From positions 682,001-746,000 of the forward strand of contig NZ_JAPPUY010000002.1 in assembly GCF_026712245.1 (NCBI RefSeq): DNA of 64,000 bases. Reading direction: 5' to 3'. The first letter of the stretch is position 1. Each line of letters starts with the position of its first letter. A program made the translations under genes and the position numbers. Under the pieces are notes generated by a model. It was not told the DNA's origin. It ran no database searches and saw only the letters and a list, made by a program, of their open reading frames with translations. The stretch comes from Roseateles hydrophilus. Lineage in GTDB: Bacteria > Pseudomonadota > Gammaproteobacteria > Burkholderiales > Burkholderiaceae_C. This document shows, one piece after another, positions 1-64,000 of the stretch.

Positions 1-539
1 CCATCACGGTGGACACCAGCAAGCTCATGACCCAGCAGCTGCAGAACGGCGAGCTGGACATGGTGGTGGGCCGCGTGCTGGACAGCGAGTCCGCCGCGCA
101 GCTGAGCTTCGAGCCGCTGATCGACGAGCCGCATTCACTGATCGTGCGCGCCGGCCACCCGCTGGCCGGCCGCGACGATCTCAGCCTGCAGCAGCTGGCC
201 CGCCAGAGCTGGATCCTGCCGCCGTCGGGCAGCATCCTGCGCGATCGCCTCACGTCGCTGTTCCTGACCGCTGGCCTGGACCAGCCGCAGCAGGCCGTGG
301 AGACGCTGTCGCTGCCCGTCATCACCAGCCTGCTGGCGCAGTCCGACATGGTGGTCGCGCTGCCCGAGGAACTGGTGAAGCCCTACCTCGACGTGGGCCT
401 GCTGACCGTGCTGCGCATGGATCTGGGCCTGCGCATGGATGCCTACGGCATCATCACGCGCCGCGGCCATCAGCTGTCGCCGGGGGCGGAGCTGATGCTG
501 ACCTGCCTGCGCGACGAGGCGCAAAAGCGGCTGGCTTGA
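1..539 (+). CDS. LysR-family transcriptional regulator, 3' part only
   Basis: The frame is open from the left edge of the window, so the N-terminal winged helix-turn-helix lies outside. What remains is the effector-binding half of a LysR regulator: the GELDMVVGR segment, the ARQSWILPPSGS segment and the LPVITSLLAQSDMVVALPEE region are typical of the two-lobed periplasmic-binding-like fold. The first ATG inside the window (position 27) is internal, not a start. It is followed after about 120 bases by an ABC transporter operon on the same strand and could control it, but nothing in the sequence proves this. Effector unknown. Confidence 0.85.
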   Translation, partial: ITVDTSKLMTQQLQNGELDMVVGRVLDSESAAQLSFEPLIDEPHSLIVRAGHPLAGRDDLSLQQLARQSWILPPSGSILRDRLTSLFLTAGLDQPQQAVETLSLPVITSLLAQSDMVVALPEELVKPYLDVGLLTVLRMDLGLRMDAYGIITRRGHQLSPGAELMLTCLRDEAQKRLA

Positions 540-589
540 GTTTGCCGCGAAGCCAGCCTTCGTGGCCCGCGGCGCTGGCGGCCGGCGAT

Positions 590-607
590 GTCGGGTAATA
601 CCCCGAC
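590..607. promoter_or_regulatory. Inverted repeat upstream of the ABC transporter operon
   Basis: Arms GTCGGG and CCCGAC surround a 6-base AT-rich centre in the gap between the LysR regulator and the transporter. It could be a LysR-type operator or part of a terminator for the upstream gene. No T-run follows, so a binding site is slightly more likely. Function is inferred only from position and symmetry. Confidence 0.3.
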
Positions 608-661
608 CGCTCGGTCGAATATCCGCCGATACCATGGCCGCTCACTCGCAGTTGAGCCGCC

Positions 662-1699
662 ATGGATCTCACGATTGCCGCCATCTTGGGCCTGGACGGC
701 CTGACCAACGGGGCCATCTACGCACTGGTCGCGCTGGCGCTGGTGCTGGTGTTCTCGGTCACCCGCATCGTCTTCATCCCGCAAGGGGAGTTCGTCGCCT
801 TCGGCGCGCTGACGCTGGCCGCGCTGCAGACGGGCAAGGTGCCCGGCACCGTGTGGCTGCTGGTGATGCTGGCAGTGGCAGTGGCGGTGCTGGACGGTGT
901 GCAGGCCTGGCGTGAGCGCTGGCCGGCCGGGCGGCTGGTGCGGCGGCTGCTGGGGGCGGTGCTCGTGCCGCTGCTGATCGCCGCCGGCACGCATGCAGTG
1001 GCCGCCGCGCAGGCGCCGCTGCTGGTGCAGGTGCTGGCGACGCTGGCGCTGGTCACGGCCATGGGGCCGCTGCTGTACCGCGTGGCCTATCGCGCGCTGT
1101 CGGCGGCCAGCGTGCTGACGCTGCTCATCGTCTCGGTCGGCGTGCACTTCGCACTCACCGGCCTGGGCCTGGTGTTCTTCGGTGCCGAGGGCTGGCGCAC
1201 GCCGGCCTTCTGGGAGGCCCGCTTCGATGTCGGCCCGCTGAGCCTGACGGGCCAGACGCTGATCATCTTCGGCGCGTCCGTCGCGCTGATCGGCGCGCTG
1301 TTCCTGTTCTTCGAGCGCACGCTGACGGGCAAGGCCCTGCGTGCCACGTCCGTCAACCGCACCGGCGCGCAGCTGATGGGCATCTCGGGTGACGCGGCCG
1401 GGGCGCTGAGCTTCACGATGGCCGCCTTCATCGGCGCGCTGTCGGGGCTGCTGATCTCGCCGTCCACCACCATCTATTACGACACCGGTTTCCTGATCGG
1501 CCTGAAAGGCTTCGTGGCGGCGGTGTTCGGCGGCCTGGCCAGCTTCCCGATGGCGCTGGCCGGCGCCATCGGCGTGGGCCTGGTGGAGAGCTTCGGCTCC
1601 TTCTGGGCCAGCGCGTTCAAGGAGGTCATCGTGTTCACGGTGATCCTGCCCATCCTGCTGTGGCGGTCCTTCGTCGACCCGCATCACGAAGAACATTGA
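662..1699 (+). CDS. Branched-chain amino acid type ABC transporter permease (LivH family)
   Basis: 345 residues, strongly hydrophobic, with the LivH start ([24 protein letters not shown]) followed by a GEFVAFGAL segment and the closing [20 protein letters not shown] region seen in this family. It would form one half of the inner-membrane channel of a HAAT-family importer (branched-chain amino acids, or related amides or aromatics). The stop overlaps the start of the next gene in an ATGA arrangement, so the genes are translationally coupled. No periplasmic binding protein is present nearby, so the substrate cannot be named. Confidence 0.9.
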
Positions 1700-3525
1700 T
1701 GACGACGATGACGCGCCTTCCCTTCCCGCTTCCGGCGGCTGCGGCCACCGTCCTGCTGCTGGGCCTGCCGCTGCTGCCGGTGCCGGACTTCTGGATCACG
1801 CAGCTCAACTACATCGGCCTGTTCTCGCTGGTCGTGCTGGGCCTGGTGCTGCTGACCGGCGTGGGCGGGCTCACGTCCTTCGGCCAGGCGGCCTTTGCCG
1901 GCGTGGGCGCCTACGCCACGGGCTACCTGACGACGGTGCTGGGCCTGTCGCCGTGGCTGGGCCTGGCGGCCGGGCTCGCCGTCACGGCGGCGCTGGCGCT
2001 GGCCATCGGCGCGCTGACGCTGCGCATGTCCGGCCACTACCTGCCGCTGGCCACCATCTGCTGGTGCCTGGCGCTGTACTACCTGATCGGCAACCTGGAG
2101 GTGCTGGGCAAGTACGACGGCCTGCTGGGCCTGCCGGCCGTGACGCTGGGCGACGTCAGCTTCCAGAGCGAGCGCCGCATCTACTGGCTGATCTGGGGCG
2201 CCGCGCTGCTGGCGGCGCTGGGTGTCACGCGGCTGCTGGACTCGCGGCCGGGCCGCATCATGCGCGCGCTGAACGCCAACCGGGGCGGCGGCAGCACCAT
2301 GCCCGAGGCGATGGGCGCCAGCACCTTCCGCTACAAGCTGGTGATGTTCGTCATCGCGGCGCTGCTGGCCTGCGTGTCGGGCTGGCTGTATGCCCACATG
2401 CAGCGCAGCGTGAACCCGTCGCCCTTCGGCATCAAGTTCGGCATCGAGTACCTGTTCATGGCCGTCGTCGGCGGTATCGGCACCGTGGGCGGCGCCTTTG
2501 CCGGCGCGGCGCTCGTGAAGCTCGCCGAAGACCAGCTCAAGGTCTGGCTGCCGCTGGTTTTCGGCGGCTCGGGCAATTACGAGATCATCGTGTTCGGCAT
2601 CGTGCTGGTGCTGGTGCTGCGCTTTGCGCCGGACGGCCTGTGGCCGCTGGTGTCGCGCCTGCTGGCCCGCGTGCTGCCGGCGCGCGTCGCGAAGGCGGTG
2701 GACGAGAGCGCGCCGCCGCTGGCCTCGCGCAGCCACCCGCCGCGCGGCGCGGCACTGCTGGACGTGCGGGCCATCCGCAAGCAGTTCGGCGGCCTGGTGG
2801 CCGTCAACGACATCAGCTTCCAGATCCGCGCGGGCGACATCGTGGGCCTCATCGGCCCCAACGGCGCCGGCAAGAGCACTACCTTCAACCTCGTCTCCGG
2901 CGTGCTGCCGCTGACCCGCGGCGAGGTCGAACTGTTGGGGCAGCGCGTGGACGGCCGCGGCAGCCGCGACATCGCCCGCGCCGGCCTGTCCCGCACCTTC
3001 CAGCACGTGAAGCTGGTGCCGGACATGACGGTGCTGGAGAACGTCGCGCTGGGCTGCTACCTGCGCACCAAGAGCGGCGCCGTTGCTGCCATGCTGGGCC
3101 TGGACCGCGCGGAGGAGCGCCAAGCCCGCGCCGAGGCGATGCGCCAGCTGCGCCGCATCGGCCTGGCCGATCAGGCCTTCGAGCTGGCCGGCAACCTGGC
3201 ACTCGGCCCGCAGCGGCTGGTGGAGATCGCCCGCGCGCTGGCCAGCGACCCGTCGCTGCTGCTGCTGGACGAACCCGCCGCCGGCCTGCGTCACAAGGAA
3301 AAGCAAGCGCTCGCCGAAGTGCTGAAGCAACTGAAGGCCGAGGGCCTGTCGCTGCTGCTCGTGGAACACGACATGGACTTCGTCATGAAGCTCACCGACC
3401 GCATCGTCGTCATGGAGTTCGGCCGCTGGTTGATGGAAGGCACGCCTGCCGAGGTGCAGGCCAGCCCGGCCGTGCGCGCGGCCTACCTGGGCGCGGATGA
3501 CTTGACGGACGAGGGGCGGACATGA
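1699..3525 (+). CDS. Fused ABC transporter permease-ATPase (LivM-LivG type)
   Basis: 608 residues in two domains. Residues about 10-325 are a LivM-type permease (GVGGLTSFGQAAFAGVGAYA near 60, then the VVGGIGTVGGAFAGAAL loop). Residues about 350-608 are a LivG-type ATPase with Walker A GPNGAGKST near 386, Walker B LLLLDEPAAGL and the switch histidine in LLLVEHDMDF. The usual LSGGQ signature is degenerate here (LALGPQR). I chose the ATG at 1699, which overlaps the livH stop, over an upstream in-frame ATG at 1660 that would lie inside livH. Such fusions occur in several Burkholderiales transporters. Confidence 0.9.
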   Translation: MTTMTRLPFPLPAAAATVLLLGLPLLPVPDFWITQLNYIGLFSLVVLGLVLLTGVGGLTSFGQAAFAGVGAYATGYLTTVLGLSPWLGLAAGLAVTAALALAIGALTLRMSGHYLPLATICWCLALYYLIGNLEVLGKYDGLLGLPAVTLGDVSFQSERRIYWLIWGAALLAALGVTRLLDSRPGRIMRALNANRGGGSTMPEAMGASTFRYKLVMFVIAALLACVSGWLYAHMQRSVNPSPFGIKFGIEYLFMAVVGGIGTVGGAFAGAALVKLAEDQLKVWLPLVFGGSGNYEIIVFGIVLVLVLRFAPDGLWPLVSRLLARVLPARVAKAVDESAPPLASRSHPPRGAALLDVRAIRKQFGGLVAVNDISFQIRAGDIVGLIGPNGAGKSTTFNLVSGVLPLTRGEVELLGQRVDGRGSRDIARAGLSRTFQHVKLVPDMTVLENVALGCYLRTKSGAVAAMLGLDRAEERQARAEAMRQLRRIGLADQAFELAGNLALGPQRLVEIARALASDPSLLLLDEPAAGLRHKEKQALAEVLKQLKAEGLSLLLVEHDMDFVMKLTDRIVVMEFGRWLMEGTPAEVQASPAVRAAYLGADDLTDEGRT

Positions 3526-4253
3526 GCGCGTTGCTTGAGGTGAATGACCTGCGCGCCGGCTATGGCCGCGCCGAGGTGCTGCAGGGCCTGAGCTTCTCGG
3601 CCGCCGAGAACAGCGTCGTCACCGTCATCGGCCCCAACGGCGCGGGCAAGTCCACGCTGCTGGGTGCGCTGATGGGCCTGATCCCGTCGCGCAGCGCGGC
3701 GCTGCGGTTTGCCGGCGAAGACATCGCACGGCTGACGCTCGAAGAACGTGTCATGGCCGGCCTGGCCCTGGTGCCCGAGAAGCGCGAGCTGTTCGGCACC
3801 ATGACCGTCGAGGACAACCTGCTGCTCGGCGGCTGGCGGCCTCGCAAGCTCGGCGACAAGCGCTGGCGCGACGGGCTGGACAGCGTCTACGCGCGCTTCC
3901 CGCGGCTGAAGGAGCGCCGCGCGCAGGCGGCCGGCACGCTGTCCGGCGGCGAGCGCCAGATGCTGGCGCTGGGCCGCGCGCTGATGGGGCAACCCAAGCT
4001 GCTGATGCTGGACGAGCCCAGCCTGGGCCTGGCGCCGTTGATCGTGCGCGAGATCTTCGCCATCGTCGACGACCTGCGCGCCAGCGGCGTCAGCATCCTG
4101 CTCGTCGAGCAGAACGCCCGCGCCGCGCTGCGCGTGGCGGACCATGGCCATGTGCTGGAGACCGGCGAGTTCGGGCTCAGCGGCCCGGCGGCCGCGCTGG
4201 CGGCCGACCCGCGCGTCATCGAGACCTACCTGGGGGCCGCGGGCGGCCACTGA
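3522..4253 (+). CDS. Branched-chain amino acid type ABC transporter ATP-binding protein (LivF family)
   Basis: 243 residues, the normal LivF size. Walker A GPNGAGKST near residue 37, signature LSGGERQM, Walker B LLMLDEPSLGL, and the LivF-typical LLVEQNARAAL motif. It would pair with the ATPase half of the upstream LivM-LivG fusion to energise import. Start overlaps the preceding stop by 4 bases (ATGA), so livH, livMG and livF form one tightly coupled operon. Confidence 0.93.
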   Translation: MSALLEVNDLRAGYGRAEVLQGLSFSAAENSVVTVIGPNGAGKSTLLGALMGLIPSRSAALRFAGEDIARLTLEERVMAGLALVPEKRELFGTMTVEDNLLLGGWRPRKLGDKRWRDGLDSVYARFPRLKERRAQAAGTLSGGERQMLALGRALMGQPKLLMLDEPSLGLAPLIVREIFAIVDDLRASGVSILLVEQNARAALRVADHGHVLETGEFGLSGPAAALAADPRVIETYLGAAGGH

Positions 4254-4270
4254 GCTGCGCCGCCTGCCGC

Positions 4271-4777
4271 ATGGCGTCCGTCGACCTCGTGGAGGCGCAG
4301 CCAGCCTGGCCGGCGCAGTTCCAACAGCTGGCAGACGAGATCCGCGCTGCAATGGCCGGTGCGGTGCCGGCGCTGGAACACATCGGCAGCACGGCGGTGC
4401 CGGGCCTGTGCGCCAAGCCCGTGCTGGACGTGCTGCTGGGCGTGCGCGCGCTGGACGAGCTGGCGCCGCATGTCGACGCGCTGGCCCGCTGCGGCCTGGT
4501 GTACCGGCCGGCCTACGAGGCCCACATCCCGCAGCGGCGCTACTTCGTTCGCGAGGCGGGCGCGCTGCCCCGGGTGCACCTGCACGCGGTGGTTCAGGGC
4601 GGAGCACTCTGGCAGGCGCATCTGCACTTCCGCGATCGCCTGCGCGAGGATGCCGCACTGCGTGAGCGTTATGCCGCGCTGAAGCGCGAGCTGGCGCTGC
4701 GCCATGCGCAGGACAAGGCCGCCTACACCGAGGCCAAGGCGCCCTTCATCCGCGCGGTGCTGGCGGCGCCGCGCTGA
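4271..4777 (+). CDS. GrpB family protein (UPF0157), nucleotidyltransferase-like
   Basis: 168 residues. The N-terminal EHIGSTAVPGLCAKPVLDVLLGV stretch is the family hallmark; the GS plus acidic residues resemble the catalytic core of nucleotidyltransferase folds. The end (KDRLREDAALRERYAALKREL-like region) also fits GrpB. Cellular role is not established; some annotations link the family to dephospho-CoA kinase fusions. It lies 17 bases after livF on the same strand and may be read with that operon. Its 3' end overlaps the convergent DUF938 gene by about 30 bases. Confidence 0.85.
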   Translation: MASVDLVEAQPAWPAQFQQLADEIRAAMAGAVPALEHIGSTAVPGLCAKPVLDVLLGVRALDELAPHVDALARCGLVYRPAYEAHIPQRRYFVREAGALPRVHLHAVVQGGALWQAHLHFRDRLREDAALRERYAALKRELALRHAQDKAAYTEAKAPFIRAVLAAPR

Positions 4778-5375
4778 CCCGGCGCCAGACCAGCAGCAGG
4801 TTGTTGGCCGGCATCGCAATGCGCTCGTGCAGCGTCAGCCCGGCGGTGTCAGCCACGGCCGCCACGTCAGGCAGGCGCCGCAGCCCCCAGGCGGCATCGC
4901 GCGTTCGCAGATCGGCATCGAAGGCCAGGTTGCTGGCCGCGGTGGCCACGCCGTCTTCCAGGTAGGGGCCGTAGGTCAGCAGCACACCGGTCGGCGACAG
5001 GTGCCGTGCTGCGCCCTGCATCAGCGCCGCCGTGCAGGCCCAGGGGGCGATGTGGAGCATGTTGGCGCAGTAGATCGCCTCAACCTGCGCGGGCGCACCG
5101 GGCCAGGGGTTGTCGAGCACGTTCAGCGTGATGGGCGGGCGCACGCGGCCTAACCCCTCGCACCAGGCCGCAATGGAGGGCAGGGCGGCGGCGTCGACGT
5201 CGCTGGGCTGCCACTGCCAGCCGGGCAGGCCGGCGCTGAGGAAGGCCGCGTGCTGGCCGGTGCCGCTGGCAATCTCCAGCATCAGCCCGGCCGGCGGCAG
5301 CAATCGCTGCAGCTGGGCGAGCAGGGGCGGGGCGTTGCGTTCGGCGGCGGGGCTGTGGCGGCGGGCGGTGTCCAT
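4746..5375 (-). CDS. DUF938 family SAM-methyltransferase-like protein
   Basis: 209 residues. LEIASGTGQHAAFLSAGLP is the glycine-rich SAM-binding loop of the family, followed by QPSDVDAAAL, YCANMLHIAPW and TYGPYLEDG, all characteristic of DUF938. The fold is that of class I methyltransferases, but the substrate and even catalytic activity are unknown. It stands alone between convergent GrpB and a chemoreceptor gene on the same strand. Confidence 0.85.
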   Translation of the reverse strand: MDTARRHSPAAERNAPPLLAQLQRLLPPAGLMLEIASGTGQHAAFLSAGLPGWQWQPSDVDAAALPSIAAWCEGLGRVRPPITLNVLDNPWPGAPAQVEAIYCANMLHIAPWACTAALMQGAARHLSPTGVLLTYGPYLEDGVATAASNLAFDADLRTRDAAWGLRRLPDVAAVADTAGLTLHERIAMPANNLLLVWRRVSAAPPAPRG

Positions 5376-5408
5376 GCCGCCATCTTGCCCGCTGCCGTGG
5401 CGCCCGGG

Positions 5409-7178
5409 CTAGAAGCTGGTCCAGTCGTCATCCCCGCCGGCCGGGGCGGGCGGGCGAGGGGCGGCCGGCGCGGGCGGCGGCACGGGTGCCGCTGCGGGGG
5501 ACTTGGCTACCGAGGCGGGGCATGGCTTGGCCGCCGTTGTGGCTCGCGCGGGTGCCGGCGCCGGGCGGGGTGTCTGCATGCCTGAGCGCATGGCGGGGCG
5601 AGGTGCCGGTGCCGGCGCTGCGCGGCCGGCATCGCCGGTGACGCGGAATACCGACACGATCTCGACCATCTGCCGCGCCTGCTGGCGCAGGCTCTCCGCC
5701 GCCGCTGCCGACTCTTCCACCAGGGCCGCGTTCTGCTGCGTGACCTGGTCCATCTGTGAGACCGCCTGCTCCACCTGGCCGACGCCGTCGGCCTGCTCGA
5801 TGCTGGCGTTGCTGATCTCGCCCACGATGTCGCTGACGCGCTGGATGGCCTGCACCAGCGACTGCATGGATTGGCCCGCGGTGTCGACCTGCTGGCTGCC
5901 CCGCTCGACCTGCTCGACGCTGCCGGTGATCAGGGTCTTGATCTCCTTCGCGGCTTCGGCGCTGCGCTGGGCCAGCGTGCGCACCTCGCCGGCCACCACC
6001 GCAAAGCCGCGGCCCTGCTCGCCAGCTCGGGCGGCTTCGACGGCGGCGTTCAGCGCCAGGATGTTGGTCTGGAAGGCGATACCGTCGATGGTGCCGATGA
6101 TGTCGGCGATGCGGCGGCTGGAGTCGCTGATGCCGCGCATGGTGTCCACCACGTCGCCCACCACGCTGCCGCCCTGGCGTGCGGCCTCGCTGGCGCTGCG
6201 CGCCAGTTGGTCGGCTTGGCGGGCGTTGTCGGCGTTGTTGCGCACGGTGCTGGACAGCTCGGACATGGTGGCCGCCGTCTGCTCCAGGGCCGAGGCCTGT
6301 TCCTCGGTGCGCTGGCTCAGGTCCGCATTGCCCTGGGCAATCTGGCTGCTTGCGGTGGACACGGATTCGGCATTTGCCCGGATGCTGCTGACCGTCTTGA
6401 TCAGCCCTTCGCGCATGCGCTCCAGCGCCCGTAGCAGACGGGCGGCCTCGTCATCCCCATGGGCCACCACGGGCTCGCGCAGGTCGCCATCGGCAACGGC
6501 GTCGGCCACATCCACCGCGGTTTGCAGCGGCACCGTGATCGAGCGAATGATCAGCCGCGCCACGATCAGCGCAAACAGTGCCGACACGATCGCGGCAATG
6601 ACAATGACCATGCGCCCGTTGGTGAAGGCGGCTTCGGAGGTCTTGCTCGCCGCGTCGGCGCCGGCCGTGTTGAGTTCAACCAGCTTGTCCACCAGCGCCG
6701 CGGCGCGGTCATAGGACTGCTGCGATTCGCCGTTGAGCAGCGCGAGCGCCTGCTCGTTCTCGTTCTTGCTGGACAGCGCATGCAGCTTGTCATGCGCGGC
6801 CATGTAGGTTTTCCATTCGCTGGAGAAGCTGTCGTAGAGCTTTTGCTCTTCGGGCGAGCTGATCAGCTTGGCGTAGGCGGCGCGCACCTTGTCCACGGCG
6901 GCGAGCGCGGTGGCCATCTGCTGGTTCTTGGCGGCCATGCCGGCGTCGTTGGTAGCCAGCACGTGGCCTGTTTCGGCGAGCCGGTATTCAGCGGTCGCCG
7001 TGTTGAGCTGGTTGGTCAGCGAGACGCTGGGCAACCAGTTGTCGGTGACTTCGTGCGTCTGGGTGCGCATGCTTTGCATTTGCACCAGCGCCACGGCAGC
7101 CAGCGCCAACAGCAAGGCCAGCATCACGCCCATGGCCGCAGCCAACCGGGGCCCAATCTTCCATTGCAAGGGGTTCAT
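5409..7178 (-). CDS. Methyl-accepting chemotaxis protein
   Basis: 589 residues in the standard transmembrane receptor layout: TM1 about 10-31, a periplasmic four-helix-bundle domain, TM2 about 190-210, HAMP, then the cytoplasmic coiled coil whose hairpin tip reads [25 protein letters not shown]. The tail is alanine/proline rich and ends in DWTSF, resembling the C-terminal pentapeptide that tethers CheR/CheB in enteric receptors. Ligand is unknown. No other chemotaxis gene is adjacent, which is common for dispersed receptors. Confidence 0.93.
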
Positions 7179-7295
7179 CGGCGCTCCTCCATCAATACGT
7201 CAGTAGGGCCCGGCCTTCGCACCGGTGTGGGCCCAGTCTCGCTTGCGGAGGAACTGCTTGTCTAGCGAGGCAACCGTGTCCGATTACCGCTTTGC

Positions 7296-8171
7296 TCAGG
7301 CCAGGCGTCCCGCCTGGAAGTCGCGCACCGCCTGCACCAGTTCTGCCTCGGTGTTCATGACGAAGGGGCCGTACTGGGCAATGGGTTCGCCCAGCGGCCG
7401 GCCGGCAATCAGCACGGCGCGCGTGGTCTGCTGGCCGGCGGTCAGGCGCACGCCGTCACTGCCCGCCGTGTTGGCCAGGATGGCCATGCGCCCGGCCGGC
7501 TGCAGGCAGCCGCTGTCGTAGGTCAGCGCGCCCTCGTAGACGTACACGAACGCATTGAACTCGGATGGCAGCGGCTGCTCGAAGCGGGCGCCCGGCGCGA
7601 GGTGCAGGTCCAGGTAGAGCGGCTCGGTGGCGTCGCGCTGCACCGCACCGGCGATGCCGTGGCTGGCACCGGCGATGACGCGGACTTTCACGCCGTCGCG
7701 GTCGAACTCGGGCACTTCGGCGCTGCTGATGTCGCGATACCAGGGCTCGCGCATCTTGTCCCGCGCCGGCAGGTTGAGCCACAGCTGGAAGCCCGCCATG
7801 CGGCCCTCGTTCTGCTCGGGCGTTTCGCTGTGGATGACACCGCGCCCAGCCGTCATCCACTGCACGCCGCCGTCGCTGATCAGGCCTTCGTGGCCGGCCG
7901 AGTCGCGGTGGCGCATGCGGCCGTTGAGCATGTAGGTGATGGTCTCGAAGCCGCGGTGCGGGTGGTCGGGGAAGCCGGCGATGTAGTCGTCGGGGTTGTC
8001 CGTGCCGAAGTGGTCCAGCATCAGGAAGGGGTCCAGCCGGCGCTGCAACTGGTGGGTCAGCACGCGGCTGAGCTTGACGCCGGCACCGTCGCTGGTCGGC
8101 TGCCCGGCAACGAGGCGCTCGACCTCGCGCGGTCGGGTCAACAAGGAAGTGGCAACGGTGCTCATGGTCAT
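7296..8171 (-). CDS. Pirin family protein
   Basis: About 291 residues of the bicupin pirin fold. The N-terminal cupin has the metal-ligand cluster in DHPHRGFETITYML with the following HRDSAGHEG and GVIHSE segments. Family members bind Fe and some act as quercetin 2,3-dioxygenases; others are redox-sensitive cofactors. Start taken at 8171 (MTMSTVAT), with 8165 an equally possible ATG; the longer frame to 8222 adds residues not typical of the family. It lies 74 bases downstream of the azoreductase gene on the same strand, so joint redox/quinone stress expression under the divergent LysR regulator is plausible. Confidence 0.9.
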   Translation of the reverse strand: MTMSTVATSLLTRPREVERLVAGQPTSDGAGVKLSRVLTHQLQRRLDPFLMLDHFGTDNPDDYIAGFPDHPHRGFETITYMLNGRMRHRDSAGHEGLISDGGVQWMTAGRGVIHSETPEQNEGRMAGFQLWLNLPARDKMREPWYRDISSAEVPEFDRDGVKVRVIAGASHGIAGAVQRDATEPLYLDLHLAPGARFEQPLPSEFNAFVYVYEGALTYDSGCLQPAGRMAILANTAGSDGVRLTAGQQTTRAVLIAGRPLGEPIAQYGPFVMNTEAELVQAVRDFQAGRLA

Positions 8172-8245
8172 GCTTTCAAGTATTCCCGGGCCTAGCGCCG
8201 GGCCGCTCCCCAGCCAAGGCATGCCTTTGGACGAGGGGCGCCAGT

Positions 8246-8851
8246 TCAGGCGGCGAGCAGTCCGGTGATCTGGGCGCGCGCGTCAGCCAGGCCCTGCTCG
8301 GCGGCGAAGGCCATGCCCTCAGCGTAGACGAACTCGACATCCGTCATGCCCAGGAAGGCCAGCACCGTGCGCAGGTAGGGCGTCATCTGGTCGCTGGGCT
8401 GGCCGCGGTGGATGCCGCCGCGGCTGGTGACGACGTAGACCTTCTTGCCGGTCACGAGGCCGACCGGCCCCTTCTCGGTGTACTTGAACGTGACACCGGC
8501 GCGGGCCACCGCATCGATCCAGTTCTTGAACTGGGCCGTCACGTTGAAGTTGTACATGGGCACGCCGATCACGACGGTGTCGGCGGCCTGCAGCTCGGCG
8601 ATCAGCGCGTCGTCCAGCGCCACGCGGGCCGCCTGCTCGGGCGTGCGCTGGTCGGCGGGTGTGAACAGGGCGCCCAGGGCGGCTTCGTCCAGCACGGGCT
8701 GGGGCGTCACGGCCAGGTCACGCACCGTCACGGTGGCGGCGGGCGAGGCGGCGAGCAGGCCGGCGGTGAGTTCGTTGGCCAGGCGGGTCGAAACGGAGCC
8801 CTCGGCGTCGGTGGCACGGCGGGCGCTGGCGTTGATCTGCAGGATGTTCAT
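8246..8851 (-). CDS. azoR: FMN-dependent NADH:quinone oxidoreductase / azoreductase
   Basis: 201 residues, the usual AzoR length. [11 protein letters not shown] with the following [10 protein letters not shown] is the FMN phosphate-binding N-terminus; [22 protein letters not shown] and [16 protein letters not shown] are conserved flavin-contacting segments. The enzyme reduces quinones and azo compounds with two electrons from NADH in the cytosol, protecting against thiol and quinone stress. It is divergent from a LysR regulator across about 108 bases containing inverted repeats, the usual arrangement for control by that regulator. Confidence 0.93.
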
Positions 8852-8923
8852 CTGAAGCTCCGGGGAGGGGCGGTTGCGATGGGATGAACTCTAGAAATGC
8901 CTGGCCAGCACCGGAAGCCGCTG

Positions 8924-8948
8924 ATCTGCATAAGATTGTTCCGTCAAT
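8924..8948. promoter_or_regulatory. Candidate LysR operator between azoR and its regulator
   Basis: Two overlapping inverted repeats lie just before the regulator start: ATCT-GCATA-AGAT (8924-8936) and ATTG-TTCCGT-CAAT (8935-8948). LysR proteins bind interrupted dyads of the T-N11-A kind near divergent promoters. The position fits autoregulation and azoR control. Based on symmetry only. Confidence 0.4.
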
Positions 8949-8959
8949 GGATTAATGGG

Positions 8960-9889
8960 ATGGGCATGGAACCCGATGCCGATGATTTGCTGCTGTTTGC
9001 CCGCGTCATGGAGGCGGGCAGCTTCAGCCGTGCCGCCGAGCGCGTGCACTGGCCCAAGAGCACGGTGTCGCGGCGCATCGCGGCGCTGGAGGCGCGGCTG
9101 GGCGAGAAGTTGCTGCAGCGCTCCACGCGCAAGCTGTCGCTGACGGACTTCGGCGCCGGTGTGTTGGAGCACGCCCGCGTGGTGGCCGCCGAGGTGGACG
9201 GCGCGCTGGCGCTGGCGCTGCACCGCCAGCGCAAGCCCAGCGGGCGGCTGCGCGTCAGCATGCCGGCGGACTTTGCCGAGCAGGTGGCCTCGCGCATGCT
9301 GGCCGACTTCGCCATCCAGTACCCCGAGGTGCAACTGGAGCTGGACCTGACGCCCCGGCGGGTGGACATCGTCGGCGAGGGCTTTGATCTCGCCATCCGC
9401 ATGGGCGCGCTGGACGAGGACAGCCAGTTGGCGGCCCGGCGGCTGGCCACCACGCACTGGGGGTTGTATGCGTCGCCTGAATACCTGGCCCGCGTTGGCG
9501 AGCCGTTGCTGCCGCAGGCGCTGGAAAGCATGCACGGTCTGATGTTGCTGAGCCGCACCGGCGAGGCGGTGCCCTGGCGGCTCAGCCGGGTGGACGATGC
9601 AGGCGCGGCGCCCACCGTCGTGCTGCCCGCGCAGCGCAGCGTGGCGAACTCGCCCAGCCTGCTGGCGCGCATGGCGCTGCGGGGCGTGGGCATTGCCGGC
9701 GTGGACCGCCTGCTGGTGCGCCACGCGGCAGAGTTCAGCGGGCTGCAGCAACTGCTGCCGGACTGGCAGCTGCCGGGTTCCACCGCCTGGGCGGTGTTCC
9801 CCGAGCGCCGGCTCATGCCGCTGCGCACGCGGGTGTTTCTGGAGGCGATGTCCGCGCTGCTGGACAGCTGCCCGCTGCCCGCACCGTAG
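8960..9889 (+). CDS. LysR-family transcriptional regulator
   Basis: About 309 residues. The N-terminal helix-turn-helix (FARVMEAGSFSRAAERVHWPKSTVSRRIAALE) and the following RLGEKLLQRSTRKLSLTDFG are textbook LysR. The effector domain begins near residue 95. Start could be 8960 (MGMEPD) or 8966 (MEPD); the longer frame from 8897 would reach into the operator region. Divergent from azoR, so the likely targets are azoR, pirin and itself. Inducer unknown, perhaps a quinone or redox signal. Confidence 0.9.
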   Translation: MGMEPDADDLLLFARVMEAGSFSRAAERVHWPKSTVSRRIAALEARLGEKLLQRSTRKLSLTDFGAGVLEHARVVAAEVDGALALALHRQRKPSGRLRVSMPADFAEQVASRMLADFAIQYPEVQLELDLTPRRVDIVGEGFDLAIRMGALDEDSQLAARRLATTHWGLYASPEYLARVGEPLLPQALESMHGLMLLSRTGEAVPWRLSRVDDAGAAPTVVLPAQRSVANSPSLLARMALRGVGIAGVDRLLVRHAAEFSGLQQLLPDWQLPGSTAWAVFPERRLMPLRTRVFLEAMSALLDSCPLPAP

Positions 9890-9903
9890 CGGCGCGAGGC
9901 CCG

Positions 9904-10632
9904 CTACTCCTCGGCGCTGTTGAACGCGAACTCGATCGCGGCCTCACGCGCCGCGGGAATGGGCGCGAAACGCCACTGCTTGATCGCCTCCACGGCCGCA
10001 GGGCCCAGCCGGCTGTGGCTGGCTTCCAGCACCTCGGCCTTGCTGACCACACCGGCCGGCGTCACCGTGAAGCGCACGCGGGCGAAGCCGGTGCGGAAGG
10101 ACTGCTGCAGCAACTGCCGCGGAATGGCCGGTGTGACGCGGGACAGCGGCGTGAGCTGCACCTCGGGTTCCGGCTCAGGCGGCGGTGGCGGCGGCGCGGG
10201 CACGGCCGCCAGCGCCACGGTGCTGGGCGGCGCTGCCGCGGGCTCGGGCGCTGGCGCGGCAGCGGCGGTCTGCACCGGTGCCGGCTCCGGCGCCACGGCG
10301 GCGGGCTGTGCTGCTGCGGCCTGCGCCGGGGCGGAGGCCGGCGCGGCAGCCGGCTTGGGGGCCGCCGCGACGGCCGGGGCTTTGCGCGGCACTGGTGCAG
10401 GCGCAGGCGGTGCCGGCGGCGCGGGCGCGGGCTGCTGGCGGTTGGCGCCCTTCTCGCCGTTCAGCTTGATCCAGTGGAAGACGGCATCAGCTTGCTTCTG
10501 TGCGCGCTCCAGGCGCTGCTTGTCAGAGGCGGGCGGTGTGGTCTGTGCAAGAGCGGCCTGGCTCAGCAGCAGGAGGCCAGTGGCGATGGCTGTCAGCTTG
10601 GGCGTTAGGTCGGAGCGCGATCCAGCGGGCAT
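9904..10632 (-). CDS. TonB-family protein with C-terminal TonB domain
   Basis: 242 residues. N-terminal hydrophobic segment (TAIATGLLLLSQAALA) ends in an AxA-like site, so it is either a cleaved signal peptide or a single anchor. The middle (about 50-150) is a long alanine/proline linker typical of TonB periplasmic spans. The C-terminal 80 residues (GFARVRFTVTPAGVVSKAEV and AIKQWRFAPI) form the TonB domain that contacts TonB boxes of outer-membrane receptors. No ExbB/ExbD or receptor is adjacent, and the N-terminus lacks the usual short cytoplasmic segment with the SHLS motif, so a true energy-transducing role is uncertain. Confidence 0.8.
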   Translation of the reverse strand: MPAGSRSDLTPKLTAIATGLLLLSQAALAQTTPPASDKQRLERAQKQADAVFHWIKLNGEKGANRQQPAPAPPAPPAPAPVPRKAPAVAAAPKPAAAPASAPAQAAAAQPAAVAPEPAPVQTAAAAPAPEPAAAPPSTVALAAVPAPPPPPPEPEPEVQLTPLSRVTPAIPRQLLQQSFRTGFARVRFTVTPAGVVSKAEVLEASHSRLGPAAVEAIKQWRFAPIPAAREAAIEFAFNSAEE

Positions 10633-10756
10633 GGTGAGTGTTGAAGGGCGGGGGCGTGCCAGGAAGCGGCGGCCGCAACTCTAGTCAAGCGAGAAAACAC
10701 CGCCAGCGGGTTTGCCCCGTTATCCGCGCAAGCTGGTGAGCAATTGCGGCAAGGCG

Positions 10757-11161
10757 TCACGTGCTGCCCAGCAGGGCGCGGCAGCGTTTTTCGTGCTGGC
10801 GGATCTCGGCCAGCGTGACCTCGATGTCGTCGCGCTGCTGCTCCAGTTGCTGGCGGTGGCGGGCCAGCGTGGCCAGGAAGGCGCGCAGCTGCGGCGCGGC
10901 GCTGGACTGGCTGTCGTACATGTCCACCAGCTCCTTGATCTCCTGCAAGGGCAGGCCCAGGCGCTTGCCGCGCAGCGTCAGCTTCAGCCGGGTGCGGTCG
11001 CGCGGGGTGTAGACGCGGTTGCGCCCCTTGCGGCCCGGCTCCAGCAGGCCGGCTTCCTCGTAGAAGCGGATGGCGCGCGGCGTGATGTCGAACTCGGCGG
11101 CGAGCTCGGTGATCGTGAACGTGGCCTCGGTCGCGGCGGGGACAGGCTTGGCGGAGGGCAT
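10757..11161 (-). CDS. liuR: MerR-family regulator, LiuR type
   Basis: 134 residues. FTITELAAEFDITPRAIRFYEEAGLLEPGRKGRNRVYTPRDRTRLKL is the MerR DNA-binding half, in the form seen in LiuR regulators of branched-chain amino acid and fatty acid degradation. A leucine-rich dimerisation helix follows (LPLQEIKELVDMYD). It lacks metal-binding cysteine patterns. Divergent from an MBL-fold hydrolase with a perfect palindrome between them. The liu genes themselves are not in the window, so the symbol rests on sequence type only. Confidence 0.8.
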   Translation of the reverse strand: MPSAKPVPAATEATFTITELAAEFDITPRAIRFYEEAGLLEPGRKGRNRVYTPRDRTRLKLTLRGKRLGLPLQEIKELVDMYDSQSSAAPQLRAFLATLARHRQQLEQQRDDIEVTLAEIRQHEKRCRALLGST

Positions 11162-11174
11162 GGCTACACTGGAT

Positions 11175-11188
11175 TGACGTTAACGTCA
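11175..11188. promoter_or_regulatory. Perfect 14-bp palindrome, probable LiuR-like operator
   Basis: TGACGTTAACGTCA is a perfect palindrome lying 14 bases upstream of the regulator start and 25 bases upstream of the hydrolase start. MerR proteins of the LiuR group bind ACGT-containing palindromes in their own promoters. Its position in a 51-base divergent gap suggests control of both genes. Not tested here. Confidence 0.65.
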
Positions 11189-11212
11189 GTCTAAGTCCCG
11201 CCGAACTGCACC

Positions 11213-12271
11213 ATGGCCAACGCACGCGAATCCGAACTGCATTACCCCCTGGGCGAAACCCTGCCCCAGCCCGGCGAGGCGCTGGACCTGGCGCCCGGCG
11301 TGCGCTGGGTGCGCATGGGCCTGCCCTTTGCGCTGGACCACATCAACCTGTGGCTGCTGCGCGACCGCATCGATGGGCGCGAGGGGTGGACCATCGTCGA
11401 CTGCGGCATTGCCAGCGATGACACCCGCGCCAACTGGGAGCGGGTGTTTGCCGAGCGGCTGGACGGCCTGCCCGTGCTGCGCGTGATGGCGACGCACTTC
11501 CACCCCGACCACCTCGGCCTGGCCCACTGGCTCACCGAGCGGTGGAACTGCCGGCTGTGGATGAGCGCGACGGACTTCAACCTGGCCCGCCTGGCCAGCG
11601 GTTCCACCGTGGGCATGGGCGGTGCCAGCGCGGCTGCCTTCTTCGGCAGCCATGGGCTGACCGACCCCGACGCGCTCGACAAGATCCGCGCCCGCGCGGA
11701 CTACTACCCCAAGATGGTGCCTGTCGTGCCGGCCAGCTATCGCCGGCTGATGGACGGCATGGTGCTGGACATCGGTGGCCGCCGCTGGCGCTGCATTGCC
11801 GGCTACGGCCACGCGCCCGAGCACATCAGCCTGTTCTGCGACGAGACGAAGCTGCTGATCTCCGGCGACATGGTGCTGCCGCGCATCTCGACCAACGTGT
11901 CCGTCGTCGACGTGGAGCCCGAGGCCGATCCGCTGACGCTTTACCTGCAGTCGCTGAGCCGCTACCTGGACCTGCCGGCCGACACGCTGGTGCTGCCCTC
12001 GCACGGCAAGCCGTTCACCGGCCTGCATGCGCGCATCGATCAGCTGCGCGAGCACCATGACGAGCGCCTGGCCGACGTGATGGCCGTTTGCCGTGCGGCG
12101 CCCACGCATGCGGCGGGGCTGCTGGACGTGCTGTTCAAGCGCAAGCTGGACCTGCACCAGACCACCTTCGCCATGGGCGAGGCCATCGCCCATCTGCACG
12201 CGCTGTGGCTGCGCGGCGAACTGCGGCGTGAACTGGCGGCCGACGGCGTCTATCGCTTTGCAGCCGCCTGA
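11213..12271 (+). CDS. MBL-fold metallo-hydrolase
   Basis: 352 residues. The THFHPDHLG motif supplies the HxHxDH zinc ligands of the metallo-beta-lactamase fold; further ligands fit GYGHAPEH, SGDMVLP and LPSHGKPF. The C-terminal helical tail is typical of the hydroxyacylglutathione-hydrolase/thioesterase-like branch common in Burkholderiales. Substrate is unknown. Control by the divergent LiuR-like regulator suggests a role in acyl-CoA or branched-chain amino acid breakdown, but this is inference. Confidence 0.88.
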   Translation: MANARESELHYPLGETLPQPGEALDLAPGVRWVRMGLPFALDHINLWLLRDRIDGREGWTIVDCGIASDDTRANWERVFAERLDGLPVLRVMATHFHPDHLGLAHWLTERWNCRLWMSATDFNLARLASGSTVGMGGASAAAFFGSHGLTDPDALDKIRARADYYPKMVPVVPASYRRLMDGMVLDIGGRRWRCIAGYGHAPEHISLFCDETKLLISGDMVLPRISTNVSVVDVEPEADPLTLYLQSLSRYLDLPADTLVLPSHGKPFTGLHARIDQLREHHDERLADVMAVCRAAPTHAAGLLDVLFKRKLDLHQTTFAMGEAIAHLHALWLRGELRRELAADGVYRFAAA

Positions 12272-12294
12272 GAGGCGCTGCGCAACCAAGAAAA

Positions 12295-12324
12295 ACGCCG
12301 CCGCGGATGATCCGGCGGCGGCGT
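12295..12324 (-). terminator. Rho-independent terminator (minus strand)
   Basis: A stem of about 13 bp (CGCCGCCG paired with CGGCGGCG, loop near 12308-12310) is followed on the minus strand by a run of five T residues. It would end transcripts coming from the DUF45 peptidase gene at 12494 and may also act as a weak terminator for the hydrolase on the plus strand. The 170 bases between it and 12494 hold no convincing gene. Confidence 0.65.
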
Positions 12325-12493
12325 CGTAGGCACGGTACTTTTTCTCCCTGATTCTTCGCGCCAGCAGTGCCGGCGGTCAGTACCTGTGATGACAGCGTCG
12401 GCGCGCAGTGTTGCCGAGTCGGGCGGCGCCGGTGTTACATCTGGGCGGGAATATTCACACACCCCCGCGGCCGCGGGCGGGCTGCAACCGCCG

Positions 12494-13303
12494 TCACTGC
12501 ACCACGATGGACTCTTCGCGCAGCGCGTCGCGCGCGCGCTCGAAGTCGGGCAGCACGGAGCGCACCGTGTCCCAGAAGGCCGGGCTGTGGTTCATCTCGC
12601 GCAGGTGAGCCAGTTCGTGGGCGACGACGTAGTCGATGATGGCTGGCGCGAAGTGGATGAGCCGCCAGTTCAGCCGAATGGCGCCGTTGGCGCTGGCGCT
12701 GCCCCAGCGCGTCTGTGCCGATGACAGCCGCAGCGAGGTCATCGCCACGCCCAGCTGGTTGGCAAAGCGGTGGCAGCGCGGCAGGAAGTCTTCACGCGCG
12801 CGGGCCTGCAGCCAGGCCTGGGCCAGGTCGCGGATCTGTTCGGGGCCAGCGCCGTGGGGCAGCGGCAGGTGCAGCTCGCGGGTATCGGCATGCCAGGTGA
12901 CTTCGCGCGCAGCCGGCGCGACGACCATCGTCAGCGGCTGGCCCAGGTAGGGCAGGCGGCCGCCATCGGCCCAGTCGATGCGGGCGGCCTGCACGCGTTG
13001 TTGGCGCTCGCGCTGCTCGACGAGCTTGCGCAGGATCCAGTCGCCCTTGTGGTGCAGCGCGCGCTCGATCTCGCCGATGGGCACCCAGCGCGGCGCACTG
13101 ACGCGCAGCCCCTGCGGGCCGACAACGAAGCCGATGCTGCGCCGCCGTGCGCGCCGCAGTTCATAGCCAACGCAGTGCTGGCCCAGCCACAGCTCGCGCC
13201 GTGACCGCGCTGCGCCGGGGTCGGCCGGTGCAACGTCCGCCTGCGCCTCGAACAGCGACAGCTGACTGTCCTGCAGGAGCGGGGCCGGGCGCTTCGGGGG
13301 CAT
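12494..13303 (-). CDS. YgjP/DUF45-family metal-dependent hydrolase
   Basis: 269 residues. HELAHLREMNHSPAFWDTV contains the HExxH zinc motif plus the downstream histidine of the SprT/YgjP-like family (DUF45). The N-terminal part has the conserved RRSIGFVVGPQGLRVSAPRWV segment. A cytoplasmic protease-like role is assumed from the fold; no substrate is established. It lies 5 bases after plsC and is probably the last gene of the long minus-strand operon. Confidence 0.88.
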   Translation of the reverse strand: MPPKRPAPLLQDSQLSLFEAQADVAPADPGAARSRRELWLGQHCVGYELRRARRRSIGFVVGPQGLRVSAPRWVPIGEIERALHHKGDWILRKLVEQRERQQRVQAARIDWADGGRLPYLGQPLTMVVAPAAREVTWHADTRELHLPLPHGAGPEQIRDLAQAWLQARAREDFLPRCHRFANQLGVAMTSLRLSSAQTRWGSASANGAIRLNWRLIHFAPAIIDYVVAHELAHLREMNHSPAFWDTVRSVLPDFERARDALREESIVVQ

Positions 13304-13308
13304 GGCGC

Positions 13309-14106
13309 TCAGTGCTGGTTGACGGTGCCGGCCACGCCGGCGGGCGGAGGGTTGCGGTAGGCCTCCGGGTCGAGGCGGCGCATCTCGGACTCGATCCAGT
13401 CCTTGACCTCGTTCATCAGCTCGCCGGGCTGCCGGCCCTCCGGGCGGATCTGGCGGCCGATCGAGATGTCGACCACGCCGGGCCGCAGCAGGAAGCTCTT
13501 GCGCGGCCAGCAGCGGGCGGCCGTGGCCGCGATGGGCACGACGGGCAGGCCGGCCTCGATGGCCAGGCGGGTGCCGCCGGTCTTGTACTCGCCCACCTCA
13601 CCGCGGGCGATGCGCGTGCCCTCCGGGAACATGATGACCCAGTTGCCCTGTGCGCCCAGGCGCTTGCCTTGCGTGAGCACCTTGTTCCAGGCCTCGGCGC
13701 GGCGGCCGCGGTCGATGTGGATCATGTCCATGCGCGCCATGGCCCAGCCGAAGAAGGGCACGTAGAGCAGCTCGCGCTTGAACACATAGGCCAGCGGGTG
13801 GCTGAGCAGCGCCGGGTAGGCAAACGTCTCCCAGGTGCTCTGGTGCTTGGACAGCAGTACGACGCCGGCAGTGCGGTCCGACGCTGTCGGCAGGTTTTCC
13901 ATGCCGTGGATGCGCCAGCGGATGCCGCAGATCCAGCGGGCGCTCCAGATGGCGATCTTCAGCCAGTTGGCGCAGGCCCAGTAGATCGGGTCGCCGCGCC
14001 GGAACAGCGACAGCAGCAGCACGCCCAGCGCCCAGGGGATGACGGTGACGATGAGGACGAGGACGAAGATGAACGAACGAACGGCGCTGAGAAGCGTGGC
14101 CATCAA
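13309..14106 (-). CDS. plsC: 1-acyl-sn-glycerol-3-phosphate acyltransferase
   Basis: 265 residues with an N-terminal membrane helix (SFIFVLVLIVTVIPWALGVLLL). The acyltransferase block I reads KHQSTWE, that is H-x4-E in place of the commoner H-x4-D, a form I associate with beta-proteobacterial members. Block III is FPEGTRIARGE, and block IV has LPVVPIA. It acylates lysophosphatidic acid to phosphatidic acid at the inner membrane. It sits between gmhB and the DUF45 gene on one strand, fitting envelope-linked co-expression. Confidence 0.9.
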   Translation of the reverse strand: MMATLLSAVRSFIFVLVLIVTVIPWALGVLLLSLFRRGDPIYWACANWLKIAIWSARWICGIRWRIHGMENLPTASDRTAGVVLLSKHQSTWETFAYPALLSHPLAYVFKRELLYVPFFGWAMARMDMIHIDRGRRAEAWNKVLTQGKRLGAQGNWVIMFPEGTRIARGEVGEYKTGGTRLAIEAGLPVVPIAATAARCWPRKSFLLRPGVVDISIGRQIRPEGRQPGELMNEVKDWIESEMRRLDPEAYRNPPPAGVAGTVNQH

Positions 14107-14164
14107 ATCACCTGTCCAATTCGCGGGGCGCTCGCGGCGCTGTAGTGCATTGCTAAGCAGATGC

Positions 14165-14236
14165 AGCGGAACCGGCTTTGCCGGGCCGCTCGCATCGCCC
14201 CCTCGAGGGGGCCGGCGAAGCCGGTACGGGGTGGGG
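14165..14236 (-). repeat. Dispersed palindromic repeat, copy A
   Basis: Read on the minus strand, this copy starts 1-2 bases after the gmhB stop codon. It consists of a CACCCC start, a CCGGCTTCGCCGG hairpin, a CCCCCTCGAGGGGG palindrome, and a GCGGCCCGGC-AAAGCCGG hairpin. The same order occurs at 24209 and 57272, in each case directly after a stop codon. It could act as a transcript end or stabiliser. Confidence 0.75.
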
Positions 14237-14857
14237 TCAATTCAGGTCTCCGGCCTGGGTATCGGGAGTCAGGGCCTGGCCGCGCGCTTCGGCAATGCGG
14301 CGGCGTTCTTCCTGGATCAGGGTCTCGGCAAAGCTGCCGAGGTCGTCGTGCACACGGGCTGTGGGCACCTGCACCAGCAGCTTGGCGAGCTCCTCGGCAG
14401 CCAGGCTGCCAAACGGGCCGGTGAGCACCAGATGCGGGATGCAGCCGGCGTTCTGCGCCGTCATCAGGTCGGTCAGCGAGGCACCCACCATGTGGACCTT
14501 GGGCAGCGCCACGTCGAAGCGCTCGCCGATCTGCTGGATCAGCCCGGGCAGCGGCTTGCGGCAGTCGCAGCCTTCCTCGGGCGTGTGCGGGCAGAAGAAG
14601 GCGGCGTCCAGGCGCCCGCCCTTCTCGGCCAGCAGTTGGTTGAGCCGCAGGTGCACCGCGTTCAGCGACGCCATGTCCAGCAGGCCACGGCCGATGCCGG
14701 CCTGGTTGGTGGCCAGCACCGTGTGCCAGCCGGCATGGTTGAGCCGCGCCACAGCCTCCATGGCCCCCGGGAGTGGCTCCAGTTCCTCGGGCGCCTTGAC
14801 GTGGTCGTCGCGGTAGCGGTTGAGCGTGCCGTCGCGCCCGAGGATGACGAGCTTCAT
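14237..14857 (-). CDS. gmhB: GmhB-like HAD phosphatase with altered catalytic aspartates
   Basis: About 206 residues of the histidinol-phosphatase/GmhB type, which removes the 7-phosphate of heptose bisphosphate for LPS core synthesis. The zinc-loop CPHTPEEGCDCRKP and the ATNQAGIGRGL motif are intact. The first motif reads ILGRDGTLN: the nucleophile aspartate is replaced by Gly7, while the second aspartate (D9) remains. The usual VGDS near 126 reads VGAS, losing a magnesium ligand. The protein may therefore be inactive or have changed chemistry. Start placed at the MKLVIL ATG; an ATG at 14890 is the alternative. Lies directly after glyS. Confidence 0.8.
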   Translation of the reverse strand: MKLVILGRDGTLNRYRDDHVKAPEELEPLPGAMEAVARLNHAGWHTVLATNQAGIGRGLLDMASLNAVHLRLNQLLAEKGGRLDAAFFCPHTPEEGCDCRKPLPGLIQQIGERFDVALPKVHMVGASLTDLMTAQNAGCIPHLVLTGPFGSLAAEELAKLLVQVPTARVHDDLGSFAETLIQEERRRIAEARGQALTPDTQAGDLN

Positions 14858-14894
14858 GCCATGGGCGTGGTCGGCGCGCATTACGGGCATGGCG

Positions 14895-17030
14895 TCAGGC
14901 CGCCAGACGCGACAGGTCGGCCACGCGGTTCATCGCCGCATGCAGGCGTCCCAACAGCGCGAGGCGGTTGGCGCGCAGCGCCGGGTCTTCGGCGTTGACC
15001 ATCACGTCGTCGAAGAAGGCGTCGACAGGCGCCTTCAGCGCGGCCAGGGCTTTCAGCGAGCCGGTGTAGTCATGCTGCTCGAAGAGCCGGTCGGCCTGGG
15101 GCTGCACCTCGGCGATGGCGGTCGCGAGCGCCTGCTCGGCGGCTTCCTGCAGCAGCTCGGGCTTGATCTCGGTGGGCAGCTCGCCCTCGACCTTCTTCAG
15201 GATGTTGCCGACGCGCTTGTTGGCGGCCGCCAGCGAGGCGGCCTCGGCCAGCGCCGCGAAGGCGCGCACGGCGACCAGGCGCTTGGGCACGTCGCCCAGG
15301 CGAGTGGGCTGAAGCGCCAGCACGGCGTCGACTTCCTGGGCGCTGTAGCCCTGGTCGCGCAGGCTCACGGCCAGGCGGTCGGCGAAGAAGCCCAGCAGCG
15401 CGTCGCTCGGGTTGGTGATCAGCTCGCCGAAGGCCGGCACGGCGGCGGCGATCAGCGCCGGCAGCTCCAGCGGCAGGTTCTTCTCGACCAGGATGCGGAT
15501 GACGCCCAGCGCGTGGCGGCGCAGCGCGAACGGGTCCTTGTCGCCGGTGGGCAGCTGGCCGATGCCGAACAGGCCCACCAGGGTCTCCAGCTTGTCGGCC
15601 AGGGCCACGACGGTGCCGGTGTGGTTGCGCGGCAGCGCATCGCCAGCAAAGCGGGGCTTGTAGTGGTCTTCAATCGCGATGGCGACGCCGTCGCGCAGGC
15701 CCTCGTGGCGGGCGTAGTAGCCGCCCATGATGCCCTGCAGCTCGGGGAACTCGCCCACCATGTCGGTCAGCAGGTCGCACTTGGCCAGCGTGGCGGCCTG
15801 CTTGACCTTGCTGTCCAGCACCTTGAACTCGTCGTCCGCTTCCACCGTGTACGGCAGTGTGGCCATGCTCAGCTGCTGCACGATGGCATGCGCAATCGCT
15901 GTGACACGCTCGGCGCGCTCGCCCTGCGAGCCCAGCTTGCCGTGATAGACGACCTTGGCCAGGCCCGGCAGGCGGTCGGCCAGCTTCTTCTTGCGGTCCT
16001 GGTCGAAGAAGAACTTGGCATCGGCCAGGCGGGGGCGCACGACGCGTTCGTTGCCGCCGGTCACGGCAGACGCATCGGCCGGGGCGATGTTGCTGACGAC
16101 CAGGAAGTGGCGCGTCAGCTTGCCGTGGCTGTCCAGCAGCGGGAAGTACTTCTGGTTGGCCTTCATCGTCAGGATGAGGCACTCCTGCGGCACGGCCAGG
16201 AACTCTTGCTCGAACGCGCAGGTCAGCACGTTGGGGCGCTCGACAAGCGCGGTCACTTCGTCCAGCAGCGCGTCGTCGTCGATGGGCGTCAGGCTCAGCG
16301 CATCAGCTGCAGCCTTGAGCTGGCGGGAAATCTCGGCGCGGCGCTCGGCGAAGCTGGCGATGACCGCACCCTGCTCGCGCAGCTGCGTGGCGTAGCTGTC
16401 GGCGGTGTCGACGCTGACGGTGGCCTGGGCCGCCTCGAAGCGGTGGCCTTGCGTGCTGCGGCCGGACGTCAGGCCCAAGGCCTGAACGGGCACGAGGTCG
16501 GCGCCATGCAGCGCGATGAGGCCGTGCGCCGGACGCACGAACTTCACGTCGGTCCAGCCGTCGGCCAGCTGGTAGGTCATGACCTTGGGGATGGGCAGCT
16601 TGGCCAGCGTCTCGTCCAGCGCCTTCTGCAGGCCCTGGGCAAGCGTCGCGCCGGGTTGCACGCTGTCCCAGAACAGGGCTTCGGCCTTGCCATCGGGCTG
16701 GCGCTTGAGTTGCGGCACAACCTCGGGGCCGGCGCCGATGGACGCGAGCTTCTTCAGCAGTGCGGGCGTGGGCTGGCCGTCCGCGGTAAGGGCGACGGCA
16801 ACCGGCATCAGTTTCTGCTGCACGGCCTTGTCGGCGGCCTTGGGCGCGACACCCGCCACGTGCACGCCCAGCCGGCGCGGCGACGCGAACGACGTGACGG
16901 CGGCATCTGCGGCGGCGAGGCCTTGCGCCTTCAGGCTGTCGGCCAGCACGGTGGCGAAGGAGTCGCCCAGCTTCTTCAGTGCCTTCGGCGGCAGCTCTTC
17001 GACAAACAGTTCAACGAGCAGGTTGGTCAT
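14895..17030 (-). CDS. glyS: Glycyl-tRNA synthetase beta subunit
   Basis: 711 residues, full length. N-terminal NLLVELFVEELPPKALKKL is the canonical GlyS opening; the PRRLGVHV, YFPLLD and EFPELQGIMGGYYA motifs follow, and the C-terminal domain has the NAEDPALRANRLALLGRL anticodon-binding end. It forms the alpha2beta2 tetramer charging tRNA-Gly in the cytosol. Its start overlaps the glyQ stop by one base, so the two subunits are coupled. Confidence 0.97.
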   Translation of the reverse strand: MTNLLVELFVEELPPKALKKLGDSFATVLADSLKAQGLAAADAAVTSFASPRRLGVHVAGVAPKAADKAVQQKLMPVAVALTADGQPTPALLKKLASIGAGPEVVPQLKRQPDGKAEALFWDSVQPGATLAQGLQKALDETLAKLPIPKVMTYQLADGWTDVKFVRPAHGLIALHGADLVPVQALGLTSGRSTQGHRFEAAQATVSVDTADSYATQLREQGAVIASFAERRAEISRQLKAAADALSLTPIDDDALLDEVTALVERPNVLTCAFEQEFLAVPQECLILTMKANQKYFPLLDSHGKLTRHFLVVSNIAPADASAVTGGNERVVRPRLADAKFFFDQDRKKKLADRLPGLAKVVYHGKLGSQGERAERVTAIAHAIVQQLSMATLPYTVEADDEFKVLDSKVKQAATLAKCDLLTDMVGEFPELQGIMGGYYARHEGLRDGVAIAIEDHYKPRFAGDALPRNHTGTVVALADKLETLVGLFGIGQLPTGDKDPFALRRHALGVIRILVEKNLPLELPALIAAAVPAFGELITNPSDALLGFFADRLAVSLRDQGYSAQEVDAVLALQPTRLGDVPKRLVAVRAFAALAEAASLAAANKRVGNILKKVEGELPTEIKPELLQEAAEQALATAIAEVQPQADRLFEQHDYTGSLKALAALKAPVDAFFDDVMVNAEDPALRANRLALLGRLHAAMNRVADLSRLAA

Positions 17031-17962
17031 CAGGCGGCCGCCTTCTTGCTGTTCTTCAGTTCGATCTGGGCAACGACCTCATCGGCCCAGGCCTTGGGCG
17101 CCATCGGGAAGCCGAGGCGCGCGCGGCTGTCGACGTAGCTCTGCGCCACGGCGCGGGCCAGGTTGCGGATGCGACCGATGTAGGCGGCGCGTTCGGTCAC
17201 CGAGATGGCGCCGCGGGCGTCCAGCAGGTTGAAGCTGTGGCCGGCCTTCAGCAATTGCTCGTAGGCGGGCAGCGCCAGCTTCTCGACCATCAGCTCCTGG
17301 CTCTTGCGCTCATGCGCGGCGAAGGCGGACAGCAGGAAGTCCACGTCGCTGTGCTCGAAGTTGTAGGTCGACTGCTCGACCTCGTTCTGGTGGAACACGT
17401 CGCCGTAGGTCAGGCCGTCGGTGTAGACGAGGTCGTAGACCGATTCCTTGCCCTGCAGATACATGGCCAGGCGCTCCAGGCCGTAGGTGATCTCGCCGGT
17501 GATGGGCTTGCAGTCGATGCCGCCGACCTGCTGGAAGTAGGTGAACTGCGTGACTTCCATGCCGTTGAGCCAGACCTCCCAACCGAGGCCCCAGCAGCCG
17601 AGCGTGGGGTTCTCCCAGTCGTCCTCGACGAAGCGCACGTCGTTCTTCTTCAGGTCGAAGCCCAGCGCTTCGAGCGAGCCCAGGTAGAGCTCCAGGATGT
17701 TGGCCGGCGCCGGCTTGAGCACGACCTGGTACTGGTAGTAGTGCTGCAGGCGGTTGGGGTTCTCGCCGTAGCGGCCATCCTTGGGGCGGCGGCTGGGCTG
17801 GACGTAGGCGGCCTTCCAGGGCTCGGGGCCGAGCGCGCGCAGGAAGGTGGCAGTGTGGCTGGTGCCGGCGCCGACTTCCATGTCGTAGGGCTGGAGGAGT
17901 GCGCAGCCCTGCTTGGACCAGTAGTCCTGCAGGGTCAGGATGATTTGCTGGAAGGTCAGCAT
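17030..17962 (-). CDS. glyQ: Glycyl-tRNA synthetase alpha subunit
   Basis: 310 residues, normal for GlyQ. Opens [20 protein letters not shown] and carries [30 protein letters not shown] and [21 protein letters not shown], which make up the class II catalytic core binding ATP and glycine. The reading frame continues upstream without a stop for 1.5 kb, but that is a shadow of lnt; the ATG at 17962 is the family start. The tail is lysine/alanine rich. Confidence 0.97.
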
Positions 17963-17991
17963 GAGACTCGATCGAGAGGGGATGGTCGATT

Positions 17992-19434
17992 CTATTGGCC
18001 GGCTTTGCGCAGGCCGGCCAGCGCCAGCAGCGCCGCCGCCCACAGCGGCCACAGGCCCAGCGCGTCCAGCCAGCGGGCGTAGGGCGTGCTGCCCTGGCGG
18101 CCGTCCACCGTCACCTCCAGCACGCCGCGCGCCAGCGCCGGCAGCCGGGCCGTGACCTGGCCGCGGTGATCCACCAGCGCCGTGGCGCCGGTGTTGGTGG
18201 AGCGGGCCACCGGCCGCTGGAACTCCAGCGCCCGCATCTGCGAGAACTGCAGGTGCTGGTCCTGGACCATCACGGTACCGAACCAGGCCAGGTTGCTGAC
18301 GTTGACGAACACGGTCGCCGCGTCCGCGCCGACGGCGCTGTGCACGATGTCCTCGCCGAACAAGTCCTCGTAGCAGATCAGCGGGCGCAGGCGCTGCCCG
18401 GCCACGGCCCAGGGGCGCTGGTGGTCGCCGCGGCCCTGGTCGTCCATGGGGATGTTCATCGCGCGCACGAACCAGCCGAAGCCTGGCGGGATGAACTCGC
18501 CGAACGGCAGCAGGTGGCGCTTGCCGTAGTGGTAGCCCGTGCCCAGGCCAACGACGGAGTTGACGAAGCCTTCCTCGTGATTGCCCAGGAAGGCGCCCAG
18601 CAGTGCCGGGCGCTCGGGGCGGGACAGGCGCGCCAGCGTCGCAGCATCCAGGTCCAGCAGCGGCAGCGGCACGACGGACTCCGGGGTGATGACCACCTGG
18701 CCGCGCGACGACTCCACCAGTCGGGCCAGCGTGTCGAGGTTGGCGCTGAAACGCTCGGGGTCGAACTTCTGATCCTGCGGGATGCTGGGCTGCACCAGCG
18801 ACAGTGCCACCTGGCCGGCCGGCTGCGTGAAGTCCTGCGGCAGCAGCGGGCCGGCCAGCGGCAGCAGCAGCGCGGGCGCGGCCAGCGCCCAGGCGCGCTG
18901 CTTCAGCAGCACCAGGCCGGCGGCCGCCAGCGCTGCCAGTGTGGTGATGCCGTACACGCCCACCCAGGGCGCCCATCCTGCCAGCGGGCCGGCGGTGTGC
19001 GCGTAGCCAGAGGCGATCCACGGGAAGCCGCTGAACCAGGTGGCCCGGGCCAGCTCGGCCAGCAGCCAGGCCGGCACAAGGGCCAGCAATCGCCAGCGGC
19101 CTGGGGCGATGAAGCGCGCCGTCAGCCCCAGCGCCAGCGCGTAATAGCTGCACAGGAAGGCCGCCAGCAGCGCCACCGCCAGCGCCGCCAGCACCCACGG
19201 AATGCCGCCGAACTGGTGCATGGAGATGTGCAGCCACCACAGGCCCGAGGCCAGCCAGCTCCAGCCGAACAGCGCGCCGCACAGGGCGGCCGCCTTGGTC
19301 GTGGCGCGGGCGACCACGCCGAACAGCAGCGCCAGTGCGGCGATCTGGGCCCACCAGGCCTCGGTGGGCGAGAACGACGCGGTCTGCAGCAGGCCAGCGG
19401 CCAGCGCCGCGCCTGCAGCGAGCGCGGGCCTCAC
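17992..19434 (-). CDS. lnt: Apolipoprotein N-acyltransferase
   Basis: 480 residues. The N-terminal half holds about six to seven membrane helices. The nitrilase-like periplasmic domain has the expected catalytic triad: E in [10 protein letters not shown] in [12 protein letters not shown] and C in [11 protein letters not shown]. The enzyme adds the third acyl chain to outer-membrane lipoproteins. Its start overlaps the corC stop by 4 bases, and it is 29 bases ahead of glyQ, so it belongs to the same minus-strand operon. Confidence 0.95.
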
Positions 19435-20312
19435 GCGGCGGTCTCGCCGTCAGCGGCGCGTGTGACCTTGAACCAGCGCACCGCGCCGCCACGCGTCAGC
19501 ATGACGGCGAAGTTCAGGCCGCCCACCTGCACCGTCTCGCCCCGGCGCGGCACGCGGCCATGCTCGTGGGCGACCAGGCCGCCGATGGTGTCGAAGTCGT
19601 CATCCGGCAGTGCGATGCCGAAGCTGCCGTTGACGGCCGCGATGGACGCGTCGCCGGCCACGCGCTGGCTGCCGTCGGCCAGTGTGTACAGGCCGGACTC
19701 GCCGTCCTTCTCGTCGAACTCGTCCTCGATCTCGCCGACGATTTCTTCCAGCACGTCTTCGATGGTGATGAGGCCGGCGGTGTTGCCGAACTCGTCGATG
19801 ACGATGGCCAGGTGGTTGCGGTTGGAGCGGAAGTCGCGCAGCAGCTCGTTCAGGCCCTTGCTCTCGGGCACGAAGACCGTGGGCCGCAGCAGTGCGCGCA
19901 GGTTGAGCTCGGGCGCGCGCTGCATCTTCAGCAGATCCTTGGCGAGCAGGATGCCGATGATGTTGTCCTTGCTGCCCTCGAACACCGGGAAGCGCGAGTG
20001 GCCGCTGTCGATCACCAGGCCCAGCAGTTCGTCGTAGGGAGCGTCGATGTCCAGCAGGTCCATGCGCGGCGCTGCCACCATCACATCGCCGGCCGACAAC
20101 TCGGCCATGCGCAGCACGCCTTCCAGCATCTGGCGGGATTCGGGCTCGATCAGCTCGCGCTGTTCGGCGTCAGCCAGGGTCTCGATCAGTTCGGTTTTGG
20201 AGTCCGGGCCGGGGTGCAGGAACTCCAGCATGCGCTCCAGCAGGCCGCGGGCCTCGGGCGGGTGTTTGGCGGCCCCGCGAACTGGGGGCCGGCCTGAATG
20301 TGGTTCGCTCAA
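19431..20312 (-). CDS. corC: CorC/HlyC-family CBS-domain transporter-associated protein
   Basis: 293 residues. Two CBS repeats ([14 protein letters not shown] region and the [16 protein letters not shown] region, with [31 protein letters not shown]) are followed by a C-terminal CorC_HlyC FAD-binding-like domain ([25 protein letters not shown]). The family is implicated in magnesium/cobalt homeostasis and binds adenosine nucleotides. Immediately upstream of lnt, an arrangement conserved in proteobacteria (ybeX-lnt). Confidence 0.93.
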
Positions 20313-20427
20313 GGGGAGCCGTCAAGGTATTGCGACAGGGGACAGAATAGCCGATTGGTTTGACAGACCTTGCAGTCCGGCGCCCAGACCTCATCTGCGC
20401 CGCCTTCCCTTGAAACCGGTTTCCGCC

Positions 20428-21480
20428 ATGTCCAGCAACAACGGCCTCATTCCAGCAACCATCCTCACGGGCTTCCTCGGCGCCGGCAAGACGACGCTGC
20501 TCAAGCGCGTGCTGACCGAGGCCCACGGCCAGAAGATCGCCGTCATCGAGAACGAGTTCGGTGAAGAGAACATCGACACCGACATCCTGGTGTCGGACAC
20601 CAACGAGCAGATCATCCAGATGAGCAACGGCTGCGTCTGCTGCACCATCCGCGAAGACCTGCGCACCACGCTGAGCGACCTGGCCGCCAAGCGCCGCAAG
20701 GGCGAGCTGGACTTTGAGCGCGTCGTCATCGAGACCACCGGCCTGGCCGACCCGGGCCCGGTGGCGCAGACCTTCTTCATGGACGACGAGATCGCCGAGG
20801 CCTACCTGCTGGACTCGGTGCTGACGCTGGTCGATGCCAAGCACGCCGACGAGCAGCTCAACACCCGCCAGGAAGCGCGCATGCAGGTGGGTTTTGCCGA
20901 CCAGATCTTCATCAGCAAGAGCGACCTGGTGGAGCCGGCGGCCGTGGAGGCGCTGATTCACCGCATCAAGCACATGAACCCGCGCGCGCCCATCCAGACC
21001 GCGCATTTCGGCGAGGTGTCGCTGAGCAAGGTGTTCGACCTGCGCGGTTTCAACCTGAACGCCAAGCTGGAGATCGACCCCGACTTCCTCAAGGCGGACG
21101 ACCACGGCCACCACCATCACCACCACGACCATGACCACGAACATGGTGAGCACTGCGATCACCCGCACCACCACCACCACGATGACGACGTCAAGAGCTT
21201 CGTGTTCCGTTCGGACAAGCCCTTCAACCCGGCCAAGCTGGAGGACTTCCTCGGCGCCATCGTGCAGGTCTACGGCCCCAAGATGCTGCGCTACAAGGGC
21301 GTGCTCTTCATGAAGGGCACCGAAAAGAAGGTCATCTTCCAGGGTGTGCACCAGATGATGGGCTCCGATCTCGGCCCCAAATGGATGCCGGGCGAGAAAA
21401 AACAGAGCAAGATGGTGTTCATCGGCATCGACCTGCCCAAGGACGTGTTGATGCAAGGTCTGGAGGGCTGCCTGGCTTGA
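20428..21480 (+). CDS. CobW/COG0523-family metallochaperone GTPase with histidine-rich loop
   Basis: 350 residues. P-loop GFLGAGKT at 15-22, the family metal motif CVCC at 69-72, Walker B region ETTGLADPGP, and SKSD for guanine recognition. Residues about 224-254 are a histidine/aspartate-rich loop of roughly 20 histidines, typical of zinc-handling members. C-terminal CobW_C domain ends MVFIGIDLP. It probably delivers zinc or another metal to a client protein. Start taken at MSSNNG; upstream in-frame codons overlap corC. No clear Zur box was seen in the 115-base gap. Confidence 0.9.
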   Translation: MSSNNGLIPATILTGFLGAGKTTLLKRVLTEAHGQKIAVIENEFGEENIDTDILVSDTNEQIIQMSNGCVCCTIREDLRTTLSDLAAKRRKGELDFERVVIETTGLADPGPVAQTFFMDDEIAEAYLLDSVLTLVDAKHADEQLNTRQEARMQVGFADQIFISKSDLVEPAAVEALIHRIKHMNPRAPIQTAHFGEVSLSKVFDLRGFNLNAKLEIDPDFLKADDHGHHHHHHDHDHEHGEHCDHPHHHHHDDDVKSFVFRSDKPFNPAKLEDFLGAIVQVYGPKMLRYKGVLFMKGTEKKVIFQGVHQMMGSDLGPKWMPGEKKQSKMVFIGIDLPKDVLMQGLEGCLA

Positions 21481-21637
21481 TGTTTTTTCGCCCCGCGGAC
21501 CCTGTTTTCCGGGGGGCGATGGGACCGCGGATCGCATGGCTACAATCCGCCGCGCTCAAAATTGGGCTGCCGGCTGATAAGCAGTGGGATCCAGGTCTTT
21601 CACCGCGCCGAAGCACGCCCTGAGCGAGGAGAAGACT

Positions 21638-22279
21638 GTGAGCAAGACCCCGGCCACCAAAACCGCCGCTGCACCCAAGGGTGCGAAGAAGACAGAAGCC
21701 GGCGCCGACGTCGCGACGTTGGAAGTTCCAGCGCCGGCGAATCGCTTCGCGGATCGCTTCGCGCCCCCGAAGCCGCCCGCACGCGGTGCCCAGCAGGCAG
21801 ATGATTCGCCGCGCGCGGCCGCCAAGGGCGATCCCAAGCTGGCCAACGCCTGGAAGACCAAACCGGGTGCCGAGTTGAGCGACGCCGAAGTCCTAGCCAT
21901 GCCGGACTCGGAGTACATGAACGCCAAGCAGATCGAGTTCTTCCGCGCCAAGTTGGAGGGCCTCAAGAACGAGGTGCTGTCCAACGCGGGCGAGACCACC
22001 GAGCATCTGCGTGAAGACACGACCATCGTGCCCGATCCGGCGGACCGCGCGACCATCGAGGAAGAGCATGCGCTGGAGCTGCGCACGCGTGACCGCGAGC
22101 GCAAGCTGCTGAAGAAGATCGTGCAGTCCATCGGTCGCCTCGACAGTGGCGACTACGGCTACTGCGACGAGACCGGCGAGCCCATCGGCCTCGGCCGTTT
22201 GATCGCGCGCCCGACTGCGACGCTGTCGCTGGAGGCACAGCAGCGCCGCGAGCTCAAGCAAAAGATGTTCGGCGACTGA
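21638..22279 (+). CDS. dksA: RNA polymerase-binding transcription factor DksA
   Basis: 213 residues from a GTG start preceded by GAGGAG at ideal spacing; the first in-frame ATG at 21584 has no such site. The N-terminal 80 residues are a lysine/alanine/proline-rich extension. The coiled-coil core holds FFRAKLEGLKNEV and DPADRATIEEEHALELRTRDRERKLL. The zinc-finger region GYCDETGEPIGLGRLIARPTATLS retains only one of four cysteines, usual for beta-proteobacterial DksA. With ppGpp it redirects RNA polymerase at rRNA and biosynthetic promoters. A TACAAT at 21541 may be its -10 element. Confidence 0.92.
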   Translation: MSKTPATKTAAAPKGAKKTEAGADVATLEVPAPANRFADRFAPPKPPARGAQQADDSPRAAAKGDPKLANAWKTKPGAELSDAEVLAMPDSEYMNAKQIEFFRAKLEGLKNEVLSNAGETTEHLREDTTIVPDPADRATIEEEHALELRTRDRERKLLKKIVQSIGRLDSGDYGYCDETGEPIGLGRLIARPTATLSLEAQQRRELKQKMFGD

Positions 22280-22291
22280 CAAACCATGCAT

Positions 22292-22388
22292 GAAGCGACT
22301 GCGCGGACACAGGATGGGCCTGCGCGGCTCGCCGTACGGGTGTACGGCTGCGCCGCTCGACCCACCCTGCGTCCGCTCGCGACGCTTC
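22292..22388. repeat. Long imperfect inverted repeat after dksA
   Basis: The whole gap between dksA and the STAS gene folds on itself. The outer arms begin GAAGCG and end CGCTTC, the middle arms pair GCGGACACAGGATGGG with CCACCCTGCGTCCGC, and an inner hairpin pairs GCGCGGCTCGCCGTAC with GTACGGCTGCGCCGC. No T-run follows, so it is not a classic terminator. It may be a mobile palindrome or a processing signal. Confidence 0.7.
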
Positions 22389-22432
22389 CTGCACGGCTTT
22401 TCCCGGCTGGCTGATCAGGACATCCCCCACCC

Positions 22433-24208
22433 ATGACCGAATCCAAGCCCGCAGATCCGAAGGAAGGCGACAGTTTCTTCCGCAAGGTGGCGCGCTTCGT
22501 CGCGAATCCGACGACGGATTGGTCCGAGATCAACTCCCGCCAAGACGACCCGCAGGGCGACCTCGCCAAGGCCGAACTGCGCGCCATGGTGGAACGCAAG
22601 CGCCGCAATGACTTCGTGCGCAAGCGCGAGCTGGACATGCTGCGCCGCATCCGCCGCGAGGGGCTGACGCCCGAGCAGCTGGCGGCGCTGGCGGCCTCGC
22701 CGTCCCGCATGGGTGACGATGAGCGCATCAGCGAGCCCAGCTCCAAGATCGACCTGGGCGTGAAGGCCAAGATCGACGAGATCGAGCAACAGATGGTGGG
22801 CGAGAGCTTCGCCACCACGCAGGCGGTGCCCAACAAGCAGCAGCAGCCGGACTTTTTCGAGACCAGCACACGACCCGTGGCGTTCGCGCCGACGGTGACG
22901 GAGCCGCCGGCCGTGCTGGATGCCAGCGGTGGCCGCGTCAGCGAGTTCTCCACCCCGCAGGAAGCTCGCCGTCTTTCGGTGCCGCCACCGCCCGCGGCCG
23001 TGACCATGGGCGCGGCCATCCCGCCGCTGTCCGACGCCGCGCCCAGCCGGTTGCCCGACCTGCCGCCGCTGGACATGCCGCTGTCGTTCACGCTGGCCGA
23101 GCCTGTCGGCGCGCCGGTGGAGGTGCAGGAGGTCGTGCACGATCCCGAGCTGGACGAAGCCGTCATCGCCTTCGCGAACGCCGACTACGACTCCAGCGAG
23201 CACGCGCTGACCGAGCTGGTGCGCCCGGGGGGCAGCCGCAACCTGCATGGCGAAACCTGGCTGGTGCTGTTCGACCACTACCGCGCCACGGGCGCTCAAG
23301 GCAAGTTCGAGGCGCTGGCGGTGGAGTACGCCCAGCAGTTCGGCTTGTCCGCGCCGCAATGGTTCTCGATGCCCCGGCTGGTGGCGGAGTCCACCCGCCA
23401 GGCCGGACGCAGCCCCATGGGCAAGGCCGGCCAGGTGAGCTGGAGCGCGCCGGCCAACCTGACGGTCGACGATGTGCTCACGCTGGCCAAGCGCGCCGAG
23501 ACGCTGCCCATGCCCTGGGTGTTCGACTGGGGCTCGCTGGACGGCATCGAGATCGCCGCGGCCATCGAGCTGCGCGGCCTGTTCCATCAATGGGCGCAGC
23601 AGCAGGTGGACCAGCGGTGGCTGGGCGGCGACCATTTCCTTGCCCAGCTCAAGGAGCTCGCGCCCGTGGGCGAGCGCGACACCGACCCGGTGCTGTGGAT
23701 GCTGCGCCTGGAGGCGCTGCGCCTGACCAACCGGCCCGATCAGTTCGACGAGGCCGCCATCGACTACTGCGTGACCTATGAGGTCTCGCCGCCGTCGTGG
23801 GAGCGCGCCAAGTGCCGTGTGCGCATCGGCAGCGAAGGCGCATCCACCAACAGCCCGGCCACCAGCACGCTGCACGCCGAGGCGGTCTCCAGCTTCCTGG
23901 ATACCAGCGTGATGGACCCTGCCCATGCGGCGGCCCAGGTGGAGCTGCAAGGCCAGCTCAGCGGCGACATCTCCGACACGCTGCGCGCCATGGCGGCCGA
24001 GGTGGGCGAATCCAGCCTGATCAACATCTCCTGCACCAAGCTCATCCGTCTGGACTTCATGGCCGCCGGTGACCTGCTGAACTGGGTGTTGGCACGCCGC
24101 AGCGAGAACCGAACGGTCGTCTTCAACGACGCCCATCGCCTGGTTGCGCTGTTCTTCGGCGCGATGGGCATCAACGAGCACGCGAAGGTCAAAGTCCGGG
24201 TGAATTAG
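22433..24208 (+). CDS. STAS-like domain protein of unknown function
   Basis: 591 residues, not membrane bound. The N-terminal 110 residues are charged and helical (VERKRRNDFVRKRELDMLRRIRREGLTPEQ). Residues about 130-230 are proline/alanine rich and probably disordered. The middle is an uncharacterised helical domain. The last about 90 residues (VGESSLINISCTKLIRLDFMAAGDLLNWV and VVFNDAHRLVALFFGAMGI) resemble a STAS/MlaB-type fold. Proteins of this layout sit beside hslVU in Burkholderiales as far as I recall. Function unknown; a phosphorylation- or ligand-sensing partner-binding role is possible. Confidence 0.75.
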   Translation: MTESKPADPKEGDSFFRKVARFVANPTTDWSEINSRQDDPQGDLAKAELRAMVERKRRNDFVRKRELDMLRRIRREGLTPEQLAALAASPSRMGDDERISEPSSKIDLGVKAKIDEIEQQMVGESFATTQAVPNKQQQPDFFETSTRPVAFAPTVTEPPAVLDASGGRVSEFSTPQEARRLSVPPPPAAVTMGAAIPPLSDAAPSRLPDLPPLDMPLSFTLAEPVGAPVEVQEVVHDPELDEAVIAFANADYDSSEHALTELVRPGGSRNLHGETWLVLFDHYRATGAQGKFEALAVEYAQQFGLSAPQWFSMPRLVAESTRQAGRSPMGKAGQVSWSAPANLTVDDVLTLAKRAETLPMPWVFDWGSLDGIEIAAAIELRGLFHQWAQQQVDQRWLGGDHFLAQLKELAPVGERDTDPVLWMLRLEALRLTNRPDQFDEAAIDYCVTYEVSPPSWERAKCRVRIGSEGASTNSPATSTLHAEAVSSFLDTSVMDPAHAAAQVELQGQLSGDISDTLRAMAAEVGESSLINISCTKLIRLDFMAAGDLLNWVLARRSENRTVVFNDAHRLVALFFGAMGINEHAKVKVRVN

Positions 24209-24282
24209 CCCACCCCCTACGCGCTGACGCGCGCCCCCTCAAGGGGGCACTGCCGACGGCCCGGCGAAGCCGGTTCCGTGGC
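24209..24282 (+). repeat. Dispersed palindromic repeat, copy B
   Basis: Begins directly after the TAG stop of the STAS gene with CCCACCCCCTAC, then GCGCTGACGCGC, the CCCCCTCAAGGGGG palindrome and CGGCCCGGCGAAGCCGGTTCCG. It matches copies at 14165 (minus) and 57272 (plus) in order and spacing. Confidence 0.75.
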
Positions 24283-24370
24283 AGTTGCTGGATTTGTCGC
24301 GGCGGGGCCGCTCCGGGATTGGGTGGGGGAACCTTGCGAAACTGCGGGTCGACCTTATGTGGGGCGACTT

Positions 24371-24937
24371 ATGTCTTCTGATTCCTCTTCGGCCGTGTAT
24401 CACGGCACCACCATCGTTTCGGTGCGGCGGCAGACGCCTACCGGCTGGCAGGTCGCCATCGGCGGCGACGGTCAGGTCACGCTGGGCCACACCATCGTCA
24501 AGGCCAGCGCGCGCAAGGTGCGCAAGCTCTACCGCGACCAGGTGCTGGCCGGCTTTGCCGGCGCCACCGCCGACGCCTTCACGCTGTTTGAGCGCTTCGA
24601 GGCCAAGCTGGAGAAACACCAGGGTCACCTGGTGCGCGCCGCCGTCGAGCTGACGCGCGACTGGCGCACCGACCGCGTGCTGCGCCGCCTGGAGGCCATG
24701 CTGGCCGTGGCCGACAAGAGCGCCTCACTCATCATCACTGGCAACGGCGACGTGCTGGAGCCCGAGCAGGGCATCGTGGCCATCGGCTCGGGCGGCGCTT
24801 ACGCGCAGGCGGCCGCCAAGGCGCTGCTCAACCACAGCGAGCTGAGTGCGGCCGACATCGTCAAGAAATCGCTGGAGATTGCCGGCGAGATCTGCATCTA
24901 CACCAACCAGAACCACACGCTGGAGGTGCTGGAATGA
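24371..24937 (+). CDS. hslV: ATP-dependent protease subunit HslV
   Basis: 188 residues. The proteasome-beta-like catalytic motif GTTIVSVRR places the nucleophile threonine at residue 13, after a 12-residue leader ([12 protein letters not shown]), longer than the single Met of E. coli HslV; it must be removed for activity. [27 protein letters not shown] and [13 protein letters not shown] are conserved. It forms the double hexameric ring degrading unfolded regulators. Coupled to hslU by a 4-base overlap. Confidence 0.95.
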
Positions 24938-26247
24938 GCTCGATGACGCCTCAGGAGATCGTCTCCGAACTCGACCGCCACATCGTCGGCCAGAACGCTG
25001 CCAAGCGCGCCGTCGCCATCGCGATGCGCAACCGCTGGCGCCGCCAGCAGGTGGACGACAAGCTGCGTGGCGAGATCACGCCCAAGAACATCCTGATGAT
25101 CGGCCCCACCGGGGTCGGCAAGACCGAGATCGCGCGCCGCCTGGCGCGACTGGCCGGTGCGCCCTTCATCAAGGTCGAGGCCACCAAGTTCACCGAGGTG
25201 GGCTACGTCGGCAAGGACGTCGACTCCATCATCCGTGACCTCATCGAGGTGGCCGTCAAACAGGAGCGCGAGGTGGCCATGCGCCGCTGCCAGACGCGCG
25301 CCGAGGATGCCGCCGAGGAGCGCATCCTGGACGTGCTGCTGCCCGGCTCGGACGCCGACAACGCCACGCGCCAGGCCTTCCGCAAGAAGCTGCGCGAGGG
25401 GCAGCTGGATGACAAGGACATCGAGCTGGACCTGGCTGCGCCGCGGCCCAGCCTGGAGGTGATGACGCCCTTCGGCAACCAGCCCGGCATGGAGGACATG
25501 GCCGAGCAGTTGAAGGGCATGTTCAGCCAGCTGGGCGCCGGCCAGAAGAAGACGCGCAAGCTCAAGATCGCCGAGGCGATGAAGCTGCTCGTGGACGAGG
25601 AGGCCGCCAAGCTCGTCAACGAGGAAGAGATCCGCGCCACGGCCCTGGCGAACGCGCAGGAGATGGGCATCGTCTTCATCGACGAGATCGACAAGGTGGC
25701 CTCCCGCCAGGAGCACGGCGGCGCCGAAGTGTCCCGCCAGGGCGTGCAGCGCGACCTGCTGCCGCTGGTCGAAGGCACGACGGTGTCCACCAAGTACGGC
25801 CTTGTGAAGACCGACCACATCCTCTTCATCGCCAGCGGCGCCTTCCACCTCAGCAAGCCCAGCGACCTGATTCCCGAGCTGCAGGGTCGCCTGCCGATCC
25901 GCGTGGAGCTGGACTCGTTGTCGGTGGCTGACTTCGAGGCCATCCTGACCAGCACGCACGCCAGCCTCGTCAAGCAGTACCAGGCGCTGCTGGCGACGGA
26001 AGGCGTCACGCTGGACCTGCAGCCCGACGCCATCCGGCGCCTGGCGCAGATCGCCTACGAGGTCAATGAGCGTACCGAGAACATCGGCGCGCGCCGCTTG
26101 GCCACGGTGATGGAGCGGCTGCTGGACGAGATCAGCTTCGACGCGCCCAACCGCGCGGGCCAGACGCTGTCGCTGGACGCCGCGGCGGTGGAGGCCAAGC
26201 TCGGCGCGCTGGCGGCGAACGAGGACTTGAGCCGCTTCATCCTGTAG
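24934..26247 (+). CDS. hslU: HslU ATPase subunit of the HslUV protease
   Basis: 437 residues. Opens with [27 protein letters not shown]; Walker [16 protein letters not shown] near residue 56; pore loop GYVGKDV; Walker [12 protein letters not shown]; sensor and C-terminal [16 protein letters not shown], ending SRFIL, the tail that docks into HslV. It unfolds substrates and feeds them to HslV. Complete and typical. Confidence 0.97.
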
Positions 26248-26251
26248 CGCG

Positions 26252-26280
26252 CCGGCACCGCGGCCCCGTGCGGCCGCCGG
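26252..26280. terminator. Bidirectional hairpin between hslU and coaX
   Basis: Arms CCGGC-CCGC and GCGG-GCCGG fold across the 42-base convergent gap. No strong T-run follows on either strand, so it would be a weak or Rho-assisted terminator. Confidence 0.4.
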
Positions 26281-26289
26281 AGTGGGGGG

Positions 26290-27054
26290 TTAGCCCCGCG
26301 CAGCGTGGATCGCCAGCAGCCCGTCGAAGATCAGGCCCTCGACCAGCTCATGCGGCACGTCCAGTGCCGGCGCCACCTTCCAGCCGGCGCCGCCGGTCAT
26401 CAGCAGCAGCGGGTCGCGGCCTTCGCGTTGGCGCAGCAGGCGGTACATGCGCTCGATCGCACCGGTGATCGCAAAGGTGCCGCCGGTCGTCAGCGCGTCG
26501 CTGGTGTTGGTGGGGAAGTCGCGCACCTCGCCGGTGGGCACGCGCAGGCCGGCGGTGCCGCCTTCCAGTGCGCGCAGCATGATGCCGTGGCCCGGCAGGA
26601 TGAGGCCGCCGAGGAACTGCCCGTCACTGGACATCGCGTCCACCGTCACGGCCGTGCCCACCATCACGGTCAGCACCGGGCCGTCGAAACCGCGTCGCCG
26701 GGCGTGGGCGTGGGCGCCGATGACGGCCACCCAGCGGTCGGCGCCCAAGCGTGACGGATGGTCGTAGCCGTTCCTCACGCCCGCGGTCTCGGCCGACGGC
26801 ACCACCCAGCGCGTACTGAGATCCCAGTGCTCCATCTGCTCCTCGACGCGGCGGCGTACCGCGTCGCCCGCCACGTTGCTGCCCAGGGCGCGCGTCGGCG
26901 GGGCCAGGCCTTGCCAGTCCTCGTCGGCCAGGCGGTCGATGTTTTCCAGGAACACCGCGCCATGCTGCAGCGGCTGGCTGCCGGGCGTGGCGTCGGTGGG
27001 GTAGACGGCCCATTTGAGCCGGGTATTGCCGATGTCGATGGCCAGAAAGCTCAT
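26290..27054 (-). CDS. coaX: Type III pantothenate kinase
   Basis: 254 residues of the ASKHA fold. [14 protein letters not shown] is the phosphate-1 loop, [14 protein letters not shown] the conserved pantothenate/dimer segment, and [27 protein letters not shown] the phosphate-2/adenosine part. It phosphorylates pantothenate, the first step to coenzyme A, independent of CoA feedback. Monocistronic and convergent to hslU. Confidence 0.93.
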
Positions 27055-27170
27055 GGCGGGCCGGGGCGTGAACGATGCCGCGAGCCTACCAGCGCCTCCG
27101 TGGCTGTCCCTGCGGGTTTCTGCTTCAATCCGGCGCTAGTTCCGCACAAACCATCCCCTGAGGAGATCCC

Positions 27171-28721
27171 ATGCTGCGACGACTGCGCATCCAAGCCCGC
27201 CTTTGGCTGGCGTTCGGCATCATCCTCGTGCTGACAGCGGTGCTGGCACTGGTGGGCGGGTTTGGCCTGAATGTGTCCGAGAAAGCGCTGGAAGGCATCA
27301 CGCAGCGGCTCATCCCGGCGTCCAACATCACGATGAGCGCGCGCAGCCACCTGCTGCAGAGCAAGGCCGCCACCTCGACGCTGGTGGCGTCCATCTTCAA
27401 CAAGGACGGCATGGCGCGGGCGCGCAAGGACTGGGATGCCGCCCAGGCCGGCCTGGACAAGGCGATGAACGACTTCGCGGCCATCTCCACCGAGCAGCAG
27501 GGCAAGGACAACCTGGCCAAGTTCCGTGCGCTGATGGCGGACTACCGCAAGGCGGTCACACCCGTGGCCGACAAGCTGTCGGGCGATGCCTACCCCGATG
27601 CACAGGGCGCTTTCGAGGACATGAAGGCGGCCGATGCGGCCTATGACCCGGCGCTGACCATGCTGCAGGGCATCGAGGGTGACCTGAAGAAGCGCGGTGA
27701 TCAGGTCTTCGCGCAGGTCGACCGGCTCGTGAAGAGCGTGTTCTGGGGCTTCATCATCGCGTTCGCGGTGTGCGTGGTCATTGGTGCGCTGCTGGCGGTG
27801 CAGATCTCGCGCTCCATCATCGGCCCGCTCACCGCCGCCAAACGCTTTGCCGAGCGCATGGCCGGCGGCGACCTGTCGCGGGCGCCGGATGCGAGCGGCA
27901 GCGACGAGTCGGCCGAGATGATGCAGGCGCTGGCGACGATGCAGCAGTCGCTGTCCAAGATCGTCGGCCAGGTGCGCGAGTCGGCCGAGAGCATCCAGGT
28001 TGCGTCCAGCGAAGTGGCCAGCGGCAACATGGACCTGTCGCAGCGCACCGAGCAGACCGCCTCCAACCTGCAGCAGGCCTCCAGCTCCATGAGTGAGCTG
28101 ACCGGCACGGTCAGCCAGAGCGCCGACTCGGCCCAGACGGCCAAGCAGTTGGCCGGCGCCGCGGCCGAGACGGCCGGCCGGGGCGGCGAGGTGGTGTCGC
28201 GCGTGGTCAGCACCATGGACGAGATCAACAACGCCAGCCGCAAGATCGCCGACATCATCGGCACCATCGACGGCATTGCCTTCCAGACCAACATCCTGGC
28301 GCTGAACGCGGCGGTCGAGGCCGCCCGGGCGGGCGAGCAGGGCCGCGGCTTTGCGGTCGTGGCCGGTGAGGTGCGCTTGCTGGCGCAGCGCTCGGCCGAG
28401 GCCGCGCGCGAGATCAAGGCGCTTATCAACGCCAGCGTCGAGCGCGTGGAGGCCGGCACCCACCTCGTCAGCGACGCGGGCGCGACCATGACCGACATCG
28501 TCGGCTCCGTGCAGCGCGTGACCGACATCATTGGCGAGATCAGCGCCGCCGCCGCCGAGCAGAGTCAGGGCATCGCCCAGGTCAACGGCACGGTGACCGA
28601 GCTGGACCAGATGACCCAGCAGAACGCCGCGCTGGTGGAGGAGTCGGCCGCCGCCGCGCAGTCGCTGAAGGAGCAGGCCGTGCGGCTGGCCGGGCTGGTC
28701 AGCTCGTTCAAGCTGAGCTGA
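27171..28721 (+). CDS. Methyl-accepting chemotaxis protein
   Basis: 516 residues: short N-terminus, TM1 about 12-33, a periplasmic four-helix bundle (about 35-185), TM2 about 188-208, HAMP, methylation helices and the tip [31 protein letters not shown]. Unlike the receptor at 5.4-7.2 kb it ends LVSSFKLS with no CheR/CheB tether pentapeptide, so its adaptation would depend on other receptors in the array. A good ribosome site (GAGGAG) precedes the ATG. Ligand unknown. Confidence 0.93.
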
Positions 28722-28757
28722 TGGCGCGGGCGCGGCGGCTTGCGGCACACTGCGCCG

Positions 28758-29354
28758 ATGCCCGTCGCCGCCCATGACTCACCGGTCCTGTTCCCTGACG
28801 CCCAGACGTTCGAGGCCTGGCTGCGCGAGCATCACGCCTGCAGCAACGGCCTGTGGCTGAAGCTCGCCAAACGCGGCGCGCGCGAGGCCAGCGTCAGCTA
28901 CGCCGAGGCCGTGGAGGTGGCGCTGTGCTGGGGCTGGATCGACGGTCAGAAGCAGGCGCTGGATGCGCAGCACTTCCTGCAGCGCTTCACGCCGCGGCGC
29001 GCGCGCAGCGTCTGGTCCCGCATCAATGTCGACAAGGTGGCCGCGCTGACCGACGCGGGCCGCATGCAGCCGCCGGGCCTGGCCCAGGTGGCGGCTGCGC
29101 AGGCCGACGGCCGCTGGGCCCGGGCCTACGACGGCGCCCGCACGGCGACGGTGCCCGAGGACCTGCAGGCGGCGCTGGACGCCGAGCCGCAGGCCAAGGC
29201 CTTCTTCGCCACGATCAATGCCGCCAACCGCTACGCGATGCTGTGGCGCGTGCAGACGGCCATGAAGCCCGAGACGCGGGCCCGGCGCATCGCCCAGCTG
29301 GTGGCCATGCTGGCACGTGGCGAAACCCTGCACCCTGCCAAGCCTGCTGCGTGA
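28758..29354 (+). CDS. YdeI/OmpD-associated family protein
   Basis: About 198 residues. The EVALCWGWIDGQKQ and RFTPRRARSVWSRINVDKVAAL motifs are the signature of the YdeI family, and a C-terminal helical block with AMLWRVQTAMKPETRARRI follows. Family members are loosely linked to antimicrobial peptide resistance and bacteriocin protection; molecular activity is unknown. Start taken at MPVAAHD. Follows the chemoreceptor on the same strand but is unrelated in function. Confidence 0.85.
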   Translation: MPVAAHDSPVLFPDAQTFEAWLREHHACSNGLWLKLAKRGAREASVSYAEAVEVALCWGWIDGQKQALDAQHFLQRFTPRRARSVWSRINVDKVAALTDAGRMQPPGLAQVAAAQADGRWARAYDGARTATVPEDLQAALDAEPQAKAFFATINAANRYAMLWRVQTAMKPETRARRIAQLVAMLARGETLHPAKPAA

Positions 29355-29454
29355 CGACGAGGCGACCGCGCGCGCGGCGCGATCTCCACGCGGCACACGG
29401 GCAGGGACTCGCTCGCCGCCCGTGAGTTCCTGGCCTGCATGCCCGTCGGCTCGC

Positions 29455-30291
29455 TCAGCAAGCGTGGCGCCAGCCGGCCTGCTCGGCCGCGGCCCGGGCG
29501 CCGTGCGCTGCCACCTCCCCGATGACCAGCAGCGCCGGGCTCTGCAGCCTCTCGCGCTGGATGCAGTCGGGCAGCCCAGCCAGGGTCGTGGCGGCGTGCT
29601 GCTGGCGTGCCGTGTGGGCCGCGCTGACGACGGCCGCAGGCAGGTCGGGGCGCAGGCCTGCGGCCAGCAGTTGCGCGGTGATGTGGGCCGCCCGCGCCAC
29701 GCCCATGTAGATGACCAGCGTCAGCCCGGTGCGGGCCAGCGCGGCCCAGTCGGGCTCGGCATTGCCGTCGCCGGGGTGGCCGGTCACGAGGATGACGCCG
29801 GGCGAGGCGCGGCGGTCCGTCACCGGGATGCCCACGGCCGCCGGGCCGGCGATGCCGCTGGTCAGGCCCGACACCACCTCCACGTCCAGGCCGGCCTCGC
29901 GCAGCGCATCCGCCTCCTCGCCGCCGCGGCCGAAGACGAAGGGGTCTCCGCCCTTGAGCCGCACGACGCGGTGGCCGGCCGTCGCCTCGCGGATCATCAG
30001 CGCGTGGATGAAGTGCTGGTCGGTGCTGACGCAGCCGTCGCCGGGCCGCCCCCAAGGCGGCTGCGCGTCCCCTTGGGGGACGGCCGGCAGCGGCTGGCCA
30101 GGGGCCCTGGGCCAGCCGCCGCGCTTGCCGACGCGCAGCAGGCGGCCCTTCACCAAGGCCAGCACGCGCGGGTCGATCAGGTCGTCGGCCAGCACCACGT
30201 CTGCCGCCTCGATGCGGCGCAGGGCGCGCACCGTGAGCAACTCCGGATCGCCGGGGCCGGCGCCCACCAGGGACACGACGGGCGGCTTCAT
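29455..30291 (-). CDS. cobA: Uroporphyrinogen-III C-methyltransferase with a 27-residue insertion
   Basis: 278 residues. VSLVGAGPGDPELLTVRALRRIEAADVVLADDLI, RLKGGDPFVFGRGGEE and VVSGLTSGIAGPA are SUMT hallmarks. It makes precorrin-2 from uroporphyrinogen III with two SAM molecules, the entry to siroheme needed by nitrite reductase. Between the GKRGG loop and CVSTDQHFIHALM, where other SUMTs continue almost directly, 27 proline/glycine-rich residues are inserted (30034-30114), matching a palindromic repeat in frame. Start overlaps the nasA stop by 4 bases; last gene of the nas operon. Confidence 0.93.
   Translation of the reverse strand: MKPPVVSLVGAGPGDPELLTVRALRRIEAADVVLADDLIDPRVLALVKGRLLRVGKRGGWPRAPGQPLPAVPQGDAQPPWGRPGDGCVSTDQHFIHALMIREATAGHRVVRLKGGDPFVFGRGGEEADALREAGLDVEVVSGLTSGIAGPAAVGIPVTDRRASPGVILVTGHPGDGNAEPDWAALARTGLTLVIYMGVARAAHITAQLLAAGLRPDLPAAVVSAAHTARQQHAATTLAGLPDCIQRERLQSPALLVIGEVAAHGARAAAEQAGWRHAC
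30034..30114. repeat. Palindromic repeat-like insert inside cobA, copy D
   Basis: 81 bases, exactly 27 codons, containing GCCGCCCCCAAGGCGGC and TCCCCTTGGGGGA palindromes followed by a GCAGCGGCTGGCC arm. The two-hairpin-plus-arm order resembles the intergenic repeats at 14165, 24209 and 57272, although the sequence is a different subtype. It keeps the reading frame open in cobA. Confidence 0.65.
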
Positions 30292-33035
30292 GCCGGCACC
30301 TCTTGCGGCGTGCTGGCCACCAGCCGGCGCAGCGCCGGCAGGCAGGAGCCGCACTGCGTGCCGCACTTCTTCTCGCCCTGCAGCTGCGCCAGGCGCTCGC
30401 CCGGGCTGCCGCTGCAGCGCGCCAGCGTGAAGCGGATGACGTCCTCGCGCACGTCGAAGCAGTTGCACACCTGCGGGCTCGCAGCCGTGCCGGCGTCGCT
30501 GGGCGGCGCGTCGGGCGACAGCAGCCAGCGGCCCGTCGCGGCGGCGGCGCGGCGCTCGCGCCACAGGTCCACCAGCCACGCGCCCTCGTCGCCCCGGCCC
30601 ACGCGCAGCAGGGCCTGCAGCGGTGCGGCATCGGCTGCGCCTGGGGCCAGGCGCAGCCGCCGCAGCCGGCCGCGGCCGGCGTCGGCATATCTCAGCACGT
30701 CGGGGCCCGCCAGGCCCAGCAGCGCGGTCAGCTCGGCGACGAGTTCGGCGGCGGGCGCCTCGGCGCTGGCCGCCTCGAAGGCCCAGCCCAGCTCGCCCGA
30801 ACGGCTGGGTTCGGGCAGGCAGTGCGCATAGCCGAAGCGTGGCATCAGCGCGCGCAGCGCCTCGCGCAGCGCGGCGGCCTCGTCGGGCGCCACCCAGGCG
30901 CAGGCGCTCAGGCGCCAGGGCAGTTCGGCCGGCGTGATGGCGACGGCGGCGAACTTCAGCTCGGGCTGGCGCGAGTCGGGGCAGGCCGCGCCGTGCGTGA
31001 CGGCGTTGACGCCCTGCTGCGCACCGACGAACTCGTCACCCCAGTGCATCGCGATGTCGGCCGTGGCCGGCGCGAGGTTGGGGTCACGCTTCAGCGGCAG
31101 CACCAGCGCGCCGCGCGCCGAGCGCACGCGCACCAGCGTGCCGTCGGCCAGCGTGCCGGCGTCGGCCGGGTGCAGCCGCACCAGCGGCCGGCCCTCGTGC
31201 GCAAACAGGCCCGGCACGGCGCCGCTGCGGCTCATGCCGTGCCATTGGTCGCGCAGGCGGCCGGTGGTCAGTGCGAATGGGCGGTTCGCATCGGTGGCCT
31301 CGGCCGTCGGCAGGTAGGGGCGGGCGATGAAGCGGGCACGGCCGTTGTTGGTGGCGAAGCGGCCGTCGGTGTACAGACGCGGCGTGCCTTGCGTGGCGCC
31401 CTGCGCATAGGGCCACTGCTGCGGGCCGTCGGCCTCCAGCACGGCCCAGGTGAGGCCGGTGATGTCCAGGTCGCGGCCGCGGGTGGCCTCGCGGTGCTCC
31501 AGCCACAGGGCCTCGGCGCTGTCGGCCGCCAGGCGCGGCGCGCGGCCCAGGCCGCCGTCGATCAGGGCGGCGATGTCGCGCGCGATGCGCCAGTCGGCGC
31601 GCGCCTCGCCCGGCGCGGGCACGGCGGGGCGCACGCGGCTGATACGGCGTTCGCTGTTGGTGACAGTGCCTTCCTTCTCGCCCCAGGTGGCGGCGGGCAG
31701 CAGGTAGTCGGCGTAGCGGGCCGTGGCCGTGTGCGCAAAGGACTCCTGCAGGACGACCAGCTCGCAGCGCTCGAGCGCCGCGCGCACCATGGCCTGGTCG
31801 GGCATGGACTGGGCGGGGTTGGTGCAGACTATCCACAGCGCCTTGATCTCGCCGTGCGCAGCCGCCTCGAACATCTCGACGGCGGTGTGGCCGCGCTGGC
31901 CGGGCAGGTCGGGCGCGCCCCACAGCGTGCTGATCTCCGCCCAGTCCTCGGCCTTGGCCGGATCGCGGTGGCCGGGCAGCAGCGTGGCCATGCCGCCGCT
32001 CTCGCGGCCGCCCATGGCGTTGGGTTGGCCGGTCAGCGAGAACGGGCCGGCGCCGGGCCGGCCGATCTGGCCGGTGGCCAGGTGCAGGTTGATCAAGGCC
32101 GTGTTCTTGGCCGTGCCGGCGCTGCTCTGGTTCAGGCCCATGCAGTACAGGCTCAGCGAGCGTGGCGAGGTGGCAAACCACTCGGCGGCCTGCCAGATGT
32201 CGGCCTCGGCCACGCCGCAGACCTCGGCCGCGCGGGCGGGTGACCAGTCGCGCACCAGCGCCTGCACGGCCTCGAAGCCCTCGGTGTGTGCGGCGATGAA
32301 GTCGCCCGCCGCCCAGCCCCGCTGAATGACGGCGTTCAGCAGGCCGTGGCACAGCGCGACGTCGGTGCCCGCGCGAATCTGCAGGTGCAGGTCGGCCAGC
32401 TCGGCGGTCTCGGTGCGGCGCGGGTCGATGACGATGAGCTTGTGGCCGGGCTTGGCCGCGCGCGCGGCCTCCAGGCGGCGGAACAGGATGGGGTGCGCCC
32501 AGGCCGGGTTGGCGCCGCTGACGAGCAGGCAGTCGGCCAGCTCGATGTCCTCGTAGCTGCAGGGCGGCGCGTCGGCGCCCAGCGACTGCTTGTAGCCGAC
32601 GACGGCCGAGCTCATGCACAGCCGCGAGTTTGAGTCGATGTGCGGCGTGCCGATGACGGCGCGCGCCAGCTTGTTGAACGCGGTGTAGTCCTCGGTCAGC
32701 AGCTGGCCGGAGATGTAGACGCCGATGGCCTCGGGCCCGTGCTGCGCGCGGATGGCCAGCAGCCGGTCGGCGATCTCGCGGTTGGCCTGGTCCCAGCTGA
32801 TCGCTGCAGGCGCTTCGCCGCGGGCCGCACGCTTGAGCGGCACGTGCAGGCGCTGGTGCTGCAGCACGACGGGCGTGGCCGTCAGGTGCAGGTTGGTGCC
32901 CTTGGTGCACAGGCGGCCGAAGTTGGCGGGGTGGTCGGGGTCGCCGCGCACGCCGGTGATGTGCCGGCCGTCATGCTGGATGACGACGCCGCAGCCGACG
33001 CCGCAGTAGGGACAGGTGGACTTTGTCTCTTGCAT
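30288..33035 (-). CDS. nasA: Assimilatory nitrate reductase, molybdopterin subunit
   Basis: 915 residues. N-terminal 4Fe-4S motif CPYCGVGCG (C8, C11, C15), bis-MGD-binding regions (LLVSGANPAWAHPILFRRLE, GLNQSSAGTAKNTALINLHLATGQIGRPGAGPFSLTGQPNAMGGRE) and a C-terminal molybdopterin dinucleotide-binding domain. The last about 60 residues hold a BFD-like 2Fe-2S domain (CNCF with CGTQCGSC), as in bacterial NasA proteins. No Tat signal, so cytoplasmic. It reduces nitrate to nitrite with electrons from the adjacent flavoprotein. Third gene of the nas operon. Confidence 0.95.
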   Translation of the reverse strand: MQETKSTCPYCGVGCGVVIQHDGRHITGVRGDPDHPANFGRLCTKGTNLHLTATPVVLQHQRLHVPLKRAARGEAPAAISWDQANREIADRLLAIRAQHGPEAIGVYISGQLLTEDYTAFNKLARAVIGTPHIDSNSRLCMSSAVVGYKQSLGADAPPCSYEDIELADCLLVSGANPAWAHPILFRRLEAARAAKPGHKLIVIDPRRTETAELADLHLQIRAGTDVALCHGLLNAVIQRGWAAGDFIAAHTEGFEAVQALVRDWSPARAAEVCGVAEADIWQAAEWFATSPRSLSLYCMGLNQSSAGTAKNTALINLHLATGQIGRPGAGPFSLTGQPNAMGGRESGGMATLLPGHRDPAKAEDWAEISTLWGAPDLPGQRGHTAVEMFEAAAHGEIKALWIVCTNPAQSMPDQAMVRAALERCELVVLQESFAHTATARYADYLLPAATWGEKEGTVTNSERRISRVRPAVPAPGEARADWRIARDIAALIDGGLGRAPRLAADSAEALWLEHREATRGRDLDITGLTWAVLEADGPQQWPYAQGATQGTPRLYTDGRFATNNGRARFIARPYLPTAEATDANRPFALTTGRLRDQWHGMSRSGAVPGLFAHEGRPLVRLHPADAGTLADGTLVRVRSARGALVLPLKRDPNLAPATADIAMHWGDEFVGAQQGVNAVTHGAACPDSRQPELKFAAVAITPAELPWRLSACAWVAPDEAAALREALRALMPRFGYAHCLPEPSRSGELGWAFEAASAEAPAAELVAELTALLGLAGPDVLRYADAGRGRLRRLRLAPGAADAAPLQALLRVGRGDEGAWLVDLWRERRAAAATGRWLLSPDAPPSDAGTAASPQVCNCFDVREDVIRFTLARCSGSPGERLAQLQGEKKCGTQCGSCLPALRRLVASTPQEVPA

Positions 33036-33053
33036 CTTGTTCTCGGTGATCGC

Positions 33054-33833
33054 TCAGCCCTGGCCCAGCTCGCGGGCGAACTGGCCCGTGACCGTCTCCA
33101 TGACGGCGAGCAGGTTCTCGCTGGCCGAGAACACGTCGCTGGCGGCCTGGGCCGTGGGGCTCTGGCTGCCCAGTGCGCTTTTCAGGAACACCCACTGGCC
33201 TTGCGCCAGCGCGAGGTTGTCGCGGATGGCGGGCGTGGCCTCAGGCGCGCTGGCCAGCGTGCGCATGGCCTGCTCGAATTCGTTGCTGGACTTGAGGGTC
33301 TCGCGCTGCACGAGGTCAGCGCGTGCCCCCTGCTGGCGCGCCAGGAAGTACAGCGCCAGCCGCTGCGACAGCATGCGCTGACGGCCCGACAGGTTGACCA
33401 GCCGCGCCGTCGCGGCGCTGGAGCGCTCCTGCAGCTGCGTGGTGGCCACGTGGGCGATGCTCAACACTTCGCCGGAGCGCTTGAGCAGCTCGTTGACCTG
33501 CTCGCGGTCGGGCCGGCTCAGCAGCAGCGCGCGGTAGTCGCCGAAGCGGCTCAGCAGGGCCTTGTAGCTGCCGGCGATCTCGGGCGTGGGCGCAAAGGCC
33601 AGCAGCTCGCGCAGCTGCTGCTCGAAGCGGGCGGCGCTGTCGTCCAGCACCTGGCGTGCGCGCGGCGCCAGCTCGGGCTGCAGCTGGCCCAGCCAGGCCT
33701 TGCCCATGCGCTGGCTCAGCATGCGCTGGGCGCCAGCCTTGTCGATGGCGTCTCCCAGCTGGGCGATGCGGGCGTGGGCGGGGAGGGCGAGGCCGGCGCT
33801 CAGGCCGGCCAGCAGCAGGGTGCGTCGTTGCAT
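33054..33833 (-). CDS. Secreted protein with PilJ/NarX-like P-box repeats
   Basis: 259 residues with a signal peptide (MQRRTLLLAGLSAGLALPAHA). The mature part is helical and carries two PilJ N-terminal domain motifs, AGAQRMLSQRM near 33-43 and SGRQRMLSQRL near 149-159. These resemble the P-box (KAGxxRMxSxRL) with which NarX/NarQ bind nitrate. It lies between the flavoprotein and nasA in the nas operon, 18 bases from nasA, so a periplasmic nitrate- or nitrite-binding role is likely. The ANTAR protein at 39134 has the same domain. Confidence 0.8.
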   Translation of the reverse strand: MQRRTLLLAGLSAGLALPAHARIAQLGDAIDKAGAQRMLSQRMGKAWLGQLQPELAPRARQVLDDSAARFEQQLRELLAFAPTPEIAGSYKALLSRFGDYRALLLSRPDREQVNELLKRSGEVLSIAHVATTQLQERSSAATARLVNLSGRQRMLSQRLALYFLARQQGARADLVQRETLKSSNEFEQAMRTLASAPEATPAIRDNLALAQGQWVFLKSALGSQSPTAQAASDVFSASENLLAVMETVTGQFARELGQG

Positions 33834-33846
33834 GGGCAGGGGTCTC

Positions 33847-35094
33847 TCAGGCAGCGGCGAGGGCGGCGTTGGCGCAGTCCTCGCCGAACATCAGGCGGTC
33901 GCGGATGGCGCTGATGTCGCGGCGCTCGCGCAGCAGCCGGAAGTACCAGCCACCGTCCACGGTGTCGCCGTACAGGCAGGCGCCGACGAGCTGGTCGTTC
34001 TGGATGACCAGCTTCTTGTAGACGCCGCGGGTCGGGTCGTTCAGCACGATCTCCTCGGTGCCGCCGCCGCCGCTGAAGTTGCCGGCCGAGAACAGGTCGA
34101 TGCCGGTGACCTTGAGCTTGGTGGACACGTCGGAGCCGAGGTAGCGGCCGATGCCGCTCTGCGCCAGCTGCGTGGCCAGCACCTGGGCCTGCTCGAACAG
34201 CGGCGCCACCAGCCCGTAGGCCACGCCGCGGTGGGCCGCGCATTCGCCGACGGCGTAGATGCGCGGGTCGGTGACGGTCTGGAGCGTGTCGGTCACGACG
34301 ATGCCGCGCTTGCACAGCAGGCCGGCGCTCTCGGCCAGCGCGGTGTTGGGCCGCACACCGGCGGCCATGACGACGAGCTCGGCCGGCAGCTCGGCGAGCT
34401 GGCCGTCGGCCTGCTGCAGCCGCACCGCACGCACGCGGCCGCCGTCGTCGCCCAGCAGCGCCTGCGTCTGCGCGCCGAGGCGGAAGTCCAGGCCGCGTGC
34501 CACCAGCGTCTGGCGCAGCAGGTCGGCGGCCTGGGTGTCCAGCTGGCGGTCCAGCAGCGTGCCGCCCAGGTGCACCACGGTCACCTGCATGCCGCGCTGC
34601 ATCAGGCCGTTGGCGGCCTCCAGCCCCAGCAGGCCGCCACCGATGACGACGGCGTGGCGGTAGCGCGTGGCGGCGTCGATCATGGCCTGCGTGTCGGCGA
34701 TGTCGCGGTAGGCGATGACGCCGGCCAGGTCCTTGCCCGGCACCGGCGGGATGAAGGGGGTGGAGCCGGTCGCGATCAGCAGGCGGTCGTAGTCGGCCGT
34801 GGTGCCGTCCTCGGCCACCACGCAGCGCCGCTGGCGGTCGATGCGCGCCACCGCCTTGCCCAGGTGCAGCGTGATGCCGTGCGCCGCGTACCAGGACAGC
34901 GGGTTCAGCACGATCTCGTCCAGCGTCTGCTCGCCAGCCAGCACGGGCGACAGCAGGATGCGGTTGTAGTTGGGGTGCGGCTCGGCGCCGAACACGGTGA
35001 TGTCGTACAGCTCGGGCGCGAGCTTCAGCAGCTCTTCCAGCGTGCGCACGCCGGCCATGCCGTTGCCCACCATCACGAGCTTCAACTTCTTCAT
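33847..35094 (-). CDS. NADH/FAD electron-transfer protein of nitrate assimilation (NirB N-half-like)
   Basis: 415 residues. LVMVGNGMAGVRTLEELL is the FAD-binding Rossmann motif, HAVVIGGGLLGLEAANGL the NADH-binding motif, and YAVGECAAHRG the second FAD contact. It matches the first half of NirB, but the BFD and siroheme nitrite-reductase domains are absent; the protein ends cleanly at ANAALAAA. It is therefore more like NasC/NasB-type reductases that feed the nitrate reductase. Start at MKKLKL; frames further upstream overlap the promoter. First gene of the nas operon, behind a sigma-54 promoter. Confidence 0.88.
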   Translation of the reverse strand: MKKLKLVMVGNGMAGVRTLEELLKLAPELYDITVFGAEPHPNYNRILLSPVLAGEQTLDEIVLNPLSWYAAHGITLHLGKAVARIDRQRRCVVAEDGTTADYDRLLIATGSTPFIPPVPGKDLAGVIAYRDIADTQAMIDAATRYRHAVVIGGGLLGLEAANGLMQRGMQVTVVHLGGTLLDRQLDTQAADLLRQTLVARGLDFRLGAQTQALLGDDGGRVRAVRLQQADGQLAELPAELVVMAAGVRPNTALAESAGLLCKRGIVVTDTLQTVTDPRIYAVGECAAHRGVAYGLVAPLFEQAQVLATQLAQSGIGRYLGSDVSTKLKVTGIDLFSAGNFSGGGGTEEIVLNDPTRGVYKKLVIQNDQLVGACLYGDTVDGGWYFRLLRERRDISAIRDRLMFGEDCANAALAAA

Positions 35095-35131
35095 CCCCGA
35101 CTCCAAACAGCAGCTGGTCTGAGCCTTGCTT

Positions 35132-35147
35132 TGCAAGCGATGTGCCA
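35132..35147 (-). promoter_or_regulatory. Sigma-54 promoter of the nas operon
   Basis: On the minus strand TGGCACATCGCTTGCA matches the sigma-54 consensus TGGCACR-N4-TTGCW at every defined position. Predicted start of transcription is near 35121, giving a 27-base leader to the ATG at 35094. It implies nitrogen-limitation control through an NtrC-type activator. Confidence 0.8.
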
Positions 35148-35402
35148 GCGATGAGGCTGGCCTTTTCACCCTGCCGCGCCCAGCGGCGCCCCACGCCGAA
35201 GCGGTTTCAGGCCCGGTGCGGGTGCACTCGTCCCGAGAATGGTGCCCCTCGCTCAGCACGCACCTGCTGAACGCAGGCGTGCTGATCGGTCCCCCGAGGG
35301 GCGGCGATGCTCGCGGCGTTGAGCCGCGGGCACATCGCCTTGGCGGGCCGGCCTGGGGCGGCCCGGCGCTCGGCCCGCACAACGCAGAGACCATCCACAT
35401 CC
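35148..35402. other. Upstream region between nas operon and the PP2C-kinase gene
   Basis: No gene seen in the rest of this 308-base divergent gap. It holds GCACC/GGTGC half-sites (for example near 35215-35226 and 35250-35255) that could bind NtrC, and a hairpin-rich stretch near 35290-35335 with CCCCCGAGGGG and GCGGC-GTTGA-GCCGC. That stretch may be a diverged copy of the repeat family at 14165. Confidence 0.4.
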
Positions 35403-37151
35403 ATGCGCTTCGAACTCGATACCGGGCTGTCCAGCCTGCAGGGCAAGCGTGCCCGCAACGAAGACTTTGCCGGCGTGCAGGCACCGCAGCCGCACGAGGC
35501 CGAGCGCGGCTGGGTGGCGGCACTGGCCGATGGCGTCAGCGGCGCGGAGGGCGTGGCCCACGACGGGCTGATGGCGGCCCAGACCTCGGTCATGAGCCTG
35601 CTGCGCGACTTCCACGCCGTGCCGCCCGACTGGGACACCAGCGTCGCGCTGGACCGCTTGCTGGGTCACCAGAATGCCTGGCTGGCCTCGCACAACCGCC
35701 GCCCCGGCCCCGACGGCCAGCCGCGCGAGGCGCTGACCACGCTGACTGCCGTGGCGCTGCGCGGGCGCCGCTATGCGCTGGCCCACATCGGCGACAGCCG
35801 GGCCTGGCTGCTGCGCGACGGCGACTGCCTGCTGCTGACGCAGGACCACCGCCTGGAGCGCCGCGACTTCGCCGGCCTCACGCGCGCGCTGGGCCTGGAC
35901 GACGCACTGCGCCTGGACCACAGCGCCGGCGAGCTGAAGGTGGGCGACCGCCTGCTGCTGACCAGCGACGGCGTGCACGGCGTGCTGCGCGCCCGCCAGA
36001 TCGCCGATCTGCTGCGGGCCACGCCCGGCGCGCAGGCGGCCGCCGATGCGCTGACCGCCGCCGCGCTGGCGGCCGGCAGCCTGGACAACGCCACCGCGCT
36101 GGTGCTGGACGTCAAGGACCTGGCCGACCCCGGCCTGAACGACCTCGCCGCGCTGGGCCGCACGCTGCCCAGCCCCGGCCCGCTGGGGGTGGGCAGCGTG
36201 CTGGACGGCTACCAGATCACCGCGGTGGTGGCCGACAACGGCGCGCACCGGCTGCTGCAGGCGCGCGAGCTGGCCACGGGGCGGCTGGTGGCGCTGAAGA
36301 TGCTGCGCCCTGGCCGCGCCGACGATCCCGAGGAGCGCGCCATGCTGGCGCACGAGATCTGGCTGGGCCTGCGCCTGGCCGAGGCGCCGCGCCATCGCCG
36401 CCGTGGCGGCGAGAGCGGCTTCGTGCGCGTGCACCCGCCGGCCGACGGCGCCACGCACTTCTACGCCGTGTTTGACTGGCACACGGGCCAGACGCTGGAG
36501 CAGCTGCTGGCCACCGGCCCGCTGGATGTCGGCCAGGCGCAGGCGCTGGCCGTGGCGGTGGCGCGCTCGCTGAGCCTGCTGCATGCGGCGGGCGTCATCC
36601 ACCGTGACATCAAGCCCGCCAACCTGCACCTGGGTGACGACGGCCAGTGGCGCGTGCTGGACCTGGGCGTGGCGCTGAGCCCGCGCGCCACGGCCGCCGC
36701 GCGCGAGCTGCATGCCGGCACGCCCAGCTACATCAACCCCGAGCAGTGGGAGGACCCGCCGGCCCCGGCCGACGCGGGCGCCGACCTGTTCGCGCTGGGC
36801 GTCACGCTGTACCAGGCGCTGACCGGGCGCCTGCCGTATGGCGAGGTGGAGCCCTACCAGCTGGGCCGCTACAAGCGTGAGCCCGCGAGCGTGAGTCGGC
36901 TGCAGCCCAGCGTGCCCATGCCGCTGGACCGTGTCGTCATGCGCGCCATCGCGCGCGAGGCCCGGGCGCGCTTCGAGACGGCCGACGAGCTGCTGCTGGC
37001 GCTGGAGCGGCTGGCTGCGCGTGACCAGGTCGGGCCGGTGCGGCCGGCCCGATCGACCGGCGATGCGGTGCTGCCTTGGCAGATGGCCTGTGGGGTGTCG
37101 CTGCTGTTCAACGCGCTGCTGATTGCCTGGCTGCTGTTCCTGCCGCGCTAG
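35403..37151 (+). CDS. PP2C-type phosphatase fused to a Ser/Thr protein kinase
   Basis: 582 residues. Residues about 1-235 are a PP2C phosphatase (RARNEDFAG, ALADGVSG, LAHIGDSRAWLL, LLTSDGVHG, DNATALVLD). Residues about 262-545 are a kinase with VALKML lysine, HRDIKPANL catalytic loop near 400, DLG in place of DFG, and GTPSYINPEQW. The glycine-rich loop is weak. A single C-terminal membrane helix (about 558-580) anchors it facing the cytosol. It lies within the nitrate locus between the nas operon and narK, so targets may be the transporter or regulator; this is inference. Confidence 0.9.
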   Translation: MRFELDTGLSSLQGKRARNEDFAGVQAPQPHEAERGWVAALADGVSGAEGVAHDGLMAAQTSVMSLLRDFHAVPPDWDTSVALDRLLGHQNAWLASHNRRPGPDGQPREALTTLTAVALRGRRYALAHIGDSRAWLLRDGDCLLLTQDHRLERRDFAGLTRALGLDDALRLDHSAGELKVGDRLLLTSDGVHGVLRARQIADLLRATPGAQAAADALTAAALAAGSLDNATALVLDVKDLADPGLNDLAALGRTLPSPGPLGVGSVLDGYQITAVVADNGAHRLLQARELATGRLVALKMLRPGRADDPEERAMLAHEIWLGLRLAEAPRHRRRGGESGFVRVHPPADGATHFYAVFDWHTGQTLEQLLATGPLDVGQAQALAVAVARSLSLLHAAGVIHRDIKPANLHLGDDGQWRVLDLGVALSPRATAAARELHAGTPSYINPEQWEDPPAPADAGADLFALGVTLYQALTGRLPYGEVEPYQLGRYKREPASVSRLQPSVPMPLDRVVMRAIAREARARFETADELLLALERLAARDQVGPVRPARSTGDAVLPWQMACGVSLLFNALLIAWLLFLPR

Positions 37152-37156
37152 TTAGG

Positions 37157-37624
37157 TCAGCTGCTGAAGCGATCCCGGTTGATGCCCTGGATCACGACAT
37201 CGAAGCTGCAGCTGCCGCTGGCCCTGCCCGTCGTGAACTCCACGGTGCCGACCGCGCGGCCGCCGGACTGTCCGGGTTCGAACCGCGTGAACCTGAACCG
37301 GCCGCTGGTGACGTACTGGTCATCATCACGATCACGGATTCTCGAAGTCCAGCCTGGCTCGCTGGACAGCCGGTAGTCGCCTGGCTTGCTGACGTCCACC
37401 GTCTTCAGCTCAATGCTGCTGGTGGGGCCGTCCGAGTCGTCCAGCGTCAGCAGGCGAAACAGGGAGACATGGCCTGAGGCGCCCTTCTTGCCGCTGGCGG
37501 AATAGTTGTGGTGCGCCATGGCTTCGGCAACGCGAATCTCGTTGCCGTTGATCTTGCAACTGACGCTGGCCTGGGCTGCTGTGGCGCTCCAGGCGAGAAG
37601 CACGAGGGACATGATGGTTTTCAT
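37157..37624 (-). CDS. Hypothetical secreted protein
   Basis: 155 residues from the MKTIMSL start, with a signal peptide (LVLLAWSATAAQA). Two cysteines, near the mature N-terminus (SCKINGNEI) and near the C-terminus (GSCSFDVVI), could form a disulfide; the pattern between suggests a small beta-sandwich. I do not recognise the family. Codon choice is less GC-biased than the neighbours (for example GTTGCCGTTG, ATTCTCG), so it may be a recent arrival between the kinase and narK. Convergent with the kinase gene, 5 bases apart. Confidence 0.65.
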   Translation of the reverse strand: MKTIMSLVLLAWSATAAQASVSCKINGNEIRVAEAMAHHNYSASGKKGASGHVSLFRLLTLDDSDGPTSSIELKTVDVSKPGDYRLSSEPGWTSRIRDRDDDQYVTSGRFRFTRFEPGQSGGRAVGTVEFTTGRASGSCSFDVVIQGINRDRFSS

Positions 37625-37683
37625 GGCGGCAGTGTGCCGACATTGGCGGCCCACCTTGTCCCTCGACCGAGCTTCAGTGCCGC

Positions 37684-38940
37684 TCAGACGCGCTGGTAGT
37701 TCACCGGCTCGGCATCAGCCGCCGCCGGACGGGCCGGGCGGGCGCGGCCGCCCTTCTCGGCCCAGGTGCGGGTCCAGCGGATCTGCACCACGCGCAGCAT
37801 GGCCAGCATCACCAGCGCCAGTACCGCGAACGCGACGAAGCCCCAGAAGTAGCTGCCCGTGAGCTGCTTGCTCTGGCCCATGGCATTGGGCAGGAAGCCG
37901 CCACCCAGGGCGCCGATCTCGCCGATCATGGAGCCGGCCACGGCCGTGGTCAGCGGCCAGCGCAGCGGCACCAGCTGGAACAGCGCGCCGTTGCCCGCGC
38001 CGAAGGCGGCGAAGCACAGCATGAACAGCAGCGTGGTGGCCACCAGCGAGCTGCCGGCCATGCCGCAGGCCAGCAGCGACGCGGCCACGGCCACCAGCAC
38101 ACCGGTCAAGGTGTTGACGCCGCCGATGCGGTCCGCCACGGCGCCGCCGGCCACGCGCACGGCCGAGCCCATCAGCGTGGCCAGCATGGTGAGCTGGCCG
38201 GCCTCGATCTTGGTGACCTTGAACTGGTCGTAGAAGTAGGTGGGCAGGAAGCTGGCCAGGCCGATGAAGCCGCCGAAGCTGACGATGTAGATCAGGCTGA
38301 AGGCCCAGCCGTCCTTCTCGAACAGGCAGCTGATGTGCTCGCGAAAGCTCTGGTGCTCGCGGTCCGGCGGCTCCTTGGCGGCGAACCACATCACGGCCAT
38401 GGGCAGCAGCATGGTGAGCGCGGCCAGGCCGTAGACGGCCTGCCAGCCGAACTTCGTCGCCAGCGGCGGTGCGAACAGCACGGCCAGCACGGTGCCCGAG
38501 TTGCCGGCGCCTGCGATGCCCATGGCCAGGCCCTTGTACTTGGGCGGGTACCAGCCCGAACCCAGGCTCAGCGCCACGCCGAAGCTGGCGCCGGCAATGC
38601 CCAGCAGCACGCCCATGGCCAGCACCGAGTCGTAGCTGTTCACGAAGAAGAAGCCGAAGCCCAGCGCCGCGATGATCAGCCCCATCTCCACCATGGCCGC
38701 GTTCTTGCGGCCGATGTACTGGGCCAGCACGCCCAGCGGAAAGCGCATCAGCGCGCCGGCCAGGATGGGCACCGAGATCATGAAGCCCTTCTGCGCCGGG
38801 GTCAGCGCGAAGGTCTCGCTGATGAAGGGCGCCATCGCGCCGTTCAGCACCCAGATCGCGAAGCAGAAGTCGAAGTACAGGAAGGCGGCCAGCAGCGTGG
38901 GCCAGTGGCCGGCCTTTTTGAAGGTGTGGAATGCGGACAT
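37684..38940 (-). CDS. narK: NarK/NasA-type nitrate/nitrite transporter (MFS)
   Basis: 418 residues with about 12 membrane helices. Nitrate-porter signatures GIAGAGNSGTVLAVLFAPPLA and FGAGNGALFQLVP are present, with the family arginine in LMRFPLGVLAQYIGRKNAA. It would bring nitrate in, or exchange nitrite, at the inner membrane for NasA. Start set at MSAFHTFKK; the upstream frame lies in the leader. It has its own sigma-54 promoter and an ANTAR-type hairpin in the leader, divergent from the ANTAR-PilJ gene. Confidence 0.92.
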   Translation of the reverse strand: MSAFHTFKKAGHWPTLLAAFLYFDFCFAIWVLNGAMAPFISETFALTPAQKGFMISVPILAGALMRFPLGVLAQYIGRKNAAMVEMGLIIAALGFGFFFVNSYDSVLAMGVLLGIAGASFGVALSLGSGWYPPKYKGLAMGIAGAGNSGTVLAVLFAPPLATKFGWQAVYGLAALTMLLPMAVMWFAAKEPPDREHQSFREHISCLFEKDGWAFSLIYIVSFGGFIGLASFLPTYFYDQFKVTKIEAGQLTMLATLMGSAVRVAGGAVADRIGGVNTLTGVLVAVAASLLACGMAGSSLVATTLLFMLCFAAFGAGNGALFQLVPLRWPLTTAVAGSMIGEIGALGGGFLPNAMGQSKQLTGSYFWGFVAFAVLALVMLAMLRVVQIRWTRTWAEKGGRARPARPAAADAEPVNYQRV

Positions 38941-39023
38941 CGAGGGGAGGCTCCAGGCGCGACGGCACGAGCCACCCGCGACGTGTGCCAGGGGCGGCAT
39001 CGAGACGTCGCTGCGGGAATGCG

Positions 39024-39041
39024 GCCCGCACCATTGCAGGC
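39024..39041 (-). ncRNA. ANTAR-type hexaloop hairpin in the narK leader
   Basis: On the minus strand GCCTGC-AATGGT-GCGGGC forms a 6-bp stem with a six-base loop having A at 1 and G at 4, the pattern recognised by ANTAR antiterminators. It starts about 7 bases after the predicted transcription start (39047). Its 3' arm can instead pair with CCCGC at 39013-39017, giving a possible switch. A second A1/G4 loop is not convincing in this leader. Confidence 0.55.
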
Positions 39042-39057
39042 AGCGCGTCCGGGTCAT

Positions 39058-39073
39058 TGCAAGCGCCGTGCCC
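39058..39073 (-). promoter_or_regulatory. Sigma-54 promoter of narK
   Basis: On the minus strand GGGCACGGCGCTTGCA differs from consensus only at the first base. Predicted start near 39047 leaves a leader of about 107 bases before the narK ATG, long enough for attenuation. Confidence 0.7.
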
Positions 39074-39090
39074 GTTCTGGTGCCGCTGGC

Positions 39091-39106
39091 TGGCGCGGTT
39101 CTTGCG
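39091..39106 (+). promoter_or_regulatory. Sigma-54 promoter of the ANTAR-PilJ gene
   Basis: TGGCGCGGTTCTTGCG keeps the GG and GC doublets at -24/-12 with correct spacing; two positions differ from consensus. Predicted start near 39117, 17 bases before the ATG at 39134. Back to back with the narK promoter. Confidence 0.6.
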
Positions 39107-39133
39107 CCGTTTTGGGGCGCAAGCCTTGTGAAC

Positions 39134-40381
39134 ATGTCTGACACCACTGAATCTCCCGCTTCTTCATGGCTGATCTGCAGCCCGGCGCAGCCGCCCCAGG
39201 CTGCCGAACTTGTGGCCCAGGGCTGGGGGCTGCGCACCGTGGCTGCGCTGGAGGCGCCCGCCGATGGGGCGGCCGTCGGCCTGCTGTGGTGCCCCGACTG
39301 CACCACGCTGGATCAGCTGGCGCACCCGGAGCGGGCCTTTGGCTTGCCGGTGGTGCTGCTGTCCCCGGCGCCCGGCGCCGAGCAGCGGCGACGCTTGCTG
39401 GCGCGCGGCGTGCTGCAGTGGTTGCCGCTGGAGGCCGACGCGGCGCTGCTGGCGCAGACGCTGCTGTGGGCGCAGGGCCTGGCGGCTCAGCTGCAGGCTC
39501 GCGACACGGCGGCCCAGGCCAAGCTGGACGAGCGCAAATGGACCGAGCGCGCCAAGGGGCTGCTGATGCAGGCCCGCGGCATCGACGAGGCGGCGGCCTT
39601 CGCGCTGCTGCGCAGCACCGCCATGCAGACCCAGGCCAAGCTGCCCGAGGTGGCGCGCGGCGTGGTGCACACCAGCGAGCTGGCCGAGGCGCTGGAGCGG
39701 GCCGGCGCGCAGCGCATGCTGAGCCAGCGCATGGTGAAGCTGCAGGCGCTGCGGCAGTGGGCCAAGCTCGCGCCGCCCGAGAAGCGCGAGGCGCAGGCGC
39801 TGCTGGACGGCTCGCGCGAGCGCGTGGCGGCCAACCTGGCCCGGCTGGCAGAGCTGCTGCGCCAGGAGCTGGCGGACGAGCTGGCCGCCGTGTCCTCGGC
39901 CTGGGCGCAGCTGGACGCCGCGCTGGCCAGCCGCCAGCCCGACCTGGCGCGCAGCGACCGTGCCGCCCAGCGCCTGCTGGAGAGCAGCGAGGCGCTCGTG
40001 GCGCGGCTGTCCGAGCGCGCCGGCCAGCGCCCGGTGGGCCTGCTGGCCCAGGTCACGCGGCTGCGGCTGCTGAGCCAGCGCCTGGCCAAGGAAGGCCTGC
40101 TGGCCCAGGTGCAGCCCGGCCACGATGTCAGCGGCCTGGCCGCCGGGCTGGACGAGTTCATCAAGGCCTACGACGAGGTGCGCGCCACGCCGTTGGCCGG
40201 CCCGGCGCTGCAGCCCGCCTTTGCCGCCGTGGACGAGGCCTGGCTGGTGCTGCTGCGCGGCCTGCGCGTGGAGCAGGGCGACGCGGTGCAGCGCATGCAC
40301 CAGGGCAGCGAGCGCCTGCTGCAGGCGCTGGAAGAGCTGATCCGCGCGCTGCAGGGCTCGTTGCAGCTCATCCTGGGCTGA
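39134..40381 (+). CDS. ANTAR-domain antiterminator fused to a PilJ/P-box sensor domain
   Basis: 415 residues. About 1-120: degenerate receiver-like domain (no acidic pocket; GLPVVLLSPAPG). About 133-180: ANTAR domain (ERKWTERAKGLLMQARGIDEAAAFALLRSTAM). About 185-415: helical PilJ-type domain with GAQRMLSQRM at 191-200 and a second RLRLLSQRLAK, like the NarX/NarQ nitrate P-box. No signal peptide or membrane helix, so cytosolic. It probably senses nitrate/nitrite and binds leader hairpins of narK and nrt. Compare NasR (NIT-ANTAR): same logic, different sensor. Sigma-54 promoter ahead, divergent from narK. Confidence 0.85.
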   Translation: MSDTTESPASSWLICSPAQPPQAAELVAQGWGLRTVAALEAPADGAAVGLLWCPDCTTLDQLAHPERAFGLPVVLLSPAPGAEQRRRLLARGVLQWLPLEADAALLAQTLLWAQGLAAQLQARDTAAQAKLDERKWTERAKGLLMQARGIDEAAAFALLRSTAMQTQAKLPEVARGVVHTSELAEALERAGAQRMLSQRMVKLQALRQWAKLAPPEKREAQALLDGSRERVAANLARLAELLRQELADELAAVSSAWAQLDAALASRQPDLARSDRAAQRLLESSEALVARLSERAGQRPVGLLAQVTRLRLLSQRLAKEGLLAQVQPGHDVSGLAAGLDEFIKAYDEVRATPLAGPALQPAFAAVDEAWLVLLRGLRVEQGDAVQRMHQGSERLLQALEELIRALQGSLQLILG

Positions 40382-40421
40382 GAGGGTGAGCGCGTGCAGC
40401 CAGCAGGCGCATGATGGGGGC

Positions 40422-41522
40422 ATGACCCCTGTCGACCCACTGCGCGGCGCCAGCCGCCTCGCCATCGATGCCGTCACCGGCGTCACCGACCTCGTCGAGG
40501 CCATGCATGCCGAGATGGCCCGCCTGCCGCTGACGGCCGGCGGCCCGCGCACCAGCGGCATCACCGGCCTGGTCTACCGCAGCGTGCGCGGCGTGACGCG
40601 GCTGGTGGGCGGTGGGCTGGATCTGGCGCTGGAGGCGCTCGCGCCGCTGCTGGGCCAGGCCGAGCCGGCCCAGGCCAGCGCGGTGCTGGCCGCGCTCAAC
40701 GGCGTGCTGGGCGACCACCTGGAAGCCACCGGCAACCCGCTGGCCACGCCGCTGGGCCTGCACCCGCTGGTGCCGGGCGCGCAGGGCCCCGCGCTGGTGT
40801 TCCTGCATGGCCTGTGCATGAACGAGGCGCAGTGGCGGCGCGATGGGGCCGACTTTCCTGCCGCGCTGGCCAAGCTGGGCTACCGGCCGCTGGGTCTGCG
40901 CTACAACTCGGGCCGCGCGATCTGGCGCAACGGCGCCGAGCTGGCGGCCCTGCTGGACGACGTGCCCGGGCCGCTCACGCTTCTGGGCCACAGCATGGGC
41001 GGGCTGCTGGCCCGCAGCGCGCTGGCGCAGGCCGGCGGCCGCCACTGGCCGGCGCGCGTGCAGGCGTTGGTGACACTGGGCACGCCGCACCTGGGCGCGC
41101 CGCTGGAGCGTGGTGGCCAGCAACTGCAGCAGTTGCTGGCCCTGAGCCGCTACTCGCGCCCGCTGGCCGCGCTGGCGGCCCGGCGCAGCGCCGGCATCCG
41201 CGACCTGCGCCACGCCAGCCTGCTGGAAGCCGACACCGGCCGCGCCAGCCGCCTGCCGCTGCCGGCGGGTCTGCGTTGCTATGCCGTGGCGGCCACCACC
41301 GCGCAGCAGCCCGGCGGTGTGCCGGCCCGCTGGCTGGGCGACGGCCTCGTGCCCGTGGCCAGCGCGCTGGGCCAACACCGCGAGGCCGGCCGCCGGCTGG
41401 CCTTCACCGACATCGCCGCTTTTCCTGGCCTGGGGCACCTGGCGCTGCAGACCGATGCGGCCGTGCTGCGCCAGCTGCAGCAGTGGCTGGCGCTCACGCC
41501 GCCGGCTGCGGTGGCGGCTTGA
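40422..41522 (+). CDS. Alpha/beta hydrolase (esterase/lipase type)
   Basis: About 366 residues from the ATG after GGGGG. The N-terminal 110 residues are helical and uncharacterised. The hydrolase core has FLHGLCMNEAQW (oxyanion loop), GHSMGGLLAR with the nucleophile serine, and TLGTPHLGAPLERGG as in triacylglycerol lipase-like proteins; the histidine is likely in FPGLGHLAL. Cytosolic by sequence. Substrate unknown. Its end overlaps the convergent oxygenase gene by 29 bases. Confidence 0.85.
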   Translation: MTPVDPLRGASRLAIDAVTGVTDLVEAMHAEMARLPLTAGGPRTSGITGLVYRSVRGVTRLVGGGLDLALEALAPLLGQAEPAQASAVLAALNGVLGDHLEATGNPLATPLGLHPLVPGAQGPALVFLHGLCMNEAQWRRDGADFPAALAKLGYRPLGLRYNSGRAIWRNGAELAALLDDVPGPLTLLGHSMGGLLARSALAQAGGRHWPARVQALVTLGTPHLGAPLERGGQQLQQLLALSRYSRPLAALAARRSAGIRDLRHASLLEADTGRASRLPLPAGLRCYAVAATTAQQPGGVPARWLGDGLVPVASALGQHREAGRRLAFTDIAAFPGLGHLALQTDAAVLRQLQQWLALTPPAAVAA

Positions 41523-42078
41523 GCTCAGGCTGCGGGCGCGGCAGGAAGAGCTGCAGCGTCAGCCGCGGCGGCGCGTTCGGGGTGGTCATGGTGACGGCGT
41601 GCCACTCGGTGTCCGTCATCAGCGCATAGGCGTTGAACTGCGGGCGGATCATCTGGCTGCGCACCGGCGGCGCGGACCAGTCGTGCCGCTCGATGCCCAT
41701 GCCCCAGTCCTGCCAGCAGAAGGCGCCGCCGTGGTCGGCGTTCCAGTCGCGGTTCAAGTAGATGGTCATCGAGTACTTGTCGATGAAGTCGCTGTGCCAA
41801 GGGATGTAGCTGCCCGCCGGCCAGGCATAGAACATCACCGTGATGCCCTCATGCCGATAGGGCAGCTTGCCGCGCGCGTGCAGCTCGGCCAGCAGGTCGT
41901 TGGAGAACGCGGGCTCGATGGCGTGCACCAGCACCGGCGCGCTCTGGTGCACGATGCCGGCATCCCAGAGGTTGAGGTTGGTGTTCCAGACGCCCTCCTT
42001 GCGGCGGGCCTCGATGTACTGGAACAGGCGTTCCAGCGTCGCGTCGGAGAGGGCATCGCGCCCGTGGATGACGGCCAT
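41494..42078 (-). CDS. 2OG-Fe(II) oxygenase
   Basis: 194 residues. PWHSDFIDKYSMTIYLNRDWNADHGGAFCWQD gives the HxD iron ligands, and EWHAVTMTTPNAPPRLTLQLF gives the distal histidine and the arginine that binds 2-oxoglutarate. This is the prolyl-4-hydroxylase-like double-stranded beta-helix family. Target unknown. It stands alone, divergent from the molybdopterin oxidoreductase. Confidence 0.85.
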   Translation of the reverse strand: MAVIHGRDALSDATLERLFQYIEARRKEGVWNTNLNLWDAGIVHQSAPVLVHAIEPAFSNDLLAELHARGKLPYRHEGITVMFYAWPAGSYIPWHSDFIDKYSMTIYLNRDWNADHGGAFCWQDWGMGIERHDWSAPPVRSQMIRPQFNAYALMTDTEWHAVTMTTPNAPPRLTLQLFLPRPQPELKPPPQPAA

Positions 42079-42227
42079 GGCAAGTTCGGCAGCGGGGTCA
42101 GGCCCGGCACTCTAGGCAGGCTTCATGTGGCGGGCGTGACAGCGCGGTGGCCGTCTCCTGCGTGACGGGGCGCGCCGGGGTGTCGCCGCTAAGCTGCCCG
42201 GCCACACACAAGACCCGGAGACCCGCC

Positions 42228-44432
42228 ATGCCCGACCGCCACTACCGCATCTGCCCCCTGTGCGAGGCCTGCTGCGGGCTGGAGGTGAAGACCGAGGGCA
42301 CCAAGGTCATCGCCATCCGCGGCGCCGAGCAGGATGTGTTCAGCCACGGCTATCTGTGCCCCAAGGGCGTGAGCCTGAAGGACCTGCACGAGGACCCCGA
42401 CCGCCTGCGCACGCCGTTGATCAAGCGCGACGGCGTGTTCGTCGAGGCGACGTGGGACGAGGCCTTCGCTGAGATCGAGCGCCGGCTGCTGCCGTTGCGC
42501 GCCCAGCACGGCGCCGATGCGGTGGCGCTGACCATCGGCAACCCGGCCGCGCACAAGGTCAGCCTGCTGGCCTACACGCCGCGCCTCGTGAAGTCGCTGG
42601 CCTCGCGCAATGTGATGAGCGCGTCCACGCTGGACCAGATGCCCAAGCAGCTCAGCAGCGCGCTGATGTTCGGCCACTGGCTGTCCATCCCGCTGCCCGA
42701 CATCGAGCGCTGCGACTATCTGCTCATCCTGGGCGGCAACCCCATGGTCAGCAATGGCAGCCTGTGGACCGTGCCCGACTACCGCGGCAAGGCCAAGGCC
42801 ATGCGCGCGCGCGGCGGGCGCATCGTCGTCGTGGACCCGCGCCGCAGCGAGACGGCCGCGGCCGCCGACGAGCACCTGCCCATCCGCCCCGGCGGCGACG
42901 CGCTGCTGCTGGCGGGCATCGCGCACACGCTGTTCGACGAGGGCCTGGTGAACCTGGGCCGGCTGGCCGAGCATGTCAACGGGCTGGACGAGGCGCGCGC
43001 CGCCGTCGCGCCCTTTGCGCCTCAGGTGACGGCCGCCGGCTGCGGCATCCCGGCCGAGACGCAGCGCCGCCTGGCCCGCGAGCTGGCCGCCGCACCGCGC
43101 GCCGCTGTCTACGCGCGCATCGGCACCTGCACCACGCGCTTCGGCACCGTGAACTCCTGGCTGGTGGACCTCATCAACGTGCTCACCGGCCACCTAGACC
43201 GCGAGGGCGGCGCGATGTTCGCGAAGGCCGCTGCGTTCGCGCCCAACACCCAGGGCCGGCCCGGCATCGGCAAGGGCGTGACGACGGGCCGGCGCCGCAG
43301 CCGCGTGTCGGGCGCGCCCGAGGTCTATGGCGAGCTGCCCATCACCGTGCTCGCGGAAGAGATCGAGACGCCGGGCGACGGGCAGGTCAAGGCGCTGATC
43401 ACCATCGCCAGCAACCCGGTGCTGTCCGCCCCCGGCGGCCCGCGCCTGGCGAAGGCGCTGGAAGGCCTGGACTTCATGCTCAGCCTGGACATCTACGTCA
43501 ACGAGACGACGCGCCATGCCGACGTGATCCTGCCGGGGCTGTCGCCGCTGGAGGATCTGCACTTCGACGTCGCCTTTCCGCAGCTCAGCCACCGCAACCA
43601 TGCGCGCTTCAGCGGCCCGGTGTTCGATGCCGCGCCCGGCACGCCGCAGGAGTGGCAGACCATCCTGCGCCTGTGCGCGCTGCTGGAAGGCCGCGGCCTG
43701 GGCGTGGACGTGGCGCAGCTGGACGACGAGGCCATCGCGTCCGACGTGCGCCGCTTCGCTGGCGACCAGACGCCCGCCATCCTGGCCGCGCTGGACCCCT
43801 GGCGCGGCCCCGAGCGCCTCATCGACCTGCAGCTGCGCGTGGGGCCGTATGGCGACCAGTTTGGCCGCAAGCCCGACGGGCTGAATCTCGCCAAGGTCAA
43901 GGCCGCCAGCACGGTGGACGGCGGCGGCGTCGACCTCGGTGCGCTCACGCCGCGCATCCCCGAGGTGCTGCGCACGCCCAGCGGCAAGATCGAACTGGCA
44001 CCGCCGGCCATCCTGGCCGACCTGGCTCACGTCAAGGCCGAGCCCGCGCCCGAGTTCAGCCTCATCGGCCGGCGCGACACGCGCTCCAGCAACAGCTGGA
44101 TGCACAACCTGCCGGTGCTGGCCAAGGGGCCGGAGCGTTGCACGCTGCTCATCCACCCGGCCGATGCCGACCGGCTGGGCCTGGCCGAGTTCGCGCGCGT
44201 GAGGAGCGCCGTGGGCGAGCTGGTGGCGCGCGTGGAGCGCAGCGCCGACATGAGCCCCGGCGTCGTCAGCCTGCCGCACGGCTGGGGGCACGACCTGCCC
44301 GGCGTGCAGCTGGCCGTGGCCCGCGAGCGGCCTGGCGTCAACCTCAACGCACTGCTGGACATGGCCGACCGCGATCCGCTCAGCGGCAACGCCGTGCTGG
44401 GCGGCGTGGCGGTGGTAATCACTGCGCCTTGA
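42228..44432 (+). CDS. Molybdopterin-dependent oxidoreductase, substrate unknown
   Basis: 734 residues. 4Fe-4S cluster motif CPLCEACCG with a distal cysteine in YLCPKG; bis-MGD regions LLILGGNPMVSNG, VVDPRRSETAAAADEHLPIRPGGDALLLAGIAHTL and NLINVLTGHLDREGGAMF-like segment; C-terminal dinucleotide-binding domain (RSSNSWMHNLPVL, LPHGWGHDLPGVQL). No Tat signal, so cytosolic. Smaller than NasA and lacking the 2Fe-2S tail. It resembles formate dehydrogenase/dehydrogenase-like members of the family but no partner subunit is adjacent. Start at MPDRHYRIC. Confidence 0.88.
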   Translation: MPDRHYRICPLCEACCGLEVKTEGTKVIAIRGAEQDVFSHGYLCPKGVSLKDLHEDPDRLRTPLIKRDGVFVEATWDEAFAEIERRLLPLRAQHGADAVALTIGNPAAHKVSLLAYTPRLVKSLASRNVMSASTLDQMPKQLSSALMFGHWLSIPLPDIERCDYLLILGGNPMVSNGSLWTVPDYRGKAKAMRARGGRIVVVDPRRSETAAAADEHLPIRPGGDALLLAGIAHTLFDEGLVNLGRLAEHVNGLDEARAAVAPFAPQVTAAGCGIPAETQRRLARELAAAPRAAVYARIGTCTTRFGTVNSWLVDLINVLTGHLDREGGAMFAKAAAFAPNTQGRPGIGKGVTTGRRRSRVSGAPEVYGELPITVLAEEIETPGDGQVKALITIASNPVLSAPGGPRLAKALEGLDFMLSLDIYVNETTRHADVILPGLSPLEDLHFDVAFPQLSHRNHARFSGPVFDAAPGTPQEWQTILRLCALLEGRGLGVDVAQLDDEAIASDVRRFAGDQTPAILAALDPWRGPERLIDLQLRVGPYGDQFGRKPDGLNLAKVKAASTVDGGGVDLGALTPRIPEVLRTPSGKIELAPPAILADLAHVKAEPAPEFSLIGRRDTRSSNSWMHNLPVLAKGPERCTLLIHPADADRLGLAEFARVRSAVGELVARVERSADMSPGVVSLPHGWGHDLPGVQLAVARERPGVNLNALLDMADRDPLSGNAVLGGVAVVITAP

Positions 44433-45195
44433 ACAGGCCCTGGAAGGGGCGCGACACCGTCAGCACATCCGGCGAGCCGCGCAGCCTGAGCTGCATGCCG
44501 CCCTCGTCGTCGCGCACCGCGCTGGCGATCTGCGCGCTGGCCACGACGGTGGAGCGGTGCACCTGCTGGAAGCGCGCCGGGTCCAGCTGGGCCAGCAGGT
44601 CCTTCAGCGGCGTGCGCAGCAGCGCGTCGCGTTGCTGGGTGCCGTCCAGGTAGACCACGCGCGTGTAGCGGCTGTCGGACTCCAGGTAAACGACATCGGC
44701 CACACGGATCAGCCGCACCTCCTTGCCCACGCCGGCCTGCAGCGTGTCGGCCCAGGCCGGGCGGCGCTGCTGGCCGGCCAGCTGCTCCAGCAGCTCCTGC
44801 AGGGCCTGCGGTGCCTGGCTCAGGACGGGGGCCGGGCGCTGCAGGCGCTCGCGCAGCCGGGCCACCGTCTGCGCCAGCCGGGCCGGGTCCAGCGGCTTGA
44901 CGAGGTAGTCCACCGCGCCGGCCTCGAAGGCCTGCAGCGCGTGGTCGCCATAGGCCGTCACGAACACCACCGCGCTGCGGCCCGCGATGCGCCGCGCCAC
45001 GTCGATGCCCGACAGCCCCGGCATGCGGATGTCCAGGAAGCAGACCTCGGGTTCGTGGGCCAGCCACTGGTCCCAGGCGTCGGCGCCGTGGCGCGCCTGG
45101 GCCACGATGTCGGCCTCGGGCCAGGCCGCCGCCAGCGCTTCGGCCAGTTGCTCCAGCGGAGCGGATTCGTCGTCGGCAATCAGCAGTCGGGTCAT
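44419..45195 (-). CDS. LytTR-family response regulator
   Basis: 258 residues. Receiver domain with DD at 8-9, phospho-acceptor D in VCFLDIRMPG, T in VTAY and K in LVKPLD. C-terminal LytTR DNA-binding domain (VGKEVRLIRVADVVYLESDSRYTRVVYLDG, FQQVHRSTVVA). AlgR/LytR type, binding direct repeats. Overlaps its partner kinase by 4 bases and the convergent oxidoreductase end by 14. Confidence 0.92.
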   Translation of the reverse strand: MTRLLIADDESAPLEQLAEALAAAWPEADIVAQARHGADAWDQWLAHEPEVCFLDIRMPGLSGIDVARRIAGRSAVVFVTAYGDHALQAFEAGAVDYLVKPLDPARLAQTVARLRERLQRPAPVLSQAPQALQELLEQLAGQQRRPAWADTLQAGVGKEVRLIRVADVVYLESDSRYTRVVYLDGTQQRDALLRTPLKDLLAQLDPARFQQVHRSTVVASAQIASAVRDDEGGMQLRLRGSPDVLTVSRPFQGLFKAQ

Positions 45196-46349
45196 GGGGC
45201 GTCGGTCAGGGTGATCTGGGCGCGCGTGCCGCCTTCGGCGCGGCGTTGCAGCGTGAAACGGGCGCGGTCGCCGAAGTGGTGGTGCAGGCGCCGGCGCAGG
45301 TTGGCCAGGCCGACGTGATCCTGCGCATCATCGGCCAGGCCCAGGCCGTCGTCGTCCACGCGCAGCCACCAGCCGCCGCCGGGCGTGAGCGCGGCCGTCA
45401 GCCACAGGCGGCCTTGGCCGATCTTGGGCTCCAGGCCGTGCTCCACGGCGTTTTCCACCAGCGTGAGCACCAGGCCGGGCGGCAGCAGCTGCTGGGCCAG
45501 CGCGGGGGCGATGTCCACCTCGCCCTGCACGCGGCCGTCCAGCCGTGCGGCCAGGATGGCCAGGTAGTGGCGCACGGCCTGGGCCTCCTCGGCCAGCGGC
45601 ACGGCGGGCCGGCCCAGCATCTCGGTGCTGCGGCGCAGGAAGCCGGTCAGCTCGCGCAGCAGCGGGCCGGCACGCTCGTCGCGGCGGTCCACCCAGTGCT
45701 GCAGCGTGGCCAGCGTGTTGAAGACGAAGTGCGGGTGGATCTGCGCCTGCAGCAGCCGCAGGTCGGCCTCGGCGGCGTTGCGGGCGGCGGCGTCGCGCTC
45801 GGCCACCAGCTGCAGCCGGGCGAGCTGACGGTCGCGCGCCGCGCGGCCGGCGTTGCCCACCAGGGCCAGCAGCAGCAGCGCACCGATGAGCAGTGGCGTG
45901 GCGACGCTCAGCGCTCGCATGAGCCGGCTCGGGTCCAGGCGCTCGGGCGCGCCGTGAATGCCCATCAGCAGCAGCGACATGGCGCCCCCGCCCACCAGCG
46001 CGCCGAGCAGGAACTTGCGCAGATAGTCGGACGGCTTCATCGTCACCGGCGCCAGCCAGACGCCCAGCAGTGCCGCGCTCAGCGCGCTCCAGGTGAAGAA
46101 GCTGACGCCCAGCGACTTGGGCCAGCTGTGCCCCAGCGCGTGCAGGGACAGCGCGAAGCCGCCCAGCACCAGCCACCACACGGCCCAGGCGCCCAGGCCG
46201 CTGCGGGTGTAGAGGTGGATGTCGGTCAGCTCGACGCGCTCGCGCAGCACGGGGTCGGTGCGGCCGATCTTTTCGTAGTGGGGCAGGGCCCAGCGGTAGT
46301 ACGCGCGCTGCAGCCGGTTGCCGTGGGCGAGGGGGTTGGGTGTGTCCAT
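45192..46349 (-). CDS. LytS/AlgZ-type sensor histidine kinase
   Basis: 385 residues. Four membrane helices between about 48 and 165 with no obvious sensor domain, then the His_kinase motif LQAQIHPHFVFNTLATLQHW with the phospho-acceptor histidine intact, and a C-terminal ATPase domain (LVENAVEHGLEPKIGQG, GLGLADDAQDHVGLANLRRRL). Start chosen at MDTPNPLAHG; the frame further upstream has no homology. Coupled to the LytTR regulator. Confidence 0.9.
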   Translation of the reverse strand: MDTPNPLAHGNRLQRAYYRWALPHYEKIGRTDPVLRERVELTDIHLYTRSGLGAWAVWWLVLGGFALSLHALGHSWPKSLGVSFFTWSALSAALLGVWLAPVTMKPSDYLRKFLLGALVGGGAMSLLLMGIHGAPERLDPSRLMRALSVATPLLIGALLLLALVGNAGRAARDRQLARLQLVAERDAAARNAAEADLRLLQAQIHPHFVFNTLATLQHWVDRRDERAGPLLRELTGFLRRSTEMLGRPAVPLAEEAQAVRHYLAILAARLDGRVQGEVDIAPALAQQLLPPGLVLTLVENAVEHGLEPKIGQGRLWLTAALTPGGGWWLRVDDDGLGLADDAQDHVGLANLRRRLHHHFGDRARFTLQRRAEGGTRAQITLTDAP

Positions 46350-46477
46350 GGGCCGCACTCTAGGGGCGCGGCTGGCGTGCGCACGGCGCGCCTGCACGAG
46401 CCGCGGCAGCAGGCGCACGGAACGCCGGTGGTGGCGCACGAGTCGCAGCGCCGGGCCGCACGGGCAGCAGCATCTGA
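46350..46477. other. Non-coding stretch upstream of the LytS-type kinase
   Basis: No gene, terminator or clear promoter seen. It is GC-rich with short CACGAG and GCAGCAG repeats. Confidence 0.3.
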
Positions 46478-46693
46478 GTCGCCAAGGCGGGCAATGACAC
46501 GACCCTGGCCGGCGCGTTGTTGAGCCGCCTCTGCGGCGCACCCGCCGGCATGGCGTTTGCGGCCACCAGCGCAGGCATCGCGGTCAGCTGGGCCAAGCCG
46601 GTGGTGGGCACGAGCAACCTGGTCATCACGCTGCGCAACAACCTCGGCCAGACGAGCACCGGCACCGTGAAGGTGACCGTCACGGCCAGCTGA
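46478..46693 (+). pseudogene. C-terminal remnant of a secreted beta-sandwich protein
   Basis: A 71-codon open stretch follows a TGA and ends at a TGA. It encodes TSAGIAVSWAKPVVGTSNLVITLRNNLG and a TGTVKVTVTAS end, the look of the last strands of an immunoglobulin-like or cadherin-like repeat in an exported protein. No start, signal or ribosome site is present, and nothing upstream in any frame continues it. I take it as a decayed gene end. Confidence 0.45.
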
Positions 46694-46712
46694 CCTGCGG
46701 GCGCGCCGGGCG

Positions 46713-48011
46713 TCAGCCGGCGCGCCACTGCACCCGCGCCACCAGCCCGCCGCCGTCGCGCGGTAGCAGCTGCAGCGTGGCGCCCTCGGCGCGCGCGATG
46801 CGCTCGACGATGGCCAGCCCCAGGCCCGAGCCCGGCGTGCTGCCGCGCGCATCGTCGCCGCGCCGGAAGGGTTGCTTGAGCGCCTCCACGCGGGCTGGCG
46901 CGATGCCGGGGCCGCGGTCGCGCACCTCGATCCAGGCGCCGTCGGCGCTCTCGCCGCAGGCCAGCTCCAAGGGCGGCGCGCCATGGCGCTGTGCGTTCAC
47001 CACCAGATTCAGCACCAGCCGGCGCAACGCTTGCGGCCGCGCCAGCCGCTGCACGGCCGGGCCGTCGGCCAGCGTGGGCTGCGGCTGACCGGGCGCCAGC
47101 GCCAGCGTCTCGGCCAGGAACTGGCGCAGCTCCACGGCCACGGCGGGCAGGGCCTGCTCGGCCGGGTGCGCGGCACGGGCGTAGTCCAGGAACTGCGTCA
47201 GCAGGTCGTCCAGCGCATGCAGGCTGCGGTCCAGCGTGTCCAGCAACGCAGGGTCGGCGGGGCCGGGCTCGCGCAGCATCTCGCTGGCCAGGCGCATCTT
47301 GGCCAGCGGCGTGCGCAGGTCGTGCGACAGCCCCGCCAGCATCAGCAGCCGTTCCTGCTCGTCGCGGGCCAGCGCGGCGGCCATGTCGTTGAAGCTGCGC
47401 GCGAGCGCGGCGGTCTCAGCCGGGCCGTCGGTGGGCAGCGCGACGTGGCGCTGGCCCGCGCCCAGCGCCTGCGTGGCCTGCACCAGCCGCGCCAGGGGGC
47501 GGTTGATGCGGCGCTGGATCAGCCAGGCGCCCAGCAGCGCCAGCGCGCCGGCCACGGCGCTGGTGGTCAGCCAGGTGCGGGCGAAGCGGTGCGCCGGCTG
47601 CATGGGCGGCACGCTGAGCCAGTGCGGCACCTCGGGCAGGCGCACGGCGATCAGGCCGTTGGCCTCGCGCCGCCAGGCCAGCTCGGCAGGCTGCAGCGAC
47701 AGCTGGGCGGCCAGCTCGGCCAGGAAGCGGCGCTCGATCAGCGTGGTGCGTGCCGGCAGTGCCTCAGACTGGCCGGCGCCGGCCCGGGCGTTGAAGCGCG
47801 CCACGAAGGCCTCGCGCTGGGCCTCGGGCAGCAGGCGCAGGCCCTCGGCCACGGCCTGGAGGCTGCGCGCCGTGGCCTCGGCCGACTGGCGCAGCCGGGG
47901 CTTGGCGATGAACTGCCCGTAGGCCAGCGCGTTGAGCAACTGGCCGCCGACGATCAGCGCCACGATGAGCCACAGGTTGCGGCCGAACAGCGTGGACAGG
48001 CCCCAGCGCAT
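46713..48011 (-). CDS. EnvZ-type sensor histidine kinase
   Basis: 432 residues: TM1 about 11-31, periplasmic sensor of about 130 residues, TM2 about 163-183 (SAVAGALALLGAWLI), HAMP, HisKA with LAGLSHDLRTPLAKMRLA, N-box LVLNLVVNAQRHG and G-boxes RDRGPGIA and GSGLGLAIVERI. Start overlaps the regulator's stop by one base. Signal unknown; the OmpR/EnvZ-like pair could govern envelope stress or porins. Confidence 0.92.
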   Translation of the reverse strand: MRWGLSTLFGRNLWLIVALIVGGQLLNALAYGQFIAKPRLRQSAEATARSLQAVAEGLRLLPEAQREAFVARFNARAGAGQSEALPARTTLIERRFLAELAAQLSLQPAELAWRREANGLIAVRLPEVPHWLSVPPMQPAHRFARTWLTTSAVAGALALLGAWLIQRRINRPLARLVQATQALGAGQRHVALPTDGPAETAALARSFNDMAAALARDEQERLLMLAGLSHDLRTPLAKMRLASEMLREPGPADPALLDTLDRSLHALDDLLTQFLDYARAAHPAEQALPAVAVELRQFLAETLALAPGQPQPTLADGPAVQRLARPQALRRLVLNLVVNAQRHGAPPLELACGESADGAWIEVRDRGPGIAPARVEALKQPFRRGDDARGSTPGSGLGLAIVERIARAEGATLQLLPRDGGGLVARVQWRAG

Positions 48012-48718
48012 CACGCGTCGGGCTCGGGCAGGAACACATAGCCCAGGCCCCACACGGTCTGGATGTGGCGCGGGGCGCTGGGGTCGGGCTCGATGAGGCG
48101 GCGCAGCCGCATGATCTGCACGTCCAGGCTGCGGTCGCTGACGCCGTGGTCGTCGCCATGGGCCAGGTGCAGCAGCTTGTCGCGGCCCAGCGGCCGGTTG
48201 GGCTGGCTGGCCAGCGCGCGCAGCAGGTTGAGCTCCACGGTGCTGATGTCCACCGGCTCGCCGTCGCGCACCAGGCGGCGCTGCGTGGGGTAGAGCGTGA
48301 AGGCACCGAAGCGCACCGCCGTGTCGCCCGGCGGGCCCAGGTGGGCGCCGAGCTGCTGCTGGCGGCGCACCAGGGCCTGGATGCGTGCGAGCAGCTCGCG
48401 CGGGGCGAAGGGTTTGGCGAGGTAGTCGTCGGCGCCCATCTCCAGGCCGAGCACACGGTCCACCAGCTCGCTGCGCGCGGTCAGCATCAGGATGGGGATG
48501 GTCTCGCCCTGGCCGCGCAGCCGGCGGCACAGCGACAGGCCGTCCTCGCCGGGCATCATCAGGTCCAGCACCAGCACGTCAAAGCGCTCGCGCGCCAGCA
48601 GCTGCGCGGCGGCGCTGGCGTCGGGCACGCTGCGCACGCTCAGGCCCTGCTCGGTCAGGTAGCGCTGGAGCAGGCCGCGCAGTTCGGCTTCGTCGTCGGC
48701 GATCAGGATGCGGGTCAT
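48011..48718 (-). CDS. OmpR-family response regulator
   Basis: 235 residues. Receiver with DDE at 8-10, D in VLVLDLMMPGEDG, T in LTAR and K in LAKPFAPREL; C-terminal winged helix (VRFGAFTLYPTQRRLV, RSLDVQIMRLRRLIEPDPSAPRHIQTVWGLGYVF). Sequence is closest to the OmpR subgroup. First gene of a two-gene operon with the downstream kinase. Confidence 0.93.
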   Translation of the reverse strand: MTRILIADDEAELRGLLQRYLTEQGLSVRSVPDASAAAQLLARERFDVLVLDLMMPGEDGLSLCRRLRGQGETIPILMLTARSELVDRVLGLEMGADDYLAKPFAPRELLARIQALVRRQQQLGAHLGPPGDTAVRFGAFTLYPTQRRLVRDGEPVDISTVELNLLRALASQPNRPLGRDKLLHLAHGDDHGVSDRSLDVQIMRLRRLIEPDPSAPRHIQTVWGLGYVFLPEPDA

Positions 48719-48882
48719 GCGCCGATGTTAGGGACGGCCGCCGGGGTGGGGCGGCGGCCAAACGGTGACAAAACCTTGCAGCGGCGCGGCGCTGTCAGGA
48801 TCTGCAAGGGCTGCAACGCGGTGAACCCCGGCCAGCTCACCCGGCGCGGGCAGCATGCGGTGGCGCTTCACCAGGAGGTTCC

Positions 48883-49863
48883 GTGCGCCCTTGTCTGTCG
48901 CCCTTGCCGTGCTTGCTGACCCTGCCTCTGCTGCTGGCCGCCTGCGGTGGCGGCGGCGATACGGCGCCCGCGCCGCCTCCCGTGGCCGCCCATCAGCTGG
49001 TGAGCCTCACGGTGGCGGGCCATCCGCATGCCGTCAACGTCTACCGCACCGCGGGTGCGCAGCGCGCCATCGTGCTGCTGCACGGCGGCGCGGGCAATCT
49101 GAATGCGGTGGCCTACCAGGTGGGGCTGAACAGCAGCGCGTCCACGACGACGATGGCCACCATCCACTGGGACTGGCTGGCCGCGAACCAGGTGATGCTG
49201 GTGGTGCCGCAGGGCCAGCACATCGCCAGCAATCCCGGCGCGACGACCTGGAGCAACCACGCGATGACCTCCGGTCAGGACGACAAGGCCTTCCTGCAGG
49301 CGCTGGCGGCGCGCATCCGCAGCGAGTACGGTCTGGCCGACCTCACGCTGATGGGCCACTCCATGGGCGGCGCGATGGCCAACCGGATGTGGTGCGAGTC
49401 GCCCGCCACGTTCAGCCGTTATGTGTCGCTGGCCGGCCCGGCGTCGGCGACCTTCGCGCAGCCCGGCACGCCCTGCGCGCCGGGTGCGAGCGCAGCGCCC
49501 TATCTGGGCGTGTTCGGTGACGCCGACCCCATCGTGCAGTCGGGTGGCGCGTGGGAGGCCGAGGTCTGGAATGCCAACCCGGCGACGGTGGCCGTCTCGC
49601 GGGAGGCTTGGCTGAACCCCTTGCTGCTCGGTGAGTTCCGCCAGCAGCAGCGGCGCACCGCGCAGCTGTGCGGCGCCCTGCTGGACGCCGCGGCCTACAC
49701 GACCGCCGGCAACGTGGACACCTGGGCCAGTTGCGGCGGGCGGCTGGTGTTGAAGCGGGTGCGCGGCGCGGACCACGGCGTGGCCTCGCTGGATGCGCAG
49801 ATGGGCGCGGCGTCGACGCTGGACGTGATGGACGCCGTGATGGCGTTCACCGCCGTGCGCTGA
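48883..49863 (+). CDS. PHB depolymerase-like alpha/beta hydrolase lipoprotein
   Basis: 326 residues from a GTG start, chosen because AGGAGG lies 6 bases ahead. Lipobox LLAAC at residues 17-21 after a hydrophobic signal, then a glycine stretch (CGGGGD). Catalytic core: HGGAGNLNAVAY (oxyanion), GHSMGGAMANRM (nucleophile serine), FGDADPIV (aspartate) and GADHGVAS (histidine), as in poly(3-hydroxyalkanoate) depolymerase/LpqC-type esterases. Likely anchored in the outer membrane. Substrate is not certain; feruloyl-esterase-like activity is an alternative. Confidence 0.85.
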   Translation: MRPCLSPLPCLLTLPLLLAACGGGGDTAPAPPPVAAHQLVSLTVAGHPHAVNVYRTAGAQRAIVLLHGGAGNLNAVAYQVGLNSSASTTTMATIHWDWLAANQVMLVVPQGQHIASNPGATTWSNHAMTSGQDDKAFLQALAARIRSEYGLADLTLMGHSMGGAMANRMWCESPATFSRYVSLAGPASATFAQPGTPCAPGASAAPYLGVFGDADPIVQSGGAWEAEVWNANPATVAVSREAWLNPLLLGEFRQQQRRTAQLCGALLDAAAYTTAGNVDTWASCGGRLVLKRVRGADHGVASLDAQMGAASTLDVMDAVMAFTAVR

Positions 49864-49897
49864 CGCCGCGCGGCCGGCGCGATGGCGCCGGGCCGGG

Positions 49898-50254
49898 TCA
49901 ACGCACGACGCGGTCGGTCTCGAACGCGATGCTGGAGACGCTGCCGTCGGCGTTGCGCATGAAGCGCACACGGCGCAGGCCGTCGGGGCTGACGAGCAGT
50001 TCGTGGCCGGCGGCCTTCCAGTCTTCCAGCGGGCTCTCGTCCAGTGCCACGCCGACGCGGCGCATGCCGACATGGACCTTCAGCGTGCGGCCGTCTTCGA
50101 GCAGGTATTCGCCCTGCGCCTGGCGCAGCATCAGGCGCTCGCTGACGGCCGGGACGGTGGGCTCCTGGGCACTCGCGGGCGCGGTGGTCAGCGTCAGGGT
50201 GGCGAGCAGCGCGGCCGACAGGGTGAGCGGGCGCAGGGTGGACCAGGTCTTCAT
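49898..50254 (-). CDS. Small secreted protein of unknown function
   Basis: 118 residues with a signal peptide (LTLSAALLATLTLTTAPASA). The mature 88 residues are predicted beta-rich (GEYLLEDGRTLKVHVGMRRVGVALDE, RRVRFMRNADGSVSSIAFE). No cysteines. I do not recognise a named family. A ribosome site (AAGGAG) precedes the ATG. Sits between the lipoprotein and the DctR-like regulator, with no clear link. Confidence 0.7.
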   Translation of the reverse strand: MKTWSTLRPLTLSAALLATLTLTTAPASAQEPTVPAVSERLMLRQAQGEYLLEDGRTLKVHVGMRRVGVALDESPLEDWKAAGHELLVSPDGLRRVRFMRNADGSVSSIAFETDRVVR

Positions 50255-50339
50255 GGTGGGGTACTCCTTGGGTTTCCCGAGGCCAGTCGCCTCGGCATCT
50301 TTCCTAGTGCAAACCCCATGCCAGGCTTTCTACGGGTGT

Positions 50340-51008
50340 TTACCCGGGTTTTTGCCCCAGGACCGGGCCGGCCTGCGCCGGGTTGGTGACCGCCTGCCCC
50401 GCAATGAGGGTGGCGACCTCGGCGGCCGACCGCACGCCTAACTTCGCAAACACGCGCGCCCGGTGGACCTCCACGGTGCGGATGGACACGTTGAGCTCGT
50501 CAGCAATGATCTTGTTGAGCTTGCCGGCGGCCACGCGGGTCATGACCTCGCGCTCGCGCTCGGTCAGGCTGGCCAGCCGCGCGCTGCGCTCGGCCACCTG
50601 CGCGCCCTCGGCCTGCATGGCGGCGTCCACCGCCAGCGCCTGGGCGATGCGGTCGGCCAGCGCGTTGTCGCTGTAGGGCTTCTCCAGGAAGTCGAAGGCG
50701 CCCTTCTTCAGCGCATCCACCACCATGGGGATGTCGCCGTGGCCGGTCAGGAACAGCACGGGGTTGCGCAACTGGCGGGCCAACAGCTCATCGTGCAGCC
50801 GCGTGCCGCTCATGGGCTCCATGCGCACGTCCAGTAGAAAGATGCCTTTGGGCGGGCCGTGGCGCGGCATCTCCAGGTCCAGCGCGTCCAGCAGCGCCGG
50901 GCCGCTGGCGAAGGCGCGCACGTCCAGGCCGCGCGAGCGCATCAGGAAGGCCAGCGCGTCGCGCACGCCGGAGTCGTCGTCGACGAGGTGGACGGTGCCG
51001 TGGTTCAT
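50340..51008 (-). CDS. dctR: FixJ/DctR-type response regulator
   Basis: 222 residues. Receiver with DDD at 10-12, phospho-acceptor D in IFLLDVRMEPMSG, and K in FLEKPYSD. LuxR-type helix-turn-helix LTEREREVMTRVAAGKLNKIIADELNVSIRTVEVHRARVF. FixJ/TodT group. It overlaps the kinase gene by 4 bases and lies opposite a TRAP binding-protein gene, the arrangement of DctSR controlling C4-dicarboxylate uptake. Confidence 0.88.
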   Translation of the reverse strand: MNHGTVHLVDDDSGVRDALAFLMRSRGLDVRAFASGPALLDALDLEMPRHGPPKGIFLLDVRMEPMSGTRLHDELLARQLRNPVLFLTGHGDIPMVVDALKKGAFDFLEKPYSDNALADRIAQALAVDAAMQAEGAQVAERSARLASLTEREREVMTRVAAGKLNKIIADELNVSIRTVEVHRARVFAKLGVRSAAEVATLIAGQAVTNPAQAGPVLGQKPG

Positions 51009-52918
51009 GTCAGTGTTCCCTGGGGTTCGTGCTCCGACGTCACGGGCAGGCTGAAGGAGAAGAGCGCGCCGCCGCCGGGCACGTCCTCGGCGTCCAGCAC
51101 GCCGTGGTGGGCCTCGACGATGGAGCGGCAGATGGCCAGCCCCATGCCCATGCCCTCCGACTTGGTGGTGTAGAAGGGCGCGCACAACTGCTCGATGCGG
51201 CGGCCCTGCAGGCCGGGGCCGTTGTCGCGCACGTCGATGCGCACGAACTCGCCGGCCGCACGGCTGCTGACGGTGATGAGCCGCCCGCCGGGCTCGCGCG
51301 GGCGGGCCTGCAGCGCGTCGGCGGCGTTGCGCACGAGGTTGATGACGACCTGCTCGATCAGCACCGCATCGGCCTGCACGGCCGGGGCGCTGGCGGCCAG
51401 CGCCAGGTCCAGCGTGATGCCGCGGCGCTGGCAGTCGCGGCGCAGCAGGTCCAGCGCAGCGGTGATGACCTCGTGCAGCTCGCAGCGCTCGTGGCGCGGC
51501 TCGCGCCGCGTCAGGAACTCGCGGATGCGCGCCACGATGCGCCCGGCGTGCTCGGCCTGCTGGCCCAGGCGTTGCAGTGCGCCCAGCACCAGCTCGTCCT
51601 GCACGCCCAGCTTGGCCAGCGAGTTGCTGATGCCGGCGTTGTAGCTGGCGATGGCCGTCAGCGGCTGGTTCAGCTCGTGGGCCAGTGTGGAGGCCACCTC
51701 GCCCAGCATGGTCAGGCGCGCGTTGTGGGCGAGTGTTTCGACCTCGCGGCGCTCACGCTCCTCCAGCCGCTTGCGCTCGGTGATGTCGAGGATGGAGCCC
51801 ATCCAGCCGATCTGGCGCCCGGCGGCGTCCACCAGCGGCGACTCGAACACCATCACCTCCACCGGCCGGCCCGAGGCGTGCTGCCAGCGGGCTTCGAAGC
51901 CCTCGCGCGGCGCGCCGCCGGCCAGGTTGCGGCGGTTGCGCTCGGTCAGCTCGTCCAGCGCGTCGGGCGGCCAGTAGGGCATGGGCGGCAGCTTGCCCAC
52001 CATCTGCTCGGCGGGCACGCCCACCATCTCGCAAAAGGTGCGGTTCACGTAGAGCAGCCGGCCGTCGAAGTCGCGCGCGCGCAGGCCCACGAGGGCCGAG
52101 TCCTCCATCGCGCGGCGCCAGGCGGCCTCGGTGCGGCCGGCGAGCTCGGCCCGCTGCACGCGCCGCATCTGCCGCCGCAGCAGCCAGCTGGCCACGGCGA
52201 TCAGCGGCAGGAAACCGGCCACCAGCACCAGCGCCAGCGGCCGCACGCCGTCCGGCAGCGGCTCGCGCAGCGTCAGCTCCAGCGCGGCGTCGGCCAGCGT
52301 GGCCTCGGCCAGCGGGCTGGCGCGCAGCGGGCCGGTCAGCGCCACGCGGTAGCTCGGGCGCTCGCCCTGGGCGGCGCGCAGCGGCGACTCGGTGCTGGAC
52401 GCGATGACCTGGTCGGCGCTGTCCACCAGTTGCAGGTCGTACTTGCGGGCCAGCCACCAGGGCACGCCCAGTTTGAGCAGCAGCGCGGGCGCGTAGCGCA
52501 CCACGAGCACGCCGTCGGGCCCGACCGGCGCGGTCAGGTGCAGCGACAGGCCGTCCTCGTAGCGGCTGGCCGTGGCCTGGGCCGGCACCTCGGCCAGCAC
52601 GCGGTTGCGCGCGTCCAGCCAGGTGACCGACTGCCACAGCCGGCGCAGGCCGGCGTTGACCTCGGGCTGCGCCGACAGCAGCGCGGCGCTGGGAGGGCGG
52701 CCGGCCAGTGCCGCGGCCAGCTGGCGCAGGTGGGCCAGCTCCTCGTCGATGCGGCCGCGCAGCTGGACCTCGGTGCTGAGGGCGTCGGAGATCAGCGTCT
52801 GGCGCTGCGTCTCGCGCTCCTCGATGCCGTTGGCCCGCACCCAGGCCAGCACGCCCAGCACGAAGACCAGCGACAGCGCCAGCGGCGCCAGCCACAGGTG
52901 GCGGGTGAGGGCGTTCAT
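51005..52918 (-). CDS. dctS: DctS-like PAS sensor histidine kinase
   Basis: 637 residues. TM1 about 10-28, periplasmic domain (about 30-225) with no cysteines, TM2 about 228-248, a PAS domain (ALVGLRARDFDGRLLYVNRTFCEMVG to GWMGSILDITERK), then HisKA with TLAHELNQPLTAIASYNAG and ATPase boxes VINLVRNAADAL, VRDNGPGL, GMGMGLAICRSI. The ELNQPL form of the H-box is shared by FixL/DctS. Start at MNALTRHLWL; upstream frame crosses the promoter region. Confidence 0.9.
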   Translation of the reverse strand: MNALTRHLWLAPLALSLVFVLGVLAWVRANGIEERETQRQTLISDALSTEVQLRGRIDEELAHLRQLAAALAGRPPSAALLSAQPEVNAGLRRLWQSVTWLDARNRVLAEVPAQATASRYEDGLSLHLTAPVGPDGVLVVRYAPALLLKLGVPWWLARKYDLQLVDSADQVIASSTESPLRAAQGERPSYRVALTGPLRASPLAEATLADAALELTLREPLPDGVRPLALVLVAGFLPLIAVASWLLRRQMRRVQRAELAGRTEAAWRRAMEDSALVGLRARDFDGRLLYVNRTFCEMVGVPAEQMVGKLPPMPYWPPDALDELTERNRRNLAGGAPREGFEARWQHASGRPVEVMVFESPLVDAAGRQIGWMGSILDITERKRLEERERREVETLAHNARLTMLGEVASTLAHELNQPLTAIASYNAGISNSLAKLGVQDELVLGALQRLGQQAEHAGRIVARIREFLTRREPRHERCELHEVITAALDLLRRDCQRRGITLDLALAASAPAVQADAVLIEQVVINLVRNAADALQARPREPGGRLITVSSRAAGEFVRIDVRDNGPGLQGRRIEQLCAPFYTTKSEGMGMGLAICRSIVEAHHGVLDAEDVPGGGALFSFSLPVTSEHEPQGTLT

Positions 52919-53018
52919 GGCAGCGCCCCCGGGCCGGCCGGGCGGGGGCAGGCGGGCCGGTGGCGGTGGGGCGCGGCGGTCATGCCGGCAGTCTAAGAAG
53001 TCCGGGCGCGGGCGGCGA

Positions 53019-53032
53019 TGTGGAACTCCACA
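53019..53032. promoter_or_regulatory. Inverted repeat between dctS and the TRAP gene
   Basis: TGTGGA-AC-TCCACA, 6-base arms around a 2-base centre, sits in the 168-base divergent gap, 55 bases ahead of the binding-protein ATG. It is a good candidate for the DctR operator. Symmetry and position only. Confidence 0.45.
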
Positions 53033-53086
53033 GCGGCCCCCCGCAGCAGCGCGCCCAAAATCACGCCACAAGACAAGGAGACCGGC

Positions 53087-54085
53087 ATGCAGCGCCGTCA
53101 TCTGCTGGCCGCCGCACTGGCCCTGCCCGGGGCCGGCCGCGCGCAGGCGCCCATCGTCATCAAGTTCAGCCACGTGGTGGCGCCCGACACGCCCAAGGGC
53201 AAGGCGGCGCTGCGCTTCAAGGCGCTGGCCGAGGCGCGCACGGGCGGCCGCGTGCGCGTGGAGGTCTACCCCGACAGCCAGCTCTACAAGGACAAGGAGG
53301 AGATGGAGGCCTTGCAGCTGGGCAGCGTCCAGATGCTGGCGCCGTCGCTGGCCAAGTTCGGGCCGCTGGGGGTCAAGGAGTTCGAGGTCTTCGACCTGCC
53401 GTTCCTGTTCAAGGACACCGAGGCCTTCCGCGCCGTCACCGACGGCCCGCTGGGCGCGGAGCTGCTGCGCCGGCTGGAGGCCAAGGGCATCAAGGGCCTG
53501 GCCTACTGGGACAACGGCTTCCAGATCATGAGCGCCAACCGGCCGCTGCGCCAGGTGAGCGATTTCAAGGGGCTGAAGATGCGCATCCAGTCCAGCAAGG
53601 TGCTGGACGCGCAGATGCGAGCTTTGGGCGCCATCCCGCAGGTGATGGCCTTCAGCGAGCTGCGCCAGGCGCTGCAGACCGGGCTGGTGGACGGCACCGA
53701 GGGCGTGCCCAGCAACTTCCTGACGCAGAAGATCCACGAGCTGCAGAAGCACATGACGCTGTCCAACCACGGGCACCTGGCCTATGCGGTCATCGTCAAC
53801 AAGAAGTTCTGGGACGGCCTGCCGGCCGACGTACGCACCGCGTTGGACGGCGCACTGAAAGAGGCCACGACCTACGCCAACGCCATTGCCAGCACCGAGA
53901 ACGAGGCGGCGCTCGCGTCCATCCGCGCCAGCGGCCGCACGCGCATGCACACGCTGACGCCGGCCGAGCTGGAGGCCTGGCGCGAGGCGCTGATGCCGGT
54001 GCACCAGGAGATGACCTCGCGCCTGGGGCAGGCCACCATCACGGCGGCCTACCGGGCGGCGGGGTTTGTCGCACCGTCGCGGTGA
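53087..54085 (+). CDS. dctP: TRAP transporter substrate-binding protein (DctP family)
   Basis: 332 residues with a short twin-basic signal (MQRRHLLAAALALPGAGRAQA). KFSHVVAPDTPKGKAALRFKALAE, VEVYPDSQLYKDKEEMEALQLGSVQML and the MRIQSSKVLDAQMRALGA segment, whose arginine binds the carboxylate of substrates, are DctP signatures. It captures C4-dicarboxylates or similar organic acids in the periplasm. The membrane partners DctQ/DctM do not follow; the next gene is an ANTAR regulator. Divergent from dctSR. Confidence 0.92.
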   Translation: MQRRHLLAAALALPGAGRAQAPIVIKFSHVVAPDTPKGKAALRFKALAEARTGGRVRVEVYPDSQLYKDKEEMEALQLGSVQMLAPSLAKFGPLGVKEFEVFDLPFLFKDTEAFRAVTDGPLGAELLRRLEAKGIKGLAYWDNGFQIMSANRPLRQVSDFKGLKMRIQSSKVLDAQMRALGAIPQVMAFSELRQALQTGLVDGTEGVPSNFLTQKIHELQKHMTLSNHGHLAYAVIVNKKFWDGLPADVRTALDGALKEATTYANAIASTENEAALASIRASGRTRMHTLTPAELEAWREALMPVHQEMTSRLGQATITAAYRAAGFVAPSR

Positions 54086-54095
54086 GCAGGCACCA

Positions 54096-54111
54096 AGGCA
54101 CGCTTATTGCA
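54096..54111 (+). promoter_or_regulatory. Sigma-54 promoter of the NasT-like gene
   Basis: AGGCACGCTTATTGCA differs from consensus only at the first base. The predicted start, near 54122, falls two bases before the ATG at 54124, which would make the mRNA leaderless unless the true initiation is different. Confidence 0.6.
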
Positions 54112-54123
54112 CTACGTCCGTGC

Positions 54124-54744
54124 ATGGACACGCCCTCATTCCCCCTGCCGGGCCTGCGCGTGCTGCTGGCGGATGCCGGCCAGCGCCGCAGCCCGGTCAT
54201 CCGCCTGGAGCTCATCCGGCTGCGCTGCCAGCTCGTTGATGTGCTGGATCTTGTCGCCGAGCCCGACGCGCTGGCGCTCACGCTGGCCCGCCAGGCGCCC
54301 GAGCTGCTGTTGATCGACTGCGAGCAGCCCACACCGGCGCTGCTGGCGCAGCTGTCCGAGGCGCAGGCCCGCCAGCCACGGCCGGTGCTGCTGGTGGCCG
54401 AGCAGATGTCGCCCGCGCAGATGCGCGCGGCGCTGCAGGCCGGCGTCAGCGCGCTGCAGCTGGCCGGGCTGCCGCCGCAGCGCCTGGGCGCGCTGCTGCA
54501 GCTGGCGCTGGCCCGCTTCGAGCATGACCAGGCGCTGCACGCCGAGCTGCGCCACACCCAGACCCAGCTGGCCGAGCGCAAGCTGGTGGAGCGCGCGCGC
54601 GGCATCCTGATGCGTGAGCAGGGGCTGGACGAGGAGGCCGCCTTCCAGCGCCTGCGCCAGCTGGCCATGACGGGCGGCCAGACGCTGGCCAGCGTGGCCT
54701 CGCGCCTCATCGACGCCGACCAGCTGCTGCGCCCGCGCCAGTAG
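54124..54744 (+). CDS. NasT-like ANTAR response regulator
   Basis: 206 residues. N-terminal receiver-like domain (LRVLLADAGQRR, ELLLIDCEQP, VLLVAEQMS) with the lysine position replaced, so phosphorylation is doubtful. ANTAR domain about 150-200: LAERKLVERARGILMREQGLDEEAAFQRLRQLAM. Such proteins bind paired hexaloop hairpins to block termination in nitrate genes. It lies 360 bases upstream of nrtABC on the same strand. A NasS-type nitrate sensor, its usual partner, is not seen; NrtA has a signal sequence and would not be cytosolic. Confidence 0.88.
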   Translation: MDTPSFPLPGLRVLLADAGQRRSPVIRLELIRLRCQLVDVLDLVAEPDALALTLARQAPELLLIDCEQPTPALLAQLSEAQARQPRPVLLVAEQMSPAQMRAALQAGVSALQLAGLPPQRLGALLQLALARFEHDQALHAELRHTQTQLAERKLVERARGILMREQGLDEEAAFQRLRQLAMTGGQTLASVASRLIDADQLLRPRQ

Positions 54745-54912
54745 CCCGGCGCGCACCGCGATCGCGCGCCTTCTCCGCCTTGGGGCGCCACGCACCAACA
54801 TTCACGACCCCTGCACGAACGGGAACGCACCGGCATTGCGCAAACCGCACGCCGGGGCGGCCGCATGGCGCCAAGCGTGTGCGAAAGCAGCGCGTCAGCA
54901 GCACGCAAAAGC
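54745..54912 (+). other. Upstream region of the nrt promoter
   Basis: No gene seen. GCACC half-sites near 54792 and 54827 could belong to NtrC sites, but no full palindrome is present. Together with the promoter and leader it makes up the 359-base gap before nrtA. Confidence 0.35.
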
Positions 54913-54928
54913 TGGCACGCAACCTGCT
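54913..54928 (+). promoter_or_regulatory. Sigma-54 promoter of the nrt operon
   Basis: TGGCACGCAACCTGCT matches TGGCACR-N4-TTGCW at all but one base (C for T at the start of the -12 box). Predicted start near 54939, exactly at the foot of the leader hairpin that begins at 54940. Confidence 0.7.
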
Positions 54929-54939
54929 GAAAGAAGGGC

Positions 54940-55012
54940 GAGGCCTGCAATGGCGCAGGCCTCTCGGGCCAGCCGGCATTGACTCGGCTGGCACTTCGGG
55001 ACAACGGCGTCC
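54940..55012 (+). ncRNA. ANTAR-type antiterminator leader of nrtABC
   Basis: First hairpin 54940-54963: GAGGCCTGC-AATGGC-GCAGGCCTC, a perfect 9-bp stem with a six-base loop, A at 1 and G at 4. Second hexaloop 54999-55012: GGAC-AACGGC-GTCC, again A1 and G4. Between them is an 8-bp hairpin (54968-54992, GCCAGCCG with CGGCTGGC). Paired A1/G4 hexaloops are the known ANTAR target. No T-rich terminator is visible before nrtA, so any attenuation may be Rho-dependent. The first stem shares its core (GCCTGCAATGG) with the narK leader. Confidence 0.65.
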
Positions 55013-55103
55013 GACCTCCCCCATTGCATCCTCGCTGCTGGCCAGCGTGGGCGAGCGCGTGGCCGCGACGGCGTTGAGCCCCAGATTGACTCAGGAGCCC
55101 GTG

Positions 55104-56354
55104 ATGACCGCCTTCGATAACTCGACGACCACGCCCCACCCGCAGCGCCGCAGCCTGCTCGCCGCCGCGGCCGCCTTGCCCTTCGCCGGCCTTGCCGGTG
55201 GCGGCTGGGCGCAGGGCTCCGACAAGCCCGAAAAGGAAGAAGTCAAGATCGGCTTCATCCCGCTGACCGACTGCGCCAGCGTCGTGATGGCCTCGGTGCT
55301 GGGCTTCGACAAGAAGTACGGCATCAAGATCATCCCCACCAAGGAAGCCTCCTGGGCCGGCGTGCGGGACAAGCTGGTCAACGGCGAGCTGGACATGTCG
55401 CACGTGCTGTATGGCCTGATCTACGGCGTGCACCTCGGCCTGGGCGGTCCCAAGAAGGACATGGCCATGCTGATGAACCTGAACAACAACGGTCAGGCCA
55501 TCACGCTGTCCAAGGCCCTGGCCGACAAGGGCGCGGTGGACGGCCCGTCGCTGGCCAAGGTGATGGCCGCCAACCCGCGTGAGTACACCTTCGCCGGCAC
55601 CTTCCCGACCGGCACGCACGCGATGTGGATGCACTACTGGCTGGCCGCCGCGGGCATCAACCCGTTGAGCGGCGCCAAGCTCATCACCGTGCCGCCGCCG
55701 CAGATGGTGGCCAACATGCGCGTGGGCAACATGGACGGCTTCTGCGTCGGTGAGCCCTGGAACCACCGCGCCATCATGGACGGCATCGGCATCACCGCCA
55801 ACACGACGCAGGACGTCTGGAAGGACCATCCCGAGAAGGTGCTGGGCACGACGGCCGAGTTCGTCAAGAAGTACCCCAACACCTGCCGCGCCGTGATCAT
55901 GGCCGTGCTGGAGGCCAGCCGCTGGATCGACGCCAGCCTGTCCAACAAGCTCAAGATGGCCGAGACGGTGGCGCAGAAGGCCTACATCAACACCGGCGTC
56001 GATGCGATCAACCAGCGCATCCTGGGCCGCTACCAGAACGGCCTGGGCAAGACCTGGGACGACCCCAACCACATGAAGTTCTTCAACGACGGCGCGGTGA
56101 ACTACCCGTATCTGTCGGACGGCATGTGGTTCCTGACCCAGCACAAGCGCTGGGGCCTGCTGAAGAGCCACCCCGACTACCTGGGCGTGGCCAAGCAGAT
56201 CAACCAGACGGCGCTCTACAAGCAGGCGGCCGGCGCCCTCGGCATCAGCATCCCCAAGAGTGACTTCCGCAGCGCCAAGCTGATGGACGGCGTGGTGTGG
56301 GACGGCAAGGACCCGGCGAAGTACGCCGACAGCTTCAAGATCAAGGCGGCCTGA
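55104..56354 (+). CDS. nrtA: Nitrate ABC transporter substrate-binding protein
   Basis: 416 residues. Twin-arginine type export signal (PQRRSLLAAAAALPFAGLAGGGWA). KIGFIPLTDCASVVMASVLGFDKKYG, GTHAMWMHYWLAAAGI, PPPQMVANMRVGNMDGFCVGEPWN and FVKKYPNTCRAVI are NrtA/NasF hallmarks; the WN and K/H residues surround the nitrate site. AGGAG lies 7 bases ahead of the chosen ATG. First gene of the nrt operon with a structured leader. Confidence 0.95.
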   Translation: MTAFDNSTTTPHPQRRSLLAAAAALPFAGLAGGGWAQGSDKPEKEEVKIGFIPLTDCASVVMASVLGFDKKYGIKIIPTKEASWAGVRDKLVNGELDMSHVLYGLIYGVHLGLGGPKKDMAMLMNLNNNGQAITLSKALADKGAVDGPSLAKVMAANPREYTFAGTFPTGTHAMWMHYWLAAAGINPLSGAKLITVPPPQMVANMRVGNMDGFCVGEPWNHRAIMDGIGITANTTQDVWKDHPEKVLGTTAEFVKKYPNTCRAVIMAVLEASRWIDASLSNKLKMAETVAQKAYINTGVDAINQRILGRYQNGLGKTWDDPNHMKFFNDGAVNYPYLSDGMWFLTQHKRWGLLKSHPDYLGVAKQINQTALYKQAAGALGISIPKSDFRSAKLMDGVVWDGKDPAKYADSFKIKAA

Positions 56355-56356
56355 TC

Positions 56357-57271
56357 ATGGTTTCAGCAGTTTTCCATTCGCCGCGGGACACCGCCTCGCC
56401 CGCTGCCAGCGCAGCGGCCACGCCGGTGGCTGCGGTCAGCCGCCCCGCCAGCCCCGCTGCCGAGCAGGCCAAGCCCAAGCCGCCCCGGCGGCCGTTTGAC
56501 GGTCGCGGCCTGGCGCTGCGCGTGCTGCCGCCGGTGCTCAGCATCGCGCTGCTCATCGGGCTGTGGGCGCTGGCCACGATGAAAGGCGGCTCGTTTCCAA
56601 CCCCGGCGGCCACCTTCGATGCCGCCGTGCAGCTGTTCTCAGATCCGTTCTACCGCAACGGTCCGAACGACCAAGGCATAGGCTGGAACATCCTGAATTC
56701 GCTGGGCCGCGTGGGCATGGGCTTCGGCCTGGCCGCGCTCGTTGGCATCCCGCTGGGCTTCATCATCGGCCGCTTCGAGTTCGCCAGCCGCATGGTGTCG
56801 CCGCTGATCGCGCTGCTCAAGCCGGTGTCGCCGCTGGCCTGGCTGCCCATCGGCCTGCTGGCGTTCAAGAGCGCCAACCCGGCAGCCATCTGGACCATCT
56901 TCATCTGCTCCATCTGGCCCATGGTGGTGAACACGGCGGTGGGCGTGCAGCGCGTGCCGCAGGACTACCTGAACGTCGCCCGCGTGCTCAAGCTCAGCGA
57001 GTGGAAGGTCATCACGCGCATCCTGCTGCCCGCGGTGCTGCCCTATGTGCTGACCGGCGTGCGCCTGTCGGTGGGCACGGCCTGGCTGGTCATCGTCGCG
57101 GCCGAGATGCTGACCGGCGGCGTGGGCATCGGCTTCTGGGTCTGGGACGAGTGGAACAACCTGAACGTCGCGCACATCATCATCGCCATCGTCGTCATCG
57201 GCACCGTCGGGCTGTTGCTCGAGTGGCTGCTGCTGACGCTGGCCAAGCAGTTCACGTTCGACGATCACTAG
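56357..57271 (+). CDS. nrtB: Nitrate ABC transporter permease
   Basis: 304 residues. A 45-residue alanine/proline-rich N-terminus precedes six membrane helices. The EAA loop is seen in LNVARVLKLSEWKVITRILLPAVLPYVLTG; AEMLTGGVGIGFWVWDEWNNLN is characteristic of the NrtB/SsuC group. Starts 2 bases after the nrtA stop. Its stop is followed at once by repeat copy C. Confidence 0.93.
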   Translation: MVSAVFHSPRDTASPAASAAATPVAAVSRPASPAAEQAKPKPPRRPFDGRGLALRVLPPVLSIALLIGLWALATMKGGSFPTPAATFDAAVQLFSDPFYRNGPNDQGIGWNILNSLGRVGMGFGLAALVGIPLGFIIGRFEFASRMVSPLIALLKPVSPLAWLPIGLLAFKSANPAAIWTIFICSIWPMVVNTAVGVQRVPQDYLNVARVLKLSEWKVITRILLPAVLPYVLTGVRLSVGTAWLVIVAAEMLTGGVGIGFWVWDEWNNLNVAHIIIAIVVIGTVGLLLEWLLLTLAKQFTFDDH

Positions 57272-57343
57272 TCCACCCCCTACCGGCTTCGCCGGCCCCC
57301 TCCAGGGGGCGACGCTGGCGGCCCGGCAGAGCCGGTGCCGCGG
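57272..57343 (+). repeat. Dispersed palindromic repeat, copy C
   Basis: Starts the base after the nrtB stop: TCCACCCCCTACCGGC, then the CCGGCTTCGCCGG hairpin, CCCCCTCCAGGGGG palindrome, GCGGCCCGGCAGAGCCGG. It lies inside the nrt operon, before nrtC, so it may lower or buffer expression of the ATPase rather than end the transcript. Confidence 0.75.
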
Positions 57344-57402
57344 CGTCCGCTGGAGAAGGCACGACACGCCTTCTCCCTGACCTCGAATCCACAGGAGTTG
57401 CC

Positions 57403-58206
57403 ATGACCGCACGCCCCTTCATTCAAGTCCAGAACGCCGAGATGGTGTTCACCACCCGCAAGGGCCGTTTCCATGCGCTGCAGAACGTCAGCCTGGACGT
57501 GCAGCGCGGCGAGTTCATCACGCTGATCGGCCACTCGGGCTGCGGCAAGTCCACGCTGCTCAACCTCATCGCCGGCCTGCTGACGCCCACCGAGGGCGCG
57601 CTGATCTGTGACGGCCGCGAGATTGCCGCGCCCGGCCCCGAGCGCGCCGTCGTGTTCCAGAACCACTCGCTGCTGCCCTGGCTGTCCTGCATGGACAACG
57701 TGCTGCTGGCGGTGGAGTCGGTGTTCGGTGGCAAGGAGAGCGCTGCCCAGCTCAAGGTGCGCGCCCGCGCCGCGCTGGAGCTGGTGGGCATGAGCCATGC
57801 GCTGCACAAACGCCCGCACGAGATCTCGGGTGGCATGAAGCAGCGCGTGGGCATCGCCCGGGCGCTGGCCATGGAGCCCAAGGTGCTGCTGATGGACGAG
57901 CCCTTCGGCGCGCTGGACGCGCTGACCCGCGCCAAGCTGCAGGACGAGCTGCTGAAGATCGTTGCCCGCACGCAGAGCACGGTCATCATGGTCACGCACG
58001 ACGTCGACGAGGCCGTGCTGCTGAGCGACCGCATCGTCATGATGACCAACGGCCCGGCCGCCACCATCGGCGAGATCCTGGCGGTGGACATTCCCCGCCC
58101 GCGCGTGCGGGTGGAGCTGGCGGAAGACGCACGCTACATCGCCGCCCGCAAGGAGGTCATCGACTTCCTCTACACGCGGCACGCCCACGTCGAGCAGGCT
58201 GCCTGA
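57403..58206 (+). CDS. nrtC: Nitrate ABC transporter ATP-binding protein
   Basis: 267 residues. Walker A GHSGCGKST near 45, Q-loop VVFQNHSLLPWLSCMDNVLLAV, signature EISGGMKQRVGIARALA, Walker B VLLMDEPFGALD and H-loop VTHDVDEAVLLSDRIVMMTNGPAATIGE, as in NrtD/NasD. It has no C-terminal NrtA-like regulatory domain as in cyanobacterial NrtC, so it is equally well called NrtD/NasD. AGGAG precedes the ATG. Confidence 0.92.
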   Translation: MTARPFIQVQNAEMVFTTRKGRFHALQNVSLDVQRGEFITLIGHSGCGKSTLLNLIAGLLTPTEGALICDGREIAAPGPERAVVFQNHSLLPWLSCMDNVLLAVESVFGGKESAAQLKVRARAALELVGMSHALHKRPHEISGGMKQRVGIARALAMEPKVLLMDEPFGALDALTRAKLQDELLKIVARTQSTVIMVTHDVDEAVLLSDRIVMMTNGPAATIGEILAVDIPRPRVRVELAEDARYIAARKEVIDFLYTRHAHVEQAA

Positions 58207-58219
58207 GTCCCCGCGCGCC

Positions 58220-58239
58220 CGGGCCCGCCAGCGGGCCCG
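58220..58239 (+). terminator. Terminator-like hairpin after nrtC
   Basis: CGGGCCCGC-CA-GCGGGCCCG, a near-perfect 8-9 bp stem 14 bases after the stop, followed by ATTTG. The T-run is short, so efficiency is uncertain. Confidence 0.5.
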
Positions 58240-58352
58240 ATTTGCGGTCGGATTTGGCGACGCCGGCCATCCTGTGCGTCGGCCGGGCCACGGGGGTACA
58301 CGGCGGGCGGCGGCGCCTCTAGCATCGAAGCCCTGACGCGAAGGAGCCCCGC

Positions 58353-59297
58353 ATGGCGCACGACGACCCCCGCCCAGACCACCCCACGCTCGGCCGCTGG
58401 CATGCGCTGCAAACGCTGGCCGACCGGCTGGAAGCGCTGTTGCGCACCCCCGAGGCCGTGGACGACTTTCCCGCAGCGCTGCACGCCGCCACGCGCGAGC
58501 TGGACCGCCTCATGGCGGAGGACGTCGACCTGGGGGTGTTCGAGGTCGTGCGCATCAGCCCCGACAAGCTGTCCCGCTACGGCTCGCTGCACTCGCTGCA
58601 CACCGCCTGTGTGGTGTGGCTGGTGGCCCACCGCAAGGAATGGGCGCAGACCAAGCGGCTCAGCGCGCTGAGCGCGGCGCTGACCATGAACATCGCCGTC
58701 ACCGACCTGCAGACCACGCTGGCGCTGCAGGCCGGCCCGCTGGCCGATGCCCAGCGCGAGCGCATGAACCAGCACCCGCTGGACAGCGAGCGGCTGCTGC
58801 GCAGCCTGGGCGTGCAGGACGAGGACTGGCTGGCTGCCGTGGCCCAGCACCACGAGCAGCCCGATGGCCAGGGCTATCCGCAGGGCCTGGTGCGCATGAC
58901 CGACCTGGCCGACGTGCTGCGCACCTGCGATGTCTTCTGCGCCAAGATGAGCCCGCGCACCGGCCGCCCGGCCATGCTCAGCCCCACGGCGGCGCTGTCC
59001 ATCTTCCACCAGCGCAGCGCCAACAAGTTCGGCGCCTCGGTGGTCAGCACCATCGGCGTGTTCCCACCGGGGGCGCTGGTGGCGCTGAACACGGGCGAGC
59101 AGGCCATCGTGACGGCGCGCACCACCGACCCGCTGCGCCCCATGGTGGCGCTGCTGACCGACGAGCACGGCCAGCCGCTGGACGCGCCGGTCAGCGCCGC
59201 CACGGGCAAGGATGCCGGCCGGCCGGTGGCCGGTGCGGCCAAGGACGCCAGCCTGGCGGGCCTGTTCCCGCCGACCGATGTGCTGCGCACCCGCTGA
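58353..59297 (+). CDS. Degenerate HD-GYP-like protein
   Basis: 314 residues. The HHEQPDGQGYPQGL segment is the GYP half of HD-GYP cyclic-di-GMP phosphodiesterases, and LADVLRTCDVFCAKMSPRTGRP follows as expected. The HD metal motif, normally LLHDIGK, is replaced by ALTMNIAV, and the first histidine region (HSLHTACVVWL) is altered. It probably binds rather than cuts c-di-GMP, or does another job. Cytosolic. ATG follows AAGGAG at good spacing. Monocistronic between nrtC and a two-component pair. Confidence 0.78.
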   Translation: MAHDDPRPDHPTLGRWHALQTLADRLEALLRTPEAVDDFPAALHAATRELDRLMAEDVDLGVFEVVRISPDKLSRYGSLHSLHTACVVWLVAHRKEWAQTKRLSALSAALTMNIAVTDLQTTLALQAGPLADAQRERMNQHPLDSERLLRSLGVQDEDWLAAVAQHHEQPDGQGYPQGLVRMTDLADVLRTCDVFCAKMSPRTGRPAMLSPTAALSIFHQRSANKFGASVVSTIGVFPPGALVALNTGEQAIVTARTTDPLRPMVALLTDEHGQPLDAPVSAATGKDAGRPVAGAAKDASLAGLFPPTDVLRTR

Positions 59298-59309
59298 GCG
59301 CGGACGGGG

Positions 59310-60452
59310 CTAGAACACCACCTCTGCCCGCAGCCCGCCCTCGGGCCGGTTGGCCAGCACCAGCACGGCGCCCTGGCGGCGCACCAACTGCTGGGCGATG
59401 TACAGCCCCAGGCCGGTGCCGCCGGTCTCGCGGTTGCGCGAGCCTTCCACGCGGCGGAAGGGCTGGCGCACCCGCTCCAGCTCGGCCTCGGGGATGCCGG
59501 GGCCGTCGTCCTCCACCACCAGCCGCGTGACGCCGGCCGACAGCGCCACGCTGACGCGCGCATTGCCGGCGTAGCGCAGCGCGTTGCCGACGAGGTTGTC
59601 CACCACGCGGCGCAGCGCCACCGGGTCGGCCGTGATGACCGCCGCCGGGCCGTCGAAGCTGACGGCCGCGCCGGTCTCGGCGAGGTCATCCACCACCGAC
59701 TGGGCCAGCGCCGCCAGGTCCACGCGCTGCGGCCGGGCGACCTCGCTGGGCCGGAACACCTCGATGACGCTCTCCACCAGCCGGTTCATCTCGCGCAGGT
59801 CGTCGATGCAGCGCTCGCGCACCTTGGCCTCCACCTCACCGGTTTCCAGCCGCAGCCGCATGCGCGTCAGCGGCGTGCGCAGGTCGTGCGAGATCGCGGC
59901 GATCATGAGCCCGCGCTCCTCGAACTGGCCGCTCAGCTCGGCCGCCATGCGGTTGAACACGGCCGCGGCTTCGCGCACCTCGCGGGTGCCGTCGTCCTCG
60001 GCCAGCACGGGCGCCGCGCGGCCCTGCGCCAGCGCCGGGGTGAGCTGGCGCGCGGCGTCCACCAGCCGGCGCACCGGCCGCGCCAGCCAGCGCGAGCCCC
60101 ACCACGCGGCCAGCGCGATGACGAGCAGCCGCACGCCATAGTCCAGCAGGCTGGCCGACAGCGGCAGGCTGGGCGGCAGCGAAGGGAAGGTGGGCATGCG
60201 CCCGCGCAGCTGCGGGCCGGCGGCGCCGTCCGGGCGCGGCGGCGGGGCGGGCAGGTCGAAGTCGTCGTGCGGCGGCGGCGGGCCGCGGTCGGCCATGCGT
60301 GGCGGCGGGCCGGCGCCGTCGATGCGGGAGAAATCCATCAGCGTCTGCGTCACCAGGCCCCAGGCGGCCAGGTGGCTGAGCGCCAGCGCCGCCCACATCA
60401 GCAGGAACAGCCGCAGGCCGAGGTGGTCCCAGTGGCGCCAGGACTTCAACAT
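59310..60452 (-). CDS. Sensor histidine kinase with proline-rich periplasmic loop
   Basis: 380 residues. TM1 about 13-35, then a short periplasmic loop full of proline, aspartate and glycine (PPPHDDFDLPAPPPRP), TM2 about 106-120, HAMP, HisKA IAAISHDLRTPLTRMRLRLE, N-box VVDNLVGNALRYA, G-boxes EDDGPGIP and GTGLGLYIAQQL. OmpR/EnvZ class. Overlaps its regulator gene by 7 bases. The signal is unknown; the acidic loop could bind cations. Confidence 0.9.
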   Translation of the reverse strand: MLKSWRHWDHLGLRLFLLMWAALALSHLAAWGLVTQTLMDFSRIDGAGPPPRMADRGPPPPHDDFDLPAPPPRPDGAAGPQLRGRMPTFPSLPPSLPLSASLLDYGVRLLVIALAAWWGSRWLARPVRRLVDAARQLTPALAQGRAAPVLAEDDGTREVREAAAVFNRMAAELSGQFEERGLMIAAISHDLRTPLTRMRLRLETGEVEAKVRERCIDDLREMNRLVESVIEVFRPSEVARPQRVDLAALAQSVVDDLAETGAAVSFDGPAAVITADPVALRRVVDNLVGNALRYAGNARVSVALSAGVTRLVVEDDGPGIPEAELERVRQPFRRVEGSRNRETGGTGLGLYIAQQLVRRQGAVLVLANRPEGGLRAEVVF

Positions 60453-61162
60453 GCGGTGACCTCGGCGTCGAACAGGTAGCCCTCGCCGCGCACGGTGCGG
60501 ATCAGCGCGGGCTCGCGCGCGGTGTCGCCGAGCTTGGCGCGCAGCCGCGAGACGGCCAGGTCGATGCTGCGGTCGTTGACCTCCACGCCGGGCGCGCGGG
60601 TCAGCTCGATGAGCTGGTCGCGGCTGAGCACGCGGCCCGGCCGCTGCACGAAGGCGGCCAGCAGCCGGAACTCGGCGCTGGACAGCGCGATGCCCACGTC
60701 CTCGGCGCTGATGAGTTGGCGCGTCATGCGGTCGAAGCGCCAGCGGCCGAAGCGCAGCAGCCGCGTGTCGTCGGCCACGCCGCCGGCTTGGCCCTTGGTG
60801 GCGCGGCGCACCAGCGCCTGCAGCCGGGCGACGAGCTCGCGCGGCTCGAAGGGCTTGGCAAGGTAGTCATCGGCGCCCAGCTCCAGGCCGACGACGCGGC
60901 TCATCGTGTCGCCGCGCGCCGTCAGCATCAGCACCGGTGGCGCGTCGGGTTGACGGCCCAGCCAGCGCAGCAGCGCCAGGCCGTCCTCGCCGGGCAGCAT
61001 CAGGTCCAGCACGATGACATCAGGCCGCGCCAGCGCCAGCAGCTGGCGCATGGCCTGGCCGTCCGCCGCCGCGCTGACCCGCCAGCCAAAGCCTTCCAGG
61101 TAGGCCGTCAGCGTGGTGCGGATCTCGGCGTCGTCGTCGACGACCAGGCAATGTCCGATCAT
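60446..61162 (-). CDS. OmpR-family response regulator
   Basis: 238 residues. DDD at 9-11, D in VIVLDLMLPGEDG, T in LTAR, K in LAKPFEPREL; winged helix with VEVNDRSIDLAVSRLRAKLGD and IRTVRGEGYLF. Partner of the kinase that follows on the same strand. The intradiol dioxygenase-like gene lies 21 bases upstream on the same strand. Confidence 0.93.
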   Translation of the reverse strand: MIGHCLVVDDDAEIRTTLTAYLEGFGWRVSAAADGQAMRQLLALARPDVIVLDLMLPGEDGLALLRWLGRQPDAPPVLMLTARGDTMSRVVGLELGADDYLAKPFEPRELVARLQALVRRATKGQAGGVADDTRLLRFGRWRFDRMTRQLISAEDVGIALSSAEFRLLAAFVQRPGRVLSRDQLIELTRAPGVEVNDRSIDLAVSRLRAKLGDTAREPALIRTVRGEGYLFDAEVTAC

Positions 61163-61183
61163 GGATGAACCTTTGTGCGGCGC

Positions 61184-62086
61184 TCAGGCCGAGATGCCCA
61201 CCCGCAAGGTGGCCACGTAGCCGGCGCTGACCGAGCCGGTGACGGTGCAGAGCTGCGTGCTGTAGCCGTCGCTGAAGATGCCGTCGCTGGACAGGCTGAT
61301 GGCGTTGTTGTTGGCCGCGCTGTTGCCATAGCCGCTGGTGGCGTAGACGGCGGTGTTGACGTCCGACGGGAAGCACAGCTGCGAGGTGCGCAGCTTGTTG
61401 TTCCAGTTGGTGGCCGTGTTGGCGCTGCGGTAGATCTCGAAGTGCATGTGCGGCACGCGGCCGGCGTAGCAGCCGGGGTAGATGGTCTGGAACACCGCCG
61501 TGCCGTCGGTGCCGGTGGACTGCACGCCGCGCAGGTAGTTCTCGCCGGTCACGCCGCTGGAGTACATGGAGTAGCGGCCCAGCGCGTCGCAATGCCAGAG
61601 GTAGATGGCATAGCCGGACAGGTCGGCGCAGGACGCGTTGGTGTTCACAAGCTCGATGATGACCTGAAGCGGCACGCCCGTGGCCGTGCCGGTGGCACCG
61701 GCGATGCTGCTGCGGATGTCGCTGCGCACGATGCCGGTCAGCGCCAGCGCGTTGGCGATGCTGCCGTTGGACGTGTTGGAACCGTCGCCGGGGTAGGGGC
61801 CGGCGGTCTCCTCGGGCACGACCGAGCAGCCGCTGGTGGTCGTGGTGCCGCCGGAGGACGAGCTGCCGCCGCTGGAGCTGCTGGATCCCGACGATGACGA
61901 CGTGCTGCTGCCCGCCTCGCTGCCCCCGCCGCCGCAGCCGCTCAGGCACAGCGCGCTGCCGCCGGCCAGGCCGGCCGCGCCGGCACCCAGCAGCCAGCGC
62001 AGCGCGCCGCGGCGCTGCAGGGCCTGCTGCTGCAGGCGGCTCAGGTCGTGGGCCAGGCCCAGATCGTGGTCGTGGTCGTGGTGCAT
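61184..62086 (-). CDS. Intradiol ring-cleavage dioxygenase-like Tat lipoprotein
   Basis: 300 residues. N-terminus is histidine/aspartate rich (MHHDHDHDLG), then twin arginines (QRRGALRWLLGAGAAGLAG) and a lipobox ending LSGC, so Tat export and lipid anchoring. Residues about 55-85 are a serine/glycine linker. The catalytic domain has TAGPYPGDG, YLWHCDALGRYSMYS and GRVPHMHFEIY, giving the two tyrosines and two histidines of the Fe(III) site of protocatechuate 3,4-dioxygenase beta-like proteins. Natural substrate unknown. Start at MHHDHD; the frame upstream belongs to another gene. Confidence 0.85.
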   Translation of the reverse strand: MHHDHDHDLGLAHDLSRLQQQALQRRGALRWLLGAGAAGLAGGSALCLSGCGGGGSEAGSSTSSSSGSSSSSGGSSSSGGTTTTSGCSVVPEETAGPYPGDGSNTSNGSIANALALTGIVRSDIRSSIAGATGTATGVPLQVIIELVNTNASCADLSGYAIYLWHCDALGRYSMYSSGVTGENYLRGVQSTGTDGTAVFQTIYPGCYAGRVPHMHFEIYRSANTATNWNNKLRTSQLCFPSDVNTAVYATSGYGNSAANNNAISLSSDGIFSDGYSTQLCTVTGSVSAGYVATLRVGISA

Positions 62087-62187
62087 GTGGGTCTCCTTCA
62101 CCGTGTCGATGAAGGCATTGCACCGCCCGGGTATGTCGGGCAGATCGGCAGATTGTGTCGGCCCGGAAACACGCGCCGCGCGCGACC

Positions 62188-62958
62188 TCACATCTGCCGG
62201 AACAGGTGGGCGCAGCTCTCGGCCACCAGCAGCGTCTCGCTGCCGTGCTTGAGCTTGATCTGCATGCGGCCGCGGAAGTCGCGGCTGACGCTGCCGATCG
62301 CATGCACGTTGACCAGCGTGGAGCGGTGGATCTGCCAGAACTGCTGCGGGTCCAGCTCGTCGATGAGCTCCTTGAGCGGCTTGCGGATCAGCGCCTCGCC
62401 GTCCTTCAGCGCCAGCCGCGTGTACTTGTTGTCGCTCTGGAAGAACATCACCTCGTCCACCGTGATGAGGCGCAGCGTCTGCCCCACCGACGCGTTGATC
62501 CAGCGCAGCGGCGCCCGCGCGGCCGAGGGCGCGGGCCGGGCGCTGAGCTGCTCCAGCACGCCGCCCAGGGCGGCCGGCGGCTGGCCCTGACCCAGCCGCG
62601 CCTTCAGCCGCGAGATGGCGGTGAACAGCCGCGCGCCGGCCAGCGGCTTGAGCAGGTAGTCCACCGCGCCCTGGTCGAACGCGGCGACCGCGTACTGGTC
62701 GTAGGCCGTCACGAACACCACATGGGCGCGGCCGCCTACCTGGCGGGCCACCTCCAGGCCGGTGGCGCCGGGCATCTCGATGTCGAGGAACAGGATGTCG
62801 GGGCGGTGCTGGTCCAGCAGGCGCAGCGCCTCCAGCCCGTCGGTGGCCTCGCCGACGATGGCCAGCTCGGGCCACAGGCGGCTCAGCTGTTCGACCAGTT
62901 CGCCGCGCAGGGCGGCCTCGTCCTCGGCAACAACGGCGGTGGGGGCAAGCAGGTTCAT
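62188..62958 (-). CDS. LytTR-family response regulator
   Basis: 256 residues. Receiver: EDE at 11-13, D in ILFLDIEMPGATG, T in VTAY, K in LLKPLA. LytTR domain: VGQTLRLITVDEVMFFQSDNKYTRLAL, FWQIHRSTLVNV. About 30 percent alike by eye to the LytTR protein at 44419. The partner next to it is a sensor without the phospho-acceptor histidine, so it may be driven by another kinase. Confidence 0.92.
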   Translation of the reverse strand: MNLLAPTAVVAEDEAALRGELVEQLSRLWPELAIVGEATDGLEALRLLDQHRPDILFLDIEMPGATGLEVARQVGGRAHVVFVTAYDQYAVAAFDQGAVDYLLKPLAGARLFTAISRLKARLGQGQPPAALGGVLEQLSARPAPSAARAPLRWINASVGQTLRLITVDEVMFFQSDNKYTRLALKDGEALIRKPLKELIDELDPQQFWQIHRSTLVNVHAIGSVSRDFRGRMQIKLKHGSETLLVAESCAHLFRQM

Positions 62959-62971
62959 GGGGCGTGGCCGG

Positions 62972-64000
62972 TCATGGCAGGTCCAGGCGGAATTCGGTGT
63001 GGCCGTCGTGGCTGTGGCAGCTCAGGCGGCCGCCCAGCACGGTGATGCGCTCGCGCAGCGCGGCGAGCTCGGCGTCTTCCGCGCACAGGCCGGGCCGGTC
63101 GAAGCGCAGCCGCAGCGGCGGGCCGGCCTCCAGCCAGCAGCGCGTCGGCGCGTCCAGGCGCATCGCGCGCTGCACCAGCGGCAGCAGCAGCATGGGCGGC
63201 AGGCATTGGCCCGCGCGCTCGCCGAGATGGGCCTCGAACGCGGGCGGGTGGCCGTGCAGGTCGCGCAGCAGCGCCAGGTGGCTGTCGATCAGCTCGGCCT
63301 CGCTGTGCAGCGTGGCGCCGGCCTCGCGCAGGCGTGGCAGCGCCACGCGCAGGTGGCGGATCAGCCGCTCCAGCCGTTCGCTGGCATCGCCCGCCTGGCG
63401 GGCATAGGCCTGCTCGACGGACACCAGCGCGTCAAACAGCAGGCCCGGCTCCACCTGCGCCTGCAGCGTGGCCAGCCGCGAGGCCAGCGCCTGGCGCCGC
63501 AGCTCGGCATGCTCGCGCAGCAGCGTCTGCACCGCTTCGCCCTGGCGCTGGCGGCGCGAGCGGGTGTCCATCATGAAGAACACCAGCAGGGAGGGCAGCG
63601 TCACCCACAGCGCATCGCCCAGCAGCGTGGGCACGCTGATGGTGCTGCACGGCGGCTTGCCGGCCTGGGCGGCGACGACATCGCACATCGACGGCCAGTC
63701 CAGCCACTGCATCAGCAGCGTGGAGGCGGCCACGCCCAGCAGCGCGCCCAGCAGCACGGCACCGATGAGGCTGCGCAGGCGCGCCGCCCCCTGCAGCGCC
63801 GAGCGCGACACCGGCAGCCAGCACAGCATCAGCATCAGCGCGGTGAGCTGTGGCACAAGGAACTGGCGCGCCAGCACCTGGGGCAGCAGTTCGCCGTCGA
63901 CGCGCTTCTCCAGCATGGCGCTCAGGTCGATGGCGCCGAACAGCAGCGCCACGCAGACGAACAGGGTCAGCTCGCGGCGGCGCACCGAGCGCCAGGCGCG
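62972..64000 (-). CDS. LytS-type sensor kinase homologue lacking the phospho-acceptor histidine, 5' end outside
   Basis: At least 337 residues; the frame stays open to the window edge, and the GTG at 63985 is only one possible start. Four membrane helices lie in the first 160 residues. The His_kinase motif, normally EPHFLFN, reads VEPGLLFDALVSV: the histidine codon is GGC at 63443-63445. The ATPase domain is also poor, with no GLGL box before the closing LRERITVLGGRLSCHS. Probably a non-phosphorylating or partner-dependent sensor. 13 bases ahead of its LytTR regulator. Confidence 0.82.
   Translation of the reverse strand, partial: RAWRSVRRRELTLFVCVALLFGAIDLSAMLEKRVDGELLPQVLARQFLVPQLTALMLMLCWLPVSRSALQGAARLRSLIGAVLLGALLGVAASTLLMQWLDWPSMCDVVAAQAGKPPCSTISVPTLLGDALWVTLPSLLVFFMMDTRSRRQRQGEAVQTLLREHAELRRQALASRLATLQAQVEPGLLFDALVSVEQAYARQAGDASERLERLIRHLRVALPRLREAGATLHSEAELIDSHLALLRDLHGHPPAFEAHLGERAGQCLPPMLLLPLVQRAMRLDAPTRCWLEAGPPLRLRFDRPGLCAEDAELAALRERITVLGGRLSCHSHDGHTEFRLDLP

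Follow-up and report, generated by a model that had tools for sequence, protein, structure and literature searches.

A predicted sigma-54-driven ANTAR leader with a U-poor competing stem upstream of nrtABC in Roseateles hydrophilus

Main finding

The leader of the nrtABC operon in the 64,000-nt stretch of DNA analyzed here (the window) is very probably a sigma-54-driven ANTAR antitermination leader that places nitrate uptake behind two gates. At the first gate, nitrogen limitation would act through NtrC, bound at two upstream boxes, to activate sigma-54 polymerase at 54913–54927, where the sites are read from the sequence and their activation is presumed; transcription would start at ~54939. 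At the second gate, a nitrate-activated ANTAR protein would bind the hexaloops of two hairpins, P1 and P2, and keep P2 closed. With P2 held, a competing stem would be blocked and polymerase would continue into nrtABC, while in the absence of inducer the competing stem would form and elongation would stop early. Binding, the nitrate signal and the sign of the effect are carried over by analogy with NasR, NasT and EutV. The original prediction was of sigma-54 initiation directly into an ANTAR leader; the promoter, the NtrC-like boxes and the dual hexaloops bear this out, but the stem that competes with P2 had been overlooked. The rule that uptake genes would follow, 'nitrogen-starved AND nitrate present', thereby becomes readable from sequence.

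Genes and ANTAR proteins

The leader precedes nrtA (55104–56354, plus strand), encoding a nitrate ABC transporter binding protein with a twin-arginine motif (NMT1_2, E = 6.9e-99), followed on the same strand by genes for the permease NrtB (56357–57271; TIGR01183 over cut-off) and the ATPase NrtC (57403–58206; TIGR01184 over cut-off). The five best full-length named relatives of NrtA come from Roseateles and Pelomonas, at 89–93% identity. Just upstream of the leader, where an ANTAR gene had been predicted, lies the gene for ANTAR protein 2 (54124–54744, plus strand; 180 nt upstream of the promoter), a NasT/AmiR-like protein of 206 aa with a Pfam ANTAR domain at residues 144–196 (E = 2.2e-17). 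Pfam found neither a receiver nor a sensor domain in this protein; phmmer matched it to PDB entries 1s8n over residues 25–196 and 6wsh over residues 54–197, which we take to be Rv1626 and EutV, respectively. ANTAR protein 1 (39134–40381, plus strand), encoded divergently from a NarK-type transporter, carries an ANTAR domain (residues 127–178) and then a PilJ domain (182–277) and is a candidate nitrate-sensing regulator. Across the whole genome, two ANTAR genes scored above the Pfam cut-off and one match fell below it. Of the PF13379 (NrtA-like) proteins in the assembly, which is 98.7% complete, the two strong ones were screened for a signal-less NasS and yielded none, both carrying a twin-arginine motif by eye; two other matches were weaker.

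The ANTAR protein 2 gene has a sigma-54-like site of its own (AGGCACGCTTATTGC, within 54096–54126) with a predicted start just 2 nt ahead of the ATG, which might give an almost leaderless mRNA; sites of this type, GGCAC-N5-TTGC at 11–16 nt ahead of an ATG, occur at 12 of 16 genus loci. A stand-alone PilJ protein with a twin-arginine-like start (33054–33833, minus strand) is encoded between NirB-like and nitrate reductase genes and has the PilJ domain in common with ANTAR protein 1.

Promoter and NtrC-like boxes

A near-consensus sigma-54 promoter had been predicted at 54913–54928, and a −24/−12 element is read directly at 54913–54927 on the plus strand (TGGCACG-CAAC-CTGC, TGGCACGCAACCTGC), with the sigma-54 dinucleotides GG at 54914–54915 and GC at 54926–54927 in 10-nt spacing. 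The usual promoter spacing puts the predicted +1 at 54939, so that P1 would form the 5′ end of the RNA. The exact pattern TGGCACGN4YTGC occurs only here in the window; with at most one mismatch it occurs 10 times against 10.4 expected, and the promoter taken alone is therefore weak evidence. It is 98% conserved across 15 aligned leaders of the genus.

Farther upstream on the plus strand, NtrC-like box 1 (54826–54842; CGCACCGGCATTGCGCA) has 9 of 12 letters of what we take to be the NtrC consensus, and box 2 (54867–54883; GGCGCCAAGCGTGTGCG), spotted by eye, has 8 of 12 by hand count; the counterpart of box 2 in relatives such as L058, TGCGCCAAGCGCGTGCA, has 10 of 12. Of 79 regions, 75% hold a box with at least 9 of 12 letters within 130 nt upstream, as opposed to 6% of shuffles, which preserve base content only. 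From these matches the two boxes are predicted NtrC sites.

Two hexaloop hairpins

The perfect 9-bp hairpin and the second, small hairpin of the original prediction were both read directly on the plus strand. P1 (54940–54963; GAGGCCTGC-AATGGC-GCAGGCCTC) has 9 bp and the loop AAUGGC; P2 (54999–55012; GGAC-AACGGC-GTCC) has 4 bp and the loop AACGGC. Between them lies a further hairpin, H2 (54968–54992, plus strand; 9 bp, 7-nt loop), which carries no ANTAR hexaloop and, like the competing stem, was absent from the original prediction. Both the P1 and P2 loops have A at position 1 and G at position 4, as had been pointed out, together with a closing C:G pair, giving the leader a dual hexaloop; the same A1/G4 consensus loop and closing pair were also found by NasR SELEX, according to passages of PMC7496416. 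The pair of hairpins is more than a chance occurrence: for the P1 pattern with at most three mismatches, chance predicts 0.04 occurrences in the window, and the P2 pattern GGACANNGNNGTCC occurs once against 0.07 expected.

The segment 54937–55024 folds at −44.9 kcal/mol, compared with −35.4 (s.d. 3.6) for shuffles (z = −2.64; 3 of 200 shuffles equally good). P2 is missing from the minimum-energy fold (RNAfold), which counts against the preferred explanation; its pair probabilities are 0.04–0.07, with 0.29 for the competing stem and >0.95 for P1.

Among the 15 aligned genus leaders (the divergent L148, with a T-rich tail, was left out), loop 1 is AATGGC in every case and loop 2 is AACGGC in 14 and AACGAC in one. 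The loops and P2 are 97–99.5% conserved versus 53% for the spacer before P1 and 67% for the competing-stem loop. P1 is 95.6% paired within the genus but shows no covariation, with seven of nine pairs invariant, which again speaks against the preferred explanation; H2 is paired in 97.8% of cells and has two pairs with both sides changed. Across 24 leaders from outside the genus, pairing in the stems of P1 and P2 reaches 94.0%, and both sides have changed in 8 of 12 pairs (48 double-changed cells, against 11.9 in shuffles).

Survey of relatives

The 450 nt upstream of nrtA were compared in 80 regions, one from the window and 79 from named loci (an eightieth locus, L074, was excluded because its upstream sequence is too short), with P2 called by the fixed rule GAC[ANNGNN]GTC. 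The promoter was present in 77 regions, P1 in 63, P2 in 57 and both hairpins in 44; in 1,600 dinucleotide shuffles the corresponding counts were 591, 16, 0 and 0. The hexaloops are thus conserved in relatives, as had been anticipated, although the fixed rules leave 17 of 80 regions without P1 and 23 without P2. Three promoter-less Comamonas regions (L103, L105 and L109), for which the hairpin rule returns nothing, carry P2, as GGGACAACGGCGTCC, and a T-rich tail. A P2-like loop starting with G (GAYGRC) occurs in nine of the 80 regions (L064, L072, L073, L076, L086, L104, L121, L122 and L127), most of which have P1 with A1 and G4 kept; L071, L083 and L114 have a P2-like loop in neither the A-start nor the G-start form. 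Of 20 genus genomes, 16 yielded nrtA at the threshold used. At L025 (1502–1608, minus strand), three successive A1/G4 hexaloop hairpins were seen by eye after a sigma-54 site, the usual number being two.

The competing stem and its eroded T-run

Downstream of P1 and H2, the 5′ arm of the competing stem (55003–55016, plus strand) overlaps the loop and 3′ arm of P2 (shared bases 55003–55012) and pairs with a 3′ arm at 55061–55075 (plus strand), which is followed by GAGCCCCAG and no T-run. From pairing and covariation, P2 and the stem are predicted to exclude each other, since the P2 loop and 3′ arm are common to both. In the 15 genus leaders the stem (alignment columns 93–106 with 154–168) is paired in 92.3% of cells and has two pairs with compensatory changes; RNAalifold adds three further basal pairs, one of them double-changed in five sequences, and the stem of the window itself has two broken pairs.

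In all 57 P2-bearing regions, 8 or more of the 10 bases from the start of the P2 loop onward pair with a downstream arm. Apart from the genus-type leaders there are 49 such regions; 47 of them have a T-rich tail (≥6 T in 12 nt) at the stem end, the two exceptions being L113 (5 T) and L126 (mis-anchored), and the T-tailed stem of these relatives is probably an ordinary terminator that would be blocked while P2 is closed. The eight genus-type leaders have 2, 2, 4, 4, 4, 5, 6 and 7 T per 12 nt, with 2 in the window; some members of the genus, such as L082 and L129, keep interrupted T-runs, and the divergent L148 has a T-rich tail. In the genus, then, the T-run appears to have worn down or disappeared, whereas the stem still stands where relatives have the terminator. 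A pattern search of the leader found no T-rich terminator on the plus strand, in line with what had first been noticed, and the tail in the window, with its 2 T, lacks the U-run of an intrinsic terminator. The missing T-run had also suggested attenuation by Rho. Its absence stands, but by itself it does not imply Rho, because an exclusive stem overlaps P2, and at that stem a T-rich terminator is present in almost every P2-bearing relative from outside the genus. The series of T-runs that are present, interrupted or absent offers natural material on the role of an antiterminator once the terminator is no longer intrinsic.

A single loss of the T-run is not supported: a quick NrtA tree (SH-aLRT only; the tail of L058 was mis-anchored) shows four state changes, and near-identical leaders occur in two NrtA lineages. 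These are L142 (whose leader is the same as that of L061) and L149, which stand before NrtA of two separate tree lineages, as if leader and coding region had separate histories.

Alternative explanations

With the stem retained and its T-run worn away, stopping in the genus probably needs other means, either Rho or a U-poor hairpin terminator, and both are forms of the preferred explanation with its last step fixed. It is possible, and we put it forward tentatively, that the C-rich stretch following P2 serves as the loading site for Rho, that the U-less stem only makes polymerase pause and that ANTAR binding prevents the stop. Such attenuation would fit the erosion of the T-run in the genus and the C-minus-G excess in the 35 nt after P2, which averages 7.1 over the eight genus-type leaders and 1.6 over 59 other leaders (Mann–Whitney P = 1.6e-4, kinship ignored). 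However, the free stretch is short (~50 nt) with translation starting at 55104, and L148, from the same genus, has its T-rich tail. That the competing stem itself ends transcription, helped by NusA or NusG, is unlikely. Although compensatory changes keep the stem, its base is extended in the genus consensus and interrupted T-runs are found in L082 and L129, the tail in the window has 2 T, the stem there contains two mismatches and the pattern search of the plus strand gave no terminator.

Passages of PMC8164766 describe actinobacterial ANTAR RNAs that act on translation and lack a U-run terminator, and the stem here ends near a Shine–Dalgarno-like AGGAG (55093–55097), so that ANTAR binding or the stem might alter how accessible the nrtA start is, along the lines proposed for actinobacteria; this is improbable, as the stem ends at 55075 (55081 with the extra pairs), leaving AGGAG free by position, and relatives have a T-tailed terminator at the same place. 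We consider it quite improbable that the leader is a decayed attenuator, its terminator lost, its read-through constitutive and its hairpins relics: T-run loss and broken pairs would agree with decay, but not the conservation of the loops and P2 (97–99.5%, against 53–67% in spacer and loop regions) or the compensatory change in the competing stem. Scarcely credible is a role of P1 as a DNA site or minus-strand terminator and no ANTAR target. P1 followed by GCCCTTCTTT does reach a terminator-like score on that strand, yet shuffles yield 0.7 such sites per region, and the P1 loop is conserved besides the arms, which covary across genera.

Covariance models and genome searches

For searches centered on the ANTAR leader, a covariance model (R1) was built from 24 leaders outside the genus, 14 of the 38 tried having been dropped (6 for long or extra spacing, 3 for misalignment, 3 for faulty extraction and 2 because they were not found); R2 is R1 without its promoter columns, and the E values of both are rough. 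A covariance-model search of the window had been proposed as a check, and R1 recovered 54913–55012 with a score of 45.8 bits; the E value was 8.9e-10 within the window and 6.7e-8 genome-wide, where this is the top match. The RNA-only R2 scored the leader at 29.3 bits (E = 2.2e-8 and 1.6e-6, top in both). Of 200 order-level genomes, 63 gave R1 matches (E ≤ 1e-3), as did 41 of 369 class-level genomes (E ≤ 1e-4); both counts include the genome of the window. At order level, an ANTAR gene was present in 61 of the 63 R1-positive genomes compared with 37 of 137 others (kinship ignored), and in 47 of 49 R1-positive genomes once the 14 training genomes were removed; the two exceptions among R1-positive genomes are G140 and the 67%-complete G161. 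Thirty-eight of 80 R1 matches lie at most 500 nt 3′ of a same-strand ANTAR gene.

Two further matches were rejected. One in the same genome (C1:1235940; R1 19.1 and R2 18.9 bits) runs antisense within a peptidase-like frame and was taken as chance, and an R1 match at 35147–35053 on the minus strand has a sigma-54-like site, but its hairpin segment lies at the beginning of the NirB-like frame.

Two related leaders were also seen. Upstream of the NarK-type transporter (39003–39073, minus strand; R1 17.2 bits, E = 0.0082) there is a sigma-54 site at 39059–39073 and a P1-like hairpin at 39024–39041 with the loop AAUGGU, and no P2 or second hexaloop was found in this leader or at the genus loci. 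GC[AATGGT]GC recurs in 12 of 13 NarK loci of the genus (L189–L201), seven of which have at least five contiguous pairs; the fold of the NarK leader closes an A-U pair inside the loop AAUGGU and, with z = −1.18, is not better than shuffles allow. On contig C8 (L152, ~1500–1610), a nirB-like leader combines the sigma-54-like GGGCATGGCTTTTGC with the single hexaloop hairpin tcgcc[AACGGC]ggcga (R1 25.1 bits, E = 0.007). An R2 search of window and genome found neither leader, so their candidacy as ANTAR targets rests on P1 and promoter. One-mismatch sigma-54-like sites also occur at 39091–39105 (plus strand, before the ANTAR-PilJ gene) and 35133–35147 (minus strand, before the NirB-like gene), where chance gives ten per window.

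Relation to the Rfam narK RNA

The Rfam narK RNA (RF03032) appears to be the same sigma-54-driven ANTAR leader arrangement as found at nrtABC. Its consensus reads GGCAC-N5-UUGC, a 7-bp hairpin with loop AACGGC and then CGAC[AAAGAC]GUCG, that is, a −24/−12 promoter and two ANTAR hexaloops, as in the window leader; it differs in that the model leaves the second hexaloop, corresponding to P2, unpaired and treats promoter DNA as RNA. With cmscan, RF03032 aligned over 54914–54979 at 16.8 bits (E = 2) against a curated threshold of 43.2; at the Rfam gathering score there was no match in the window, and the leader is not assigned to the family. Matches to RF03032 were found in 23 of 200 order-level genomes, three of them above the curated score, and an ANTAR gene was present in all 23 versus 75 of 177 others (kinship ignored). 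Fourteen of the 23 matches lie at most 500 nt 3′ of a same-strand ANTAR gene; all 23 are overlapped by R1 matches, and 14 of them served in R1 training. The narK RNA family thereby gains a testable protein partner and mechanism, and the boundary between promoter and RNA within the family is shown. The narK motif reportedly originates with Weinberg et al. 2017. No link between RF03032 and ANTAR was found in the literature searched; the original motif description lay outside that search and may already mention ANTAR.

In passages of PMC6759348, NasT-type hairpins are predicted ahead of Bradyrhizobium narK, whose expression rose in a nasT mutant, and the Rfam name does not appear in those passages. 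The sign of the ANTAR effect is therefore not safe to assume, and this result, together with the nine G-start loops, slightly lowers the odds both of the preferred explanation and of the reading that joins Rho and narK RNA. That joint reading is possible but doubtful: narK RNA would be the ANTAR antiterminator leader found at sigma-54-driven nitrate operons, with promoter DNA making up the opening part of its model, and one lineage of the genus would have swapped a T-tailed terminator for a covarying stem that is U-less and accompanied by a C-rich stretch, leaving an ANTAR protein to govern Rho-type termination. ANTAR control of factor-dependent (Rho-type) termination was not found in the ANTAR literature searched.

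Comparison with known systems

Double control by nitrogen status and ANTAR is not new: nas operons of Klebsiella and Paracoccus with such a dual gate are already described, which makes the leader a variant of an existing kind. Klebsiella nasF, in the passages of PMC5424462 and PMC7496416, likewise joins Ntr control to nitrate-responsive ANTAR antitermination and has two A1/G4 hexaloop hairpins, the second overlapping the terminator. It differs in having an intrinsic terminator where the T-run is gone here, and in its NIT-ANTAR sensor protein NasR, whereas Pfam detected no sensor domain in ANTAR protein 2. Paracoccus nasA, as covered in parts of PMC5424462 and PMC3795266, also has a NasT-type ANTAR gene ahead of leader hairpins and involves NtrBC; in contrast, it has a signal-less NasS sensor, none being found here among the two strong PF13379 proteins, and the target here is an ABC uptake operon. 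EutV and eutP share the P1/P2 hexaloops and an antiterminator that excludes the terminator, but respond to ethanolamine through a phosphorylated two-component regulator (passages of PMC3369931, PMC8934654 and PMC7496416). ANTAR RNAs ahead of nitrate transporters and in Burkholderia are reported by Ramesh et al., and passages of a 2025 survey (PMC12316311) predict sigma-54 promoters for nitrate ABC transport and ANTAR genes. The logic itself is known; what is added here is its compact form at nrtABC, the narK RNA identity and the U-less stem.
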